Below, in pieces: positions 1 to 64,000 of a stretch of DNA of 64,000 bases (positions are counted from its first letter, which is position 1; every line of letters begins with the position of its first letter). The position numbers and the translations under genes are program-made. The notes beneath the pieces were generated by a model. It made no database searches, was not told the origin of the DNA, and saw only the letters and a program-made list of their open reading frames with translations. The DNA is from Candidatus Zixiibacteriota bacterium (GTDB taxonomy: Bacteria; Zixibacteria; MSB-5A5; GN15; FEB-12): assembly GCA_019038695.1 (NCBI GenBank), contig JAHOYZ010000008.1, positions 1-64,000 on the forward strand, read 5' to 3'.

Positions 1-178
1 GCCCTATAGTGTAGCCCTCCTCACTGTTGTAGATCACCGGAATATCAGCCCAATCGTCCATGTGTCCATCGACATGTATCGGCAATGTTGCCCTGTGAGC
101 GACCATCGCAGGCGACTTACAACCGGCAATCGCTAATAAGGCAGAGGCAACCACTATCACAACGAGCATCTTCTGCAT
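1..178 (-). CDS. Secreted lipoprotein, N-terminal part only
   Basis: The gene runs off the left edge, so only about 59 N-terminal residues are visible. They form a lipoprotein signal peptide (MQKMLVVIVVASALLAIAGC) whose lipobox ends at Cys20, followed by a segment reading VDGHMDDWADIPVIY. That VDGxxDDW pattern is typical of the start of CBM9-like carbohydrate-binding domains, which also occur in non-sugar-binding outer-membrane proteins. The ATG at 178 is preceded by AGGAGA. The protein is probably anchored at the outer membrane or periplasmic face; its function cannot be assigned from this fragment. Confidence 0.7.
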   Translation of the reverse strand, partial: MQKMLVVIVVASALLAIAGCKSPAMVAHRATLPIHVDGHMDDWADIPVIYNSEEGYTIG

Positions 179-280
179 CAATAACGATCTCCTGTTCCAT
201 TGTTGTTCACAACACTTTCCACTGTACCTGTGACAGCCGTAGCCACGATATAGATTAATGCAATTCTCCATATAAGTCAT

Positions 281-955
281 TCATGACCGGCTTAGTTCCG
301 CCATTATGGCCACCGAAGCTGAACTCCCCAGACGAGTAGCTCCAACCTCCAGTAGCGACCGACACTGATCGAGCGTTTTTATTCCTCCCGAAGCCTTCAC
401 TTCGATATCGCCAGCGGCCGCCCCGACCAGAGTCTGTACTTGTGGCACCGTTGCTCCGCCGAAGAAACCAGTACAAGTTTTCACGAACTGCGCTCCACCG
501 TTGACCACGGATCGAGTGGCATCAACCTGCTGTTGGATCGTAAGCATCCCGGCCTCAATGATGACTTTCAGTACTATGCTAAACGGCAGTGCATCACGGA
601 CCGCCTTGATCTCCTGCTCCGCACTGCTGTACCGGTCATCAGCCAGCCACCCGATATTGGCGACCATATCAATATCCTCAGCACCATCTCTGACACCTCG
701 GATAGCTTCCTCAATTTTCAAATCCGTACGGCTCGCGCCAAGAGGAAATCCACTTACCCCAAGCACTTTGACCTCGCTCCCGGCAAGAGCTTCGTGAGCT
801 AACCCTGCCCAACAAGGATTGACAGCGACAGAATAGAAATCGTGTTCCCTCGCCTCAGCACACATAGCCACTATATCCTTCTCGGTGGCATCAGACCTGA
901 GTAGCGCATGATCGAATCGACGATTGAGATTCTTAAGTATATCGTCTGACGTCAT
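281..955 (-). CDS. deoC: Deoxyribose-phosphate aldolase
   Basis: The 224-residue protein matches the usual DeoC length. It cleaves 2-deoxyribose-5-phosphate to glyceraldehyde-3-phosphate and acetaldehyde in the cytoplasm. The Schiff-base lysine lies in VKTCTGF (Lys159), the second active-site lysine in EVKASGG (Lys187), and the proton-relay aspartate in DIDMV (Asp96). The start codon overlaps the deoB stop (ATGA at 952-955), so the two are translationally coupled. Together they turn deoxyribose-1-phosphate from nucleosides into glycolytic intermediates. No nucleoside phosphorylase is visible beside them. Confidence 0.95.
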   Translation of the reverse strand: MTSDDILKNLNRRFDHALLRSDATEKDIVAMCAEAREHDFYSVAVNPCWAGLAHEALAGSEVKVLGVSGFPLGASRTDLKIEEAIRGVRDGAEDIDMVANIGWLADDRYSSAEQEIKAVRDALPFSIVLKVIIEAGMLTIQQQVDATRSVVNGGAQFVKTCTGFFGGATVPQVQTLVGAAAGDIEVKASGGIKTLDQCRSLLEVGATRLGSSASVAIMAELSRS

Positions 956-2142
956 TGTTGTTCCCCTGTGATTTGTTTAAGAAATGACGCGCCGCCAAAC
1001 TTATGTTTGAGTCCGAAAATCTCCGCAATAGTGCAGGCAACATCAACAAAGGATGCCCTCGTCCCGAGATTCACTCCAGCGGCCGTGCCATGTCCGTAGA
1101 CAAGCAATGGCACATACTCTCGCGTGTGATCCGTATGTCTGTCAAATGTGGGATCACAGCCATGATCGGCAGTAATTATCACGAGGTCATCGTCCCGCAT
1201 CGTTTCAAGTAACGAACCAAGACCCTGATCGAAATCCTCCAACGCCCGTGCGAAACCATTTTCATCACGGCGATGCCCCCAGAGCATATCAAAATCAACG
1301 AGGTTAGCAAAAGCCATATCGTGTTGTCTGTCATCTCTGGCAAACTTGATTATGCCCTTCATCCCCTCGTCGTTGGAAACTGTCTTGACATGGGATTGGA
1401 ACCCTCGCTTGGCCAGAAGGTCCCATGTTTTCCCAATAGCCTGAACCTTAAGTCCGTTTTTATTCATGAGGTCGAGAATCGTATCCGCAAATGGCGTCAA
1501 TGAGAAATCGCGCCTTCCGGTTGTTCGTTCAAAACTACCGGGTGACCCAACAAACGGTCGCGCGATAACCCGCCCCACAGCATGCTCGCCGGAAAGTAAC
1601 TCGCGTGCAATACGACATAACTCGTACTGTCGTTCGAGCGGATATACGCCCTCGTGCGCCGCCAGTTGCCACACTGAATCGGCGGAGGTGTACAAAATGA
1701 TCGCGCCGGTCTTCAAATGTTCAGGGCCGAATCGCTCGATGATCTCAGTACCTGACGCGGTGATATTGCCGATTGTCTCTACACCAGACAGGCGTTCAAA
1801 CTCCGCCACGAGCTCCCTCGGGAAACCATTGGGATAGGTTGGAAACGGTTGGTCCAGAATTAACCCGGTGATCTCCCAGTGACCACTGGTAGAATCCTTG
1901 CCGGGAGACCTGGCAGCCATCTTGCCATAGCATCCGGTTGGCTTATCATGCTGTGGGACACCCTCTATTGCCACGATGTTGCCCAGTCCGAGACGCTGCG
2001 CATACGGCATATTGAGTCCGCTGGCAGCTTGTGCTGTGTGGGGAATGGTTGCGGTTCCGGCATCACCATAGTCCGCAGCATCAGGCATCGCACCCACACC
2101 ACAGCCATCAATTACAACCAGAATTATACGTCCAATTGACAT
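952..2142 (-). CDS. deoB: Phosphopentomutase
   Basis: At 396 residues this is a full-length member of the alkaline-phosphatase superfamily. It interconverts (deoxy)ribose-1-phosphate and the 5-phosphate. The N-terminal metal-binding VVIDGCGVGAMPDA motif, the KDSTSGHWE motif around the phosphorylated residue (81-90), and the C-terminal ADHGCDPTF and HTDHTREYVP metal-site motifs are all present. The residue just before GHWE is Ser86, where a threonine (Thr85 in the Bacillus cereus enzyme) is the phosphate acceptor; serine is chemically compatible. It is the first gene of the deoB-deoC pair. Confidence 0.96.
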   Translation of the reverse strand: MSIGRIILVVIDGCGVGAMPDAADYGDAGTATIPHTAQAASGLNMPYAQRLGLGNIVAIEGVPQHDKPTGCYGKMAARSPGKDSTSGHWEITGLILDQPFPTYPNGFPRELVAEFERLSGVETIGNITASGTEIIERFGPEHLKTGAIILYTSADSVWQLAAHEGVYPLERQYELCRIARELLSGEHAVGRVIARPFVGSPGSFERTTGRRDFSLTPFADTILDLMNKNGLKVQAIGKTWDLLAKRGFQSHVKTVSNDEGMKGIIKFARDDRQHDMAFANLVDFDMLWGHRRDENGFARALEDFDQGLGSLLETMRDDDLVIITADHGCDPTFDRHTDHTREYVPLLVYGHGTAAGVNLGTRASFVDVACTIAEIFGLKHKFGGASFLKQITGEQQ

Positions 2143-2258
2143 GCCTCAAGTTAGGACGCGGACGATGAGAAAGGCAAACAGAAAGTATCGATGGATTACG
2201 GTCGCCCTTCGAATCCGCTCAGGACGACGAGCGTGAAGACATGCTCGTCCGGGAAAGG

Positions 2259-3509
2259 TTACTCGTACCGGAGAGACTCAATCGGATCGAGGGCGGCTGC
2301 CTTGTAGGCGGGATAGATACCAGAAATCAGGCCTACCGAAACCGATACAGTGAATCCGATCAGTATCCAGAAAGCGGACAATGCAAGAGGGAAACCCAAC
2401 AAAGCATTGACTGCCAGCCCTGCCCCGGCTCCGAACACAATGCCGATTGTTCCCCCAGCGCCGGTCAGGGTCACAGCCTCGGTCAGGAATTGCAGAATGA
2501 TATTAGCTCGCTTGGCACCTATAGCCTTGCGCACTCCTATCTCGCGCGTGCGTTCGGTTACTGATACCAGCATGATGTTCATTACTCCGATACCGCCGAC
2601 CATCAGCCCAACCGACGTAATGGTGATCATAGCCAGGTAGATGTATTGGGTGATATTGGCGATGTAGTCCTTGAAACTCTCCTGAGTCGAGAGCGCGAAG
2701 TTGTTACCCTTATTGAACGGAACCTGGCGGTAGACGCGTAGCGCTCCGATAATCTCCTCTTCAGCCTGGTCAATCAGTTCATTGCTTTCGGCTCGTGCCA
2801 TGAGGAACAACTCTTCCTCCCAGGGATGGATCTTCTCAAAAGTGGACAACGGCATTGTCACCTGGTTGTTCTCGTTGTCGTTGTCGAAGTTCGATTCCTT
2901 TTCTTCAAATACGCCCACCACCTGAAACCGGTTGCCATTGACCCGGATGATTTTGTCTATCGGCGACTCCGATTCAAAGAGCATCTCGGCCAGATTGTGT
3001 CCGATCACACAGACCATCGCGCGGCTCTGTTCATCTAAAGCCGTCAAGAACCGCCCCTGTTCCATCCCAAGGTTGTTGACTTTGAGATAGGCTGGCCAGG
3101 TTCCCATCAGATTCGGGCGATTCCCTTTGCGATTTTTGTATTTAACTTCATTGCCACCGGGTGCAAAGTAATAGTTCTGTGGTGAGACCCCATCCACACT
3201 TGGGCACTGTTCCTGAATGATTCTGGCCTCGCCGGAAGAAATCGGTGGTCGGTTGCGATCGTCATCACTGAGTTTACTCCGATCAACATCAAAAGCATAT
3301 CGAGTGATAAAGATGGAATTTGACCCCAGCGCATCGATCTCCTCATCCATCGCCCCATCCAAGCCGTCAATAATCGACGCCAGTGAAATAACCGACGCCA
3401 CACCAATCATAACGCCCAGAATCGTCAAACCGGCTCGCATCTTATTGGCCCGAACCGACGACAACGCCATCGCTATTGCATCTCTGATTTCTATCGGGGT
3501 CAGAATCAT
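2259..3509 (-). CDS. ABC transporter permease, MacB/FtsX type (second copy)
   Basis: This 416-residue protein has the MacB layout: one transmembrane helix near residues 20-45, a large periplasmic MacB_PCD domain (about 50-270), and three C-terminal FtsX helices (about 285-405). The conserved cytoplasmic turn [18 protein letters not shown] precedes the second helix. It starts 9 bp after the stop of the paralogous permease, so the two probably form a heterodimer with the ATPase encoded at 4736-5446. MacB-type transporters do not pump through the membrane but move periplasmic substrates through a TolC duct by mechanotransmission. The substrate is unknown. It is the last gene of the operon. Confidence 0.9.
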   Translation of the reverse strand: MILTPIEIRDAIAMALSSVRANKMRAGLTILGVMIGVASVISLASIIDGLDGAMDEEIDALGSNSIFITRYAFDVDRSKLSDDDRNRPPISSGEARIIQEQCPSVDGVSPQNYYFAPGGNEVKYKNRKGNRPNLMGTWPAYLKVNNLGMEQGRFLTALDEQSRAMVCVIGHNLAEMLFESESPIDKIIRVNGNRFQVVGVFEEKESNFDNDNENNQVTMPLSTFEKIHPWEEELFLMARAESNELIDQAEEEIIGALRVYRQVPFNKGNNFALSTQESFKDYIANITQYIYLAMITITSVGLMVGGIGVMNIMLVSVTERTREIGVRKAIGAKRANIILQFLTEAVTLTGAGGTIGIVFGAGAGLAVNALLGFPLALSAFWILIGFTVSVSVGLISGIYPAYKAAALDPIESLRYE

Positions 3510-3518
3510 CTCGTCTGC

Positions 3519-4735
3519 CTATTCATAACTTAATGCCTTAATTGGATCGAGCTTAGCCGCCTTCATCGCCGGGTAAATACCAAACACTAACCCGGTACCA
3601 GTCGAGATGGACAGGCCGGCAATAATAGCCACCGTCGATGGTGATATCTCCATGTCGATCATACCCACCAATACCTTCGCAATTATGTAGCCCAGCACAA
3701 TCCCAACCAGTCCTCCTGACATAGTGACCAGCATGGCTTCGTACAAGAACTGGAGAAGGATATGCTTCCGTTTCGCTCCCACTGACTTCCGGATGCCTAT
3801 TTCGCGTGTACGTTCAGTAACCGAGACCATCATGATATTCATGACAACAATACCGCCCACAACCAACGAGATCGATGATATTCCAACCAGACCAGTTCTG
3901 AATATCGCCGTCACCGAATTGACCATATCCAACACGTTCTCAGCCGTAACCAGGGAGAAATCGTCTGGCTTGTCGTAGGGAACGTGACGCTTTGATCGCA
4001 ATACCAGCCGTACTTGATCCATGGCCTCCGGTAGCTGAGCAACCGATGCGGCTTTGATCGTGATATTCATGTTGTCCCCCGGTTCACCAAACTGCTTGAT
4101 AAAGGTCGAAAACGGAACAATAACAAAATTGTCTCGATTGTTTCCAAAAGTCGACCCCAGCTCCTTGGCTACGCCGATGACCCTGTACCTTGCTCCGTCG
4201 ATCCTGATATCTCGACCCAGAGGATCGAGGCCCGGAAACAGCTCTTCGCGCAGAGTATGACCAATGAACGCCACCTGGCGCCGGTAGGTATCATCTTCCT
4301 GCGAATGGTATCTCCCCTGCCCGACTTCGATGTCTACAATATCAATATAACTGGAAGTCGAAGCACCAACCCGTACCCTTCGCAATGTCTGTGATCCGTA
4401 CTTGATGTTGGCTCGTCCGAATGCACGCGGGCAGACATTCTCGCACAAGTCGCATCCATCCTCAATATATTTAACAGCATCCAGCCCAATTGATTTTCTT
4501 TTGAGAGCCTCAAAATACGCTTCTTCGGATGTAATAATTCCAAACTTTGCCACGACAAAAGTAGCTGGTCCCATGCGGTCGATCTGAGCCTTAATACCCT
4601 CCATCATTCCTTCAAGAGCGGAGATAATCGTCATAACGGACGTGACACCAATGATCACGCCCAGTAACGTCAGTGAAGATCGCAGCTTATTAGCCCACAA
4701 GGAGGCTACTGAGAGTTTGACCAACGTAGCGGCGA

Positions 4736-4739
<4 letters not shown>
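3519..4739 (-). CDS. ABC transporter permease, MacB/FtsX type (first copy), with a Cys triad
   Basis: The 406-residue paralogue of the next gene has the same layout: N-terminal helix at about 20-42, MacB_PCD periplasmic domain, and three C-terminal helices with [18 protein letters not shown]. The periplasmic domain carries a C-x2-C-x3-C cluster (Cys96, Cys99, Cys103, in [14 protein letters not shown]) that the sister permease lacks; there the same place reads QEQCPSVDGVSP. The start overlaps the ATPase stop (ATGA, 4736-4739), giving translational coupling. The cysteines could form a disulfide or bind metal; this is inference. Confidence 0.9.
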
Positions 4740-5446
<707 letters not shown>

Positions 5447-5448
5447 AA

Positions 5449-6777
5449 CTACTCACTCTCGCTTTCGCGTTCTATCATCTCCACCACGTCGCCGTCCTTT
5501 ATCGAGCGCAGTACCCGATAGGGTCCGGACACAACCGAGTCCTCAACTTCAAGACCGGAGATAACCTCAATGTATTTCTGATCCGCGATACCGGTTTCAA
5601 TACGAATGAACTGAACCTCGCCGTCACGAATAACAAACGTCCCCTTAATATCTTCTCGCTTCTTATCTTCATCTTCCTCGACAATCGCTGTATCCGTGTC
5701 GTCCGACGCTGCGGCTTGTAGTCCGCCCGATTCGCTCTCCTCGACCTCCTCGGCTTCCTCAGTTTCCCCGAGGTGTGCCCGTTCGAGAGAATCAAGATCG
5801 AGCGAGCGCATGACAACCGCGCTATACGGAATGCTCAGGACATCGGCAGCCAGGTTGGTGGTAATATCCACAGTGGCCGACATACCGGGACGGATTTTCT
5901 CATTCTGGTCCATGAATATGACTTTGACACGGAAATTAGTCGACTGACTCTGCCCACTCGATGCCAGTATAGCGGTATTCCCGATTTCGACCACTTCACC
6001 TACAAAAGTCGTATCTGGAAAAGCATCAACTTCAATCTCGCTGGCCTGACCCAACTCAACCTTGGTAACCTCGGTTTCATCTACTTCAACCTCGACCTCA
6101 TATACATCAAGGTTGGAAATGGTCATAAGCGTACGACCTTGAGAGAATGCCGACTGGGCGGCCGCAATCTCCCCTACTTCGCAGTCGAGGAAAGTGATGA
6201 TTCCCGGCATAGGTGCCACCACTTTAGCCTTGCTCAAATTATCAAGTGACTTCTCGTAGCGTGCCTGCGATTGCTGTGATTGAGCCTTTGTCGCCTGATG
6301 GGCCGCCTTCGCATTCAGAAAAGAATACTTGGCATTCTTGTATTCTATCTCAGTTGCATGATTCTTATCAAACAGCTTTTGCTGACGGTCATACTCCTCC
6401 TGGGCTTGCTCCAGAGTAGAACCGGCACCGCCCAAACGAGCAGCAACCTCGTTGACCGCGTAACGAGCCTGATCGGCATCGGAACGCAATTGGACCGTAT
6501 CAAGAACTACCAGCAAATCACCAGCCTCGACGTGATCACCTTCCCGCACGAACAGCCCGACGATTTCGCCATTGATCTCCGAAGTAATATCAACCTTCGT
6601 CTGCGGCTGGATACGGCCGGAAGCCGACACCGTCTCCGTAAGTTCGCGAAGTTTCGCTTCTTCAGCATTCACCTTAGTGGATTTGCTGGTATCCATCATA
6701 AGATTAGCAATCACTATTGCCGCGACAGCAACAACTCCACCGATAATCAATAATAGTTTTTTCTTCTTTTTCTGCAT
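5449..6777 (-). CDS. Periplasmic adaptor subunit of the efflux system (MacA/HlyD family)
   Basis: The 442-residue membrane-fusion protein has a lysine-rich N-terminus and a single anchor helix (about 7-27), then a lipoyl half-motif, an alpha-hairpin coiled coil (about 105-185), the second lipoyl half ([18 protein letters not shown]), a beta-barrel and a membrane-proximal domain. It would link the inner-membrane permeases to the TolC-like protein. An odd feature is a very acidic insert at about residues 335-378, rich in E and D, between the beta-barrel and the C-terminal domain; it is not part of the standard fold. Gene order (TolC, adaptor, ATPase, permeases) supports one export machine. Confidence 0.92.
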
Positions 6778-6812
6778 TCTATCGATCCCTTGAATTCACA
6801 CGTGTAATTGAT

Positions 6813-8198
6813 CTACATTTTTCCCATAGCGTTTTCAAGTTCCGCTATGGCCAGATTCAAATTGAAATCCGCTTGTATAAGCGATACTTGTGCCTGCCTG
6901 AGAGAGACTTGCGAATCGAGTAAATCGAGAATCGTTGCCGCCCCGAGATTGTATTTTTCCTGAGTGATCTTGTGATCTTCGGTAGCCGCATCGACAGTCT
7001 CCTGTGAAACCTTTTTCTTCTCTTTAAGGCGTTCAATATCAAGATAAGCGGTCTTGATTCTCTCGGCAGTCAAGTTTCGAGTGTCAGCCAAGCGGGCACG
7101 GGAATTATTAAGACCTATCCTGGCCGAAGTTAGGTTTCTCTCACGATTGAATCCATCAAAGATGTTCCATCTTACCTGGAATCCAATCGTCGAACTTCGG
7201 CTCGAGAAATTATATGTGGCGGTGTCACCCTGAGTACCGTCGGCAAAGCTGATGCTGGCCCAGCCACCTAGAGTTGGCAGATACTCAGAATAGCGGGAAC
7301 GGACCGCGTACCGAGATGCGTCAACACTCTTCCGTGCAGCCAAAAGGCTTGGTTTGTGGTCCAGACCAAAGGCCATCGCCTCTTCGAGAGTTCCGGTGTA
7401 TTCACGTCGAGCAAACTCGGTCGAGAACTCGTATTCCCCATTGGGATCAAGTCCAACCGTGTAAGCCAGACTCGCTCTACCACTAGTGACCGCGTTCAAT
7501 GCCGCCAATAACGCCAGACGATCGTTGCCGAACTGGACTTTTTGCTTGAGCACATCTGAGAGTGACGCCGATCCGAGTTCATACTTGGAGTTGATCAGTT
7601 TCAACTGTTCCTCGCTCCTGGCCACCGCCTCTTTCTGAACAGCAATGTTTTCTACAGCCGCCAGGTAATAGTAATATGATACCTTCACAGCCTTGATCAG
7701 GTCTTGCTCGGAACCAAGGACATCCAGCCTTGCCCTGGCATAGTCAGCCTTGGATCCCGCAAGATTAAACCAGTTCGAGAGATTAAACAACGTCATGTTG
7801 GCCGAGAAGCTGAGACTTTTGTTGGAGCGATTCTGGTCAGCTGCTGCTTCTGTGTGATAGTACGGTCGAACGCCGACACCTTCGTACACCACACCATTAA
7901 TCTCAATGGTGTCTACATACGGAACCATGGAGTCAAGAACAGTGGCATCAGGCTTGATGTCCGTAGTCTTGCCTTCAGAATAGTTGTAACTGGCTTCCAA
8001 TCGCGGCAGGAAAGCTCCCAGAGCGGCGCGCTTGTTGGCACCAGCCAGACTTTCATTCCCTCTGGCAACGATAATCGAAGACCTTTTCTGCAAAGCCACT
8101 TCTATGCAATCATCAAGCGTCAGGACTTCAGTGGCCGCGACCGAGCCAACGATCGACAGACAAAACAACAACGTGAGGACACAGGCAACTGATTTCAT
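6813..8198 (-). CDS. TolC-family outer-membrane efflux protein
   Basis: The 461-residue protein has a signal peptide (cleavage near AxA-TEVL, residue 23) and two OEP repeats of long alpha-hairpins and beta strands, as in TolC. The C-terminal repeat contains the usual EKYNLGAATILDLLDSQ segment. It would form the outer-membrane channel for the adaptor and permeases encoded just downstream. I place the start at the ATG (8198), 7 bp after GAGGAG, rather than at the TTG one codon earlier. Confidence 0.92.
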   Translation of the reverse strand: MKSVACVLTLLFCLSIVGSVAATEVLTLDDCIEVALQKRSSIIVARGNESLAGANKRAALGAFLPRLEASYNYSEGKTTDIKPDATVLDSMVPYVDTIEINGVVYEGVGVRPYYHTEAAADQNRSNKSLSFSANMTLFNLSNWFNLAGSKADYARARLDVLGSEQDLIKAVKVSYYYYLAAVENIAVQKEAVARSEEQLKLINSKYELGSASLSDVLKQKVQFGNDRLALLAALNAVTSGRASLAYTVGLDPNGEYEFSTEFARREYTGTLEEAMAFGLDHKPSLLAARKSVDASRYAVRSRYSEYLPTLGGWASISFADGTQGDTATYNFSSRSSTIGFQVRWNIFDGFNRERNLTSARIGLNNSRARLADTRNLTAERIKTAYLDIERLKEKKKVSQETVDAATEDHKITQEKYNLGAATILDLLDSQVSLRQAQVSLIQADFNLNLAIAELENAMGKM

Positions 8199-8210
8199 CA
8201 AAGAACTCCT

Positions 8211-8930
8211 CTATCTGAACAACATTCCTATTCCCGTAGTAATCACATGCAATACACTCAACCCCCCGACAGATAAGACCGCTAACAGGTATCCTTTGTT
8301 GCGCGGAACCTCACATAAAACCGATAATCCGATTCCAACCACAACTATTTCCCAAATGTGAAAGACGCTGAACTTATCTAACAAAACAAACCATATCGAT
8401 GTCATTCCCTGGTCTGCTACAAGAACCGCAGGAGAAAATGTCACCATAATTGTATCCTTGGCGAACATGATTGGTACATGGACCATTGCCCCAATCATAT
8501 ACAGGAACTCTCCGTAGAGAACGAGTGAAAGAACCTGTTTAAACGAAGATTTGAGTCCAAATACAAAATTATTCCAAAATAGTCCCAACCCGGCTATCAG
8601 GAGAGGTGCCAGGAGGAGTGCGATTATTCCTCCTATACCCGTTTGGTACCACATTATCGTTTTCATCTGTTCAAGCGGGATGCGCTGGGCTTCCATCGCT
8701 TCCTGTACCTCTGGCAGCTCCATCTGCATTGCTACAATGAAGTCAGTTGCAAGATAGAAGAAGAGACCACAAACTACTGCCAGAGCCAAATATGGAACGA
8801 GTACTTTAGGGCTGTCCTTAAGTTCCTCGAAAAACGATGTCGGTTGATAAAAAACCTCGATAAGTCCCCGAAAAGAGAGCCCACCCTTCTCGTTCGGGGA
8901 TGGCGTCTGAGTTATGTCTACTTGATCCAT
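8211..8930 (-). CDS. Yip1-domain membrane protein
   Basis: This 239-residue polytopic protein has a short hydrophilic N-terminus and about five hydrophobic helices, with the FRGLIEVFYQPTSFFEELK segment that usually opens bacterial Yip1 domains. The family is common in bacteria as a partner of MacAB-like export operons, but no biochemical role is established. AAGGAG lies 6 bp before the ATG. The stop is 12 bp before the TolC start, so it probably leads the operon that runs to 2259. Confidence 0.85.
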   Translation of the reverse strand: MDQVDITQTPSPNEKGGLSFRGLIEVFYQPTSFFEELKDSPKVLVPYLALAVVCGLFFYLATDFIVAMQMELPEVQEAMEAQRIPLEQMKTIMWYQTGIGGIIALLLAPLLIAGLGLFWNNFVFGLKSSFKQVLSLVLYGEFLYMIGAMVHVPIMFAKDTIMVTFSPAVLVADQGMTSIWFVLLDKFSVFHIWEIVVVGIGLSVLCEVPRNKGYLLAVLSVGGLSVLHVITTGIGMLFR

Positions 8931-9068
8931 CGACTACTCCTTATGGTTTGCATTAACGAGTTCTCAAGACAAATGTTTCACTCTGGAACGAACATATTCA
9001 CGTCACAACGATACTGCGGATTCGATATACAGACTACTCCAGTTGTTCCATAAGTATTCACATAGTAC

Positions 9069-9104
9069 AAAAAAAAGGAAGCTATCTTAAATAAGATAGC
9101 TTCC
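9069..9104 (-). terminator. Intrinsic terminator of hppA
   Basis: A perfect 12-bp stem (9077-9088 with 9093-9104) and 4-nt loop are followed on the minus strand by eight T residues. It lies 30 bp after the hppA stop codon. Confidence 0.9.
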
Positions 9105-9134
9105 CTGATCTATAGCAGCAAGTGCTATAATGGT

Positions 9135-11150
9135 CTAGTTAAACAGGGCCGGTCCCACGACCAGTGAAACAATGGCCATCAACTTAATGAGAATATTCAT
9201 CGAAGGTCCAGAGGTGTCCTTAAAAGGATCACCAACGGTATCGCCAACCACGGCCGCTTTGTGGGCATCAGAACCCTTGCCACCGTGCGCACCGGCTTCG
9301 ATCATCTTCTTGGCATTGTCCCAGGCACCACCGGCATTGGCCATCATTAGGGCCATCATCACACCGGACATTGTCGCTCCGGCCAGGAAACCGCCCAGAG
9401 CCTCAGCACCATTTTCACCGAAGACCAATCCTACGATGATCGGACTCAGAATAGCTGTGAGACCAGGTAAAACCATTTGCTGCAAAGCACCGGTAGTTGC
9501 GATATCTACACAGGTCTTGGTATCCGGCTTGGCAGTGCCTTCCATCAGCCCCTTGATCTCGCGGAACTGACGGCGTACTTCCTCGACCATTCTTGCTGCA
9601 GCCTTACCAACTGCCGTCATAGTCAAAGAAGCCACAAAGAACGGCAGAACACCGCCAATGAAGAAGCCCAGTACCACATGCACTTCGAGTATATTGATGG
9701 ATTTCAGACCCACCGCCGCCGAGTAGGCAGAGAACAGCGCCAACGCGGTCAGGGCCGCAGAACCAATGGCGAAACCCTTGCCGATAGCGGCTGTGGTATT
9801 ACCCAACGCATCCAGATGATCGGTGATCTTACGAACATCAGGTCCCAGACCTGACATTTCAGAAATACCACCGGCGTTATCAGCGATCGGACCATAAGCG
9901 TCGACCGACATCGTGACACCGATTGTACCCAACATGCCGACGCCGGCAATGCCGATGCCGTACAGACCTGCAAAGCTGTAACCAGTATAGATGGCAGCGC
10001 AAATGACGATGACCGGCAGCAGGCAGGATTCCATACCAACGGCCAGACCGTTGATAATATTGGTAGCCGCGCCGGTATTGGATGCATTAGCGATCTTGCG
10101 TACTGGAGCTGCAGCAGTATAGTATTCGGTCAATAAACCAAGAATAATACCGGCGACATTACCACCGATGATGGCCCAGAACACATTGCGATCAATACTC
10201 AGGTAATCAATAATAAACCAGGCCGCCACCAGCATAGCGGCTGCCCCTACATACGTCACCAACCGCAGCGTTGCAGCCGGATTCATACTCGAAAAAAGTC
10301 GAACGGAAAGCACACCCAGTATTGAAGCCAGAGCACCGAAAGCAACAATCATCAAAGGCAACTGCATATAGGCCTCGCGATGATTGGCTATCTCAGCAGC
10401 GATCGTTCCGGGAAGGCCGGTGATTGTAGCCGCAATAGCGATCGTGGCGATGATGGAACCCACGTAGGACTCGAAAAGATCGGCACCCATACCAGCCGTG
10501 TCACCCACGTTGTCGCCAACGTTGTCGGCAATAACAGCCGGGTTGCGCGGATCGTCTTCAGGGATACCGGCTTCTACTTTACCAACCAGATCAGCACCGA
10601 CATCGGCCGCCTTGGTGTAGATACCTCCACCCACCCTGGCAAACAGAGCAATGGACGAAGCACCCATAGCGAATCCATTGATGATCTTGGCATCGGCGGG
10701 ATTACCGAACAGATAGAACATAACACCCACGCCAATGAGACCCAGCGAGGCAACCGTCATACCCATCACCGCGCCTCCGGAGAAGGCAATCGACAAAGCC
10801 GCCGACTCACCAAAATCTTTGGCCGCCGCACAGGTACGAACGTTAGCACGCGTGGCTGCCTTCATACCAATGAAACCAGCCAGCATGGAACAACCAGCAC
10901 CGCCCAGGAAGGCAAACGCCGTAGTGCTCGGATCGACCTTCCAGTACAGGAGGCCAAATACTACGAGAATGAAAATCACGAGTATTGAATACTCGCGTTT
11001 CAGGAATACCATGGAACCATCGTGGATGACCTCGGAAATCTCTTGCATGAGGTCATTGCCGGCGGGTTTGCTTCTGATCCAGAAGAACAACCCGATGGCA
11101 AAAATCATCCCGACGATACCGATGACAACAGATAATAGACCAGTGTCCAT
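9135..11150 (-). CDS. hppA: Membrane-bound, K+-dependent ion-pumping pyrophosphatase
   Basis: The 671-residue protein has about 16 membrane helices. It hydrolyses pyrophosphate and pumps Na+ and/or H+ across the inner membrane. Substrate-site motifs are [11 protein letters not shown] (about 183-193), [20 protein letters not shown], and the C-terminal [15 protein letters not shown]. The [10 protein letters not shown] segment has Ala and Gly at the two positions where K+-independent enzymes have Lys and Thr, so K+ dependence is expected. The glutamate in GADLFES is at the position of the gate glutamate of Na+-pumping enzymes, so Na+ transport is likely but not proven. The ATG at 11150 is preceded by GGGGAG with 9-bp spacing; the TTG two codons upstream is too close. 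It is a single-gene unit. Confidence 0.96.
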
Positions 11151-11302
11151 CGACAACTTCTCCCCGTTACAGATGTATAATTGAGTTTGAGTTACGCATA
11201 TATATCAGCATACTGTTTCCACTAAAAATTCAGCCCAGAATATAGTGCTTGTGAAATAAAGCGCAAGCGAATTTTGCCTGTGAACGGCACTTACACCAAT
11301 TA

Positions 11303-11331
11303 GAAAAGGCCGGCATAACACTATGCCGGCC
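11303..11331 (-). terminator. Intrinsic terminator of the lipoprotein gene
   Basis: A perfect 10-bp stem (11308-11317 with 11322-11331), loop of 4 nt, then TTTT on the minus strand. It lies 24 bp after the stop of the lipoprotein gene at 11356-12771. Confidence 0.85.
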
Positions 11332-11355
11332 CATTAGTTAGCAAACTTCAAAAGA

Positions 11356-12771
11356 TTAGTAGCGTTGAACCTCAACTGATACCTTCGGGAAACCCCAGTA
11401 AGGATCATTGGTGTGAGTGAGATTGTCCATTGTCTCCTGCTGAACATCGTCCAGTGAGGGCGGTGTCTGCGGAAATCTCCGTATAAATGGAATCAGCGGG
11501 AAGTTCGTGGTATCTGTCACGAAGTTGTCCGGTTCCAACGAAATAAACACTGTCCCTTCGCCGCCATCCTGAAGTAGATCCAACATGCCGGTACCACCTC
11601 CCTGTGCTGGGACATTGAAGAACTCATCACCAGGGAAACTCGGAACACGAGCATAGCTTACATATGGCAACAGCGCCGGATCTGAAGGGGGATAGTCGTT
11701 ACTAAATATTGCCCAATGGGCTGAATCATCATCAGCGGTAGTAACATCAGTAAATGTACCAGCTGAAATCATACCTCCATCGTAGCCAAGGATGCGATCA
11801 AGGCCACCTTCTCTATTAGCCCAGGCGGGAAGCGTGAATTGACCAACACTGAAACCTTGACCTAACACCGTCGGGGCAACTGCCCAAATCTTATAGTGCC
11901 AGCCAAAGGCACTATAATCGGGAAGATCGAAATCATCCTGTGTGAAAGCGTCAAAGGTAATCGCGATCGACGGCAGAGTATCAAGGTAGAAGAGAACTTC
12001 GGTAACAAGGGTACTCCCTGCTGGATCACGGAGATGTGTCTCCGTCACAATTTCGTACTGAAGACCAGTGTGCTCATACCAGTCGAGACCGAACATAATC
12101 GTATCAGTAACAATACCTATGCTAACGAAACCTACGACGATAGTAGTGTCCGGGTCAGTGATGTCGATGTAGGATGAGTCAATAACGAAACTATCGAAAG
12201 TGACCGTGTCCTGCAGTAGGCGCGTCCTCGTCTGGTAACTGGCCAGCCACAGACCGGCTCCGGTATTAGCACCCCGGGCAGTGTCCGACATGGTCTGCAT
12301 ATTATAACGACAGGTAGCATACCATAGCGAATCATCAGAATACGGGAAAACCAATTCAATCAGATCATCGCTCGGGATGGTAACCGCATCGACCAACATC
12401 AGAGAACCCGGAGTCAGTTCATCATCATCAGGAATGGCTTCGACCGAAATACAGATGGAATCGTAATCAAGCAGATCTCCTTCCATGATAAACTCCGCCC
12501 CGGTCCCACGAGGTATCCCGACTTCATCAAGGAATTTATTGGCTGCAAAACTGTAGCCAAATTTGCCCAATGACAGATAATTACCATCATCGACAACCCA
12601 AAGTTCATAGTTCATAGATTCGGGGCAATCCGGCAACATCTGCGCTGAAAGCGTCAGGCTCGTCCTGCTGATTGGACTCAGAAGGTCGTCCGGCTGGGAA
12701 CAGCCAACATAAAGACCTGCCCCAATAATAGTTAAGGTAGTAAGTAACAGCCAGTTAGCGCGCCTTGTCAT
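11356..12771 (-). CDS. Lipoprotein of unknown function
   Basis: The 471-residue protein starts with a lipoprotein signal (MTRRANW, hydrophobic core, lipobox YVGC at about Cys24). The rest is acidic and rich in Thr, Asp and aromatic residues with predicted beta structure; I see no catalytic motif. Two segments (about 30-140 and 280-345) begin with similar phrases about a property and its size, such as MNYELWVVDDGNYLSLGKF and YSAFGWHYKIWAVAPTVLG, so it may hold two related beta domains. The second half includes GGTGMLDLLQDGGEGTVFISLEP, which resembles an anti-sigma-K-like 'quasi-cheating' domain only in being a small beta fold. AGGAGG precedes the start. It is a single-gene unit with its own terminator. 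Confidence 0.75.
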   Translation of the reverse strand: MTRRANWLLLTTLTIIGAGLYVGCSQPDDLLSPISRTSLTLSAQMLPDCPESMNYELWVVDDGNYLSLGKFGYSFAANKFLDEVGIPRGTGAEFIMEGDLLDYDSICISVEAIPDDDELTPGSLMLVDAVTIPSDDLIELVFPYSDDSLWYATCRYNMQTMSDTARGANTGAGLWLASYQTRTRLLQDTVTFDSFVIDSSYIDITDPDTTIVVGFVSIGIVTDTIMFGLDWYEHTGLQYEIVTETHLRDPAGSTLVTEVLFYLDTLPSIAITFDAFTQDDFDLPDYSAFGWHYKIWAVAPTVLGQGFSVGQFTLPAWANREGGLDRILGYDGGMISAGTFTDVTTADDDSAHWAIFSNDYPPSDPALLPYVSYARVPSFPGDEFFNVPAQGGGTGMLDLLQDGGEGTVFISLEPDNFVTDTTNFPLIPFIRRFPQTPPSLDDVQQETMDNLTHTNDPYWGFPKVSVEVQRY

Positions 12772-13073
12772 CTATCGTGTCCTCCTAAGAACGTTACCAG
12801 ACATTTCTCATTCCCATAATGACTGCAAAGTATACACATACCTGGTCGGGACTGTCAAGCCATTATTTGCGACCGGCTTGCCGATTTCCGTACACACTGT
12901 TGACTCGCTGTCCTGAACCAGGAACGGCAGATTCCATGCAGATCTAATTGCTACAGGAATCTGTCGCCTGCTTCCCTCCATTGACGAATCGTAAGTAGCC
13001 TTTATCTAAAGAAATCAGAATCGAAAGTCGATAAATAGTAATATACGATTGCTCCAACTGATGAGGAATTCCC
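12772..13073. other. Intergenic region between divergent genes
   Basis: This 302-bp stretch separates the divergent lipoprotein and zinc-ribbon genes, so it must hold a promoter for each. Close to the plus-strand gene it is AT-rich (12995-13050). I see no convincing paired -35/-10 boxes, no hairpin of note and no small open frame. Confidence 0.5.
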
Positions 13074-15185
13074 GTGAAAAAATGCACCAAGTGCAGTACT
13101 ACCGAGATAAAAGATAGCGCTGCCGAATGTCCCAAGTGCGGCTCGACTCTGGACTCCATGTCAGAATCCATAGCGAACAATGACGACAAAGACACAATGG
13201 ATTTTGTCATAACAGAGGCAGCCGAGGATGATCGCGAGTTCGTCGGCTATACTGACGACGCCCCTGCAGATAAAGATAGCAACGAAGATATCGTACCAAA
13301 AAACGACATGGACCCTTCTCAGGAAACCGAGGCACCGGATGAGATATCCCCTATTGGTCAATCATCGCCATTCCTCCCGCTTGATTCGGATAATCCCAAT
13401 ACCGAAGACAGTGTGTCAGGCAGCCAGACCGATGATGAGGCACTTTCCGGAGCACCCTCAGACAAGTTGCAGAAACTGAGCGACGAGGAAGTCAAGAATA
13501 TTGAGGCTAACCTGTATGCCGGGGATCCATATGTTGGCGACCGCGAGAAGGCCGAGATCATCGATAAACTAAATGAAACCTCTGAACCTTTCGGCAATAC
13601 GCCTATCACGCCACCGGTTCGAGACAATGAAGCTTCTCCCTCGGCTGACTCATCTGACAAAGATGGACTCCCAGCCCCAAAGATGGCGGAACGTGGACGC
13701 GGTGCCGCTTACTTTTACCGCAATTATATTGAGCTTCTCGGTTCCCAGGAACTCCACGCTGGTGATGAAATGACTATTGATTCGAGAGCCTACGAATTGA
13801 AAGCCAAGCGGATTGACCCACGCTTCAAGTACGGCGGTATGGCGGCAGCTTTTGCGGTCATACTGGTGATGATTGGCACTCTGTTCGTCTCAGATATTGG
13901 TCTCGGCGGAAACGGCCGAATTGTGGGCGTAGTATTGCATGAGGATGGACGACCAGTAACACAGAAAGTGACTGTTCGCTTCCCGGAACTCAATAAGTCT
14001 GTTCAGAGCGATACCGAAGGTCTGTTTTCCAGTGACGGTCTCCCCAACGGCACTCACCTTATAGAGTTTGTGTGGGGCGGTGTCGTGCAGGGTACCGATT
14101 ACGCCACGGTTGCCGACGGTAAGATTACCATGATTTCTCTCCATCCACCGATGGCCGATCTGGCTGGTAACGAGTTACCAACACAATCCGAACCGATCGC
14201 AGCCGAAGCACCGACTCTGGCGGCCGATGGGAATACAATTGCCAAAGCCAAAACAACTAGTTCGACATCGTCAAAGAATAAAAGTTCACGATCCTCGTCC
14301 GCTAAATACTCCAAGCTAGCCCTGGAAGCCAATGTGGAGGGGGCGCGATTAACCTTGAGCGAAAAAGTTATCGGAGCCGGCAACCTGACTTTTGAAAGAC
14401 TCAAACCCGGACGACACAATTACGAAGTGGCTCTGGACGGCTACAAACCTGTCACGGGTAATATCGAACTTACACCCGGAAAGACCGCTCAACTCACGGT
14501 GGAACTCACTCCCCTGAACTCGGAAGACAAGGTTCAGACCTTCTCGTCTGAAGATTACTATCGTTCGGGAATGACAGCTTATCATAACGGAGATTACTAC
14601 CGAGCCGTTTCCGATCACACCCAGGCAGTCGACGCCGACCCCAGTTATGCACGAGCCTACCTTGCCCGTGGCGAGGCATATGCCTCGTTGAACAACAAAG
14701 ACAAGGCTTATAATGACTTTCTGCGTTCTGCAGAAATCAGTCGCTTCAACAAGGCATATGCGTCCTCGGTAGCAGCGTACACCCGTGCCATTGATATGAA
14801 TAAGAAAGCTATTCCGGCCTGGCTGGGTCGTGGCTTAGCATCCCTGGCCAATGGAGAAGATCGTGCGGCCATTATTGACTTCGAAACTGTTAACCGAATG
14901 GACAAGCGCAATGCGCAGGCCTACAGTGGACTGGGTCAGGCACGCTTTCGACAGGGATCATTCAAGAAAGCCATCAAGCACTTTAAGAATGCGCGGTCCC
15001 TAGATGCCATTAACCCTCTTACACACCAGTATCTTATGCTGAGCTACCTGGCTGTCGACGATACCAAGAATCTTCGAAAGAGCTACAAGAAATTCATATC
15101 GGTAGCCAACGATAGAGAGATTGATGATCTGCATTCGGATTCACGTTTTGCTGCGGTGGTGCGAATTGTGGAGATGGATAAGTAA
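13074..15185 (+). CDS. Zinc-ribbon, single-span membrane protein with PEGA and TPR domains
   Basis: The 703-residue protein starts with a zinc ribbon (Cys4, Cys7, Cys20, Cys23), followed by a long acidic disordered region to about residue 210. A single transmembrane helix lies at about 255-273, then a carboxypeptidase-like regulatory beta domain (about 280-345), a Ser-rich linker, a PEGA domain (about 415-480; LKPGRHNYEVALDGYKP) and TPR repeats (about 490-690). The layout suggests a cytoplasmic zinc-ribbon arm and an extracytoplasmic binding platform. The function is not known. The start is GTG, 8 bp after GAGGA. The next gene begins 11 bp after the stop, so the two are probably cotranscribed. 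Confidence 0.85.
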   Translation: MKKCTKCSTTEIKDSAAECPKCGSTLDSMSESIANNDDKDTMDFVITEAAEDDREFVGYTDDAPADKDSNEDIVPKNDMDPSQETEAPDEISPIGQSSPFLPLDSDNPNTEDSVSGSQTDDEALSGAPSDKLQKLSDEEVKNIEANLYAGDPYVGDREKAEIIDKLNETSEPFGNTPITPPVRDNEASPSADSSDKDGLPAPKMAERGRGAAYFYRNYIELLGSQELHAGDEMTIDSRAYELKAKRIDPRFKYGGMAAAFAVILVMIGTLFVSDIGLGGNGRIVGVVLHEDGRPVTQKVTVRFPELNKSVQSDTEGLFSSDGLPNGTHLIEFVWGGVVQGTDYATVADGKITMISLHPPMADLAGNELPTQSEPIAAEAPTLAADGNTIAKAKTTSSTSSKNKSSRSSSAKYSKLALEANVEGARLTLSEKVIGAGNLTFERLKPGRHNYEVALDGYKPVTGNIELTPGKTAQLTVELTPLNSEDKVQTFSSEDYYRSGMTAYHNGDYYRAVSDHTQAVDADPSYARAYLARGEAYASLNNKDKAYNDFLRSAEISRFNKAYASSVAAYTRAIDMNKKAIPAWLGRGLASLANGEDRAAIIDFETVNRMDKRNAQAYSGLGQARFRQGSFKKAIKHFKNARSLDAINPLTHQYLMLSYLAVDDTKNLRKSYKKFISVANDREIDDLHSDSRFAAVVRIVEMDK

Positions 15186-15196
15186 AAGGAGACTTC

Positions 15197-15496
15197 GTGT
15201 CAGCGAAACTCAACTGCTGGCAGTTCATGAACTGCGGCTGTGAAAAGGATGGCCTCCTGGTTGACCTCAAAGGAGAGTGTCCGGTTTCCACAGCCATGAA
15301 ATACGATGGCCTCAACGGTGGCATCGGGGCCGGTCGAGCTTGCTGGATGGTTCCCGACTCTATCTGCCGGCTCAACCAAACTGCCGGAGGTCGACCCTGT
15401 CAATGCCATAGCTGTGAATTCTACCAGCGGGTCGTATATGAAGAGGATAAGCAAGTACGCTTCCGCTTCTCCGGGAAAAAGACCCCCTCAGTCTGA
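15197..15496 (+). CDS. Two-CW domain protein (small Cys-rich)
   Basis: The 99-residue protein has ten cysteines, arranged as in the two-CW family: NCWQFMNCGCE, then ECPV, then AGRACWMVPDSIC, then PCQCHSCEFY. The two CW pairs and the DGLNGG loop between them identify it. Family members are found fused to or beside signalling proteins; the cysteines may bind metal or an iron-sulfur cluster, which has not been shown. The start is GTG, preceded by AAGGAG at 6 bp. It follows the zinc-ribbon/TPR gene by 11 bp. Confidence 0.8.
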   Translation: MSAKLNCWQFMNCGCEKDGLLVDLKGECPVSTAMKYDGLNGGIGAGRACWMVPDSICRLNQTAGGRPCQCHSCEFYQRVVYEEDKQVRFRFSGKKTPSV

Positions 15497-15700
15497 TCAT
15501 CCCTTCCTGCCAAATTAGCCCATATCCGTAAATCGCCAGCCTACAGGATAGGTCCATCTTCTAGCCCGCCTTAGAGGAAGAAAATAGCAGATTTGAAGAC
15601 AGACTGGCCATGCAGGCTTTTGGTGTTGCTCATCGAACAATTTCTCCCTATCTTCGTCTACCTGATAAGAAACAAACTAACGTACCGACAGGAGATGAAG

Positions 15701-17650
15701 ATGAGTCGTTTATTCACAATTCTCACCACGATCATGCTGGTGGCGATCCTGATCTCATGCACAGCCCGGACACCCGAGGAGACCCCGGCACCGGTTCAGT
15801 CTCTACTGAACGAGGGACAGTACATTCCCGACATAGCCACTTTTCTCCAGATTGGTGGATGCAGCCCAGCCGGGTTAAGTTGGGATGGCCGCGATGTTTA
15901 CTTCAGAGCTTCAATGTCAGGAGCTTCCCAGGTATACCGCATCACCGACGACGGATGGCCTTATCAATTGACAACGTTTGAAGACGGCATTGACTTTTTT
16001 GTTCTCGGTTACAGCAATACGATGGCTATCATCGGAGCCTCTACGGGAGGATCCGAGCAGTCACAACTATTCTTGATGGACACCCAGACCGGACGTGTAC
16101 TGCAACTCACTCACGCTGAAGATATCCAGTTCGGTTCTGTCACGTGGGGCAAAGATGACAAGCACATCTACTTCCGATCCAATGAGGAAAACGGCCGCGA
16201 CTTCTTCATCTATGAGATGGACATTGCTACTGCCGAGTATCACAAAATCTTTGGCGACACAGCTACTGTAGCTGGCTATAACTTCATTGGTGACATCTCC
16301 AAGGATGGCACCAAGATGATCATTGGTCACCTCACCTCGAATATCAATGATGACCTCTACCTGCTCGACCTGACTACAGGTGAATTTGAGAAACTGACCG
16401 AGGATGATGGCGACGTCATCTACGACTCTCCTACCCTGATGCCTGATGGCAAAACTATCTGGCTCACCTGCAATAACAATGATGACGGCCTTTCTCGGAT
16501 AGCCAAGATGACCGTTGGTTCGACAGAAGTTGAATACATCGATGATGGCTGGCTGGATACAAAGTGGGAAGTTGACGGCCTAATATTCTCTCGTGACTAC
16601 AAATATATGGCGGCTGTGACCAACGAAGATGGTTATGGACGGATGAAAATGCGCGAAGTCGAATCGGGCCGAGAGTTAGCCGCTCCACCGCTGGACGGCA
16701 TTCTCGGATTCCCGACTTTTGATCGCAACGGTGATTGCGTCTTTTCCTTCACATCCCCCACTCGAGCGCCGGACGTATGGAAATACAGCCCAAGCTCGGG
16801 TAATACAGAACAACTGACCTTCTCAATCTACGCTGGCATTGATCGTGAGCTTTTCAGTGATCCGCAGCTGGTCCACTTCAAATCTTTTGATGATCTTGAA
16901 ATCCCTGCCTTCTTGTACTTGCCACCGAACTACGTCGAGGGTGAGCCGATTCCGTTTATCGTTCACGCTCATGGCGGTCCCGAGAGCCAGTACCGCCCCT
17001 ATTTCCTCCGTAATATCCAGTACCTGATTCTCAACGGGTATGGCGTTCTGGCTCCGAACCCGCGCGGTTCCTCCGGCTACGGTCGCGACTATATGAACCT
17101 CGACAACTACAAGAATCGCAAACATTCCCTGATGGATTACAAAGCTGGCGTCGAATGGTTGATCGGCAAGGGTTACACCGAGCAGGGAATGATCGGCATT
17201 CGTGGCGGTTCTTACGGCGGCTATGTTGTGCTCGGAATGATTACAGAGTATCCGGACATGTTCTCGGCGGCGGTCGATGTGGTCGGCATCGCCAATTTCA
17301 AATCGTTCCTTGAGAACACCAAGGCCTACCGACGCGCCTTGCGCGAATCGGAATACGGTCCCCTGAGTGATCCCGATTTCCTGCGGGAGATTTCTCCGAT
17401 CCACAAAGCGCATTTGATTAAAACACCGTTACTCGTCGTACACGGCGAAAATGACCCGCGCGTTCCGGTTGGCGAGGCACGCCAGATCATTGCCGCAATC
17501 AAAGCAAGCGGCGGCGTGGTTGACTCGCTGATTTTCCCCGATGAAGGACACGGAACCAGCAAACGGGTGAACACTATTACTGAATATCGCAAACAGGTTG
17601 AGTTCTTCGGCAAGCAGTTAAAACCGATTGCGGCCGACAAGATCGAATAG
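15701..17650 (+). CDS. S9-family prolyl oligopeptidase-like lipoprotein
   Basis: This 649-residue serine peptidase has an N-terminal lipoprotein signal (lipobox ILISC), a beta-propeller (about 40-370) with repeated LTxxxxD and DGKxI blades, and a C-terminal alpha/beta-hydrolase domain. The catalytic triad is Ser504 in GGSYGG, Asp585 in NDPRVP, and His617 in DEGHG. It would cleave oligopeptides in the periplasm or at the outer membrane. The ATG at 15701 is 6 bp after GGAG; the long frame upstream to 15593 lacks a plausible start and would bury the signal peptide. A strong terminator follows at 17705. Confidence 0.9.
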   Translation: MSRLFTILTTIMLVAILISCTARTPEETPAPVQSLLNEGQYIPDIATFLQIGGCSPAGLSWDGRDVYFRASMSGASQVYRITDDGWPYQLTTFEDGIDFFVLGYSNTMAIIGASTGGSEQSQLFLMDTQTGRVLQLTHAEDIQFGSVTWGKDDKHIYFRSNEENGRDFFIYEMDIATAEYHKIFGDTATVAGYNFIGDISKDGTKMIIGHLTSNINDDLYLLDLTTGEFEKLTEDDGDVIYDSPTLMPDGKTIWLTCNNNDDGLSRIAKMTVGSTEVEYIDDGWLDTKWEVDGLIFSRDYKYMAAVTNEDGYGRMKMREVESGRELAAPPLDGILGFPTFDRNGDCVFSFTSPTRAPDVWKYSPSSGNTEQLTFSIYAGIDRELFSDPQLVHFKSFDDLEIPAFLYLPPNYVEGEPIPFIVHAHGGPESQYRPYFLRNIQYLILNGYGVLAPNPRGSSGYGRDYMNLDNYKNRKHSLMDYKAGVEWLIGKGYTEQGMIGIRGGSYGGYVVLGMITEYPDMFSAAVDVVGIANFKSFLENTKAYRRALRESEYGPLSDPDFLREISPIHKAHLIKTPLLVVHGENDPRVPVGEARQIIAAIKASGGVVDSLIFPDEGHGTSKRVNTITEYRKQVEFFGKQLKPIAADKIE

Positions 17651-17660
17651 TTGCGTGGGC

Positions 17661-17680
17661 GGCAGACGCCCTCGTCTGCC
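17661..17680. repeat. Small hairpin repeat after the S9 peptidase gene
   Basis: GGCAGACG (17661-17668) pairs with CGTCTGCC (17673-17680) around a CCCT loop, flanked by TGGGC and CCC. It lies 10 bp after the stop codon. It has no T run, so it is not itself an intrinsic terminator. Confidence 0.6.
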
Positions 17681-17704
17681 CCATTATTAGTTAGTAGATA
17701 TATC

Positions 17705-17744
17705 GAAGGGCGGAGTCACAACGACTCCGCCCTTCTTTGTTTTT
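17705..17744 (+). terminator. Terminator hairpin, repeat copy 1
   Basis: A perfect 13-bp stem (17705-17717 with 17723-17735) and ACAAC loop are followed by TTTGTTTTT. It would end transcription of the S9 peptidase gene. The hairpin, its GATATATC lead (17697-17704) and trailing AGGAG (to 17750) recur almost unchanged at 19437-19493. Confidence 0.9.
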
Positions 17745-17750
17745 CAGGAG

Positions 17751-18093
17751 CTACATAGTCGGGTAGATATAAGCCAAGTCATTGGTGCGCTTTCAGCCCC
17801 GTGCCGTCAGTTGGCAGGACAGGAGTGCATTATTCCCTTGACAGCCAACCCGTAAATTTGTACGTTATTGGCAGGGAATACTTCCAGATTAGCATCGGAC
17901 AATTTGAATACAAGTACTGCTTGGCGATATTAGGGTTTCAATAAGCTGTCGGTACCATTACGGATACATTTGTATAGCGTTAATGGTGTAGTACGTGTGT
18001 CTGATGACACAAATGCAGTAAAGCGAATTTGTCTTCCCCATATCGCCCAGTAATGATGTTACGATACTAAACGGCAGGCAGGAGGACATCCGC
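17751..18093. other. Intergenic region upstream of the Lnt-like gene
   Basis: This stretch of 343 bp has no coding frame I can support. A possible promoter lies at 17838-17866 (TTGACA, 17-bp spacer, TACGTT), some 230 bp before the gene, but its -10 box is weak. The end (18080-18086) carries the AGGAGG that serves the gene at 18094. Confidence 0.4.
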
Positions 18094-18777
18094 ATGCCAA
18101 GGTCTGTAAAACATGGCGGTCAAGGCTCTCTCTATTCCTTGAATTGTTTCCTACCGCTTTGTTCGGCATTGCTGCTATGTATCCCGCATGTCATCGCAGA
18201 ACTACAGTTCATCTCTCTATTCGCCCTTGTCCCATACTTGTGGGTGCTCGACCGCACCCGCCTTGCTGGCTCAGTTCTGGCGGGTATGCTGCTGGCAACA
18301 ACCTACACCATAGCTATTGACATCGCTCAGATACTATCTTCTCCAGCAGCGTTTTTTACCAAATTGTTTATTCTGAACGTTATCCTTGCTGTCTTTGGAC
18401 TAACAGTGAACTTGACCAAAAGGCGTATCGGCTTCGATCCTGCTTTCGTAGCCATGCTGTGGATCGGCCTGGAATATGCCCTGATCAAATCGACCGGTGT
18501 AGACAGTATCTTTGTGCTATCAAATACCGACTCCCACCTCGTAGTCGGCTTTTGTTCTCTTTTTGGTTTTCTGCTTGGTTCATTCGTGATAGTCCTTGTT
18601 AACTCCCTGACTCTGATATTCCTCAGATATGCATGGCGAAGGCGTTATCCCCGCAGGATATTCCTATCAACGTGGTATAACAGGTGTTTTAACAACTTAC
18701 ATGAAGTACTACTTGAACGACGCTGTTTTTGTTTTCCAGACCGTCGCGCCCCGCCGATACATACTCTCTTGTTTTGA
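18094..18777 (+). CDS. Membrane protein resembling the N-terminal half of apolipoprotein N-acyltransferase
   Basis: The 227-residue protein has about six hydrophobic helices. Two segments look like the membrane part of Lnt: FISLFALVPYLWVLDRT (about 42-58), like the ALVPLL helix, and GLEYALIKSTGVDSIFVLSN, like the EWLRS region, then a GSFVIVLVNSLTLIFL helix. The catalytic nitrilase domain is missing. After YAWRRR (about residue 188) the sequence turns hydrophilic and Arg/Cys-rich and looks like a non-native tail, so the gene may be a truncated relic, or a stand-alone membrane domain. AGGAGG at 8 bp before the ATG is strong. An IPTL-CTERM gene follows 64 bp later. The assignment is tentative. 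Confidence 0.5.
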   Translation: MPRSVKHGGQGSLYSLNCFLPLCSALLLCIPHVIAELQFISLFALVPYLWVLDRTRLAGSVLAGMLLATTYTIAIDIAQILSSPAAFFTKLFILNVILAVFGLTVNLTKRRIGFDPAFVAMLWIGLEYALIKSTGVDSIFVLSNTDSHLVVGFCSLFGFLLGSFVIVLVNSLTLIFLRYAWRRRYPRRIFLSTWYNRCFNNLHEVLLERRCFCFPDRRAPPIHTLLF

Positions 18778-18841
18778 ATTCAAGGATAGTGGGCAACGCC
18801 TACCTGTCCATTTCTGTATGTGAAACCTTAAGGAGGAAGTA

Positions 18842-19345
18842 ATGAGACACTGTTACCAATTCGGACAATTAGTTATATTTGTGACGTTAGCACTGCTGGT
18901 AATCGGCACTGGGAACGCTCTGGGACAGGTTTCTGTAACAGCAACTCCTGCAACTGCTGTAGTAGGAACACCAGCTACAATAACAATAACTAACACTGGA
19001 ACAACGACGTGTACGGTTACACAGGTTTCTGTACGCCGTCCCAGTGGCGCCACTGATATTCGAGACGTGATGGCGGACATTCTGCCTACAAAATCGGTGG
19101 CTTGGGTGTACCCAGATTTTTGGACATCACACTTCCCGAGTGCAAATGTGAATGAGGTCGGAACATATACTGTGTATGTCGTGGCGAGTTGTAGCCCCGA
19201 GGCAGTTTACGAGACTACGTTTGTAAGAACAGCTAAGATTCCCACCCTCACCGAATGGGGTTTTATCATCTTCAGCGTTCTGCTGGTCGGCTGGATGGGC
19301 TGGGTAATTGTGCGTCGGAGAAGAACCATGACCGTAGGCATTTGA
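18842..19345 (+). CDS. Secreted IPTL-CTERM protein
   Basis: The 167-residue protein has a signal peptide (to about residue 28, ALG-Q), a small Thr-rich beta domain with a TITNTGTTTCTVTQVSV strand pattern, and a C-terminal sorting tail: IPTLTEWGFIIF, a hydrophobic helix, then VRRRR. This tripartite tail is the IPTL-CTERM signal, which in other bacteria is processed by the exosortase XrtH. No exosortase is in the window. Two cysteines in the beta domain could form a disulfide. AGGAGG lies 6 bp before the ATG. Confidence 0.85.
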   Translation: MRHCYQFGQLVIFVTLALLVIGTGNALGQVSVTATPATAVVGTPATITITNTGTTTCTVTQVSVRRPSGATDIRDVMADILPTKSVAWVYPDFWTSHFPSANVNEVGTYTVYVVASCSPEAVYETTFVRTAKIPTLTEWGFIIFSVLLVGWMGWVIVRRRRTMTVGI

Positions 19346-19447
19346 GACTGATATCGAATTGAAATGAGCCAGGCAAATTGTGTTGGGTTTTTTATCTCCT
19401 TCAGGAACACGGACCCCGACCTGCCAGCTGGTAATCGATATATCTTG

Positions 19448-19488
19448 AAGGGCGGAGTCACAACGACTCCGCCCTTTTTGTTTTTTTT
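19448..19488 (+). terminator. Terminator hairpin, repeat copy 2
   Basis: The stem AAGGGCGGAGTC (19448-19459) pairs with GACTCCGCCCTT (19465-19476) around ACAAC, followed by TTTGTTTTTTTT. It ends the IPTL-CTERM transcript. The whole segment 19437-19493 matches 17697-17750 with small indels. Confidence 0.9.
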
Positions 19489-19521
19489 AGGAGATTCTTA
19501 GGCTCTATTGTTCCCGATCGG

Positions 19522-20166
19522 TTATTTCTTTTTCTTGCCCTTACCCTTGTGCGGCTTCTGATGCCCGGACGCCTTTGACATCTGCTTGTGCTTGCGTTTC
19601 TCTTTCATCTGGTGCTTCGCGTGGGCGTTGATCCTGGCGAATTTGTGACCCTGGTGTCTCAGACGGATGACTTCATCAGGTGAGTAACCGTGACGCTGCG
19701 TGACAAACCTCAGGTTGACACAATTGACAATATCGACATCTGCCAGAGAGATGTTCTTCCACCGGTGTTTTTTTGCTTTTTTGAAGTGGCCGTAGGCCTT
19801 GCCATAAGGCGGACCGGGGTTTGTCTTCAGAGCAAGGAAAAAGATGTCAGGATTCAACCCGAAATAATGTGTGATTTCCCACCAGGACTTTCCTTTGGAG
19901 CGAAGGTTGAGTATTACACCGGCTTTGACGTTCGCATGTTCGGCCAGGAAAAAGACAACCACGAGTTCTTCGTCCGATAAGGATTTCTTCCGTACCGCAA
20001 CAACTTCTTTTTCGGGGATCTGGTAATGTTCACCAATGGCCAAATGGAAACTCTTGATACCGTCGCTGTCAATTGACAGACCCACTTCGACTCCTGCAAA
20101 TGTGTTAGAATTTGCGGTGATAGTGAGGCACAAGGCGGTCAGAATGATTGAGCTGGCTTTGAGCAC
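19522..20166 (-). CDS. Secreted protein with a Lys/His-rich tail, unknown function
   Basis: The 214-residue protein has a signal peptide (cleavage near TFA-GVEV, residue 24). Its middle has two similar units (about 60-105 and 145-185), each with a phrase like DEELVVVFFLAEHANVKAG or SPDEVIRLRHQGHKFARI, as if a short helical repeat senses a shared motif. The last 35 residues are nearly all Lys, His, Gln and Gly, ending in GKGKKKK. Such a tail could bind polyanions or metal. The start is GTG, 7 bp after AGGAGG. I recognise no named family. Confidence 0.65.
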   Translation of the reverse strand: MLKASSIILTALCLTITANSNTFAGVEVGLSIDSDGIKSFHLAIGEHYQIPEKEVVAVRKKSLSDEELVVVFFLAEHANVKAGVILNLRSKGKSWWEITHYFGLNPDIFFLALKTNPGPPYGKAYGHFKKAKKHRWKNISLADVDIVNCVNLRFVTQRHGYSPDEVIRLRHQGHKFARINAHAKHQMKEKRKHKQMSKASGHQKPHKGKGKKKK

Positions 20167-20301
20167 GATAACCCTCCTAAAATAATTTCATTGGACGTGT
20201 TACGATATTCTGGCACGTCCTCTAATAGAATTATCGGTGCTATGAGCGCTTAGGATTAGTTTGGGTGGCTCATCGTTCATGTGGGATTTCCGTGGGCGGT
20301 A

Positions 20302-20406
20302 GTAGGTCAGGACCCTTGCGGTCCTGACATCATTCGTCAGGAGGACAAGCCTCCTGATCTACAAAGGCTCACTACCCACCATAAAATGGTGGGCCACCCG
20401 ACCTAC
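20302..20406. repeat. GTAGG...CCTAC hairpin element, copy 1
   Basis: The element starts GTAGG (20302) and ends CCTAC (20406). It holds three hairpins: GTCAGGACC/GGTCCTGAC with loop CTTGC (20306-20328), TCAGGAGG/CCTCCTGA with loop ACAAG (20337-20357, which is the first type in reverse orientation), and CCCACCAT/ATGGTGGG near 20376-20394. The final CTAC overlaps the stop codon (TAG on the minus strand) of the YjbQ gene. Confidence 0.75.
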
Positions 20407-20816
20407 TCCCCGATTATCTTGATTATAACCCGTTTGTTACGGCGGCCGTCGAACTCGGCGTAGTAGACCTGCTGCCAGGGACCCAGATCGATCCGCCCGG
20501 CAGTTATCGGTAGCATCACTTGATTGTGAATAAGAAGGTTCTTGAGATGGGCATCACCATTGTCTTCGCCGGTGCGATGATGCCGATAATCCTTGCCAAA
20601 CGGGGCGAGAGTTTCGAGCCATTCGTCGATGTCTTCAATTAGCCCCGATTCGGCATCATTGATATATACGGCAGCGGTTATGTGCATGGCCGAGACGAGC
20701 ATCATCCCCTCGGTGATGCCACTCCCAGCCAGCACATCTTCCACCTCAGCTGTAATATTTATATAATCTCGTCGCTTCGGCACATGGAAAGTGAGATAGT
20801 CTGTGTGGCTTTTCAT
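20403..20816 (-). CDS. YjbQ / UPF0047 family protein
   Basis: The 137-residue protein matches YjbQ in length and motifs: [20 protein letters not shown], then [15 protein letters not shown], then [15 protein letters not shown] near the end. The conserved His, Glu, Asp and Asn residues form a metal site. Some members can replace thiamine-phosphate synthase in E. coli when overexpressed; the natural role is not settled. Two ATGs are adjacent; the second (20816) lies 5 bp after GGAG. The stop codon sits inside a repeat element. Confidence 0.9.
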
Positions 20817-20901
20817 CATCGCTCCATATTAAATGCGGCAGACGACAGGTATCACCTGGTTGGGCGTCTACCGCCCATATCCACCTGGCTGTAGTTACTC
20901 G

Positions 20902-21384
20902 CTACTGGAGCTGATCAATCCACACATCCGCAGAGTACTTGTCGATCAGCTCTGCCTTGAGTATTGTGGCTTCTCGATAACCCTCAAACTGACCGATACG
21001 AACCCGATAGAATAATTGATCATCAACCGTATAGTTTGTCACAAACGGTTCGAAACCGCGATCAGTGTATACTTTAACCAGATGCTGAGCGTAGGCACGA
21101 TCTTCGCATCCCGCCACCTGTACTGTGTAACCACTACCTGTTGGAGCGCTCGGGAGTTCTTTCGGCTGTGTTTCTTCGGGCACCGCCCCGGCATCCATTG
21201 CCATGCCTGTATCATCGCCCACAAAGTCTGACTGCGTAACGCTATCTCCAAGAGAGTCGGCGATTGCGGAATCCCCGAGTAGTTCCTTCTCAAGCTGGGC
21301 GACCTCATCCTTCTTCTTTGAGCAACCCAGCGCCAGCAAACCGACTATCACGAGCAAACCTGCCAATATACCTAAACGTCTCAT
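20902..21384 (-). CDS. SPOR-domain lipoprotein
   Basis: The 160-residue protein has a lipoprotein signal (lipobox LALGC, Cys21), an acidic, Gly/Asp-rich linker (about 25-85) and a C-terminal SPOR domain (about 86-158; GYTVQVAGCEDRAYAQHLV, then RVRIGQFEGYREA). SPOR domains bind glycan strands lacking stem peptides, typically at the division septum, so the protein probably sits in the periplasm against peptidoglycan. GGAGG precedes the ATG. It lies 85 bp upstream of the YjbQ gene on the same strand. Confidence 0.88.
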   Translation of the reverse strand: MRRLGILAGLLVIVGLLALGCSKKKDEVAQLEKELLGDSAIADSLGDSVTQSDFVGDDTGMAMDAGAVPEETQPKELPSAPTGSGYTVQVAGCEDRAYAQHLVKVYTDRGFEPFVTNYTVDDQLFYRVRIGQFEGYREATILKAELIDKYSADVWIDQLQ

Positions 21385-21569
21385 AGAACCTCCATGTCAA
21401 AGCCGAAGCGATGTGACTAATGTCACCGCTCCTGATCATCATCTTCTTTATCCGATTGTAACCGGCCTACCAGTGAAGTGTCAACTAAAAGCCCTTGATT
21501 TTTCTGAACTAAAGGGTTGAGTTTTGTATAACTATTGGGTAGGATAATAACCTTACTGGATTGGGAAAT

Positions 21570-22565
21570 ATGCGACTGTACGAAGACATCACACAGCTTA
21601 TCGGACACACACCATTGGTGCGTTTGCGTACAGGTATTCCAGCCAATGGCCCCAGGGCATATGTGAAGCTGGAGTTCCACAATCCAACCGGCTCCCTCAA
21701 AGACCGCATGGCCTACCATACCATTAAGAAGGCTATGGACTGTGGTCACCTTAAACCTGGCGATACAGTCATTGACAACACTTCCGGAAACACTGGCTCG
21801 GCTATGGCTATGGTAGCTCAACATTTCGGATTAAAGGCCATCGTCACTACGCCGGAAAAAACCAGCCGGGAAAAAGTCGATCTGATGAAATCCTATGGCG
21901 CTGAAGTCATTGTCACACCGGAAACAGTCGAGCATGATGACCCTCTCGGATTCTGGGCAGTGGCTCGTAACATGGCCCGCGAACACGGTTACTTCGATCT
22001 TGATCAATACGATAGTCAGGATAACGTCGAAGCTCATTACCTCACGACCGGCCCGGAAATATGGGAGGACACTGAGGGACGCATCACTCACGTTGTGGCG
22101 GGCATTGGCACCGGAGGTACTTTCTCGGGCGTGGCCAAGTATCTCAAGGAGCAGAATCCTGACCTGGTTGCGGTAGCTGTCGATCCCGAGGGTTCTGTGT
22201 TTGCCGATTACATCCGTGACCGACACAAGATCGTCGGGCATCCCTACAAGGTTGAGGGTATTGGCTCTGATGTCGTGACCCTCGCTCTCCACCCTGATTT
22301 GGTGGACGAAGTAATAACGGTTTCGGATGAGGATTCCTTCAACCGGGCTCGACTCATTGCACGAGCAGAAGGTATCTCAGCCGGAGGCTCATCCGGTTCG
22401 GTTGCCTGCGCTATGGAGCAAGTGGCCGCTGACCTTGGTGAGGATTCTTTCGTGGTTGGGATATTCGGTGATGCAGGCATTCGTTACCTCAGCAAATGCT
22501 ATAATGATGACTGGATGCGACGACATGGCTACCACTCCGATACCGAAGTGATGGAGAAAAAATGA
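21570..22565 (+). CDS. PLP-dependent cysteine synthase family protein
   Basis: The 331-residue enzyme is of the CysK/CysM/CBS type. It joins a serine derivative with sulfide. The PLP lysine is Lys44 in GSLKDRM; TSGNTGSAMA binds the substrate carboxylate; GIGTGGTFSG binds the PLP phosphate; and SAGGSSGSV lies near the C-terminus. There is no C-terminal CBS domain. Sequence alone does not tell O-acetylserine from O-phosphoserine or cystathionine synthase activity. The ATG at 21570 fits the family start; the TTG at 21561 lacks a ribosome site. The stop overlaps the next start (ATGA). Confidence 0.9.
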   Translation: MRLYEDITQLIGHTPLVRLRTGIPANGPRAYVKLEFHNPTGSLKDRMAYHTIKKAMDCGHLKPGDTVIDNTSGNTGSAMAMVAQHFGLKAIVTTPEKTSREKVDLMKSYGAEVIVTPETVEHDDPLGFWAVARNMAREHGYFDLDQYDSQDNVEAHYLTTGPEIWEDTEGRITHVVAGIGTGGTFSGVAKYLKEQNPDLVAVAVDPEGSVFADYIRDRHKIVGHPYKVEGIGSDVVTLALHPDLVDEVITVSDEDSFNRARLIARAEGISAGGSSGSVACAMEQVAADLGEDSFVVGIFGDAGIRYLSKCYNDDWMRRHGYHSDTEVMEKK

Positions 22566-23257
22566 ACTTTGTTCTCGTGCTCACAATAACTGCTATCCTC
22601 AGCGGCGCAGGCATATCGAAAGAGACTTCCTCGAACGTTCTTCCGACCCTTGAGGAACAGATGTTTGATTTTGGACACATGGGCATTGACTACACTGTTT
22701 ATTGCCAGTTCGCTTTTGAAAACCGGACGGACGACACAATTCGTATCCAACGTGCCATCGCCAACTGCGATTGTGGCAATGTTAGCTCATTGGATTCGAT
22801 TATATCACCCGACGACACTGCCCATTTTCAGTTGCGGTTCAAAACCAAGGACCTATTTGGCCCAACCAACAGGTCCTTTACTGTCATCACTGACCATCCC
22901 GATCTGGACACACTGGAATTCCATTACCTCTCGATTGTCGGACAGTGGTTCAACGGATTGCGTCCTGAACCGGCCGCTATCATGTTCTTACCGAAAAAAA
23001 CAACGGAGACCGTACGTATTCCCAACCGGAGCTTCGATTCTATCTCGCTATTGGACATCATTCAGTATGATAGCTCATTCACCATAACAGCGACCGTTGA
23101 TAAAGCAGGGAAAGGTTCGGACCTGGTGTTGGAAATCACACCGCGCCCTGACATCACCAAGGGAACATACATGACCAATGCTACCCTGCTCATTGGGACG
23201 GACGAGGATTCCGACCCGACCATTCTCACAATTCCGATAAAGATCGTTCGGTATTAA
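22562..23257 (+). CDS. DUF1573 secreted protein
   Basis: The 231-residue protein has a short signal peptide (about 1-18) and an Ig-like DUF1573 domain marked by MFDFGHMGIDYTVYCQFAFEN, the CDCG motif (NCDCGNVS) and ISPDDTAHFQLRFKTK. A second Ig-like unit follows (about 130-231). Such proteins are exported and structural; their partners are not known. Its ATG overlaps the cysteine synthase stop by four bases, so the genes are translationally coupled. The pairing of a cytoplasmic sulfur enzyme with a secreted protein is not explained by function. Confidence 0.85.
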   Translation: MNFVLVLTITAILSGAGISKETSSNVLPTLEEQMFDFGHMGIDYTVYCQFAFENRTDDTIRIQRAIANCDCGNVSSLDSIISPDDTAHFQLRFKTKDLFGPTNRSFTVITDHPDLDTLEFHYLSIVGQWFNGLRPEPAAIMFLPKKTTETVRIPNRSFDSISLLDIIQYDSSFTITATVDKAGKGSDLVLEITPRPDITKGTYMTNATLLIGTDEDSDPTILTIPIKIVRY

Positions 23258-23269
23258 ATAGCTTTCTTC

Positions 23270-23357
23270 ATAGGTCAAGAGCCGTGCGCTCTTGACAGAG
23301 AACAGGCGATGCCTATTAGCAGGCAATACTCAATAACAGGCAATGCCTGCCTGCTAC
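23270..23357. repeat. TAGG...GCTAC hairpin element, copy 2
   Basis: The element begins ATAGG and ends GCTAC. Its first hairpin is GTCAAGAGC/GCTCTTGAC (23274-23296, loop CGTGC); two AGGC-type palindromes follow, the last being CAGGCAATGCCTG (23337-23349). It lies between two convergent genes, and its terminal CTAC supplies the TAG stop of the DUF819 gene. Confidence 0.75.
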
Positions 23358-24529
23358 ATAACCCACTCGCACAATTGCGCCGCCAGAATCGCCGCCGGGT
23401 TGCCAATAGCATAGCCTAGCAACGCCATCAGAATCGATACCGGCACCAGCACAGGATTATGATAGGCCGCCACAATTGGAGCCGAAGCCGCTCCACCAAT
23501 GTTGGCCGCCGATGCAATTGCAGCCGTGTGGACATCGACCCGAAATATCCGTGCTGCCGCGACCAGAAAACCGCCATGTATGAAGATCCAGATGTAAGCC
23601 CCCAGCAGGAACCAGAAAACCGAAGAGTCGAGATTGGACAAATCCGCTTTCGCCCCCATTCGTGCCACGAACAGATACACGAGCGCCATTGCTAACGCAT
23701 GAGAACACGGTATCTTGCTGGCCTTTGTAAATGACAAGGCGACACCAAAAAATGTCACCAACAGAATCTTGTAAGTATTGGTTGAGAAGACAGGGGGTAA
23801 TGGCTGGATATGACCTGCGATCCATGTCGCCAAAGCAGTCACGGCAAAGCCGATGAAAATCAGGTACAGGAAGTGTCGCATAGCCGGAGTACCCTTGTCA
23901 GTAGTGAGTTCAGCGGCTGCTTTCTTGAGCGTCTCCACCCGTTCCTTGGGCATTTTCGTAAATTTGTTAAACCAGCCAGCGAAATTCTTCGAGCCCAGCA
24001 TAATCGGTAGCCAGATCAAATAGACGGCGTTATCGGCAATAACAGCGTAACCGAAATCGAGCGAACTTTCGTCAAGCCCGATAGCATTGCCGACTGCCAG
24101 CATATTACCCGTGCCACCGATCCAACTCCCGGCCAACGCCCCAAACCCTTTCCATGCCTCCGGTCCCAGTCCATGTTTCACCAGCATCAGCCCAATCGGC
24201 GCTCCAACAACCACGCCTAACGTACCCAACAACATGACAAATATGCCCTTCCCCATCACACGGATCGTGGCCATGATATCCACTTCCAGCAGCATAATGG
24301 CCAGGAACATGGGGAGCAAATTGGTGCCCATAAAATCATATACGGGTGATTTGCTGGGAATTACGCCACTGTTGGATAACGCTACCGGTATCAGGTAGAT
24401 GAAAATCAACGGCGGGAGATAGTTGAATAACTTCCACTCGGTTTTCTTTTCCAGAAAGAAAAAGAACGATGTTACTGCTGCCAGAGCGGCTATTATTCCT
24501 GAGGGGGATGAGATCAAAATGTCGGGCAT
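23354..24529 (-). CDS. DUF819 family membrane protein
   Basis: The 391-residue protein has about ten to twelve helices and the Gly-rich AGSWIGGTGNMLAVGNAIGL segment (about 135-155) and an ASAANIGGAASAPIVAAYH segment near the C-terminus. Both are typical of DUF819 (YjcL-like) transporters, related to the sodium/carboxylate-type inverted repeat fold. The substrate is unknown. No Shine-Dalgarno sequence is obvious before the ATG. The gene ends inside a repeat element and faces the DUF1573 gene. Confidence 0.85.
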   Translation of the reverse strand: MPDILISSPSGIIAALAAVTSFFFFLEKKTEWKLFNYLPPLIFIYLIPVALSNSGVIPSKSPVYDFMGTNLLPMFLAIMLLEVDIMATIRVMGKGIFVMLLGTLGVVVGAPIGLMLVKHGLGPEAWKGFGALAGSWIGGTGNMLAVGNAIGLDESSLDFGYAVIADNAVYLIWLPIMLGSKNFAGWFNKFTKMPKERVETLKKAAAELTTDKGTPAMRHFLYLIFIGFAVTALATWIAGHIQPLPPVFSTNTYKILLVTFFGVALSFTKASKIPCSHALAMALVYLFVARMGAKADLSNLDSSVFWFLLGAYIWIFIHGGFLVAAARIFRVDVHTAAIASAANIGGAASAPIVAAYHNPVLVPVSILMALLGYAIGNPAAILAAQLCEWVM

Positions 24530-24608
24530 AAGCTCGCTTTCGTTTTTTTATCTTGAGGGAATGTAGTCTGTCATTGCTGTCAAAACAAGAGACATTGTCA
24601 TTGGGCAT

Positions 24609-24614
24609 TATAAT
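24609..24614 (+). promoter_or_regulatory. -10 box close to the start of the RSH CC-winged helix gene
   Basis: A perfect TATAAT lies 15 bp before the ATG at 24630. If used, the transcript would begin about 8 bases before the start codon, which agrees with the missing Shine-Dalgarno sequence. No matching -35 box is clear. Confidence 0.4.
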
Positions 24615-24629
24615 TGCCTATATTGCATT

Positions 24630-25136
24630 ATGGTTAATCCGATCCGATTGAAAGAAGACTACATCCTGGCGAAATGCTGCACACCCACTGTCGGTGATGA
24701 TATCGTAGGTTATTACAGCTACGACAATGTACTCAAAGTCCACCGGCGAGACTGCCCCAACCTGGCCAAGGCCGAGCAGCAACGGCTGGTCAAACTGGAG
24801 TGGGACGATATTCTTGAGGAGCAAGCTCCTTTTTCTCCTGACAAGAACTACGACGATTTAGACAAGACCGATTGGGTGGTGATGCGGCACCATCGAAAGT
24901 ACGGTGTTGATTACTCCCTCCTCGTAGCCCGGAAAACAAACATCACCAAACAGGCTGCCTTTGATAGCCACAAGAAGCTGCGTGAAATGGACTTGATTGA
25001 GCGAGTCGAACCTCGGATTATTCAGTATCGTAAGGGGATCGTTGACAACAAATGGATCAAACACCGCAACCACACCTACTACGACCTGACCGAAAAAGGT
25101 AACGCCTATCTTGACTGGCACGCCAAACACACTTGA
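24630..25136 (+). CDS. RelA/SpoT-type CC (RIS/zinc-finger) domain fused to a winged helix
   Basis: The first 60 residues match the C-terminal CC domain of RelA/SpoT proteins: AKCCTPTVGDDIVGYYSYDN, then VHRRDCPNLAKAE. Cys16, Cys17, His39 and Cys42 are the usual conserved residues. There is no hydrolase, synthetase or TGS domain. Residues 80-168 look like a winged-helix DNA-binding domain of the DUF2250 type (TKQAAFDSHKKLREMDLIER, then a wing ending TYYDLTEKGNAYL). In RelA this module contacts the A-site finger of the ribosome, so the protein may sense a ligand and regulate transcription. That role is inference. This is the longest possible frame, so the start is fixed; no Shine-Dalgarno sequence precedes it. 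Confidence 0.8.
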   Translation: MVNPIRLKEDYILAKCCTPTVGDDIVGYYSYDNVLKVHRRDCPNLAKAEQQRLVKLEWDDILEEQAPFSPDKNYDDLDKTDWVVMRHHRKYGVDYSLLVARKTNITKQAAFDSHKKLREMDLIERVEPRIIQYRKGIVDNKWIKHRNHTYYDLTEKGNAYLDWHAKHT

Positions 25137-25228
25137 CTCAGGTAAGCGTTTGACGGTCATGTGAACTACTATTTTATGGTGGTGATATCCCATCCTGAAG
25201 GGATGTTGAAAAACCCAGATAATTGAAA

Positions 25229-25319
25229 CATGCTTCGACTCCGCCTACATGACAAACTGTAACATGTTGTCTATCAAGTCACCCAACCTGGCAATGCCAG
25301 TGAGCGGAGTCGAAGCATG
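25229..25319. repeat. Palindromic element upstream of the metalloprotease gene
   Basis: A perfect 16-bp inverted repeat (CATGCTTCGACTCCGC at 25229-25244; its complement at 25304-25319) encloses a small palindrome CTGGCAATGCCAG (25288-25300). The right-hand part (CACCCAACC...GTGAG...AGTCGAAG) is shared with 28270-28305 beyond the metalloprotease gene. Confidence 0.75.
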
Positions 25320-25358
25320 ACTTTGCTACCCAGTTATAGGACAAAGTTGTATAGATTA

Positions 25359-25427
25359 GTAGGGCGAAACCCTTCTTAGTGGTTCCGCCATTTGGAATCG
25401 TCAGGACCTCAAGGAATCCTAACCTAC
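25359..25427. repeat. GTAGG...CCTAC hairpin element, copy 3
   Basis: Starts GTAGG (25359) and ends CCTAC (25427). Hairpin one pairs GGCGAAACC (25363-25371) with GGTTCCGCC (25381-25389) with a single mismatch. Hairpin two pairs GTCAGGA (25400-25406) with TCCTAAC (25417-25423), and on the minus strand it reads GTAGGTTAGGA...CTTG..., the same form as copy 1. Confidence 0.6.
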
Positions 25428-25480
25428 AAATACTTGACTCCTGATCAAATTACACCTGTCTAAGATAATACACACTTCTC

Positions 25481-25508
25481 TTGTCAATAGGCTACACGTC
25501 GCGATAAT
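25481..25508 (+). promoter_or_regulatory. Possible promoter of the metalloprotease gene
   Basis: TTGTCA (25481-25486), a 16-bp spacer and GATAAT (25503-25508) lie 87 bp before the start codon. Both boxes match the sigma-70-type consensus at five of six positions. The remaining region from 25137 to 25228 shows nothing I can name. Confidence 0.35.
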
Positions 25509-25595
25509 CCCCTTGTGATATGGAACATTTTGGGTGATATTGTCGTTTACTAATGAATCGTACATACTACTTCGTTGTTTTCTAAAGGAGTCCCC

Positions 25596-28250
25596 ATGCG
25601 CCTCAAAACTTTTGTATTCTCGCTCCTGACCGTATCACTCGTCAGCTGGGCAACATCAGACGTGCAAGCCGGTCGCCGTGTCAGAACGTTTGGCGACCAG
25701 GATAAGAGCAAATCATCGACGGACAAACCAGCCGACAAAGGCAAAGAAAAACCGTTCGCCGACCTGGTAAAGGATCGCGTTCTCATCGAGGGACTGTTCG
25801 ATTTCTATCGTGACACCATCGACAATAGTATGCTGATGGCAATCGAGCCGGAGCAATTTGACGAGATATTCCTTTGTGGTGAAACTCGCACTGCCGCCGA
25901 GGGTGGTTTCTTTGACAACGGCGCTATGGGCCGATCGTTTCCATTCTATTTCCAACGCGTCGGCAAGAACATTATGATGCTGGAGAAAAACCTGCGCATC
26001 CGCGCCGACACTTCCTCTGCTCTGCATAAGGCCATCCCCGACGGTCTTTCTGATCACCTCTTTGCCTCAACGGCAGTCAAATCCAAACCGAATGATTCCA
26101 CCGGCGCGATTCTGATCAATCCCGCTGAGCTATTTATACGTGATGCGCAACACCTGGGCAATGTTTTCAGCCGGGCGAAAATGAGTTTCAGTTTTGACAA
26201 GAAAAACAGCTACTTCGGAATGGTGAAATCGTTCCCGGAGAACAGCGAAATAGACGTCCGTTTACACTACAAGGGTTCCAAATCGTTCGGCGCTTCCAAT
26301 ATGCAAAACGGTTACAGCTTCTTTCACACTTTCCACTATTCATTGTCATCATTGCCGGAAACGGACTATGTCCCCCGTCTGGCTGATGATCGTGTCGGCT
26401 ACTTCATGACAATGTACCGTGACTATTCCACCCTCGATAATCCATCCTCGTATGTTCGTTACATTGAGCGTTGGAATCTCAAAAAGAAAAACCCCGACGC
26501 CCGCATGTCCGAACCGGTGGAGCCCATCGTATACTGGGTCGAGAACACCGTTCCCGAGGAATACCGTGATGCCGTTGCCGAAGGGATTGAGTTCTGGAAT
26601 GTTGCCTTTGAGAAAATTGGATTTCGCAATGCAATCGTGGCCAAACAAATGCCAGACACCGCCGAATGGGACCCGGCCGATGTTCGCTACAGCACCGTCC
26701 AGTGGGTCATCATCCCCGGCGGTGGCTACGCCGTGGGACCATCTCGCGCCAATCCGTTCACGGGGCAGATATACGATGCCGATATTCGGGTTTCAGTAGA
26801 CTTTATCAGATACATGTTCTCCAACATGGAGTTCTTCATTGATCCGGTGACACCCGATGCCGACATCCCGGAACTGCCTGTAGATGAGTACTCTCACAAC
26901 GAACATTTCTGTAACTACGGTATGGAATCTGCCCGCGAGGCAGCGTTCGGGCTGACCTATGCCATCAGTACTGCAGGTGATCTGGTTGACAAAGATTCGC
27001 TTACTAAGGAATATATCCATGCCTATCTTGTTGAACTAGTGGCGCATGAAGTTGGTCATACGCTCGGTTTTCGTCACAACTACAAAGGCTCGACTATCTA
27101 TAGTCTTGACCAGATTAACGATCCTGAGTTCACCCGCAAGCATGGTACAGTCGGATCAATCATGGACTATGCCGCTCCTAATATCGCCGGGCCGGACCGC
27201 ACCCAGGGTGAATTCTACGCTTCGGTACCGGGTCCTTATGGCGATTGGTGTATCGAATACGGTTATTCCGATTTCGAGGATACTACCTCTGAGGACGAAT
27301 GGCCCAAGCTACAGGAAATCGCCGGTCGTGCCGCCGATCCGTTGCTGGCTTACAGCACCGACGAAGATGCTTTTGGATCGGGCACAAAAGGGATCGATCC
27401 CATGAGTCTTTTGTTTGATCTGGGTGATGATCCCATCGCCTTCTGCGAACATAAGATTGGCCTGACCCGCGAACTGTGGAACAATACGATGGGTCAATTT
27501 GAGAAGGAAGGCGAGAGTTATCAGAACGTCCTGCGGGCTTTTAACACCGGCTGGCGTTCATTCTTCTCATCCGCACGGTTTGCCTCGCGTTATGTTGGCG
27601 GCATCTATCACAATCGTTTCCATGTCGGCGACACGACCGACGTGCTGCCCTTCTGCCCGGTCCCGGCCGACGAACAGCGGCAAGCGGTGAAATTCCTTAA
27701 AGACAACCTGTTTGCGCCAGACGCTTTCGATCTTCCGGCCGACTTGCTCAACAAACTCCAGCCGGAGCGTTTGCCGGACTTTAACTGGTCGGTTTATTCA
27801 ATCTATCAGATCGACTACCCGATCCACCGCCAGGCATTGGCAATGCAGAACCGCGCCATATCGAATCTTTACGCTCCCCATACGCTGGGACGACTGGTAG
27901 ACAACATTGAACGGTTTGCACCAGGTGAAGAAGCCTACTCGATCCATGATATGTTCACCGAAGTACGGCGCTCTATCTGGACCGAAATTATAGGACCGGA
28001 GAACGTCAACAGCTTCCGTCGTCAGCTACAGTTATCGCATCTCAAGCGGATCATCGGTATCTACCTCAACGACTCGTGGGTTTATCCCTCCGATGCTCGT
28101 ACGCTGGCCGCAAATGACCTTGATGTTATTGAGACTGCTGTTATGAACGGAACAAACAACATCGGTTTAGACGATATGACCAAGGCACATTTCAAAGAAG
28201 TTGTGCGCCAGATTGACGCTGCCCAGGGCGCGCGACGGTCGTACAAGTAA
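25596..28250 (+). CDS. Secreted zinc-dependent metalloprotease (DUF5117/DUF4953 type)
   Basis: The 884-residue protein has a signal peptide (cleavage near VQA-GRRV, residue 25), then a DUF5117-like beta domain (about 90-260). The catalytic domain follows with HEVGHTLGFRH (His484, Glu485, His488, His494) and the Met-turn SIMDYAAPN, so it belongs to the metzincin-like zinc peptidases. The C-terminal third (about 580-880) is a helical DUF4953 region. It would act in the periplasm or outside the cell; the target is unknown. The ATG at 25596 is 5 bp after AAAGGAG. Related repeat elements flank the gene on both sides. Confidence 0.9.
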   Translation: MRLKTFVFSLLTVSLVSWATSDVQAGRRVRTFGDQDKSKSSTDKPADKGKEKPFADLVKDRVLIEGLFDFYRDTIDNSMLMAIEPEQFDEIFLCGETRTAAEGGFFDNGAMGRSFPFYFQRVGKNIMMLEKNLRIRADTSSALHKAIPDGLSDHLFASTAVKSKPNDSTGAILINPAELFIRDAQHLGNVFSRAKMSFSFDKKNSYFGMVKSFPENSEIDVRLHYKGSKSFGASNMQNGYSFFHTFHYSLSSLPETDYVPRLADDRVGYFMTMYRDYSTLDNPSSYVRYIERWNLKKKNPDARMSEPVEPIVYWVENTVPEEYRDAVAEGIEFWNVAFEKIGFRNAIVAKQMPDTAEWDPADVRYSTVQWVIIPGGGYAVGPSRANPFTGQIYDADIRVSVDFIRYMFSNMEFFIDPVTPDADIPELPVDEYSHNEHFCNYGMESAREAAFGLTYAISTAGDLVDKDSLTKEYIHAYLVELVAHEVGHTLGFRHNYKGSTIYSLDQINDPEFTRKHGTVGSIMDYAAPNIAGPDRTQGEFYASVPGPYGDWCIEYGYSDFEDTTSEDEWPKLQEIAGRAADPLLAYSTDEDAFGSGTKGIDPMSLLFDLGDDPIAFCEHKIGLTRELWNNTMGQFEKEGESYQNVLRAFNTGWRSFFSSARFASRYVGGIYHNRFHVGDTTDVLPFCPVPADEQRQAVKFLKDNLFAPDAFDLPADLLNKLQPERLPDFNWSVYSIYQIDYPIHRQALAMQNRAISNLYAPHTLGRLVDNIERFAPGEEAYSIHDMFTEVRRSIWTEIIGPENVNSFRRQLQLSHLKRIIGIYLNDSWVYPSDARTLAANDLDVIETAVMNGTNNIGLDDMTKAHFKEVVRQIDAAQGARRSYK

Positions 28251-28261
28251 AAGACATTGAT

Positions 28262-28317
28262 GTGTCCGTCACCCAACCAGGCAATGCCTGTGAGAGTAGT
28301 CGAAGGGTGGCGGACAC
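28262..28317. repeat. Palindromic element downstream of the metalloprotease gene
   Basis: GTGTCCGTCACCC (28262-28274) pairs with GGGTGGCGGACAC (28305-28317) except for one G-T pair, enclosing CAGGCAATGCCTG (28278-28290). The centre matches the element at 25229-25319 (CACCCAACC, then GGCAATGCC, then GTGAG and AGTCGAAG), in the same orientation; the inner stem differs by A-T versus T-A at one pair and stays paired. Confidence 0.75.
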
Positions 28318-28381
28318 AAACCCCACCCCGAGTGCCATTCACAAATTTGTCATGCCGGACTTGATCCGGCATCCAGTCTTA

Positions 28382-28498
28382 GTAGGAAATCATGCCCAAA
28401 CGAGTTTGAGCATGGCACCCCTTAAGATCACATGCTCATGGAACCCACAGCAAGCTGTGGGGCACTAGACAAAGACAGGCAATGCCTGTGCCTGCTAC
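28382..28498. repeat. GTAGG...GCTAC hairpin element, copy 4
   Basis: Starts GTAGG (28382) and ends GCTAC (28498). Hairpins: CATGCCCAAA with TTTGAGCATG (28391-28414, one mismatch), CCCACAG with CTGTGGG around CAAG (28444-28461), and CAGGCAATGCCTG (28476-28488). Just before it, ATGCCGGA pairs with TCCGGCAT around CTTGA (28352-28372). The closing CTAC supplies the TAG stop codon of the LOG gene. Confidence 0.7.
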
Positions 28499-29340
28499 TC
28501 CCCCTGATAGAAATACTTGATGTAATCCCAGGCGTCTGCGGCGTGATCCGCATAGACAAACAGCTTGAGATCCTCGGGATCAATCGTGCCTTGTTTGGCC
28601 AGGTATTCAAAATCGATGAAACCCTTCCAGAATTTCTCACCAAAGAGAATGACCGGCAGTGGTTTGATCTTCTTAGTCTGTACCAGAGTGAGTCCCTCGA
28701 ACAGTTCATCGAGCGTACCGTATCCACCCGGGAATGCCACCAATGCTTTCGCCCTAAGCATGAAGTGCATTTTACGAATTGCAAAGTAGTGGAACTGCAT
28801 ACACAGCTCAGGAGTGATGTAGGCGTTTGGTTCCTGTTCCATCGGCAGCGTGATATTCAGACCGATTGATTTAGCGCCAATATCATACGCACCACGATTA
28901 GCTGCCTCCATGATCCCCGGACCGCCGCCGGTAACTATGACGTACTCGTGGTTGTCGTTGCCCTGACTTTCAATAGAAACCAACCGCGCAAACTCACGAG
29001 CTTCATCGTAGAAACGTGATTTAGCCAAAACTGATTTAGCTACTCGCATTTGTCGACGTAGTTCTTTGTCTGAAGGGCGATGCTTGAGCTTATTCTCGAT
29101 CTTTCGCAGTTCTGCCCTGGCCTCTTTCGGCTCGACTATGCGTGTCCCGCCGAAACAGACAATAGTCGAAGCAATCCCCTCTCGACGAAGAATGGTCTCG
29201 GGTTTAAGCAACTCTAATTGAAGCCGGGCTGGACGAGCATAGCCAGAATCCAGAAAATCATGATCCTTATATGCGATCCGATAGGCCGATGATTGACCTA
29301 GACGCTTTGACATTTGAGCGGGGGTAAGTTTCTTCTTCAT
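28495..29340 (-). CDS. LOG-family protein (Rossmann fold)
   Basis: The 281-residue protein has the family signature GGGPGIMEAANRGA (about 147-160) and PGGYGTLDELFE (about 212-223). Members cleave nucleoside monophosphates to free base and ribose-5-phosphate (cytokinin-activating LOG and PpnN-like enzymes). The N-terminal 95 residues form an extra charged helical segment, as in the longer PpnN-like group. The start is the ATG at 29340, 9 bp after AGGA. It is the last of three minus-strand genes with the beta-CASP hydrolase and PfkA. Confidence 0.88.
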   Translation of the reverse strand: MKKKLTPAQMSKRLGQSSAYRIAYKDHDFLDSGYARPARLQLELLKPETILRREGIASTIVCFGGTRIVEPKEARAELRKIENKLKHRPSDKELRRQMRVAKSVLAKSRFYDEAREFARLVSIESQGNDNHEYVIVTGGGPGIMEAANRGAYDIGAKSIGLNITLPMEQEPNAYITPELCMQFHYFAIRKMHFMLRAKALVAFPGGYGTLDELFEGLTLVQTKKIKPLPVILFGEKFWKGFIDFEYLAKQGTIDPEDLKLFVYADHAADAWDYIKYFYQGE

Positions 29341-29361
29341 CAAATCAAATCCTGTTGAGGC

Positions 29362-30747
29362 TTACAATTCTACCGTTTCGTGAAGACTCGGAATGTGACA
29401 GTCCCAGCCTTTTTCTTTCTTAAGGTGCCCAGCCATAGCGATATTCTGTGACTCTTCACCGTGCGTTACAAACACTTTTTTCGGTGACTCGGTGAAAGGC
29501 TCCAGCCAGTGCAAAATTTCCTGATAATCTCCATGTCCGGAAAGTCCATGCAGCTTGACCAGTTTCGCCCTGACTTCCACCGGTTGTTTGTGGATGTAAA
29601 TCTTGTCAGCGCCATCAGCCAGTTTCCGACCAAGAGTTCCCTCGGCCATGAAACCGGCCAGCATAATCGTATTTTCCGCCTTGGGAAGTCGCATCATCAG
29701 GTGATGCATAATGCGTCCCCCGGTCAACATACCGCTGGCCGACATAATAATGGCGGGGCCAGTCAGTCGATTGAGAAGTTTAGATGATTTACGCTTGCGA
29801 TGTAAAGACACATGCTGACCGTTAAGAATACACTTCTTGCCGCTCAGGCACTCGATGTCAACCTTGTGATAGTCAGGATACTTGACATAGATGTCAGTCG
29901 ATCTGATAGCCATTGGCGAGTCAATGTGGATACCGATCGGGGGGATGCGTTTCTTCTCGATCAGGTCATGGATCAAGTAGGCAATCTGCTGCGTACGCCC
30001 GATGGCAAAGGCAGGGATGAGTAAAATACTCTTGCGCGCTATCACATCGTTGATGATTTCAGAAAATATGAAATAGGGGTCTTCAGGTTCGTGGATACGC
30101 CCACCATAGGTGGATTCACACACCACATAATCGGTCTGCGGGGGCGGACTGGGATTGTGAACCAACGGATTGCCATAGCGGCCAACATCACCTGAGAAAA
30201 GAATTGACACTTCATGGTCTCCGTCGTTGAGAATCATCTCAACGAAGGCCGCCCCCAGAATATGGCCGATAACACCGAAACGAAATTTAATCTCAGTCCC
30301 AATAGTGGTCCATTCGTCAAACCTGACCGCCTCAAACTGACCATGGAGCTTTTCTACATCCTTGCGATCGAATAGCGGCAGCGCCTTCTCATGCCGGGTG
30401 ATTCCCTTCTTGTTACGATACTCGGCATCCTCCTCTTGTATATGAGCGGCATCGATCAATGACATGCGAGCGATATCCACAGTCGGAGGTGTGGCATAGA
30501 GTGGCCCGTTAAATCCCTCCCTGGCCATCTTGGGCGAGTATCCAATATGGTCGATATGAGCGTGGGTGAGAATTATGGCATCCACATCGGAGGCATCAAA
30601 CGGGAGCGGCTCCCAGTTTTTCTGGCGCAGGGATCGTCGGCCCTGAAACATACCACAATCGACCATGACCTGTCGATCATTGACGCGGACAAGATACTTT
30701 GACCCGGTGACTGTTCCGGCGGCACCGTGAAAGGCTAGCGTAATCAA
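29362..30747 (-). CDS. Metallo-beta-lactamase/beta-CASP hydrolase, probable RNase
   Basis: The 461-residue protein has the MBL core with GTVTGSKYLV, the metal-binding HAHIDH (62-67), GHILGAA and SGDVGRYG. The beta-CASP insert (about 215-370) follows, with the SASGMLTGGRIMHHL segment, and a C-terminal RMMBL-like motif LSGHGDYQEIL. This arrangement is that of CPSF73/Ysh1-like proteins, including bacterial forms of unclear role. Substrates are likely RNA, but this is not shown by sequence. The start is TTG, 9 bp after GAGGT. It precedes the LOG gene by 21 bp. Confidence 0.85.
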   Translation of the reverse strand: MITLAFHGAAGTVTGSKYLVRVNDRQVMVDCGMFQGRRSLRQKNWEPLPFDASDVDAIILTHAHIDHIGYSPKMAREGFNGPLYATPPTVDIARMSLIDAAHIQEEDAEYRNKKGITRHEKALPLFDRKDVEKLHGQFEAVRFDEWTTIGTEIKFRFGVIGHILGAAFVEMILNDGDHEVSILFSGDVGRYGNPLVHNPSPPPQTDYVVCESTYGGRIHEPEDPYFIFSEIINDVIARKSILLIPAFAIGRTQQIAYLIHDLIEKKRIPPIGIHIDSPMAIRSTDIYVKYPDYHKVDIECLSGKKCILNGQHVSLHRKRKSSKLLNRLTGPAIIMSASGMLTGGRIMHHLMMRLPKAENTIMLAGFMAEGTLGRKLADGADKIYIHKQPVEVRAKLVKLHGLSGHGDYQEILHWLEPFTESPKKVFVTHGEESQNIAMAGHLKKEKGWDCHIPSLHETVEL

Positions 30748-30823
30748 TTACAAATGACCTCGATTTCCATATGAGGTTCAGCCGAGCAACAACTCGGCTA
30801 TTGTTCCGACCTCAGAGCAATTC

Positions 30824-31966
30824 CTATGTCGTTGCTTCTTCAATCAATGATTCTTCGATTGGCACACCCTTCGGCAGTCCAACACATATTCCAAGTGACA
30901 AGGACGCTTTGACCAAGGGATGGTCAGGCGTTACGAGGCGAAGTTTACCTGCTACTTCAGACATCGGGGTCGAGCCAATCTGGCCGTCTTTCATAGCCAC
31001 CATCTGCCCCATCTCCCCTCTCATCACCATGTGGACCGCCTCGGTACCGTAACGGGTGGCAAGAATACGGTCGAAGGCTGTGGGTGAACCACCCCTGAGA
31101 AGATGGCCCAGGATTGTTACCCGACATTCAAGATTGGTCAGGCCCTCAATCTGAGCGGCCACCTGCCGAGATATTCCACCCAGACGGATGGCATCGGGAG
31201 ACGTCTCTATCCGGCGATCCACAACCATGCTACCGCCTGCAGGATGGGCTCCTTCGCCCACCACCACAATGGAGAAACGTTTACCGGCCGCGTTGCGATC
31301 CTTGATAGCACTACAGACAGCCTCTATATCGTAAGGAAACTCCGGGATGAGAATAATGTCGCCGCCACCGGCCAGACCTGAACTGAGCGCCAGCCACCCC
31401 GCATAACGCCCCATAACTTCGATTATCATTACCCGATGGTGCGACTGGGCAGTAGTGTGAATCTTGTCCACGGCATCTGTGGCGGTAGCCAATGCGGAGT
31501 CAAATCCAAAAGTTATATCAGTACCGAACAAATCGTTATCAATCGTCTTGGGTACACCCACAATGGGTAGCCCTAGCTTTATCATTCCCTCGGAAGCCGC
31601 CATAGTCCCATCCCCACCAATGGCAACAAGAACATCCAGTCCGAGTGCTTCAAAATTCCTGACGGCTTGGTTGGAGCGATCAAGGTATACGTAATCCTCG
31701 CCCTCCAGCACAGGATAATGAAATGGATCGGCTCGATTCGAAGTACCCAGGATCGTACCACCGCGAGTCAGGATGCCGGAGACATCCCTGTTGGTAAGTT
31801 CGCGATAGCGATTTAAAATCAGGCCCTCATATCCGTCAATGAAGCCAAGGACTTTAACGTCATAATCGTTATCTGCCGTTTTCACGACTGCGCGCAGCAC
31901 AGCGTTCAAGCCCGGACAATCGCCGCCGCCCGTTAGTACACCAATTCTTTTCATCTTCTTTCCCAT
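30824..31966 (-). CDS. pfkA: 6-phosphofructokinase (group III type)
   Basis: The 380-residue enzyme phosphorylates fructose-6-phosphate. TGGGDCPGLNA opens the phosphate-donor site. GGDGT (117-121) has Gly where PPi-dependent enzymes have Asp, which favours ATP. PKTIDND (139-145) has Lys where E. coli PfkA has Gly. This Gly/Lys pair is typical of the group III enzymes, in which ATP and PPi users occur. The fructose-6-phosphate site is EVMGRYAGWLAL. The first ATG (31966) lacks a ribosome site; the next Met (31954) is possible. It probably leads the operon. Confidence 0.92.
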   Translation of the reverse strand: MGKKMKRIGVLTGGGDCPGLNAVLRAVVKTADNDYDVKVLGFIDGYEGLILNRYRELTNRDVSGILTRGGTILGTSNRADPFHYPVLEGEDYVYLDRSNQAVRNFEALGLDVLVAIGGDGTMAASEGMIKLGLPIVGVPKTIDNDLFGTDITFGFDSALATATDAVDKIHTTAQSHHRVMIIEVMGRYAGWLALSSGLAGGGDIILIPEFPYDIEAVCSAIKDRNAAGKRFSIVVVGEGAHPAGGSMVVDRRIETSPDAIRLGGISRQVAAQIEGLTNLECRVTILGHLLRGGSPTAFDRILATRYGTEAVHMVMRGEMGQMVAMKDGQIGSTPMSEVAGKLRLVTPDHPLVKASLSLGICVGLPKGVPIEESLIEEATT

Positions 31967-32212
31967 GCCATAAGGATTTGATAAAACTACTCTTATGCAA
32001 CCAATTTCTTGCCTGCAAAGGCCGATAATATCTGTTTCGACACAAATGGTGTACCTAATTACACATTCGACCTTTTTCCGGATAAATTGGTAATCACCTA
32101 TTTTTGTTGCATTGACTACGTCAGCAGGAGTAAAATTGTGGTTGTTTGGGGCGATACTGTGATTGTAGACTTATTGGTTACGAAAAACAAACGTCCTACT
32201 ATCGGGAAAGCT

Positions 32213-34768
32213 ATGCGTCTGAAACAGTTCCTTGTATTGCCAAGATTGCCCGAGCGGATTCTGGTTCTCCAGGAGTTGGCCCAGAACCTCTGGTACTCGT
32301 GGAATTGGAATCTGGTGAAGCTTTTCATCAGGCTCGACCCCGAAATGTGGGAGCAGTGTTATCAGAATCCAGTCGAGATGCTTTCCAAACTACCCCAGGA
32401 AACTCTCCAAAGGGCTGCCGAGGATGACGGTTTCGTGGCCAGTCTGGACCGAACCCACCAGAAGTATCGTAATTATCTTGGCCTGAAGCGATGGTTCCAG
32501 TACGAGCATGAAGACCTCCAGGGAAGCACAATCGCCTATTTCTCTCTGGAGTACGGTCTTGATACCGGACTGCCAGTTTATTCCGGAGGACTTGGCGTAC
32601 TTTCCGGAGATACCTTGAAGGCCGCATCCGACCTGGGCTTACCTATGGTCGCTGTCGGATTGTTATACCGTTACGGTTATTTTCGGCAGTTCCTCTCCTC
32701 GGACGGCTGGCAGCAGGAACGCTATGAAGAGAACGACTGGTATCACATGCCGGTGCAACTTGTCAGAGATGATAATGATGAACCGGTGCGTGTGACTGTG
32801 ATGCTGGGAGATACACCGGTCCAATTACAGATATGGAAAGTGAGCGTGGGGCTTATACCGCTGTACTTGCTCGACGCGAACATTCCTGAGAACTCTACCA
32901 AATGTCGTGAGGTTACATCCGTTCTCTACGGCGGCGACAAGGACATGCGCATCCGGCAGGAGATTATCCTTGGGGTGGGCGGTGTGCGTGCCTTGCGTGC
33001 GCTGGGCATCGACCCTACGATTTTTCATCTAAACGAAGGCCATTCATGGTTCCTCACATTGGAGCGGATTCGTAACCTGATGCAGGAACAAAAACTGAGT
33101 TACCAGGAGGCTGAGCAAAATGTGTGGAGCACGACCGTGTTCACCACCCATACGCCGGTCCCGGCCGGGAATGAGAAATTCGAGACCGTGTTGGTCCACC
33201 GGTATCTGTCGAACCTGGTATCCGAACTTGGTATTTCGTGGAAGGATTTCATTGCCATGGGACGGGTGATGCCCGATGACGAATCAGAATCATTCGGCAT
33301 GACGGTAGCCGCCCTGAAAACAGCCGCTTTCGCTAACGGCGTATCCGTTCTGCATGGCCGGGTGTCGCGAGAGATGTGGCACAACATATGGCCCGAACTA
33401 CCCATCTCGGAAGTACCCATTCGTGCCATCACCAACGGGGTTCATCTGGGATCCTGGATTTCGCACGACCTCCAGGAATTATACGAGTCATATTTCGGTT
33501 CGGCCTATACCGAACATCCCGGCGCACCTGAGCACTGGGAACGAGTGAAGAAAATACCGGATGCAGAGTTGTGGCGGACTCATAACCGACGCCGCGAGCG
33601 ACTGGTGTTTTTCGCTCGCAAACGTCTCAAGCAGCAATTGATCCGGCGGGGTTCTTCAGAACTGGTGATCAACCAGGCAGACCAAATACTCGATCCGCGT
33701 ATCCTGACTATTGGCTTCGCCCGCCGCTTCTCGACATATAAACGCGGCGATTTAATTTTCTCCGATCCCGATCGACTGGAAAGGATAGTCAACGATGATG
33801 ACCACCCGGTGCAGATTATCCTGGCTGGCAAAGCTCACCCCCTTGACAGTCCGGGAAAAGAGATCATCAAGGAGATTATCGGTCTCATATCACAGGAACG
33901 GTTCCGCAATCGTATCATCTTCCTTGAGGACTACGACATAAATGTTGCCCGATATATGGTTCAGGGTTCCGATGTCTGGCTGAATACTCCGCGGCGTCCC
34001 CAGGAAGCTTCCGGTACATCCGGCATGAAAGCAGCCTTGAATGGCTCGCTGCATCTGTCTATCCTCGATGGCTGGTGGGACGAGGGGTACTGTGATGATA
34101 CTGGGTTCAAGATTGGCAACGGTGAAGAGTACGACAACATCGAAGTTCAGAACCGGCTGGAGTCGGAGATGCTCTACAACACGCTCGAAACGGAAGTCAT
34201 CCCCCTCTTCTATGATCGTAATGACCGTGGGAATCCGCTACGCTGGATAAATAAAATGAAAGCTTCCATCAAGATGGCCGGACAGATGTTCTCGGCTCAC
34301 AACATGCTTACTAATTACGCCAACCGGTGCTATGCCCCGGCGATCAGGCACGCCCGAGAATTGTCTGCCGACGGGTTCGCTGTTACGCGTTCCGTAACTT
34401 CGTGGCTGGAACATATGACCCAGGAATGGCACAACATCGTCATTGAAAATGTTGATATACCAGGACTTGATGCTACCGTTTACGTAGGTCAAAAATTCCC
34501 GGTAACTATCAAAATTAGTATGGGGGATATCTCTCCTGATGATGTGCGAGTAGAGATGATCTCAGGCCACCTCAATTCGCAGAGCGAAATAGAACAATAT
34601 ACTCCGGTGCCGGCGACTCTGGTCGAGAGCAACGATGACGGTGTGTGTACTTTCACGGGGTGGGTCAGATGCATCGACTCGGGACGCTTCGGTGTTCGTG
34701 CCCGCGTGATTCCAAACAACAAGCATCTCCCCCACACCCTGAAACCCAAACTGATTTCATGGTGGTAG
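32213..34768 (+). CDS. glgP: Alpha-glucan (glycogen) phosphorylase, copy 1
   Basis: The 851-residue GT35 enzyme releases glucose-1-phosphate from glycogen or maltodextrin. It has the N-terminal DUF3417 domain typical of the bacterial/archaeal short type (LVLQELAQNLWYSWNWNLV). The PLP lysine is Lys606 in GTSGMKAAL, and the GFARRFSTYKRGDL and EDYDINVARYMVQGSDVW segments form the active site. I use the ATG at 32213, where family homology begins (MRLKQFLV); the upstream frame from a TTG at 32009 shows no family similarity. A paralogue lies at 43909. Confidence 0.94.
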   Translation: MRLKQFLVLPRLPERILVLQELAQNLWYSWNWNLVKLFIRLDPEMWEQCYQNPVEMLSKLPQETLQRAAEDDGFVASLDRTHQKYRNYLGLKRWFQYEHEDLQGSTIAYFSLEYGLDTGLPVYSGGLGVLSGDTLKAASDLGLPMVAVGLLYRYGYFRQFLSSDGWQQERYEENDWYHMPVQLVRDDNDEPVRVTVMLGDTPVQLQIWKVSVGLIPLYLLDANIPENSTKCREVTSVLYGGDKDMRIRQEIILGVGGVRALRALGIDPTIFHLNEGHSWFLTLERIRNLMQEQKLSYQEAEQNVWSTTVFTTHTPVPAGNEKFETVLVHRYLSNLVSELGISWKDFIAMGRVMPDDESESFGMTVAALKTAAFANGVSVLHGRVSREMWHNIWPELPISEVPIRAITNGVHLGSWISHDLQELYESYFGSAYTEHPGAPEHWERVKKIPDAELWRTHNRRRERLVFFARKRLKQQLIRRGSSELVINQADQILDPRILTIGFARRFSTYKRGDLIFSDPDRLERIVNDDDHPVQIILAGKAHPLDSPGKEIIKEIIGLISQERFRNRIIFLEDYDINVARYMVQGSDVWLNTPRRPQEASGTSGMKAALNGSLHLSILDGWWDEGYCDDTGFKIGNGEEYDNIEVQNRLESEMLYNTLETEVIPLFYDRNDRGNPLRWINKMKASIKMAGQMFSAHNMLTNYANRCYAPAIRHARELSADGFAVTRSVTSWLEHMTQEWHNIVIENVDIPGLDATVYVGQKFPVTIKISMGDISPDDVRVEMISGHLNSQSEIEQYTPVPATLVESNDDGVCTFTGWVRCIDSGRFGVRARVIPNNKHLPHTLKPKLISWW

Positions 34769-34966
34769 GGCTCTACCCCGAAGACCATTTCGCCCATATT
34801 TGAGGATTACAGACCCGACACGACCATGCTGTCTCCACCGTAAGCTCCAGCACAACAGCCATTTTCGGGTCAGTCGGTGTCTGAATTGCCACCCTTGCCT
34901 CGTTGATCGAAGATAGCCAGCGTAGTATTTCACCCATTTTACACACAATCCAAGTCCAGTAGGGAC

Positions 34967-34995
34967 TTGACACTCTCCAGCGTTAGTGGTTTATT
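34967..34995 (+). promoter_or_regulatory. Possible promoter of the M16 peptidase operon
   Basis: TTGACA (34967-34972), a 17-bp spacer and TTTATT (34990-34995) lie about 42 bp before the start codon at 35038. The -35 box is perfect; the -10 box matches at four of six. The rest of the 269-bp gap from 34769 shows no coding frame I trust. Confidence 0.4.
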
Positions 34996-35037
34996 CGCAC
35001 CAATATGTTAAGATACAACACATTCACGGAGGATCTT

Positions 35038-36543
35038 ATGACACACGTTAAAGCCGGACCATTGGCTGTACTGGTCTGCCTGATGCTGCTTGTGGCGGCG
35101 ACGGCCTCAGCCTTTGATTTCTCGGAACTTGAGAATTCTGTCGGCGAGTACACGCTGAAAAATGGGCTTAAGGTACTTATCATGGAGCGTCACGACGCTC
35201 CGGTCGTGTCCTGTCTTACTTATGCAAATGTGGGTGGATCGGATGACCCCAAGGAATACTCGGGCATGGCCCACATGTTTGAGCACATGGCCTTCAAAGG
35301 CACCAAGAGTGTTGGCTCCAAAGACATTGACAAAGAACTGGAATTGATCGCCATTGAGGACAGCGTTTTCCTCGAATTGCGCACCGAGCGTAAAAAGGGA
35401 CGCTTCGCCGATTCAACCCGCATTGCTGCCCTCGAAGCAGCCTACGATTCAGCTCGCGAGGCTTCGTATGAGTTGATCGAGCCAAATGAGTTTGGCAACA
35501 TAATTGAGCGTGAAGGAGGCGTCGGCCTCAACGCTTTCACCAGCTATGACGAGACAGTCTATTTCTTCAGTCTGCCGTCGAACAAAGTGGAACTCTGGAT
35601 GGCTTTGGAATCGGAACGCTTTCTCAATCCCGTCTTGAGAGAGATGTACAAGGAACGTGACGTCGTGGCCGAAGAACGCCGTATGCGCACAGAGTCCAAC
35701 CCTATTGGCAAACTGATCGAGGACTTCATCTCTACTTCCTTTAAGGCTCACCCGTATGGCCGACCCATAGTTGGTCACATGTCAGACATTCAAAACTACT
35801 CCCGCGATGCGGCCATCGAGTATTTTGAGAAATACTACGGACCATCCAATCTTACTATTGCCATCGTTGGAGACGTCAAAACCAAAGATGTCCTCAAGCT
35901 GGCCAAGAAATATTGGGAGCGCATCCCCTATCGTCCGGCCCCGGAACTACTGGCTACAGTAGAACCGGAACAGAAGGGCGAACGTCGTGTAGCAATCGAA
36001 GATCCGGCACAGCCTTTCTACATTGTAGGTTGGCATATTCCTGAAGCAACTCACCCCGATCGCCCAGCCCTTGATGCCCTTACCGATTACCTGGGGCAGG
36101 GTCGGACGTCTCTTCTGTACAAAAACCTCGTGAAAGAGAAAAAAGCCGCGCTTAATATAGGCGCCTTTGGTGGTTTCCCCGGTGACAAATATCCCGGTCT
36201 GGTCGCTGTATATGCCATGGCTGCGGCCGAGCATGACAACCCTGAACTTGAAGCAGAGATCTTCGCTGAGGTCGAGAAGCTCAAGACGGAGTTGATCCCG
36301 GCCGAAGAAATTGAGAAAATCAAGGCTCGAGCCAAGGCACAGTTCATCAATGGCATGGACGACAACAATGGTATTGCAATGCAACTGGCCGCCTATCAAA
36401 CCCGTTGGGGTAACTGGCGCGAGTTATTCCGCGAATTAGATCGCATCAATGCTGTTACAGCCGAGGACATTCAGCGAGTAGCCATAGAGTACTTGACAAA
36501 GAAAAACCGTACCGTCGGTATGATCATTCACCAGGAAAGCTAA
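35038..36543 (+). CDS. M16 family zinc peptidase, catalytic subunit
   Basis: The 501-residue protein has a signal peptide (about 1-25, ATASA-F) and the inverted zinc motif HMFEH (His79, Glu82, His83). The third ligand glutamate is in VVAEERRMRTE (about 212), some 130 residues away rather than the usual 75. The difference comes from a charged helical insert (about 100-155) found in a subset of M16 proteins. It would cleave peptides in the periplasm. GGAGG lies 6 bp before the ATG at 35038. It pairs with the M16 protein encoded 16 bp downstream. Confidence 0.92.
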   Translation: MTHVKAGPLAVLVCLMLLVAATASAFDFSELENSVGEYTLKNGLKVLIMERHDAPVVSCLTYANVGGSDDPKEYSGMAHMFEHMAFKGTKSVGSKDIDKELELIAIEDSVFLELRTERKKGRFADSTRIAALEAAYDSAREASYELIEPNEFGNIIEREGGVGLNAFTSYDETVYFFSLPSNKVELWMALESERFLNPVLREMYKERDVVAEERRMRTESNPIGKLIEDFISTSFKAHPYGRPIVGHMSDIQNYSRDAAIEYFEKYYGPSNLTIAIVGDVKTKDVLKLAKKYWERIPYRPAPELLATVEPEQKGERRVAIEDPAQPFYIVGWHIPEATHPDRPALDALTDYLGQGRTSLLYKNLVKEKKAALNIGAFGGFPGDKYPGLVAVYAMAAAEHDNPELEAEIFAEVEKLKTELIPAEEIEKIKARAKAQFINGMDDNNGIAMQLAAYQTRWGNWRELFRELDRINAVTAEDIQRVAIEYLTKKNRTVGMIIHQES

Positions 36544-36559
36544 GTAGGAGAGGCTTATC

Positions 36560-38695
36560 ATGATTCGCAAACAAATATTTTCATTTGTCGCCCTGGCCTT
36601 CCTGCTGGCTCTTGTGGCTGGCCCCGGCATGGCACAGGATATCGACAAAATCGAGTACCCCAAGCTGAACAAGCTGGAAATCCCTGAAGTTGAGAAGGTC
36701 ACTCTCGAGAATGGCCTCCGACTTTATCTGCTTCCTGATCGCAGTATGCCTATCTTCAGAAGCTCCGCCCGCATCAATTGTGGCGGTCACCTCGACCCGG
36801 CCGAGAAGATCGGTCTGGCGTCCGTTTGCGGTACTGTCCTTCGTACCGGAGGTACAGCCAAGTGGACCGGTGACGAAATAGACGAGCAACTGGAAGCCAT
36901 CGGTGGTTATGTCGAGACATTCATTGGCAATACCTCTGGTGGGGCTAATATCAATGTTCTTAGTGAGTACACTGATCTGGGTCTGGAAGTGCTGACCGAA
37001 GTTCTTCGTAGCCCAGTATTTGATCAAGACAAGATCGATCTGGCCAAGGTGCAGATGCGTTCAGGCATCTCGCGCCGGAATGACGACCCGATGCAAATTG
37101 CAATCCGCGAGTATAGAAAAGTCCTCTACGGATCGGAATCTCCATTTGCTCGTCACGTTGAATACACCACCATCAACGCTATCGAGCGACAGGATCTGGT
37201 CGACTTTCATGCCGCCTATTTCAAACCACAGAACGTGCAGTTGGCTTTCTGGGGTGACTTCGATTCCAAGGAACTGGTTGAGAAGATCAAGGCTCATTTC
37301 GACGACTGGGTTCGCGAGGGTGACCCGGTTCCTCCACTCCCCGAAGTGGACTACAAGTTTGAGAATGAAGTGTACTACGTCAACAAAGCTGACGTTAACC
37401 AGACCAATATCATCCTGGGCCATATCGGCGGCCTTACGACCGACGAGGACTACCCGTCCCGGATCGTCATGAACAATATCTTCGGTGGCTCGTTTGGTTC
37501 GCGGATGTTCAATGCCGTCCGTTCCCGTGAAGGTCTGGCCTATGCTGCTTTCGGCGTGTATACTGCCAACATCTCGTATCCCGGCATGTTCTATGCCTTT
37601 GCTTCGACCAAATCCGAAACCACTGCGAAGTGCGTGCGCGAGATGATCAAAGTCATTGAGCAGATGCATACCGACCCACCTACAGAGAACGAGATGCGAG
37701 CCGGCAAGGACGGCTATCTAAATTCATTCGTATTCAACTTCGATTCCAAGGGTGAAGTTGTCCGTCGTCTGATGACCTACGACTTCTATAACCTTCCCGA
37801 TGACTTCCTATTCCTGGAGAAGGAAAAGGTAGAGAAGGTTTCCCCTGAAGATGTCATGACCGCCGCCAAAGCCAATCTACGACCGGATGCGCTTCGCATC
37901 GTTGTCGTTGGCAAGGGCGAAGATTTTGAGATGCCCCTTGATCAGCTTGGCCTTGGCAATGTTGTTGAGATCGACATCACTATCCCCAGTGGAGTTGAAG
38001 AAAAAGAGTTGGTAATCAACGACGAAACCATCGCCAAAGGAACTGAGATTCTCAGTGCGGCTATCGAAGCTCACGGTGGTCTGGCAGCCTACAAGAACGT
38101 CAAATCTGTTTGGCGCAAGGCTACATTGACGCTGGTAACTCCCAACGGTGAATTTCCTGTACAATCTGAAGGGATCGACGTTTTCCCAGACCAGAGTATG
38201 GGACTTATTAATGTCATGGGGCAGAAGATCTATTCTTCCATTCGTGACGGCAACACCGGCTGGAAGACTGACCAAGCCACCATGCAGTTGGCGCCAATGA
38301 CCGAGGAGGACATCCTGGATCATGACAAGCAGCGTAACCGAAACACACTGCGTATTTTCTCAAGTCTGGACGAACCGTACTATCAGGCCGTATTTGACGG
38401 AGCTGGTACAGTGGAAGGTACAGACATAAACTGGGTCGCCGTGGTCGGTAACGATGGGGACGTGATCTGTCGATTCGCTTTCACTACCACTAGTAACGAG
38501 CTGGTGTGCAAGAGCTATGCTGATGAAGATGGATCGGTGGAGGAGATTTATTCCAATCTCACCGTTGTTGAAGGTATCAAGGTACCCTTCAAGTCGGTAC
38601 GCAACGTTAACGGCCAGAAGGCAATGACATTTGATATCTCTACGTACACCATCAATGGCGACATTCCAGCCGATGCTTTTTCGAAGCCGGAATAG
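36560..38695 (+). CDS. M16 family non-catalytic subunit with a lipoprotein-sorting-like C-terminal domain
   Basis: The 711-residue protein has a signal peptide (cleavage near GMA-QDID, residue 22) and two M16 halves (about 45-460). The HXXEH zinc motif is replaced by VCGTVLRTGG, so this chain is inactive. The R/Y pair segment (SFGSRMFNAVRSREGLAY, about 310-330) that binds substrate is present, as in the second subunit of heterodimeric M16 peptidases. Residues 490-711 form an extra beta-rich domain resembling LolA/LolB-like lipoprotein carriers (EILSAAIEAHGGLAAYKNVK). It likely partners the upstream catalytic subunit. A terminator follows. Confidence 0.9.
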   Translation: MIRKQIFSFVALAFLLALVAGPGMAQDIDKIEYPKLNKLEIPEVEKVTLENGLRLYLLPDRSMPIFRSSARINCGGHLDPAEKIGLASVCGTVLRTGGTAKWTGDEIDEQLEAIGGYVETFIGNTSGGANINVLSEYTDLGLEVLTEVLRSPVFDQDKIDLAKVQMRSGISRRNDDPMQIAIREYRKVLYGSESPFARHVEYTTINAIERQDLVDFHAAYFKPQNVQLAFWGDFDSKELVEKIKAHFDDWVREGDPVPPLPEVDYKFENEVYYVNKADVNQTNIILGHIGGLTTDEDYPSRIVMNNIFGGSFGSRMFNAVRSREGLAYAAFGVYTANISYPGMFYAFASTKSETTAKCVREMIKVIEQMHTDPPTENEMRAGKDGYLNSFVFNFDSKGEVVRRLMTYDFYNLPDDFLFLEKEKVEKVSPEDVMTAAKANLRPDALRIVVVGKGEDFEMPLDQLGLGNVVEIDITIPSGVEEKELVINDETIAKGTEILSAAIEAHGGLAAYKNVKSVWRKATLTLVTPNGEFPVQSEGIDVFPDQSMGLINVMGQKIYSSIRDGNTGWKTDQATMQLAPMTEEDILDHDKQRNRNTLRIFSSLDEPYYQAVFDGAGTVEGTDINWVAVVGNDGDVICRFAFTTTSNELVCKSYADEDGSVEEIYSNLTVVEGIKVPFKSVRNVNGQKAMTFDISTYTINGDIPADAFSKPE

Positions 38696-38725
38696 CCAGA
38701 AGGCACTGTTACTAGAGCTTTTACT

Positions 38726-38757
38726 GGAAGCCGATCCGTTTGGATCGGCTTCCTTTT
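38726..38757 (+). terminator. Intrinsic terminator of the M16 operon
   Basis: A perfect 12-bp stem (GGAAGCCGATCC at 38726-38737 with its complement at 38742-38753), a GTTT loop and TTTT follow the stop codon by 30 bp. Confidence 0.9.
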
Positions 38758-38881
38758 CCATATTTACCTCCACATCAAACCCACGGATCTCCATGATGGG
38801 ACCAAAAAACCGCTTGAAATCAGCGCAAAAACTGGTTAATTATAAGCTTTATTGGAGGTCTGCAAAACTCTTGGGAAGACT

Positions 38882-40168
38882 ATGAAAGTATTTGTGATAG
38901 GCTCCGGTGGACGCGAACACGCCCTTGTCTGGAAATTGAAGAGATCGAAGAAGGTCGATAAGATTTTCTGTGCTCCCGGAAACGCCGGAATCGGACAGAT
39001 TGCTAAGTGTGTTAACATCCAGGCGGATAATATCAAGGCCCTGGGAGATTTCGCCAATCGCAACAAAATCGGTCTGACTGTGGTTGGTCCGGAGGTTCCT
39101 CTTACCAAAGGGATCGTTGACGAATTCCAGCGACGGCGATTGAAAATATTCGGCCCTAACAAGCAGGCATCGCAGCTTGAAGGCAGTAAGGTCTTCGCCA
39201 AGGAGTTCATGCGCAAATATCACATTCCGACCGCCGCATTCAAGGTCTTTACAGTTGCGGCCGAGGCAATTGGCTTCTGCCACTCTGTGGATTTTCCGGT
39301 CATAATCAAGGCTGACGGTTTAGCGGCTGGCAAAGGTGTAGTGGTAGCAAAAAATCTTAAACAAGCCACCACCACAATCGAAGAAATGATGATCAGGCAC
39401 CGATTCGGTCGCGCAGGCAACAAGATCGTGATCGAATCGTTCCTAAAGGGTGAAGAAGTTTCGGTTATGGCTATTACTGACGGCAAGGCTATCATACCGT
39501 TTCTATCCAGCCAAGATCACAAGCAAGCCTATGATGGTGACCGCGGTCCAAATACTGGTGGCATGGGAGCCTACTGCCCCACAAGAATTCTCGATGACTA
39601 CCTGGTGGACCAGATTCGCGACTATATTCTTCAGCCAACGATGACTGGATTGCACAAAGAGAGCATCACATACAAAGGTGTCCTATACGTTGGTTTGATG
39701 ATAACAGAAAGCGGTCCCAAGGTACTCGAATTCAATTGCCGATTCGGCGATCCTGAGACCCAGGCCGTACTGCCACTTCTGAAGACTGACTTGCTTGACC
39801 TGATGCTGGCCTCAGTTAATCAGAAACTCGGTTCGGGCCGCAAGATAGAATGGAGCCAGAAAGAGGCAGCCTGTGTCGTAATGGCCTCTAAAGGCTACCC
39901 CGGCAAGTATCGTACCGGTCTGAAAATCACCGGCCTGCATAACATCGGCGACAATAATTGTCACATATTCCACGCTGGAACCGTCCCTAAGGGGAATCAT
40001 CTGATGACTAATGGTGGTCGGGTGCTGGGTGTTGTTGGAATTGACAAAAACCTGCAACAGGCTCTTAATCGCGCCTATCGGGCGATAAACAAGATTCGGT
40101 TTGAGGGAGCTATATATCGACGTGATATCGGTTTCAGAGCACTTAATAAAACCAGAGAACAGGTATAA
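38882..40168 (+). CDS. purD: Phosphoribosylamine-glycine ligase
   Basis: The 428-residue ATP-grasp enzyme makes glycinamide ribonucleotide, step two of purine synthesis. It has the N-terminal GSGGREHALVWKL, the PGNAGI segment, the VVGPEVPLTKGIVDEF site, the ATP-grasp segment IIKADGLAAGKGVVVA and the metal-binding EFNCRFGDPETQ. The ATG at 38882 gives the normal N-terminus (MKVFVIGSGG). The stop is 3 bp before purE, so the pair is cotranscribed. Confidence 0.96.
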   Translation: MKVFVIGSGGREHALVWKLKRSKKVDKIFCAPGNAGIGQIAKCVNIQADNIKALGDFANRNKIGLTVVGPEVPLTKGIVDEFQRRRLKIFGPNKQASQLEGSKVFAKEFMRKYHIPTAAFKVFTVAAEAIGFCHSVDFPVIIKADGLAAGKGVVVAKNLKQATTTIEEMMIRHRFGRAGNKIVIESFLKGEEVSVMAITDGKAIIPFLSSQDHKQAYDGDRGPNTGGMGAYCPTRILDDYLVDQIRDYILQPTMTGLHKESITYKGVLYVGLMITESGPKVLEFNCRFGDPETQAVLPLLKTDLLDLMLASVNQKLGSGRKIEWSQKEAACVVMASKGYPGKYRTGLKITGLHNIGDNNCHIFHAGTVPKGNHLMTNGGRVLGVVGIDKNLQQALNRAYRAINKIRFEGAIYRRDIGFRALNKTREQV

Positions 40169-40171
40169 CAT

Positions 40172-40618
40172 ATGCCAAAAGCATTGATAATCATAGGTTC
40201 GAAATCAGATAGTGAGTACGCACAAAAATGCCGGGAACAACTAAAGATATTTGGCATTGATGCCCAAACAGAGATTTCTTCGGCGCATCGTCATCCCGAG
40301 AAAACTGCCCAGCTGGCCAGTGAAGCCGAAGCAAATGGCTTCGATGCTATCATTGCGATGGCAGGTCTGGCTGCCGCCCTTCCGGGCGTAGCAGCTGCCC
40401 ATTCGCTTCTGCCCGTTATTGGAGTACCATTGCCGGCTGCCCTGGGAGGAATGGATTCCCTGCTGGCTATCGTTCAGATGCCACCGGGTATTCCTGTGGC
40501 AACAGTGGCTATTGGTGGTCCCGGAGCCAAAAACGCCGCGGCTCTTGCAGCACGCATCCTCGCCCTGAAATACCCCGAAGTTAAAACAGCAGTGGAGAGA
40601 CATCGACAAACGTTGTAA
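40172..40618 (+). CDS. purE: N5-carboxyaminoimidazole ribonucleotide mutase
   Basis: The 148-residue cytoplasmic enzyme shifts the carboxyl group of N5-CAIR in purine synthesis. The motifs are GSKSDSEYA at the N-terminus, SSAHRHPE with the catalytic His, then AMAGLAAALPGVAAAHS and LGGMDSLLAIVQMP. The AGLAAALPG form is that of class I (mutase), not the CO2-using class II. A purK is not in the window. It follows purD by 3 bp. Confidence 0.95.
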   Translation: MPKALIIIGSKSDSEYAQKCREQLKIFGIDAQTEISSAHRHPEKTAQLASEAEANGFDAIIAMAGLAAALPGVAAAHSLLPVIGVPLPAALGGMDSLLAIVQMPPGIPVATVAIGGPGAKNAAALAARILALKYPEVKTAVERHRQTL

Positions 40619-40679
40619 TCAGCGCGAACCATCAGATAGACAAATGTGTAGAATATTCAGATTATTGAAAGGAAATTTT

Positions 40680-41591
40680 ATGAGTAAGATGAATCAATCA
40701 AAAGCGTTCGTTATCCTGACCCTGGCAGTTGCTTTCGCCCTGAACACTATGCTGACTCCAACGGCCAGCGCAGTCTCTGACGAAGCCAAAGAAATGTACA
40801 ACTCTGGCATTAAGGCCAAACAAGCCGGAAATCTTGAGGATGCGATTCTTGCATACAAGGGTGCTCTGGCATTGGACAAAACCTACGCTGACCCATGCGT
40901 CAATCTGGGTGCAATCTATTTTGAACAGAAGAAGTACGACCAAGCCCTTGAGATGTTCAAGGAAGCCACCCAACGCGACAAGTCTCACGCCGAAGCGTTT
41001 GCCAATCTCGGACGAGTCGAATACCAGCTTAAACAATATACCGAAGCAGGTTCTTCGTTCTTGACCTCCTTGAAATTGGATTCGACTCAGTCTGACCTCT
41101 ATAAAGCATTGGGCAAAGTCTACGATAAGCAGAAGAAATATGCCGACGCGATTGCCACGTTTGAGAAATACCACGAACTGGCAGGAGGGGACTATGCTTC
41201 CTGGTATCTGCTGGGCAAGGACTACAAAAAAGTCAGCAAGCTGACTGAGGCTGTGGCAGCCTGCAAGAAATCAATTGAGCTCAAGAACGACTATGTCTAT
41301 CCCCATTCGCTGCTAGGTGGGATATATCTGGGCCAGGAGAAATACATAAGTGCCGCTGGCGAATTTAAGAAAGCCCTGAAGATCAAGCCTAAGGATTACC
41401 GCGCTGCCTACAACTATGCTATTGCTATTCAGTCAGAGAGTCCTGATGAATACAATACCAATATCACCAACTGGAACAACTTCCTGAAAATTGCCAAGAA
41501 CAACCCCCGGGTTAAGAAGACAATGATCTCGACAGCCAATGAGACAATCAACGGTCTCAAAGAAGCCAAGGAGGCTGTCGACCTGCAGTAA
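40680..41591 (+). CDS. Secreted TPR protein
   Basis: The 303-residue protein has a signal peptide (about 1-32, ASA-VSDEA) and about seven tetratricopeptide repeats (about 35-265), such as AEAFANLGRVEYQLKQYTEA and LYKALGKVYDKQKKYADA. It would serve as a periplasmic binding scaffold; its partner is unknown. The ATG at 40680 lies 6 bp after AAAGGA; the longer frame from 40644 is not supported. The end of the frame is followed by a weak GGTAGG/CCTACC hairpin near 41598-41621. Confidence 0.85.
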   Translation: MSKMNQSKAFVILTLAVAFALNTMLTPTASAVSDEAKEMYNSGIKAKQAGNLEDAILAYKGALALDKTYADPCVNLGAIYFEQKKYDQALEMFKEATQRDKSHAEAFANLGRVEYQLKQYTEAGSSFLTSLKLDSTQSDLYKALGKVYDKQKKYADAIATFEKYHELAGGDYASWYLLGKDYKKVSKLTEAVAACKKSIELKNDYVYPHSLLGGIYLGQEKYISAAGEFKKALKIKPKDYRAAYNYAIAIQSESPDEYNTNITNWNNFLKIAKNNPRVKKTMISTANETINGLKEAKEAVDLQ

Positions 41592-41807
41592 TACAAGGGT
41601 AGGCTTGTCTTCAAACCTACCGCCTTGCTCCACACAGCTGACATCTTTGTTCAACAGAAGGCGGGTTCGAGGACGGACCCGCACTCGTCGCTGAACTGTT
41701 CCAAATTCCGAATGTGATGCGAAAAGGTCCTCCCCTATCTATTGACAGCCGCCACTATCCGACATATCATGTCAAGTCGTAAGCGATTGCGGTCGATAGG
41801 ATTGATA

Positions 41808-42308
41808 ATGAATATTTCGCGTTACATGAGTGAAGCTACCGTACGATTGAAGATGGTTACGGAAGTGTTACCACTCGAAGAGGATCAGTCGAAAGACAAA
41901 TGGCGCGAACAGTGCAAAGCGCTGGTGCTGTTTGAACTGGTTGACATCCTCGATGAAAACTCCCGCATAGGGAATCGAAACAAGTTGCTACTTGATTTCA
42001 CCAATCGCGAAAAACAAGCCAGCACTGCGATTGGCTGCGGAGTAGCCTTGCCGCACATTCGATCCAAACACGCCAAAGAATTCATGATCGGTTTCGCCCG
42101 ATCAGCTAAAGGGTACGATTTTGACGCCCCCGACGGTGAGTTGGTTCACCTCTTTTTTGTCATGGCAGCCCCACCCTACGATGACTCGCTCTACCTGAAA
42201 GTCTTCAAATCGCTGGCGGAGATGCTCCAGTACGAGTCTTTCCGCGAGGAACTGATGTCGGTCGAGTCCCCCGGCGAAATCATCCGCGCCATCAGGTCAA
42301 TGGAATAA
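41808..42308 (+). CDS. PTS EIIA type 2 (PtsN-like) domain protein
   Basis: The 166-residue protein holds an EIIA-2 domain: GCGVALPHIRSKHAKEF with the phosphorylated His, then LVHLFFVMAAPP and LKVFKSLAEML. Family members accept phosphate from HPr; PtsN regulates nitrogen and potassium metabolism rather than transporting sugar. No EIIB/EIIC, HPr or EI is in the window, so a regulatory role is more likely. I start at the ATG 41808, 8 bp after AGGA. The gene converges with the aldolase gene. Confidence 0.85.
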   Translation: MNISRYMSEATVRLKMVTEVLPLEEDQSKDKWREQCKALVLFELVDILDENSRIGNRNKLLLDFTNREKQASTAIGCGVALPHIRSKHAKEFMIGFARSAKGYDFDAPDGELVHLFFVMAAPPYDDSLYLKVFKSLAEMLQYESFREELMSVESPGEIIRAIRSME

Positions 42309-42325
42309 ACAGCCTAACCATCCCC

Positions 42326-43300
42326 TCAGCAGAATACTCCCGTATAACTTTGGTTCTCATGGGGACGTGGTTGCCAACCTGCGCGGGACGCACTGCCAAA
42401 CACACGCATCTTATCCATCACAACAGCTTTGACAGCCTGCCGTGTCGGGGCAAGAATCTTTCGCGGATCAAACAATCCCGGATTCTCTGCGAGCATCTGT
42501 CTAACGGTAGATGTGAAGGCAAGCCGGAGGTCCGTATCGATATTGATCTTGTTGATACCGTTTTCGATAGCCTTCCGATAGGCCTCGTCAGGAACACCCT
42601 TGGCATCGGATATCTCCCCCCCGTAGCGAGTCAGCTTCTCAGTAAGTTCCGCAGGAACACCACTGGCTCCGTGCAACACTAAGGGTATATCCAGAAGCTT
42701 CTTAATGATCGCAATGCGATTGAAATCCAGTTTGGCTTCCTCTTTGAACTTGTACGCACCATGGCTGGTTCCCACTGCCACCGCCAGAGCATCGACGCCG
42801 GTTTCTTCGACGAAACGCATGGCTTCATCGGGATCAGTTAGACAAGCATCCTTGGCATCGACTTTGATATTGTCCTCGATACCCCCCAGTCGTCCGAGTT
42901 CGGCCTCGACCGTAACTCCGCGCTGGTGAGCATAGTCAACAGCTTCGCGCGTCATCTCTATGTTCTCTTCAAGCGAACAGTGAGAACCGTCAATCATCAC
43001 CGATGTGAATCCAGCTTCGACACACTCAGTCACCAGTTCCATCGAGGGGCCGTGATCAAGATGTAACACTACCGGCACCGAAATTCGCTCCGCCTCGGCT
43101 CTAACCATAGCTACAAGGTTGTGTGCGCCGGCATAGGCGACTCCGTCTTTGGAAGCACCAATAATTACCGGCGAGTTCATCTCTTCGGCTGCTTCCAGTA
43201 CGGCCTGCGTGAACTCAAGGTTACTTACATTGAACTGGCCGATGGCATAACGGTTCTTGTTGGCATCAGCGTACAAATCGCTCAGAGAAACTAAAGGCAT
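42326..43300 (-). CDS. fba: Class II fructose-bisphosphate aldolase
   Basis: The 324-residue zinc enzyme cleaves fructose-1,6-bisphosphate. The zinc and catalytic residues are in HLDHGPSME, AVGTSHGAYKF and LHGASGVP, with MIDGSH and the GASGV phosphate loop. It belongs to the FbaA/GatY-like class II enzymes. The ATG at 43300 has GGGGGG upstream; the GTG at 43318 lies in that leader. It lies between the PTS gene and a pckA remnant, in a region of glycolytic genes. Confidence 0.94.
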   Translation of the reverse strand: MPLVSLSDLYADANKNRYAIGQFNVSNLEFTQAVLEAAEEMNSPVIIGASKDGVAYAGAHNLVAMVRAEAERISVPVVLHLDHGPSMELVTECVEAGFTSVMIDGSHCSLEENIEMTREAVDYAHQRGVTVEAELGRLGGIEDNIKVDAKDACLTDPDEAMRFVEETGVDALAVAVGTSHGAYKFKEEAKLDFNRIAIIKKLLDIPLVLHGASGVPAELTEKLTRYGGEISDAKGVPDEAYRKAIENGINKINIDTDLRLAFTSTVRQMLAENPGLFDPRKILAPTRQAVKAVVMDKMRVFGSASRAGWQPRPHENQSYTGVFC

Positions 43301-43559
43301 ACTACCCCCCGTGGTCACAGGTGAGGTGGACTTTACCCACTGGCGTCAGTCCGTGTCTTGTATTATTATTATTAGTTATCGGCAGGGAGCGCTGATTTCA
43401 TAAGATGCGGCGGCACAGCTCCTTGGTTTGCTCAGATTCAGATATACTTGCCTGCCGCCAGAACTGAATAACTCCCACGAAGTGCCGACAAGTAGCAATA
43501 TAAGCAAGAATAATCCGTCTCGGGGAAAAACCAAAGGAGACAGGATATGACTACCAAGC

Positions 43560-43859
43560 GGCGAAGGATCACGCATGAAAATCGAGTACACGCGAGCACT
43601 TCTCAACGCCGCTCTCGACGGATCGCTGGACAAAGTAGAATACAAAGAGGATCCCTTCTTTGGCGTCCAGGTTCCGACCTCATGTCCCGGCGTTCCCGAG
43701 GAGATTCTCAATCCGAGAAACACCTGGGCGAACAAAGAAGCTTATGACAAAAAAGCCAATTATCTGGCTGGACTATTTCGCGAGAACTTCCGCCAGTTTG
43801 AGGAGCAAACACCAAAAGAAGTTATCGCAGCTGGGCCGAAAACCCCGGAAATGGTATAG
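43560..43859 (+). pseudogene. pckA: C-terminal remnant of ATP-dependent PEP carboxykinase
   Basis: The frame reads GEGSRMKIEYTRALLNAALD, then VPTSCPGVPEEILNPRNTWA and an AxLFRENFRQFEE end. This is the last 95-100 residues of ATP-type PckA (gluconeogenesis). The full enzyme is about 530 residues; the ATP-binding and active-site regions are missing. Just upstream, AAAGGAG (43533-43539) and an ATG (43547) could be the original ribosome site and start, now one base out of frame with this remnant. An internal deletion is the simplest explanation. Alternatively, the ATG at 43575 (RMK) could make a 94-residue peptide, which I think unlikely to be functional. Confidence 0.7.
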
Positions 43860-43908
43860 CTTGTATCTCCTACTGAAATCCAAATTACTATACAACCAGG
43901 AGTAATTA

Positions 43909-46530
43909 ATGCCCAAAGCACACGACACTTTTCGAGTCAAGCCTTCTCTGCCGGACGAACTGCCGGAGATAAATGACATAGCCTACAACCTCCACTGGAC
44001 GTGGAACCATCAGGCAGTCGATCTCTTTCGTCGTCTGGATCGAGACCTTTGGAACTCGTCTGGTCACAATCCGGTCAAGATGCTGGGAACCATCAAACAA
44101 GATCGCCTGGCACAGGCAGTCACCGATGATGGTTTTATGGACCAACTGCACCGTGTGCATCGTGTTCTTCAGGAGCACATCACGGGTAAGACCTGGTTTG
44201 AAGAAAAATACGGCCGTAGTGATTCTACCAGTATCGCCTATTTCTCGATGGAGTTCGGCCTGACTGAATGTCTCCCCATCTATTCCGGGGGTTTGGGCAT
44301 CTTGGCTGGCGATCATCTAAAATCAGCGAGTGAGCTTGGACTGCCATTGGCTGGAGTGGGATTGCTCTATCAGCAGGGGTATTTTCAACAGTACCTCAAT
44401 GCCGATGGGTGGCAACAAGAAACATATCCTGACAATGATTTCTACAATCTCCCTATCCAAATGGAGACCGATACCAGCGGCGCACCGATTGTGATCGATG
44501 TTCCATTCCCTGATCGACTGGTATACGCCCGAGTCTGGCGGGCACAGGTTGGACGCATACCACTCTACCTGCTGGACACCAATATCTCGCAGAACCAACC
44601 CAAGGATCGCAGTATTACTTGCCAACTATATGGTGGTGATCAGGAAATTCGTATCCAACAGGAAATGGTGCTGGGTATTGGGGGCATGAGAGCTCTGAGG
44701 CAAATGGGAATTCACGTTCATGTTTGCCATATGAATGAAGGGCATGCGGCCTTTATGGCTCTGGAGAGACTCAGGCACCGCAAGGAAAAAGATGGTTTAT
44801 CAACGATAGAAGCACTGGAGGTTATCCGCGGGGGTACATTCTTCACCACGCACACGCCGGTTCCGGCAGGCATTGATGAATTCCAACCGGCACTGGTCGA
44901 GAAGTATATGGGACCAATCCTTGACAGTACCGGTATGAATCATTCTGAATTCATGGCTTTGGGTCGAAGGAATCCGCGAGACCGCCAGGAGCCGTTGAAT
45001 ATGGCGTTGCTCGCTCTGAGAACAACGGCCTCGGCCAACGGCGTCAGTCGTCTTCACGGACAAGTGTCACGACAAATGTGGCATGATATCTGGCCTGGCG
45101 TTCCCGAGGATGAAATCCCCATCGGCCATGTTACGAACGGTATTCACACCCGTTCGTGGACATCACCTGAGATGACCGAGCTTCTTCACCGATATCTTGG
45201 TCCAAACTGGCTCAAGAAACCGGCTGATGAATCGATATGGAAAAGAGTGGAAAGGATTCCCGAGGTAGAACTGTGGCGAGTCCACGAACGTCGCCGGGAG
45301 CGACTGGTTGCTTTCACACGTCAACGACTTGGGGAGCAATTCAAGCGACGTGGAGCAAACGCTGCAGATATCGATCGCGCCCATGAGGTGCTGAACCCGG
45401 AGGCCTTAACCATCGGATTTGCTCGACGCTTCGCTACTTACAAACGTGCTTCTCTCCTGCTTCGCGATCCGGAAAGATTGAAACGACTTCTGAGCAATCC
45501 AGACCGGCCGGTGCAATTTATTTTTGCCGGCAAAGCTCACCCACGCGATAACGAAGGCAAGGAACTAATCAAACAATTGGTTCACTTCTCACGCGATGCC
45601 GGAGTACGCAACCATATCGTTTTCCTTGAGAACTACGATATTAATGTCGCCCGCTACCTTGTGGAAGGTGTCGATGTATGGATGAATACTCCTCGGCGTC
45701 CTATGGAAGCCAGCGGCACCAGCGGTATGAAAGTAATACCCAATGGTGGACTTAACCTTAGCGTGCTTGACGGTTGGTGGGTCGAGGGTTTCGACACCGA
45801 CACCGGCTGGGCTATTGGCGCCGGCGAAGATTATGACGATCCGCAGTTCCAGGACGAGGTCGAAAGTAAGGGACTATATGATGTGCTGGAGAACGAAGTA
45901 GTACCTCTTTTCTACGACCGCAACGGGAGCGACACTGCTCCTCGCAAATGGATTGCCATGATGAAGAGCTCCATGATGAAGCTCGGCCCCACATTCAGCT
46001 CTAACCGAATGGTCCGTGAGTATGCCGAGAGGTTTTACATGCAGGCCCACCACAACTGGGACCGATTGTCGGACGATGAATATGCCCGGACCAGAGAATT
46101 GGTAAAGTGGAAAGAGCATATCACCAGCAACTGGAATGGGGTCAGCATTGAACGCACCCAAATGCACAGCGATGACGCCGTAGTTGGAGTGGCTCTCAAA
46201 ATCGAAACCGAAGTCTGCCTGGGAAATTTGTCTCCGGAGGACGTACAGGTGCAGATTTACAGCGGTCCTACGGGAGTGGATGGCGATATTGTAGACCCGA
46301 CGATTGAAAATCTCAAGCATATCAAGTCCTCAACGGCCGGTTGCCACACTTATGAAAGCTACCTGGCCTGCGATGAGAGTGGCCTGTTCGGATACTCAAT
46401 AAGAGTGATACCAAACCATCCGGATCTAGTGGACAATTTTGGTCTTCAGATGATGCGCTGGGTAGATGATGTCATCAAACAACCAACGATAGAAACTGAG
46501 AAGGTGACTGAAGAAGTGGGTTCTATCTAG
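43909..46530 (+). CDS. glgP: Alpha-glucan phosphorylase, copy 2
   Basis: The 873-residue GT35 enzyme has the DUF3417 N-terminus (DIAYNLHWTWNHQAVDLFRRL), PLP Lys608 in GTSGMKVIP, IGFARRFATYKRASLLL and ENYDINVARYLVEGVDVWMN. Sequence identity to the copy at 32213 is evident throughout but the two differ in many positions, so they are old paralogues. The C-terminus is slightly longer and acidic. The ATG is preceded by AGGAG at 7 bp. The genes between the two copies are other sugar-phosphate enzymes. A glycogen synthase is not in the window. Confidence 0.94.
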   Translation: MPKAHDTFRVKPSLPDELPEINDIAYNLHWTWNHQAVDLFRRLDRDLWNSSGHNPVKMLGTIKQDRLAQAVTDDGFMDQLHRVHRVLQEHITGKTWFEEKYGRSDSTSIAYFSMEFGLTECLPIYSGGLGILAGDHLKSASELGLPLAGVGLLYQQGYFQQYLNADGWQQETYPDNDFYNLPIQMETDTSGAPIVIDVPFPDRLVYARVWRAQVGRIPLYLLDTNISQNQPKDRSITCQLYGGDQEIRIQQEMVLGIGGMRALRQMGIHVHVCHMNEGHAAFMALERLRHRKEKDGLSTIEALEVIRGGTFFTTHTPVPAGIDEFQPALVEKYMGPILDSTGMNHSEFMALGRRNPRDRQEPLNMALLALRTTASANGVSRLHGQVSRQMWHDIWPGVPEDEIPIGHVTNGIHTRSWTSPEMTELLHRYLGPNWLKKPADESIWKRVERIPEVELWRVHERRRERLVAFTRQRLGEQFKRRGANAADIDRAHEVLNPEALTIGFARRFATYKRASLLLRDPERLKRLLSNPDRPVQFIFAGKAHPRDNEGKELIKQLVHFSRDAGVRNHIVFLENYDINVARYLVEGVDVWMNTPRRPMEASGTSGMKVIPNGGLNLSVLDGWWVEGFDTDTGWAIGAGEDYDDPQFQDEVESKGLYDVLENEVVPLFYDRNGSDTAPRKWIAMMKSSMMKLGPTFSSNRMVREYAERFYMQAHHNWDRLSDDEYARTRELVKWKEHITSNWNGVSIERTQMHSDDAVVGVALKIETEVCLGNLSPEDVQVQIYSGPTGVDGDIVDPTIENLKHIKSSTAGCHTYESYLACDESGLFGYSIRVIPNHPDLVDNFGLQMMRWVDDVIKQPTIETEKVTEEVGSI

Positions 46531-46582
46531 GAGACGATTGATCACTGAAACGAAAGAGACCCATAATACGGCTCCATCAATA

Positions 46583-47263
46583 TCACGCCCAGATACGTTT
46601 CCAGATTTGACGTACGAATCGCCCCGTATCTACGAACGGATTGATGTACGAATGGGAGCCTTCGTACACGGTAGAGATCGGTACTTCGGCCATTGTCACC
46701 CCGGCCGCCCCCGCACTGAAGAGCATCTCCGACTCGAAGTCATAGCGCACCGAGCCTAGCGGTATTGACCGAAGTACATCCGTCGGAATTAGTCGAAATC
46801 CTGATTGACTGTCCCGCACTCGCTGCGTTGAGAAAATCGAGATAATCATAGACGTAAGGTTGTTGGTCAACCAACGGGCAAGGGGCATGATTTTGAGTGT
46901 CATATGGCGCGTACCAACGATCAATCTCCGCCCGTTATCAAGCGCGAAGAATCTTGGAATTTCTTCGGGCAGATGCTGCAGATCAGCATCGATCGTAAGA
47001 ACCGACCGATAACCTTCCTTTATCGCATATTCAAACCCGGCCATTAGAGCGGCCCCTTTCCCTCGATTCTCAGAAAACGAAATGTACTTCACTCCGAGAC
47101 GGCGAAGAACTTCGAGAGTGTCATCAGTGGAACCGTCATTAACCAGCAGCAGATTGGAATCACAAACGTATTTCAAACATCGGGGGACGAGTTCATCAAG
47201 ATATTTCTCGGCGTTGTAAGCGGGAATCAGAACCAGAATACTGTGTCGATTGAAGCTGGACAT
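46583..47263 (-). CDS. Family 2 glycosyltransferase (DPM1/polyprenol-phosphate mannosyltransferase type)
   Basis: The 226-residue protein has LVLIPAYNAEKYLDELV, LLVNDGSTDD, SENRGKGAALMAGFEYA and the DxD motif in TIDADLQHLP, then QSGFRLIP. These mark GT2 enzymes of the dolichol/undecaprenyl-phosphate sugar transferase type. There is no C-terminal membrane pair, so the enzyme is cytoplasmic or peripheral. Donor and acceptor cannot be read from sequence. It converges with the phosphorylase gene. No Shine-Dalgarno is evident before the ATG. Confidence 0.88.
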   Translation of the reverse strand: MSSFNRHSILVLIPAYNAEKYLDELVPRCLKYVCDSNLLLVNDGSTDDTLEVLRRLGVKYISFSENRGKGAALMAGFEYAIKEGYRSVLTIDADLQHLPEEIPRFFALDNGRRLIVGTRHMTLKIMPLARWLTNNLTSMIISIFSTQRVRDSQSGFRLIPTDVLRSIPLGSVRYDFESEMLFSAGAAGVTMAEVPISTVYEGSHSYINPFVDTGRFVRQIWKRIWA

Positions 47264-47309
47264 AGATCAAAATATGTGGTTATTGCCGATCGAGACAAGA
47301 TTGAAAAAA

Positions 47310-47387
47310 TGGTCGGAGCGAGCCGATTTGAACGGCCGACCTCTCGCACCCCAAGCGAGTGCGCTAACCAAACTGCGCCACGCTCCG
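47310..47387 (-). tRNA. tRNA-Pro (GGG)
   Basis: A 78-nt cloverleaf folds on the minus strand: acceptor CGGAGCG/CGCTCCG, discriminator A with encoded CCA, D arm GCGC...GCGC, anticodon stem CTCGC/GCGAG with loop TTGGGGT (anticodon GGG), and T arm with TTCAAAT. It lies 40 bp after the MerR gene stop. Confidence 0.97.
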
Positions 47388-47427
47388 ACACATTAGCGGG
47401 CGTAAGTTAGCCAATTATGCTCGAAAT

Positions 47428-47781
47428 TCAAGAGAAATCTTTGAGGATCCCCTCAACTTCCCGTCGTATCTGGCCAATAAGAGTTTTGGCCCGCGCCGAT
47501 TGAAAGACCGATTTTTTCTGCTCACTGTTGCGTCTCATAGTCAGTTTGTTTCGAGTACCGGCAATCGTCAGTTTTTCCTTGGTACGTAAATACTTGATCC
47601 GATTGATGATCTCAATATCCTTGCGGGTGTATGTTCGATTTCCACCCCTCCCCTTCTTCGGTTTCAGAGTCGGGAACTCTTTCTCCCAATAGCGAAGCAC
47701 ATACGGCTCCAGCGCGGTCATCCGTGCCACCTCGCTGATGGAGTAGTACAGTTTTTCATTGGCATTCTTTTTTGGGCTCAT
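47428..47781 (-). CDS. MerR-family transcriptional regulator
   Basis: The 117-residue protein is a MerR-type winged helix: YSISEVARMTALEPYVLRYWEKEFP (first helix-turn-helix), then the wing NRTYTRKDIEIINRIKYL. A coiled-coil tail follows. There is no effector domain. Short forms of this kind are common downstream of housekeeping genes, and several sense stress, but no role is known for this group. It is preceded by GGGAG and follows gpsA by 24 bp, so it is probably cotranscribed with plsY-gpsA. Confidence 0.9.
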   Translation of the reverse strand: MSPKKNANEKLYYSISEVARMTALEPYVLRYWEKEFPTLKPKKGRGGNRTYTRKDIEIINRIKYLRTKEKLTIAGTRNKLTMRRNSEQKKSVFQSARAKTLIGQIRREVEGILKDFS

Positions 47782-47805
47782 GCTGTTCTCCCTTCACTCA
47801 CGACT

Positions 47806-48813
47806 TCATCGCCAAATTTCCGACTTCAGTTGTCGCCCCATGAGTTCCCCCACCGCATCAGACGGTGGTTTGTTTTCAAATAGAACCTGATACACTGCCT
47901 CTGTTATAGGCATCTCAACCTGGTGCAGTCGGGCTAACTCTCGACCCGAACGAGTTGTCTGCACACCTTCGGCCACCATAGACATCCCAGCCAGAATATC
48001 ATCAAGCGTCTTGCCACGACCAATCTGATCCCCCACATACCGATTACGACTGTGTTTCGAGGCACAGGTCGTTACCAGATCACCAACACCTGAAAGACCG
48101 GAGAAAGTCAACGGCTCGGCACTCATGGTCGCACCAAGGCGACCTATCTCTGCCAGACCTCGGGTAATCAAAGCCCCAAGAGTATTGTCGCCCATACCGA
48201 GTCCAGCAGCTATGCCGACAGCAATGGCTATTATATTCTTGAGCGATCCTCCCAACTCAACTCCGATCAGGTCACTACTTTCGTAGACTCTGAAACTGGA
48301 ATTGGAGAATACAGACTGCAGTCGTCTTACCAGTTCGGCACCGGTTCCAGCCGCCACCACCGCAGTCGGCAGGTCGAGGGTCACTTCCTCGGCATGAGAC
48401 GGGCCGGAAATAGTGGCGATCTTGTCAGCCGGGAAATCAAGAACATCAGACACTACCTGTGACATCCTCTTGAGGGATCCTGTTTCTATCCCCTTGGCCA
48501 GATTCACTACTCCCATAATGTCCGGATGGGGAGATCCAAGTCGCTCAAGAGCTGATCGAAGATATTGTGACGGCACAGCCAGTACGAGAAGGCTACATCC
48601 TTTGACTGCCTCGTCGATGTCGTTGGTGATCCCGATATCATCGGAGAGATGACACCCGGGGAGCTTGTCAGGATGAGTACGATGCTGCAACAATAGATCG
48701 TAATCGGTACGGTTGAATTCCCATAAAGTAACACTATGATCATTGCCATGAAGCAATCCGGCGATAGCCAATCCCCAAGACCCGGCTCCCAGTATCGCTA
48801 CTTTCTCAGCCAT
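47806..48813 (-). CDS. gpsA: Glycerol-3-phosphate dehydrogenase [NAD(P)+]
   Basis: The 335-residue cytoplasmic enzyme makes sn-glycerol-3-phosphate from dihydroxyacetone phosphate for phospholipids. The N-terminal VAILGAGSWGLAIAGLL binds NAD(P); SGPSHAEEV, the catalytic lysine in GSLKNIIAIAVGIAAG and FSGLSGVGDLVTTC are all present. Its ATG overlaps the plsY stop (8 bp), so the product and the acyltransferase that uses it are made together. Confidence 0.96.
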   Translation of the reverse strand: MAEKVAILGAGSWGLAIAGLLHGNDHSVTLWEFNRTDYDLLLQHRTHPDKLPGCHLSDDIGITNDIDEAVKGCSLLVLAVPSQYLRSALERLGSPHPDIMGVVNLAKGIETGSLKRMSQVVSDVLDFPADKIATISGPSHAEEVTLDLPTAVVAAGTGAELVRRLQSVFSNSSFRVYESSDLIGVELGGSLKNIIAIAVGIAAGLGMGDNTLGALITRGLAEIGRLGATMSAEPLTFSGLSGVGDLVTTCASKHSRNRYVGDQIGRGKTLDDILAGMSMVAEGVQTTRSGRELARLHQVEMPITEAVYQVLFENKPPSDAVGELMGRQLKSEIWR

Positions 48814-49465
48814 CTGAATGAGCCTCCCTCGATCGTACCGAACGAGTGATTTTGCTCTCGGTCCCGGCTATCAGTCGCACTATGTTCTGACGATGAGTGA
48901 TGAAAATCAGCAACACCACAATACCAGCCATCCAAACATAAACGGCAACAATATCGCGACCCAAAAGGTACTTCTCTGCGGTCACTATCAGGAAAAACGA
49001 CAGGGCCGCAGCCATTGAACTCAGAGAAACATACTTTGTTATCACCACTACGATTCCAAAAACAGCCAGACTAAGAAGCGTCTCAAACGGTAGGAGTGCA
49101 AGCATCCCGCCCAGGGCCGTGTTGACCCCTTTGCCGCCCTTGAAGCCCAGATAGACCGGGAATACATGCCCCAACACAGCGGCCAACACACATATCAAAA
49201 GAAAGGCATCTCCCGATACCAACTCCACTTCGTAGTGCCCGAGAAACTGGCGAGCCAGGAATACCGCAGCCAGTCCCTTGGAAACATCACCGATATAAAC
49301 CCATACTGCTGCCTTGTAGCCGACAATGCGCCCAACATTGGTAGCACCTATGTTACCCGAGCCATGAGCACGAATATCCGCGACACCAAAAAGCCGAGGA
49401 ACCAATAGACCGAATGGAATGGCTCCCAGCAGGTAGGAGGCGGTTATGGGTAATAGTGTTAACAT
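48806..49465 (-). CDS. plsY: Glycerol-3-phosphate acyltransferase (acyl-phosphate type)
   Basis: The 219-residue membrane protein (about five to seven helices) transfers the acyl group from acyl-phosphate to glycerol-3-phosphate. Motifs: GSGNIGATNVGRIVG (about 38-52), FPVYLGFKGGKGVNTALG, and a later IVVLLIFITHRQNIVRLIAGTE region. I start at the ATG 49465 (MLTLLPITASY); the open frame continues 79 codons upstream through a hairpin repeat and is not coding there. Confidence 0.95.
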   Translation of the reverse strand: MLTLLPITASYLLGAIPFGLLVPRLFGVADIRAHGSGNIGATNVGRIVGYKAAVWVYIGDVSKGLAAVFLARQFLGHYEVELVSGDAFLLICVLAAVLGHVFPVYLGFKGGKGVNTALGGMLALLPFETLLSLAVFGIVVVITKYVSLSSMAAALSFFLIVTAEKYLLGRDIVAVYVWMAGIVVLLIFITHRQNIVRLIAGTESKITRSVRSREAHSDG

Positions 49466-49476
49466 TTGGTTCTTTC

Positions 49477-49534
49477 GTAGGTCAGGTTGCTTGCAACCTG
49501 ACAGCGGGACTGGACCCCAGCTTTCGCTGGGGTC
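49477..49534. repeat. GTAGG-type hairpin element in the plsY leader
   Basis: GTCAGGTTG (49481-49489) pairs with CAACCTGAC (49494-49502) around CTTG, led by GTAG (49477-49480). A second perfect stem follows: GACCCCAGC (49513-49521) with GCTGGGGTC (49526-49534) around TTTC. It belongs to the family at 20302-28498 but has no closing CTAC here. It lies upstream of plsY and might be transcribed in its leader. Confidence 0.65.
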
Positions 49535-49565
49535 ACAAGAACCTGGTAGTCTTTGGTAACAGCCT

Positions 49566-50030
49566 TCACTCAGTAGCGATAGAGTCGTCCGGCACCAGGC
49601 CGGAATCCGGCTGTACAACTTCCTGCGTTTCGAGTACCATGTCGCCCAATTCAGGATACAGACCAACCAACATCTCGATATACTCGTCCACTTCGTCCGC
49701 ATCGATGTTTTCGTCTGAGACTAGAGGCTGCAGAGACTGCATGAACAATCCTACTTCCTCAGTTGCAATCTCCTCGTCCGCTTGCAACTTCTCAATGAAC
49801 GCATCCGTAACAGCGAACACTGCGATAGTATCGACACCATCGGCAGGATTTTCAGCAATCATTGTCCTGACACCGCTGATCATGGTCACAGCCCCATAGC
49901 GAGCCAAGGCATCACGATTCATGTAGCAAGTCACTCCGGCGATTGCAACCAACACGACCAGTACGCCTGCGATGATAAGAGCCACCAGGCAACCCTTGGA
50001 CATCCCTTTCCTCTCAACCTGTTCCGTCAT
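49566..50030 (-). CDS. Single-span membrane protein of unknown function
   Basis: The 154-residue protein has a basic N-terminus, one transmembrane helix (about 15-35) and an acidic extracytoplasmic domain rich in Glu, Asp and Val, with no cysteine pair or catalytic motif. GAGGGG precedes the ATG. It lies upstream of plsY on the same strand, separated by about 100 bp containing the hairpin element. Confidence 0.7.
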   Translation of the reverse strand: MTEQVERKGMSKGCLVALIIAGVLVVLVAIAGVTCYMNRDALARYGAVTMISGVRTMIAENPADGVDTIAVFAVTDAFIEKLQADEEIATEEVGLFMQSLQPLVSDENIDADEVDEYIEMLVGLYPELGDMVLETQEVVQPDSGLVPDDSIATE

Positions 50031-50196
50031 ATCCCCTCACTTTCCGTTTTGTGAGTTAAGATCTCTTATCCTGTTATGCTAATTCATACCAATGCAACTA
50101 CTTCTCGCAAATGGCTAACATCCGAGTTTAATTAAGTATAACAAGCTCCGGTGAGCTTCGCAAGGGAAAGAAAGTCCGAAGCCAAGCGAGAATACA
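50031..50196. other. Intergenic region, no feature seen
   Basis: Upstream of the membrane-protein gene, AT-rich between 50040 and 50150, with no gene, hairpin or clear promoter. The next repeat begins at 50197. Confidence 0.4.
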
Positions 50197-50312
50197 CGTC
50201 ATCGCGAGCCCGCCCTTGGTGGACGTGGCGATCTCATGCACCCCCTATTCCTAGCAATCGAGATTGCCACGTCATTCCGACCTCTCGGTCTTCACGCCTC
50301 ACAGCAATGACC
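50197..50312. repeat. GTCATTGCGAG-type interspersed repeat
   Basis: The element begins CGTCATCGCGAG and ends near CAGCAATGACC, forming outer inverted repeats (about 10 bp with mismatches). Inside, GTGGCGATCTC (50225-50235) pairs with GAGATTGCCAC (50260-50270) with one G-T-type mismatch. This layout is the widely scattered GTCATTGCGAG...GAGATTGCCACGTC repeat seen in unrelated bacteria. It lies just beyond the terminator of the ribosomal operon. Confidence 0.75.
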
Positions 50313-50351
50313 TTATCAACAAACCCGCTCGCCGGTGTGAGCGGTGATTTC

Positions 50352-50381
50352 ACAACAAAAGGCCCGCCGGTAGGGCGAGCC
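50352..50381 (-). terminator. Terminator of the ribosomal operon
   Basis: On the minus strand GGCTCGCC (50374-50381) pairs with GGCGGGCC (50361-50368) with one T-G pair around CTACC, followed by TTTTGTTGT. It lies about 30 bp after the rplQ stop and closes the operon. Confidence 0.85.
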
Positions 50382-50409
50382 TTCTGGATATTCGTGTAAC
50401 CTCAGAGGT

Positions 50410-50829
50410 CTATTTCTTAGCCGCTGCAGCTTTCTTGGCTTTTTTGTCCTTCTTATCGACCTCTACCTTGGGCGGAGGAGTCAACAGCTCAACGACCGAC
50501 ATCGATGCGCCATCACCACGCCGGACCCCCAGTTTCACCACGCGCGTGAAACCGGAATCACGATCCTTGAAATGGGGTACGATTTCGGCAAACAGCTTTT
50601 TGAAAACAGCCTTCTGGCGAATAGTCCGTGCAACCATCCGCTTGGATGTAAGCGTATCCTTCTTCGCGGTGGAAATAATCCTATCCACGATCGGTCGCAG
50701 CGCCTTGGCTTTCGCATCCGTAGTCTTGATAACACGGTGTAGGAACAATGACATGGCCATATTAGACAGCATTGCTTCCCGATGCGACTTGGTACGTCCG
50801 AGTTTCTTTATTTTATCTCGATGTCCCAT
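50410..50829 (-). CDS. rplQ: 50S ribosomal protein L17
   Basis: The 139-residue protein has the family start [17 protein letters not shown] and the [13 protein letters not shown] segment. It is the last gene of the operon. The C-terminus carries an extra Lys/Ala tail of about 20 residues ([14 protein letters not shown]) beyond the usual fold. Confidence 0.97.
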
Positions 50830-50845
50830 TTCTAGTCACGCAATC

Positions 50846-51826
50846 TCAGGTTTGTGGTTCAACGTACTTGGACACATCAATACCGAACGAAAGCCCCATC
50901 TCATCAAGGATAGTGCTAATCTCGTTAAGGGATTTCCGTCCAAAGTTTCGGTACTTAAGCATCTCTGATTCGGTCCTGATGACCAAATCCTGAATAGTCT
51001 GAATATTGGCCGCTCGCAGGCAGTTCGACGAACGCACCGACAATTCCAATTCGTCAACGCGCGTATTGAGAAGATTGCGAACTCGTAAGGTCTCCTCATC
51101 CTCTTCAACTTCTTCCTCGACCAACACTTCCTCATCCATATGGATGAACAATTGCAGATGGTCCTTGAGCAGCTTGGCACCGTAACTCAGAGCATCCTCT
51201 GGAGTTACTGAGCTATCGGTAGTGACCTCCATGACCAAGCTATCGTAGTCGGTCTTCTGCCCTACCCTGGTGCTCTCGACGTGATAAGCAATCTTGGTAA
51301 CCGGTGAGAATAGCGAATCAACAAAGATCGTCCCGGCCGGGGCGTCGGGGCGTTTATTCTGTTCGGCCACGAAATAGCTGCGCCCGGCATCGATATCAAG
51401 TTCCAACTCGAACTCAACATCTTCAGTCAATTCGCAAATGTGCTGCTCAGGATTGAGAATGTCGATTTCGGGGTTAACTTCAATGTCTCCAGCGGTGAGC
51501 TTACCCTTGGAATTCGTCTTCAGCGTCAGAGTGCGCATGTCATCACAGTGCATCCGAATCCGAAGCTTCTTCACATTGAGTACGATCTCAGTAACATCCT
51601 CATAGATGCCCGGTACTGATGAGAACTCATGCAAACATCCCTTGATGCGCATCGAAACAACGGCCGCTCCCTGAATAGAAGACAGGAGAACACGGCGTAA
51701 CCCATTACCCAGGGTCGTACCATAACCTCTCTCGAGGGGTTCAATTATGAACCTGGAATAGTTTTCTGTCGACGACGATTGATCGTTGACGACTTCTTTC
51801 GGCATTGTAAGCGGTTTCCACTTCAT
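50846..51826 (-). CDS. rpoA: RNA polymerase alpha subunit
   Basis: The 326-residue protein has the N-terminal dimerisation domain ([22 protein letters not shown]) and the C-terminal domain (about 245-320) with [21 protein letters not shown] and [11 protein letters not shown], where the two helix-hairpin-helix elements bind UP-element DNA and regulators. The first Met ([12 protein letters not shown]) is preceded by GGGAGG at 12 bp; the start eight codons later is less likely. It lies in the alpha operon between rpsD and rplQ. Confidence 0.97.
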
Positions 51827-51858
51827 ACTGCGACAAATCCTCCCAAAGGGATGCTTCC

Positions 51859-52488
51859 TTACTTGGAGTACAACTCCACAACCAACTGTTCGTTAACTGT
51901 TAGCGGGATGTCCATTCTCTTAGGAACTTCAATCAGCTCGCCTTCAAGTCCGGCTTTGTTGAGCCGTAACCAGGGATATTGATCTCCCCGTCCCACATCC
52001 TTGAGGGCAGCATGGATCAGGTCAAGATTCTTGGACTTATCCTTGATCTTGATAACCTCACCCGGTTTGATGCTGTACGCCGGAATATCTACGATACGAC
52101 CGCCAACAGTCACATGACGATGGCGCACCAACTGGCGAGCAGACTTGCGGGAAGGTGCAAAACCAAGCCGATAAACAACGTTATCCAGCCGTGCCTCGAG
52201 CAACTGTAGCAGGATTTCACCGGTGACACCACTCCTGCGGTCAGCCTTCTTGAAGTAATTCCTGAACTGCTTTTCCAGAACGCCATAGATACGGCGAATC
52301 TTCTGTTTTTCTCTCAACTGCACACCGTAAGGTGATATCTTCCGGCGAAGATTCCGGCCGTGCTGGCCGGGTGCATACTGACGCCGCTCAACAGCACACT
52401 TATCGCTGAGACAGCGAGTGCCCTTCAAAAAGAGCTTCTCTCCCTCACGACGACAGAGCTTGCAGTTGGCTTCACGATAACGAGCCAT
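51859..52488 (-). CDS. rpsD: 30S ribosomal protein S4
   Basis: The 209-residue protein has four N-terminal cysteines (NCKLCRREG and RCLSDKCAVERR) that form the zinc site of the C+ form of S4, then the S4 RNA-binding domain (about 98-165; RHRHVTVGGRIVDIP). S4 nucleates 16S rRNA assembly. It lies between rpsK and rpoA. Confidence 0.97.
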   Translation of the reverse strand: MARYREANCKLCRREGEKLFLKGTRCLSDKCAVERRQYAPGQHGRNLRRKISPYGVQLREKQKIRRIYGVLEKQFRNYFKKADRRSGVTGEILLQLLEARLDNVVYRLGFAPSRKSARQLVRHRHVTVGGRIVDIPAYSIKPGEVIKIKDKSKNLDLIHAALKDVGRGDQYPWLRLNKAGLEGELIEVPKRMDIPLTVNEQLVVELYSK

Positions 52489-52529
52489 TAAGTCTCCTAT
52501 ACAAAATCAAATCCGTTATTCCAAATCAA

Positions 52530-52925
52530 TCATACACGCCGGCGCTTGGGCGGGCGACAACCATTGTGCGGGATGGGCGTGACATCTTTGATAATCGAGA
52601 TGTCCAGGCCCGCGGCGGACAAAGAACGGATCGCTGCCTCACGGCCAGATCCGGGTCCTTTAACCCACACTTCAACCCGTCGTAGTCCCATGTCCATAGC
52701 CTCTTTCGCGGCCGCGGTCGAGGCCTGCTGGGCGGCAAATGGAGTCGATTTTTTTGACCCCTTGAATCCTACTCGACCGGCACTGCCCCAGGCAATAGTT
52801 TTGCCGGTGTTGTCGGCTAATGTAATAATCGTATTGTTAAAGGTAGCCTTCACATGCACCACGCCATTGGCATCAACCTTGCGTGATTTCTTACGTGATT
52901 TACCTTTTTTCTTAGCGTCAGCCAC
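52530..52925 (-). CDS. rpsK: 30S ribosomal protein S11
   Basis: 131 residues; family segments [31 protein letters not shown] and the C-terminal [17 protein letters not shown]11 sits in the platform of the small subunit. Confidence 0.97.
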
Positions 52926-52950
52926 TTATCACCTCAAACGAATAAAGGAA

Positions 52951-53337
52951 CTACTTCTTGCCCACCGGCTTTCTCTTCAAACCACCAATAGCTCGACTTG
53001 GTCCCTTACGGGTACGGGCATTGGTCTTTGTTCGCTGACCGCGAACCGGCAGACCACGCCTGTGACGGAGTCCACGATAACTACCGATATCCACCAGGCG
53101 CTTAATGTTCATCTGTATCTCACTGCGAAGCTCACCTTCCACGTTGTAGTCATTCTCGATGACTTTACGCAGCTTGGTAACGTCTTCGTCCGTAAGCTTG
53201 TTAACCCGCAGATCGGGGGAGATTCCGGTTTTCTCCAGAATCGCATCGGCCGCAAAAGGTCCGATACCGAAAATGTACCGCAGCCCAATCTGAATACGCT
53301 TGTCTTTGGGTAGGTCAACACCAGCTATTCTGGCCAA
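52951..53337 (-). CDS. rpsM: 30S ribosomal protein S13
   Basis: 128 residues; starts [14 protein letters not shown] and carries [17 protein letters not shown] in the C-terminal basic region that contacts the head of the small subunit. First gene of the alpha operon after rpmJ. Confidence 0.97.
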
Positions 53338-53374
53338 ACCACTCTCCTTGCTCTATTCACTAACACTTCTTTTC

Positions 53375-53491
53375 TCAACCTTGTCGCTGCTTGTGGCTGG
53401 GGTTCCTGGAGCAAATTACTCGCAGAACACCTTTGCGCTTGACAATCTTGCAGTACAAGCAACGCTTCTTAATCGCCGAACGAACTTTCAT
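53375..53491 (-). CDS. rpmJ: 50S ribosomal protein L36
   Basis: A 38-residue frame too short for most gene callers: [11 protein letters not shown], then [14 protein letters not shown], then NPSHKQRQG. The zinc ligands Cys11, Cys14, Cys27 and His33 are intact, so this is the zinc-binding form. It lies between infA and rpsM, the normal position. Confidence 0.95.
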
Positions 53492-53522
53492 AACTTCCAC
53501 CAATCAACCGCAGCAGGAAGGC

Positions 53523-53741
53523 CTACTTGTAACGGTATGTTATACGTCCTCGACTCAAATCATACGGCGACAACTCCATAGTGACTTTGTCACCCGGCAG
53601 GATTTTGATGAAGTGCATCCTCATCTTGCCAGAGATGTGCGCCAGAACTACATGGCCATTGTCCAACTCCACTTTGAACATGGCGTTGGGCAGTGTTTCG
53701 ATCACCTTACCTTCAACTTGGATGGTCTCTTCTTTGGCCAT
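53523..53741 (-). CDS. infA: Translation initiation factor IF-1
   Basis: The 72-residue OB-fold protein reads [19 protein letters not shown], then [20 protein letters not shown] and [14 protein letters not shown]-1 binds the A site of the 30S subunit during initiation. It follows map by 8 bp. Confidence 0.97.
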
Positions 53742-53749
53742 AAGCTCCG

Positions 53750-54514
53750 TTATGCTATTGTCAAAATGTCTGCGTCACCACCAGCAGTGATGACAACCGT
53801 ATGTTCAAAATGTGCTGACGGCTGTCCATCAGCAGTTACTTCCGTCCATCCGTCGGGCATCGTCTTAACGTCGGCGGTACCCATGTTGATCATCGGCTCA
53901 ATGGCCAGTACCATACCCGCCTGCAATACTGGACCGTCATTGGGTAACCCAAAATTGGGTACCTGGGGATCCTCGTGCAATTGGCGGCCGATACCGTGAC
54001 CAACCAGACGACGGACAACACCATACCCCTGGCCTTCAGCAACCTGCTGGACGGCCGATGATATGGCGCCTAATTTATCATCTTTTCGAGCTTTGTCAAC
54101 TCCCGCCATCAGAGATTTTTTGGTCCATTCCATCAATTTGGCTTTCTCATCAGAAATCTCGCCCACAGCAAAGGTGCGCGCGGAATCGCCATAGTAGCCA
54201 TCTACGATAGAACCAACATCAACCGACACAATATCGCCAGACTTCATTACTCGCTTGCCGGGGATGCCGTGAACAACCTCTTCGTTAATTGAAATACAAG
54301 AGGCGGCAGGAAAACCCTGATAACCCTTGAAACCTGGTACAGAGCCTTGAGAGCGGATGCACTCCTCAATGAGACGATCCAGTTCAGATGTAGTCATTCC
54401 CTCAAGATCAGTCTCACCGACTAAATCAAGAACCCGGGCGACCACTTTGCCTGCTCGGCGCATTATTTCAATCTCTTCCTTACTCTTCAAATTGATCACG
54501 GCTGTTGCCACCAA
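53750..54514 (-). CDS. map: Methionine aminopeptidase, type I
   Basis: The 254-residue metal enzyme removes the N-terminal Met of new proteins. Metal ligands lie in [36 protein letters not shown] and EHTVVIT. The listed start is TTG; a GTG at 54499 (reading [13 protein letters not shown], the usual N-terminus) is at least as likely. It lies 8 bp after adk. Confidence 0.96.
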
Positions 54515-54522
54515 CTATCTCG

Positions 54523-55170
54523 CTAACCCTTCACCACCTTGAGCAAATCCTCGAAGACACTCACCGGCGCTTGTTCGCCAGTCACTTCGATAAGGATTGA
54601 TTCCTGGCGGTAAAAATCTTCAATGGGCTGAGTCTGCTTCTTGTAAACCTCGAGGCGGTTTCGCACTACCGATTCCTCGTCATCAGGGCGACGCTGCAAC
54701 TTGGCACCATCGTCATCACAAACACCTTCAGCCTTTGGCATATTCGACGGATGGTTGTATGTACGCTGACAGGTTGGGCAGAACCATCGGCCGGAAAGTC
54801 TACGGACAACTTCTTCGTCCGAAACCTGCAGTAAAACAGCACCTTCCATTGTCATACTGTTCTTAGCGAACATCTCCTTGAGGCTCTCAGCCTGGGGAAC
54901 GGTGCGCGGGAAACCATCAAGGATAAACCCGTTGCTCAGCGTTCCATCTGCGACCTTCGATTCAATCAGACCAATCAGGAGGTGATCCGGCACCAACTCG
55001 CCACGTTCCATAAACTCCTTGGCTTGTTTGCCCAGATCGGTACCTGCCTTTACTGCATTGCGCAACAGGTCACCGGTAGATAGATGCAGGATTCCTAACT
55101 CGGCAGCTAGTTTCACCGCCTGAGTACCTTTGCCCGACCCTGGAGGGCCAAGAAAAATCATATTCTTCAT
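54523..55170 (-). CDS. adk: Adenylate kinase
   Basis: The 215-residue enzyme converts ATP plus AMP to two ADP. The P-loop is GPPGSGKGTQ. The LID carries CPTCQRTYN and, after about 17 residues, CDDDG, giving a Cys-Cys-Cys-Asp zinc site as in Bacillus enzymes. I start at the ATG 55170, which overlaps the secY stop by one base (TGATG). Confidence 0.96.
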   Translation of the reverse strand: MKNMIFLGPPGSGKGTQAVKLAAELGILHLSTGDLLRNAVKAGTDLGKQAKEFMERGELVPDHLLIGLIESKVADGTLSNGFILDGFPRTVPQAESLKEMFAKNSMTMEGAVLLQVSDEEVVRRLSGRWFCPTCQRTYNHPSNMPKAEGVCDDDGAKLQRRPDDEESVVRNRLEVYKKQTQPIEDFYRQESILIEVTGEQAPVSVFEDLLKVVKG

Positions 55171-56480
55171 CACATCGACCTTCCTCTGATCTTGCCCTTC
55201 TTCATAAACCCATCGTAGTGACGCATCATTAGATGCGACTCGATCTGTTGCAGAGTATCAAGCGCCACACCGACAACGATTAGAAGACCAGTGCCACCAA
55301 AGAAGAAGTTCACATTGAATCTCCCGATTAACACCCATGGCAGTACAGCAATCGAAGCAAAGAAGATTGCCCCGGGAAGAGTGATTCGGGTCAGGATTCT
55401 TTCGATATACACAGAGGTGTTCTTACCCGGACGAATACCCGGGATATACCCACCGTTCTTGCGCATATTATTGGCGATTTCCATCGGGTTGAATACAATC
55501 GCCGTATAGAAGTAAGCAAAGAAAACGATAATCAAACCATAGATAATCGAATACCACAGACCTCCGGGTGCCAACCAGACTGCCACCAGGTTCTGTACCC
55601 AATCAGTAGTAGGAAACAACTGAGCTACCGTGGATGGCAGAAACATAATCGACTGGGCAAAGATGATCGGGATAACACCAGCTGAGTTAACAGACAGCGG
55701 CAGGTGAGTTGCAGCACCTCCGAACACTTTGCGGCCCACGACTTTGCGAGGATACTGGACCGGTATTCGACGTTGCGCACGGGTTACCAGAATAACCGCA
55801 GAGATCACCAGAAGCATCATAGCCAACATAGCTATGGCAACGATGAAGTCGCGGCTGCCGTGCCAGACCAGCATCGTCTCTTGAACAACAGCGTCTGGGA
55901 AACGAGCAATGATACCAATAAAGATGATGAGCGAAATACCGTTGCCGATGCCTCGCTCAGTGATCTGTTCACCCAGCCACATGATAAAAATCGTGCCACA
56001 GGTAAAGGTCAGAATAGTCAGCGGGATAAAGGCCGCCGTATCCATATGGACAGCGGAGATACCGGAGCTGGCTTTGACCGTAGACAGGTAGCTGGCTGTT
56101 CCCCACGCTTGAAGCGCAGCGATCAGAACCGTAAGATAACGCGTATACTGCGTGATCTTACGACGACCTTCTTCACCCTCACGTTGCAAGCGCTGCAGAT
56201 ACGGAACTACCGCACCCATCAGCTGCAACATAATGGAAGCACTGATATAGGGCATAATACCAAGGGCAAAAATAGCCGCCTTGGCGAATGCTCCGCCCAC
56301 GAACAGATCAAAAAGTCCAAAGATGGTGTTGTTTGCCAGGACAGAGGCCAGGATATTCCCGTCAACACCGGGAGTTGGAATATGACCGCCAATCCGATAG
56401 ACAACCAGCAGGGCAAGGGTGTAGAAAATCCTTTTCCTTAGTTCTTCGACCCTGAATATCGACCTGAAGGTTTCAAGCAC
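55170..56480 (-). CDS. secY: Preprotein translocase subunit SecY
   Basis: The 436-residue channel has ten membrane helices and the family segments RIGGHIPTPGVDG, the LGIMPYISASIMLQLM helix and the cytoplasmic loop IRPGKNTSVYIERILTRIT. It forms the core of the Sec translocon. It starts with GTG overlapping the rplO stop (TAGTG at 56478-56482). Confidence 0.97.
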   Translation of the reverse strand: MLETFRSIFRVEELRKRIFYTLALLVVYRIGGHIPTPGVDGNILASVLANNTIFGLFDLFVGGAFAKAAIFALGIMPYISASIMLQLMGAVVPYLQRLQREGEEGRRKITQYTRYLTVLIAALQAWGTASYLSTVKASSGISAVHMDTAAFIPLTILTFTCGTIFIMWLGEQITERGIGNGISLIIFIGIIARFPDAVVQETMLVWHGSRDFIVAIAMLAMMLLVISAVILVTRAQRRIPVQYPRKVVGRKVFGGAATHLPLSVNSAGVIPIIFAQSIMFLPSTVAQLFPTTDWVQNLVAVWLAPGGLWYSIIYGLIIVFFAYFYTAIVFNPMEIANNMRKNGGYIPGIRPGKNTSVYIERILTRITLPGAIFFASIAVLPWVLIGRFNVNFFFGGTGLLIVVGVALDTLQQIESHLMMRHYDGFMKKGKIRGRSM

Positions 56481-56920
56481 TAGACCACCTCGGCCTTTCC
56501 GCCAGCCTCTTCCAGTTTGGCCTTCGCCGACTTACTGAAACGGGCCGCCTTGACTGTAAATGCCTTATCGACATTCCCATTGCCAAGAATCTTGACGGGG
56601 ATATTAGGCTTTCTAATCAGCCCGGCCGCCTTGAGTGTCTCGATCGTTACTTCGCCCGGCTCACATCGTTTGTTGAGTTCGTCGAGGTTCACAATCTGGT
56701 ATTCCTTGCGGAAGATATTAGTAAACCCAAACTTTGGCAGCCGACGATGCAGCGGCATCTGTCCGCCTTCGTGTCCAGCATACTTTTTGAAACCGCTCCG
56801 AGAGCCGGCTCCCCCATGACCACGTCCCGAGGTTTTTCCCCGGCCACTGCCGGTACCGCGTCCCAGACGTCGACGGTTTTTCTTGGAACCCTCGGGTGGT
56901 TTTAGCGTGTGAAGATCCAT
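56480..56920 (-). CDS. rplO: 50S ribosomal protein L15
   Basis: 146 residues; [20 protein letters not shown] in the glycine-rich N-terminal arm and the [15 protein letters not shown] segment. The last stop bases overlap the secY start. Confidence 0.97.
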
Positions 56921-56938
56921 ATTAGCCTCTCACCCAGC

Positions 56939-57121
56939 TTAGTCTATCTCTTCTACTGTCACCAAATGCAGCACAGCCTGAACCATACCGCGAATCTGCG
57001 GTGTGTCGTTGTGTACTACAGTACGATGCAACTTGCCCAATCCCAGCGCCTTGATAGTGCGCTTTTGAGGTTCGATGCGATCGATGGTGCTTCGAATTTG
57101 TGTTATCTTCAATTTGGCCAT
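56939..57121 (-). CDS. rpmD: 50S ribosomal protein L30
   Basis: 60 residues; [20 protein letters not shown] and the family [10 protein letters not shown] segment, then [15 protein letters not shown]. Normal size and position between rpsE and rplO. Confidence 0.96.
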
Positions 57122-57150
57122 CAGTAACTATCCTCTAACGAGCGTCGCCC

Positions 57151-57633
57151 TTAGGCTTCAGTTCGCTCTTTGAGTTCCTGTTCTCGTGTTCTCAGTCGTC
57201 CCAAGCCATTCAATACAGCCTTGACTACATTGTGTGGGTTACGACTGCCCAGCACCTTGGCAAGGATATCCTGAACCCCCAGTGATTCAAGGACCGCACG
57301 CACCGGACCACCAGCAATAACACCGGTACCTGGTGAAGCAGGTCGCATAACCACCGTTGTGGCGCCAAAAACGCCATCGATCCGATGTGGGATCGTACCC
57401 TTGATAAGGCTGATATTGGTCATACTTCGGCGAGCTGTCTCGGAACCCTTACGGATCGCATCAGCTACTTCCGGAGCCTTGCCATGACCGACTCCGACTT
57501 TACCTTTTTTGTCGCCGACAGCAACCAGAGCAGTGAAGCTGAACCTTCGTCCACCTTTGACTACTTTAGCCACGCGCTTAATAGTTATGACCTTTTCCTC
57601 GAACTCGAGGTTGTCCATGTCAAAACGTGCCAA
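57151..57633 (-). CDS. rpsE: 30S ribosomal protein S5
   Basis: 160 residues; the double-stranded RNA-binding part [20 protein letters not shown] and the C-terminal [17 protein letters not shown] segment. S5 takes part in decoding accuracy. Confidence 0.97.
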
Positions 57634-57673
57634 TCTTTACCTCATTAATATGTCTAACAGACCACTTACTTTT

Positions 57674-58048
57674 CTAAAACTTGAGACCGCCTTTACGAGC
57701 GCCATCAGCCAAAGCTTTGATCCGCCCATGATAGGCGTGTCGATTGCGATCGAACACTACTGTTTCAATACCTTTGGCTTTGGCCTCGGCGGCGATAATT
57801 TCGCCGACCTTGAAAGCTACCTGGCTCTTGTTCTTGTCAGCTTCAATATGTTCAGCTACATTCTTCGAGTTGGAGGAAGCTGCTACCAGAGTAACTGCCT
57901 TCTCGTCGTCGATGATTTGAGCAAACATATTATTGAGCGATTTGCACACTGTCAAACGAGGTCGATCAGCTGTTCCGGAGACTATTCCGCGTACTTTGCG
58001 GCGTCGCCGCATCGCTCGTTTTGCCTTCTGTATGTTCTTATCAGCCAT
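57674..58048 (-). CDS. rplR: 50S ribosomal protein L18
   Basis: 124 residues; RPRLTVCKSLNNMFAQIIDD and FDRNRHAYHGRIKALADGAR mark L18, which binds 5S rRNA with L5. A normal basic N-terminus precedes it. Confidence 0.96.
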   Translation of the reverse strand: MADKNIQKAKRAMRRRRKVRGIVSGTADRPRLTVCKSLNNMFAQIIDDEKAVTLVAASSNSKNVAEHIEADKNKSQVAFKVGEIIAAEAKAKGIETVVFDRNRHAYHGRIKALADGARKGGLKF

Positions 58049-58067
58049 TGTTCATTCCACTCTTTAC

Positions 58068-58610
58068 TTAAGCGCCTGCCTTCTTGCCAACCTTGGATCG
58101 CACGTGCTCGCCGACGTACCTGATGCCTTTGCCCTTGTACGGTTCGGGTTTGCGCAGGGAACGGATCTTGGCTGCCAACTGGCCTACCATCTGCTTATCG
58201 GTCCCGGTGATAATCAGCTTATTCTCCTTAGGTATCACCTCAATCGTGACTCCCTCCGGTGGGGACACAACGATAGGGTGAGAATAGCCCAGATTCAAAA
58301 TCAGGGTGGAGCCTTTCATCTCACCTCGATATCCGACTCCGATAATCTGCAGCTCACGCTTGTAGCCTTCGGTAACTCCAATCACCATATTGTTAATCAG
58401 AGACCGTGTCAGGCCATGTAAGGCACAATGGTGTTTCTGATCCGATGGTCGGGTCACGTGGACTTCATTATTCTCGACTGCGGCTGCCATTTCGGGGTGA
58501 ATATTAATCGAGAGATTACCCTTGGGGCCACTCACTTTGACGGTATGACCGGAGACATCAACTTTTGTCTTATCCGGTACCGGTATTGGCTTCTTGCCAA
58601 CTCGCGACAT
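58068..58610 (-). CDS. rplF: 50S ribosomal protein L6
   Basis: 180 residues; MSRVGKKPIPVPDKTKVDV start and the C-terminal IRSLRKPEPYKGKGIRYVGE segment. L6 lies near the factor-binding site of the large subunit. Confidence 0.97.
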   Translation of the reverse strand: MSRVGKKPIPVPDKTKVDVSGHTVKVSGPKGNLSINIHPEMAAAVENNEVHVTRPSDQKHHCALHGLTRSLINNMVIGVTEGYKRELQIIGVGYRGEMKGSTLILNLGYSHPIVVSPPEGVTIEVIPKENKLIITGTDKQMVGQLAAKIRSLRKPEPYKGKGIRYVGEHVRSKVGKKAGA

Positions 58611-58625
58611 CTTACAGTCCTTTCC

Positions 58626-59027
58626 CTACCAGCACCGTAACACCACTTCGCCGCCAATCCCCTTCTGGGCAGCTTCGAAGTTGGTCATCACGCCGGACGA
58701 GGTCGATACTACCATGATCCCGCGGTTGTTAAAAGTTGACTGGCGTACTTCATTTGAATCGAAATACCTGCGTAGTCCCGGTTTGGAAACACGCTGGATT
58801 CCTTTCAATACCGCACGGTCATCTTTCACATAGCGGAGATAAATACGGAGAATACCCTGTTTGTTGTCGGGCAACTCCACCATGTCTTTCACGAAGCTGT
58901 ACTCCTTTAGGATTCGAACGATCTCCCGCTTCAAATTGGAGGCGGGTACATCCACGGCGGTCATTTTCGCCTTGGAACCATTCCGAATCCGTGTCAGAAG
59001 GTCAGCAATTGGGTCAGTCATGCTCAT
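58626..59027 (-). CDS. rpsH: 30S ribosomal protein S8
   Basis: 133 residues; MTDPIADLLTRIRNGSKAK start and the C-terminal GIMVVSTSSGVMTNFEAAQK. S8 binds 16S rRNA helix 21 and also spc mRNA in E. coli; I did not look for the latter site. Confidence 0.97.
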   Translation of the reverse strand: MSMTDPIADLLTRIRNGSKAKMTAVDVPASNLKREIVRILKEYSFVKDMVELPDNKQGILRIYLRYVKDDRAVLKGIQRVSKPGLRRYFDSNEVRQSTFNNRGIMVVSTSSGVMTNFEAAQKGIGGEVVLRCW

Positions 59028-59055
59028 CTAATACAACTCCCACTCAGTACGAATA

Positions 59056-59241
59056 CTACCAACTGGCTTTGACCACGCCCGGGAGTTCTCCCGCCAGCGC
59101 CATCTGCCTAAAGCAAATACGGCAAAGCCCGAAGCGACGCATGAAAGCTCGCGGCCGACCACAACGCCGACACCGACTGTACGCCCGCACCCCAAACTTA
59201 GGTGTGCGGCTTTGCTTCTCTAACAGACATTTCTTTGCCAT
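59056..59241 (-). CDS. rpsN: 30S ribosomal protein S14, zinc type
   Basis: 61 residues, the length of type Z S14. [20 protein letters not shown] holds the four zinc cysteines. I start at the ATG 59241 ([10 protein letters not shown]); the longer frame reaching into the rplE gene is spurious. Confidence 0.96.
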
Positions 59242-59248
59242 ACGACTC

Positions 59249-59788
59249 CTACTTGCGGAACGGCACCCCCATCGCCGCCAACAGCTGCCGACCTTCATCG
59301 TCGGTCCTGGCTGTAGTGGTAATGGAGATATTCATACCGCGTACTTTATCAATCTTATCCAGATCGATCTCTGGAAAAATAAGCTGTTCCTTCAAACCCA
59401 GATTATAATTGCCACGTCCATCAAACGCCTTGGAACTGACACCCCGGAAATCACGGATGCGCGGCATAGCAATGCTCACCAGGCGATCCAGAAATTCCCA
59501 CATTCCATCACGCCGTAGCGTAACACAGCATCCAATCGGTTGACCCTGGCGGAGCTTGAAGTTCGAGATACTCTTGCGGGCGCGCGTGATCAACGGCTTG
59601 CGTCCAGTGATCTTACTCAGATCGGCTACAGCGGCATCAAGCGTCTTGGAGTTTTCAACGGCCTCTCCCACACCAATATTGACCGTAATCTTGGTCAGGC
59701 ATGGGACTTCCACAACCGATTTATACCGGTTCTCCTTGAACAGCTTGGGCGCTACTTCTTTTTCGTATTTGTCTTTCAGCCTTGGCAT
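59249..59788 (-). CDS. rplE: 50S ribosomal protein L5
   Basis: 179 residues; [17 protein letters not shown] start, [20 protein letters not shown] and [21 protein letters not shown]5 binds 5S rRNA. Confidence 0.97.
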
Positions 59789-59800
59789 AGCAACGCTACC

Positions 59801-60118
59801 TCAAATCTCTTCGCCCGTCTTACGGCAGATACGAACTCTTCGCTTCCTGCCGCCCTCGGTAATAACCTTGGTGGTAATCTTGGTCGGGCCGCCCAGCGCG
59901 GAGCTGTACAGCGCGACATTGCTTACATTGATAGGACCTTCAATAGATATGATGCCACCCTTGGGTGACTTCTGGGTAGGGCGCTGGTGCTTTTTCTTCA
60001 TACACACACCTTCGACCACCACTCGATTCTTGGCCGTATCAACATACAGGACCCGACCTGTCTTTCCGCGGTCCTGACCGGTTCTGATATAGACGGTATC
60101 GCCTTTTTTTATAAGCAT
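59801..60118 (-). CDS. rplX: 50S ribosomal protein L24
   Basis: 105 residues; KGDTVYIRTGQDRGKTGRV (KOW motif) and PKGGIISIEGPINVSNVAL. L24 starts assembly of the large subunit. Confidence 0.97.
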   Translation of the reverse strand: MLIKKGDTVYIRTGQDRGKTGRVLYVDTAKNRVVVEGVCMKKKHQRPTQKSPKGGIISIEGPINVSNVALYSSALGGPTKITTKVITEGGRKRRVRICRKTGEEI

Positions 60119-60134
60119 TTCAATCCATTCCCCG

Positions 60135-60500
60135 CTACAGTACCTCGGGGGCGAGGGAAACTATCTTCATGAATTTTTTATCTCTTAGTTCACGCGCCAC
60201 CGGTCCGAAAATACGGGTTCCACGTGGCTCCATCTGCTCATTGATGATGACGGCAGCATTATCCGCAAAACGAATCAGCGAACCATCCTTGCGTTGCAGG
60301 GCCGTTTTGGTCCTGACTATGACCGCCTGACAGACCTCGGATTTTTTCACCGTCCCGCCGGGGATAGCTTCCTTGATCGTCACCACAATAACGTCACCAA
60401 CTGAAGCACCGTGTCGAATGCCACCGAGAATACGGAAGCACATGGCTTTCTTGGCACCGGAGTTGTCGGCGACATTTAGAATAGTGTATTCCTGAATCAT
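60135..60500 (-). CDS. rplN: 50S ribosomal protein L14
   Basis: 121 residues; [20 protein letters not shown] start and the [20 protein letters not shown] end. Normal size for L14. Confidence 0.97.
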
Positions 60501-60553
60501 CTATCTTCCATCCTTGCCAATCACAAGAGTATGCTGCTGTTTCTGGCCTGATC

Positions 60554-60820
60554 CTACTTGGCCCGGACGACCACTTCGATCAAACGCCAGCGTTTGGTGG
60601 CCGAAAGAGGCCTGGTTTCCATTACCCGGACAACATCACCGATACGGGCATCGTTTTTCTCATCGTGAGCGTACAGCTTGGATGATGTCCGATATGTCTT
60701 CTGGTAAAGCGGATGCCGCATAGTACGATCAATCCGGACCACAATGGTCTTGTCCATCTTGCCCGAAACCACCTTACCCTGTCGCACTTTGCGATCATTT
60801 CTGTTTTTTGTTTCCGTCAT
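60554..60820 (-). CDS. rpsQ: 30S ribosomal protein S17
   Basis: 88 residues; [20 protein letters not shown] and [20 protein letters not shown]. The ATG 60820 lies 7 bp after GAGGA; the TTG two codons upstream is not needed. Confidence 0.96.
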
Positions 60821-60835
60821 CAACAAGTCCTCAGC

Positions 60836-61102
60836 CTACTTATCCTTTTTTTCGTTTGCACCGGACTCGGTCAAAATACTCGTAGCACTTTCGGCCAGCT
60901 TCCGGATACCCATCTCATCCTCAGCGAGGACAGTTCTTATTCTTGCCAGTTCTCGCCTTACAAAGCGGATCCGGAGGGGGTTGTCAAGAGCCTTAAGGGA
61001 CTTGCGCATTCGCAAGTTAAACTGCTCGTCGAGCAGGTCGCCCTGTTTCTGTACTATTTCGTCGCGGGTCATCTCCCGTAGTGACTGTATTTTTAACACC
61101 AC
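60836..61102 (-). CDS. rpmC: 50S ribosomal protein L29
   Basis: 88 residues, longer than the usual 60-70. The core IQSLREMTRDEIVQKQGDLL and RRELARIRTVLAE is normal; about 18 extra residues follow (SATSILTESGANEKKDK). L29 sits at the exit tunnel where SRP and trigger factor bind. Confidence 0.95.
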   Translation of the reverse strand: MVLKIQSLREMTRDEIVQKQGDLLDEQFNLRMRKSLKALDNPLRIRFVRRELARIRTVLAEDEMGIRKLAESATSILTESGANEKKDK

Positions 61103-61104
61103 TC

Positions 61105-61527
61105 TTAAACTCCTTCCGTCTCAGCCCGTGTGACGAACTTGGTCTTCAGCGGCAGCTTATTGGCTGCCAGCCGCATCGCCTCGCGCGCCATCAACTCGGA
61201 AACACCTTCGATCTCAAAGAGGATGCGGCCGGGCTTGACCACTGCCACCCAATACTCTGGGGAGCCTTTTCCTTTTCCCATGCGAGTCTCAGCAGGCTTT
61301 TTCGTCACCGGTTTGTCTGGGAATACCCGTATCCATACTTTTCCGCCGCGCTTAATAGACCGCGTCATAGCAATACGAGCCGCTTCGATCTGCCGATTGG
61401 TCATCCAACATGGCTCAAGTGCCTTAAGTCCGAATTCACCAAAATTTACAGCTGATCCACCCTTGGCTTTACCCCTCATACGGCCGCGCTGCTGCTTGCG
61501 ATACTTGACTTTCTTGGGCATTAACAT
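61105..61527 (-). CDS. rplP: 50S ribosomal protein L16
   Basis: 140 residues; [20 protein letters not shown] start and [21 protein letters not shown]16 is near the peptidyl-transferase centre. The MLM start agrees with the family. Confidence 0.97.
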
Positions 61528-61533
61528 GGGATA

Positions 61534-62445
61534 TTACTCCGCACCTTGCTTAGGGCCACCGCCACCGGTGGGGCCGGGTTTTTTCTTCGGAGCAGGGGCA
61601 TCACCAGATGGACGGTCCGTCGGGCGTGGGCTTGGAGCATCAGGTCGACGACCCTTTGGCTCAGCACCACCGCGCGGACGACCAGCACGACGCACGCGGC
61701 CACGAGGTCGTTTGTTACGGCCCCGGTCACCACCACCATCACGTCCACGTCGCTGACGGGTCGGAGGAGCGGATTGCTGCTGCTCAGATTTGTCTTCACC
61801 GGAGAGATGCTTGGCTCGATCCAGAATTTCACCGAGGCAAATCCATACCTTGACTCCAATAGTACCGTAGGTAGTATTGGCCGTCGATGTAGCATAATCG
61901 ATGTTAGCTCGCAAGGTATGCAGGGGCACGCGGCCATCATGGTATTTTTCAGTTCGAGCGATCTCATGGCCACCCAGTCGTCCACCACATTGTAGCTTGA
62001 TGCCTACCGCACCCATCTTCATCGTAGCAGCCAGCGACTTCTTCATCGCCCGGCGAAAGGCAATCCGGCCTTCGAGCTGACGGGCAATCGAGTCTGCAAC
62101 CAATTGGGCACTGAGCTCAGGCTTACGCACCTCAACAATGTTGAGCATGATGTCTTTCCTGGTGAGCAACTGCAATTCACCTCGCAGCTTGTCAACCTCG
62201 GCACCTTTGCGGCCAATTACGATTCCCGGACGGGACGTATGGATATCCACCGTCACCTTTTTGGGAGCACGCGAGATCAAGACCTGGGCAATGCCGGCAT
62301 TATCCAGACGCCTGCTAATGTACCGCTTGATCATCATATCCTCGTACACCAGGTCGGCATAATTCCGATCTGAAGCAAACCACCTGCTATTCCAGGTTCT
62401 CGTGATGCCGAGGCGTATCCCTACCGGGTGAGTCTTCTGTCCCAA
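61534..62445 (-). CDS. rpsC: 30S ribosomal protein S3 with an unusually long C-terminal tail
   Basis: 303 residues, against about 210-240 in most bacteria. [20 protein letters not shown] and the KH motif VIGRKGAE are normal, and the fold ends near residue 215. The remaining 88 residues (61534-61797) are disordered and rich in Arg, Pro and Gly, with [20 protein letters not shown] and a closing [16 protein letters not shown]3 lines the mRNA entry channel, so the tail may touch mRNA. This is inference. Confidence 0.96.
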
Positions 62446-62479
62446 GCTACTCTCCTTATTTCCTTACTGAACACATTGC

Positions 62480-63109
62480 CTATTTGTCTGCCGATTTGCT
62501 CTTAGGCTCGGCTTTCTTCGAGGCAACTGGTTTTTTCGTCTTAGCGGCCGACGCTTTTTTTGTCGGCTTCTTATCGGTCGCTTCTTTCTTGGAAGCGGTC
62601 TTGCTTGCAGTGGCTTTGCCAGTTGCAGGCTTTTTGGCTGGAGCCTTCTTCTTGGCCGGAGCTTTCTTCTTAGCCGGGGTCTTGGCAGCAGGTTTGTCTT
62701 CTGCCTTCTCGGGTGCACTAGCCTTACGTTTTGACGGCGCCTTGGCTTGCTCCTGCTGCTCCATCTCTGCCTCCAGAAGAACTGTTAGGTGGCAGAACCG
62801 CTTGCGAATGCGGAATATCCGTCCCATCGACTGGAACCGGATACGTTTGGCCGTCGGGGCCTGATCGACCGAGATATCCTTAATAAAGAGGTCTTCTGGC
62901 CGGAGGCTGTCTGTTCCTTCAATCGATAAAGCATTGGCGGCCGCCGATTTCACCGTTTTTGCCAGATGATGAGCGGCAATACGAGGCGTAAAGTTAAGCA
63001 CGTTGAGCGCTTCCTCAACCGGCATACCCTTCACCATATTGGCTACCAGACGCATCTTGCGCGGTGGGATGCTAAGATACAGCAGTCGGGCGGTTGCAGT
63101 TACTAACAT
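62480..63109 (-). CDS. rplV: 50S ribosomal protein L22 with a histone H1-like tail
   Basis: 209 residues, against about 110-115 usually. The core (LYLSIPPRKMRLVANMVKG and QSMGRIFRIRKRFCHLTVLL) is normal. From about residue 115 (62480-62767) a Lys/Ala/Pro-rich tail follows with repeated PAKKKAPAKK units, like the tails of histone H1 or bacterial H1-like proteins. L22 contacts the exit tunnel wall, so the tail would lie outside or in the assembly space. Confidence 0.96.
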   Translation of the reverse strand: MLVTATARLLYLSIPPRKMRLVANMVKGMPVEEALNVLNFTPRIAAHHLAKTVKSAAANALSIEGTDSLRPEDLFIKDISVDQAPTAKRIRFQSMGRIFRIRKRFCHLTVLLEAEMEQQEQAKAPSKRKASAPEKAEDKPAAKTPAKKKAPAKKKAPAKKPATGKATASKTASKKEATDKKPTKKASAAKTKKPVASKKAEPKSKSADK

Positions 63110-63118
63110 GGCTCAACA

Positions 63119-63409
63119 CTATCCTTTCAGAGACGAGGAACGCTCTGCCAGTCTGCCGCCGTGCCCGCGATAGGTGCGGGTCGGGGAGAACTCACCAAGT
63201 TTGTGGCCCACCATAGTCTCAGTAATGTAGACCGGGATGAACTTATTTCCGTTGTGTACTGCCACCGTATGTCCCACAAAGTCGGGCGTAATAGTGGAGC
63301 GTCGCGACCAGGTTTTCACAACCCTCTTGTCGCCGCTATTGTTCAGTGACTCAATTCGGTAGGCCAACCGGTCTTCAATAAAGGGGCCTTTTTTAAGTGA
63401 TCGTGGCAT
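63119..63409 (-). CDS. rpsS: 30S ribosomal protein S19
   Basis: 96 residues; [20 protein letters not shown] start and the [20 protein letters not shown] end. Located between rplB and rplV as usual. Confidence 0.97.
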
Positions 63410-63429
63410 CTATACGTACTCCATCGCAA

Positions 63430-64000
63430 TTATGATTTCGATCTGCGATCCTGGACCAAATGGTCGTTGGATTTGCGCTTACTGCGCGTCTTGTAACCTT
63501 TTGTCGGCTTACCCCAAGGTGTACAGGGATGGCGGCCACCGGAACTACGTCCTTCACCACCGCCCATAGGGTGATCCACCGGGTTCATCGCCACACCACG
63601 AACCGACGGACGCCGACCGCGCCAGCGTGAGGCACCGGCCTTGCCCCAGACCACATTCTTGTGATCGACATTGGAGACCTGACCGATTGTGGCATAGCAA
63701 ATAATAGGGACCGTGCGGACTTCACCGGACGGCATTTTCAGAATAGCTTTCTTACCTTCCTTGGCCACCAGCTGCACAAATGCACCAGCCGAGCGAGCCA
63801 TCTGCCCACCTTTCAGCGGCCGCATCTCAATATTGTGGCAGAGAGTACCAAGTGGCATCTTACCCAACGGCATTGAGTTCCCAACCTTGACCTCAACGTC
63901 TTCTCCAGACATCAACTGGTCGTTGACCTTCAGGTCAGCCGGAGCCAGAATATACCGTTTCTCTCCATCAATGTAATGGAGCAACGCAATCCGTGCCGAG
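63430..64000 (-). CDS. rplB: 50S ribosomal protein L2, C-terminal part
   Basis: Cut by the right edge; about 190 residues of some 275 remain. The frame runs on past 63984 into ARIALLHY, which is normal L2 sequence, so the TTG at 63984 is not the start. The peptidyl-transferase region [16 protein letters not shown] and the [15 protein letters not shown] end are intact. First visible gene of the operon. Confidence 0.96.

Follow-up and report, generated by a model that had tools for sequence, protein, structure and literature searches.

A RelA/SpoT-type zinc module joined to a DUF2250 winged helix forms an old protein family in Zixibacteria and Poribacteria

We analysed a 64,000-nucleotide stretch of a Candidatus Zixiibacteriota genome (contig JAHOYZ010000008.1, positions 1 to 64,000; hereafter the window) and found that the gene at 24630..25136 on the + strand, read from ATG to stop, encodes a 168-aa fusion of the RIS/CC/ZFD module of long RSH enzymes (RelA, SpoT, Rel) with a DUF2250 winged helix. 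The RIS-DUF2250 fusion is an old family. The explanation that best fits the data, and to which we give an even chance, is that the protein is a trans-acting nucleic-acid-binding regulator, PadR/MarR-like, with a repurposed RIS zinc domain. By computation, the RIS-type N-terminal fold keeps four zinc ligands and the DUF2250 winged helix bears a long, invariant basic wing. The zinc module would serve dimerisation or partner binding and would have lost RelA's way of docking on the A-site finger; the target of the recognition helix and the wing would be a nucleic acid, highly conserved and most likely DNA.

The RIS module spans residues 11-61 (24660..24812, +), with C16, C17, H38 and C42 as zinc ligands. 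In the profile search, residues 11-62 matched positions 555-607 of TIGR00691 (RelA/SpoT; E 4.1e-11), and residues 13-61 matched the RIS of B. subtilis Rel (PDB 6htq; E 2.3e-10) and that of E. coli RelA (about 6e-5). A family profile improved the latter two matches to 1.6e-11 and 1e-8, respectively. The RIS half alone had no match in Pfam, including a PF19296-type RIS model, so the RIS assignment rests on TIGR00691, the PDB sequences and the fold. The winged helix spans residues 78-168 (24861..25133, +) by profile match, model and Foldseek; residues 79-160 matched Pfam DUF2250 (PF10007; E 2e-11) with 44.3 bits against a cut-off of 24.4. The AlphaFold model of the 168-aa protein (mean pLDDT 88.8) consists of a small beta-rich domain and a winged helix, and Foldseek with this model returned MarR-type winged helices and 6htq_x among 33 matches at E <= 1e-3. 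A second model, of a Poribacterial member with its relatives, reproduced the RIS plus the winged helix, and the Poribacterial model superposed on 6htq_x over 51 columns at 1.7 A with 33% identity. The preliminary description of this gene had proposed an N-terminal RIS domain, a C-terminal winged helix, and a fusion without synthetase or hydrolase. The first is borne out by the agreement of TIGR00691, the PDB Rel/RelA sequences and Foldseek, and the second by the DUF2250 score above cut-off, the AlphaFold model and the MarR-type Foldseek matches. The third also stands, as HD, SYNTH, TGS and ACT domains were absent from the 168 aa, which leave no room for any of them. The profile search that it had suggested matched both the RIS section of TIGR00691 and DUF2250, and the structure prediction gave a RIS-type fold and a winged helix in models from two phyla.

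The fusion is neither an RSH nor a PadR/MarR member. It shares with the long RSHs the RIS sequence (E 4e-11), the CC-H-C zinc ligands and the fold, but these enzymes carry HD, SYNTH, TGS, helical and ACT domains, whereas the fusion lacks all of them and has a winged helix instead. Only positions 555-607 of the 687 in TIGR00691 were matched, at 41.9 bits against a cut-off of 499.2. The fusion scored above the DUF2250 gathering cut-off across nearly the whole profile, long wing included; Pfam describes DUF2250 as conserved in archaea, and the comparison here covers bacterial fusion members only. PadR and MarR regulators have the same fold, and the fusion has a PadR-like wing (R..YY.LT..G). However, it fell below both Pfam cut-offs (PadR, 13.9 vs. 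27; MarR_2, 12 vs. 27), its wing is longer, and it has no recognised PadR/MarR dimerisation or ligand domain. Both domains were already known; a search of profile libraries and literature gave no record of their union, and in these sources the RIS module occurred inside long RSH enzymes only. The literature search on DUF2250 returned mentions, none about function, and found nothing joining Zixibacteria with the stringent response.

A chance ORF is ruled out because full-length relatives exist in Zixibacteria and Poribacteria. Of 132 Zixibacteria genomes, about 75 encode the full-length fusion, as do about 65 of the 85 genomes of Poribacteria. Scanning 84,980 species for the conserved motifs gave 119 confirmed loci, 80 of which were listed; all 80 belong to Zixibacteria or Poribacteria by relationship, although a few records are labelled otherwise, e.g. 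Calditrichota or Ignavibacterium. Occasional members outside the two phyla are possible among the 39 other confirmed loci. The window comes from a Zixibacteria genome, and its nearest named relative is 79% identical. The tree split the Zixibacterial and Poribacterial members with full support, which fits either old vertical descent or one transfer. DUF2250 occurred in 75 Zixibacteria genomes, all but one of which carry the RIS fusion. RSH genes were found in 123 of the 132 Zixibacteria genomes, separate from the fusion gene, and the genome of the window has its own full-length, normal RSH on another contig. We rejected a phage or plasmid origin, as there was no viral relative and the phage and plasmid matches covered the RIS half only and were RSH genes where annotated; the DUF2250 half alone had no convincing match among plasmids. 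A second DUF2250 place in one Poribacterial genome (L157 in G135) has no RIS and was not accepted as a member; the readable long ORF of that region encodes a multicopper-oxidase-like protein. At another locus (L049, 5439-5946, genome G105), a member is spread over two overlapping frames, the second of which contains two TGA; this is either a broken gene or an assembly error.

The four zinc ligands were invariant in 81 of 81 family members compared, and likewise in the 31 RSHs taken from this phylum (Zixibacteria). Outside the 81-member set, the member at 5345-5887 of L070 (G084) has R in place of C42, the sole case seen with the fourth ligand replaced. P19, G27, R52 and W58 are also common to the family and the RSHs; an extra D/E-I after W58 occurs in the family RIS and is absent from the RSH RIS. 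The RSH loop T-R-G-R-G is altered in the family, where D-N or D-G is the most frequent replacement of G-R629-G. The position of E. coli R629 was Arg in 31 of 31 RSHs of the phylum vs. one of 87 family rows; the remaining rows had N, G, S, D, or K (six rows of 87), and the window protein has N33. In E. coli RelA, R629 (R619 in B. subtilis) sits 3.5-5 A from the backbone of the 23S A-site finger, and R-to-E mutants at this residue act as ribosome-binding mutants (PMC7058999). According to Loveland et al. (PMC4974054), helix 638-647 of RelA lies on the A-site finger, with the sheet on S19. The ACT/RRM domain also grips the A-site finger, sharing the contact. Given that the R629 position is lost and the zinc ligands and fold are kept, the module seems, by sequence, to have been preserved for its fold and zinc site and altered where it would face the ribosome. 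With the ribosome-gripping arginine of RelA gone, the fusion gives the impression of a regulator built on a repurposed module, not of a RelA reduced to its zinc domain. This weakens the earlier suggestion of a reader of a ribosome-related signal, as the R629 arginine is nearly absent and the ACT/RRM partner is missing; for the companion idea of a nucleotide-related signal, nothing in the analysis points to nucleotide sensing.

The winged helix carries a long basic wing (residues 127-153; 25008..25088, +), which has mostly low model confidence yet is the most conserved region of the protein. Within it, KWIKHRNHTY (residues 141-150; 25050-25079, +) was fully conserved across the family members compared, and the same holds for H88, D94, Y95, H114, R125 and Y133-R134 of the winged-helix half. 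Mean conservation was 0.81 for the wing, 0.65 for the helix core and 0.59 for the RIS. The wing was poorly ordered in the predicted models, as may be expected for a loop that settles upon binding. The best Foldseek matches were MarR-type regulators and the centromere-binding protein AspA, several as DNA complexes, and the wing alone resembles the PadR wing with a score below cut-off. DNA would be the most likely target. Still, invariance of the wing across two phyla is more than a local transcription factor usually shows, and rRNA or another universal partner would explain it equally well.

The upstream region of the window gene suggests an unusual mode of expression. A -10-like box, TATATT (24619..24624, +), ends 5 nt before the ATG. 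A -35-like hexamer, TTGTCA (24595..24600, +), lies 18 nt before this box, giving 10 of 12 consensus matches for the site, but chance alone should yield sites of this quality in the region, and among relatives the -35 was not conserved. A TATA[ACT]T box ending 5-9 nt before the start was found in 34 of 58 Zixibacterial members vs. eight of 410 control ORFs (other ORFs of >= 200 aa from the same loci), and shifted positions gave the same background (8/410). Shine-Dalgarno-like motifs preceded 4 of 58 family starts vs. 201 of 410 control ORFs. The family starts were placed by alignment and the control starts are less certain, an effect that reduces the control counts a little but is too small to account for a 30-fold difference. 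The starts of divergent DUF819 genes in the same intergenic regions had the box in one of 28 cases and a Shine-Dalgarno motif in 18 of 28, and the box preceded 2 of 17 zincin starts. The layout is not general: it is missing in Poribacteria (box in one of 23 members) and in many operon-embedded members, which start close behind an upstream gene and have no box. With the -10 box in this position, the 5' end of the mRNA should fall on or close to the start codon, which usually marks a leaderless mRNA (PMC5397173). Thus, transcription of the window gene would begin at or beside the ATG, and in many Zixibacteria the promoter would likewise give a leaderless mRNA. Leaderless mRNAs bind and can be started by 70S ribosomes; the classical example is the mRNA of the lambda cI repressor (PMC4965119). 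The fusion mRNA may be started in the same way.

An alternative is that the protein is itself a ribosome-associated factor, in which the RIS still binds near intersubunit bridge B1a, the winged helix and its invariant wing together attach to a ribosomal protein, to rRNA or to tRNA, and the whole acts as a Rel competitor, a hibernation-type factor or an A-site monitor. This is possible but doubtful. The RIS core, the zinc cluster and the A-site-finger-docking helix of RelA are retained in outline, and some members have rpoA-rplQ as neighbours, or a pseudouridine synthase gene of the rRNA type; however, such translation-gene neighbours are the exception, the contact arginine tested in RelA and the ACT/RRM domain that shares its contact are both gone, and the closest folds are DNA-binding winged helices. 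Ribosome association stays the main rival for two reasons: the wing is more conserved than a typical local regulator would call for, and the leaderless layout links the gene to 70S ribosomes. For the claim of a ribosome-reading protein, this predicted layout would be a weak and indirect link to translation.

The genomic neighbourhood bears on the target of the proposed regulator. In the window, a DUF819 membrane protein gene (23354..24529, -) is divergent from the fusion gene and has a common intergenic region with it. This arrangement recurs in the window's own family of genomes, where met-zincin and LOG-type genes lie downstream of the fusion gene, but not in deeper branches. In deeper Zixibacteria, the fusion gene follows glnA, an RNA pseudouridine synthase gene, deoB behind rpoA-rplQ, or a nitroreductase gene; the gene before it in Poribacteria is usually purD or one of DegT type. 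At L108, a terminator-like hairpin with a T tract, located after glnA, runs right up to the family gene's start codon (just before 6001). A fixed operon partner was rejected, as neighbours differ by clade. Since the neighbours change between clades, the target is not one local operon fixed throughout the family, and the lack of a constant partner indicates that the protein probably functions in trans.

The same evidence makes it unlikely that the protein controls the divergent DUF819 gene locally, as repressor or activator, and senses metal or redox state through its zinc module in the manner of ZitR/AdcR. Of the loci with sufficient upstream sequence, about 28 have the divergent DUF819 gene, and all of these belong to the window's own family or lie near it; the zinc-responsive MarR regulators ZitR and AdcR were among the Foldseek matches. 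One genome (CP070824.1; L058/L093, L032/L119) carries the fusion gene twice, both times divergent from DUF819; within the second copy, part of the stored sequence reads N. In the window's own family, the operator motif search also found a CAA-rich element common to the regions between the DUF819 and fusion genes. However, this element lies at the expected position of the DUF819 -35 box and can be part of the DUF819 promoter, and the CC-H-C cluster is a structural site in RSHs. Furthermore, the DUF819 neighbour is absent from deep Zixibacteria and all Poribacteria, and the motif search with the deep-branch set gave nothing above shuffles; no operator common to the family was found.

A direct coupling of ribosome state to gene expression, through an altered-contact RIS module, a DNA-binding winged helix and a leaderless, 70S-started mRNA, is in our estimate quite improbable. 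Least probable is a protein that binds the cell's own RSH via RIS-RIS contacts, as its antagonist or partner, and so tunes ppGpp synthesis: in E. coli RelA, C612, D637 and C638 reportedly contribute to dimerisation (PMC3153485) and the equivalents of both cysteines are kept, but the co-occurrence of fusion and RSH genes says nothing where RSH is near universal, no link between the two genes was seen, and the invariant winged helix is left unexplained.

Taken as a trans-acting regulator, the family shows the RIS as a mobile module on a nucleic-acid-binding protein, across two phyla that are little studied. The intact zinc site together with the missing contact arginine provides a natural experiment that sets the features needed for RIS folding against those for ribosome docking. 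The fusion family is also a first handle on DUF2250, and its gene-specific leaderless layout is a testable prediction on expression. If the coupling of ribosome state to gene expression were true, such a regulator would be a ppGpp-independent branch of starvation sensing in Zixibacteria and Poribacteria.
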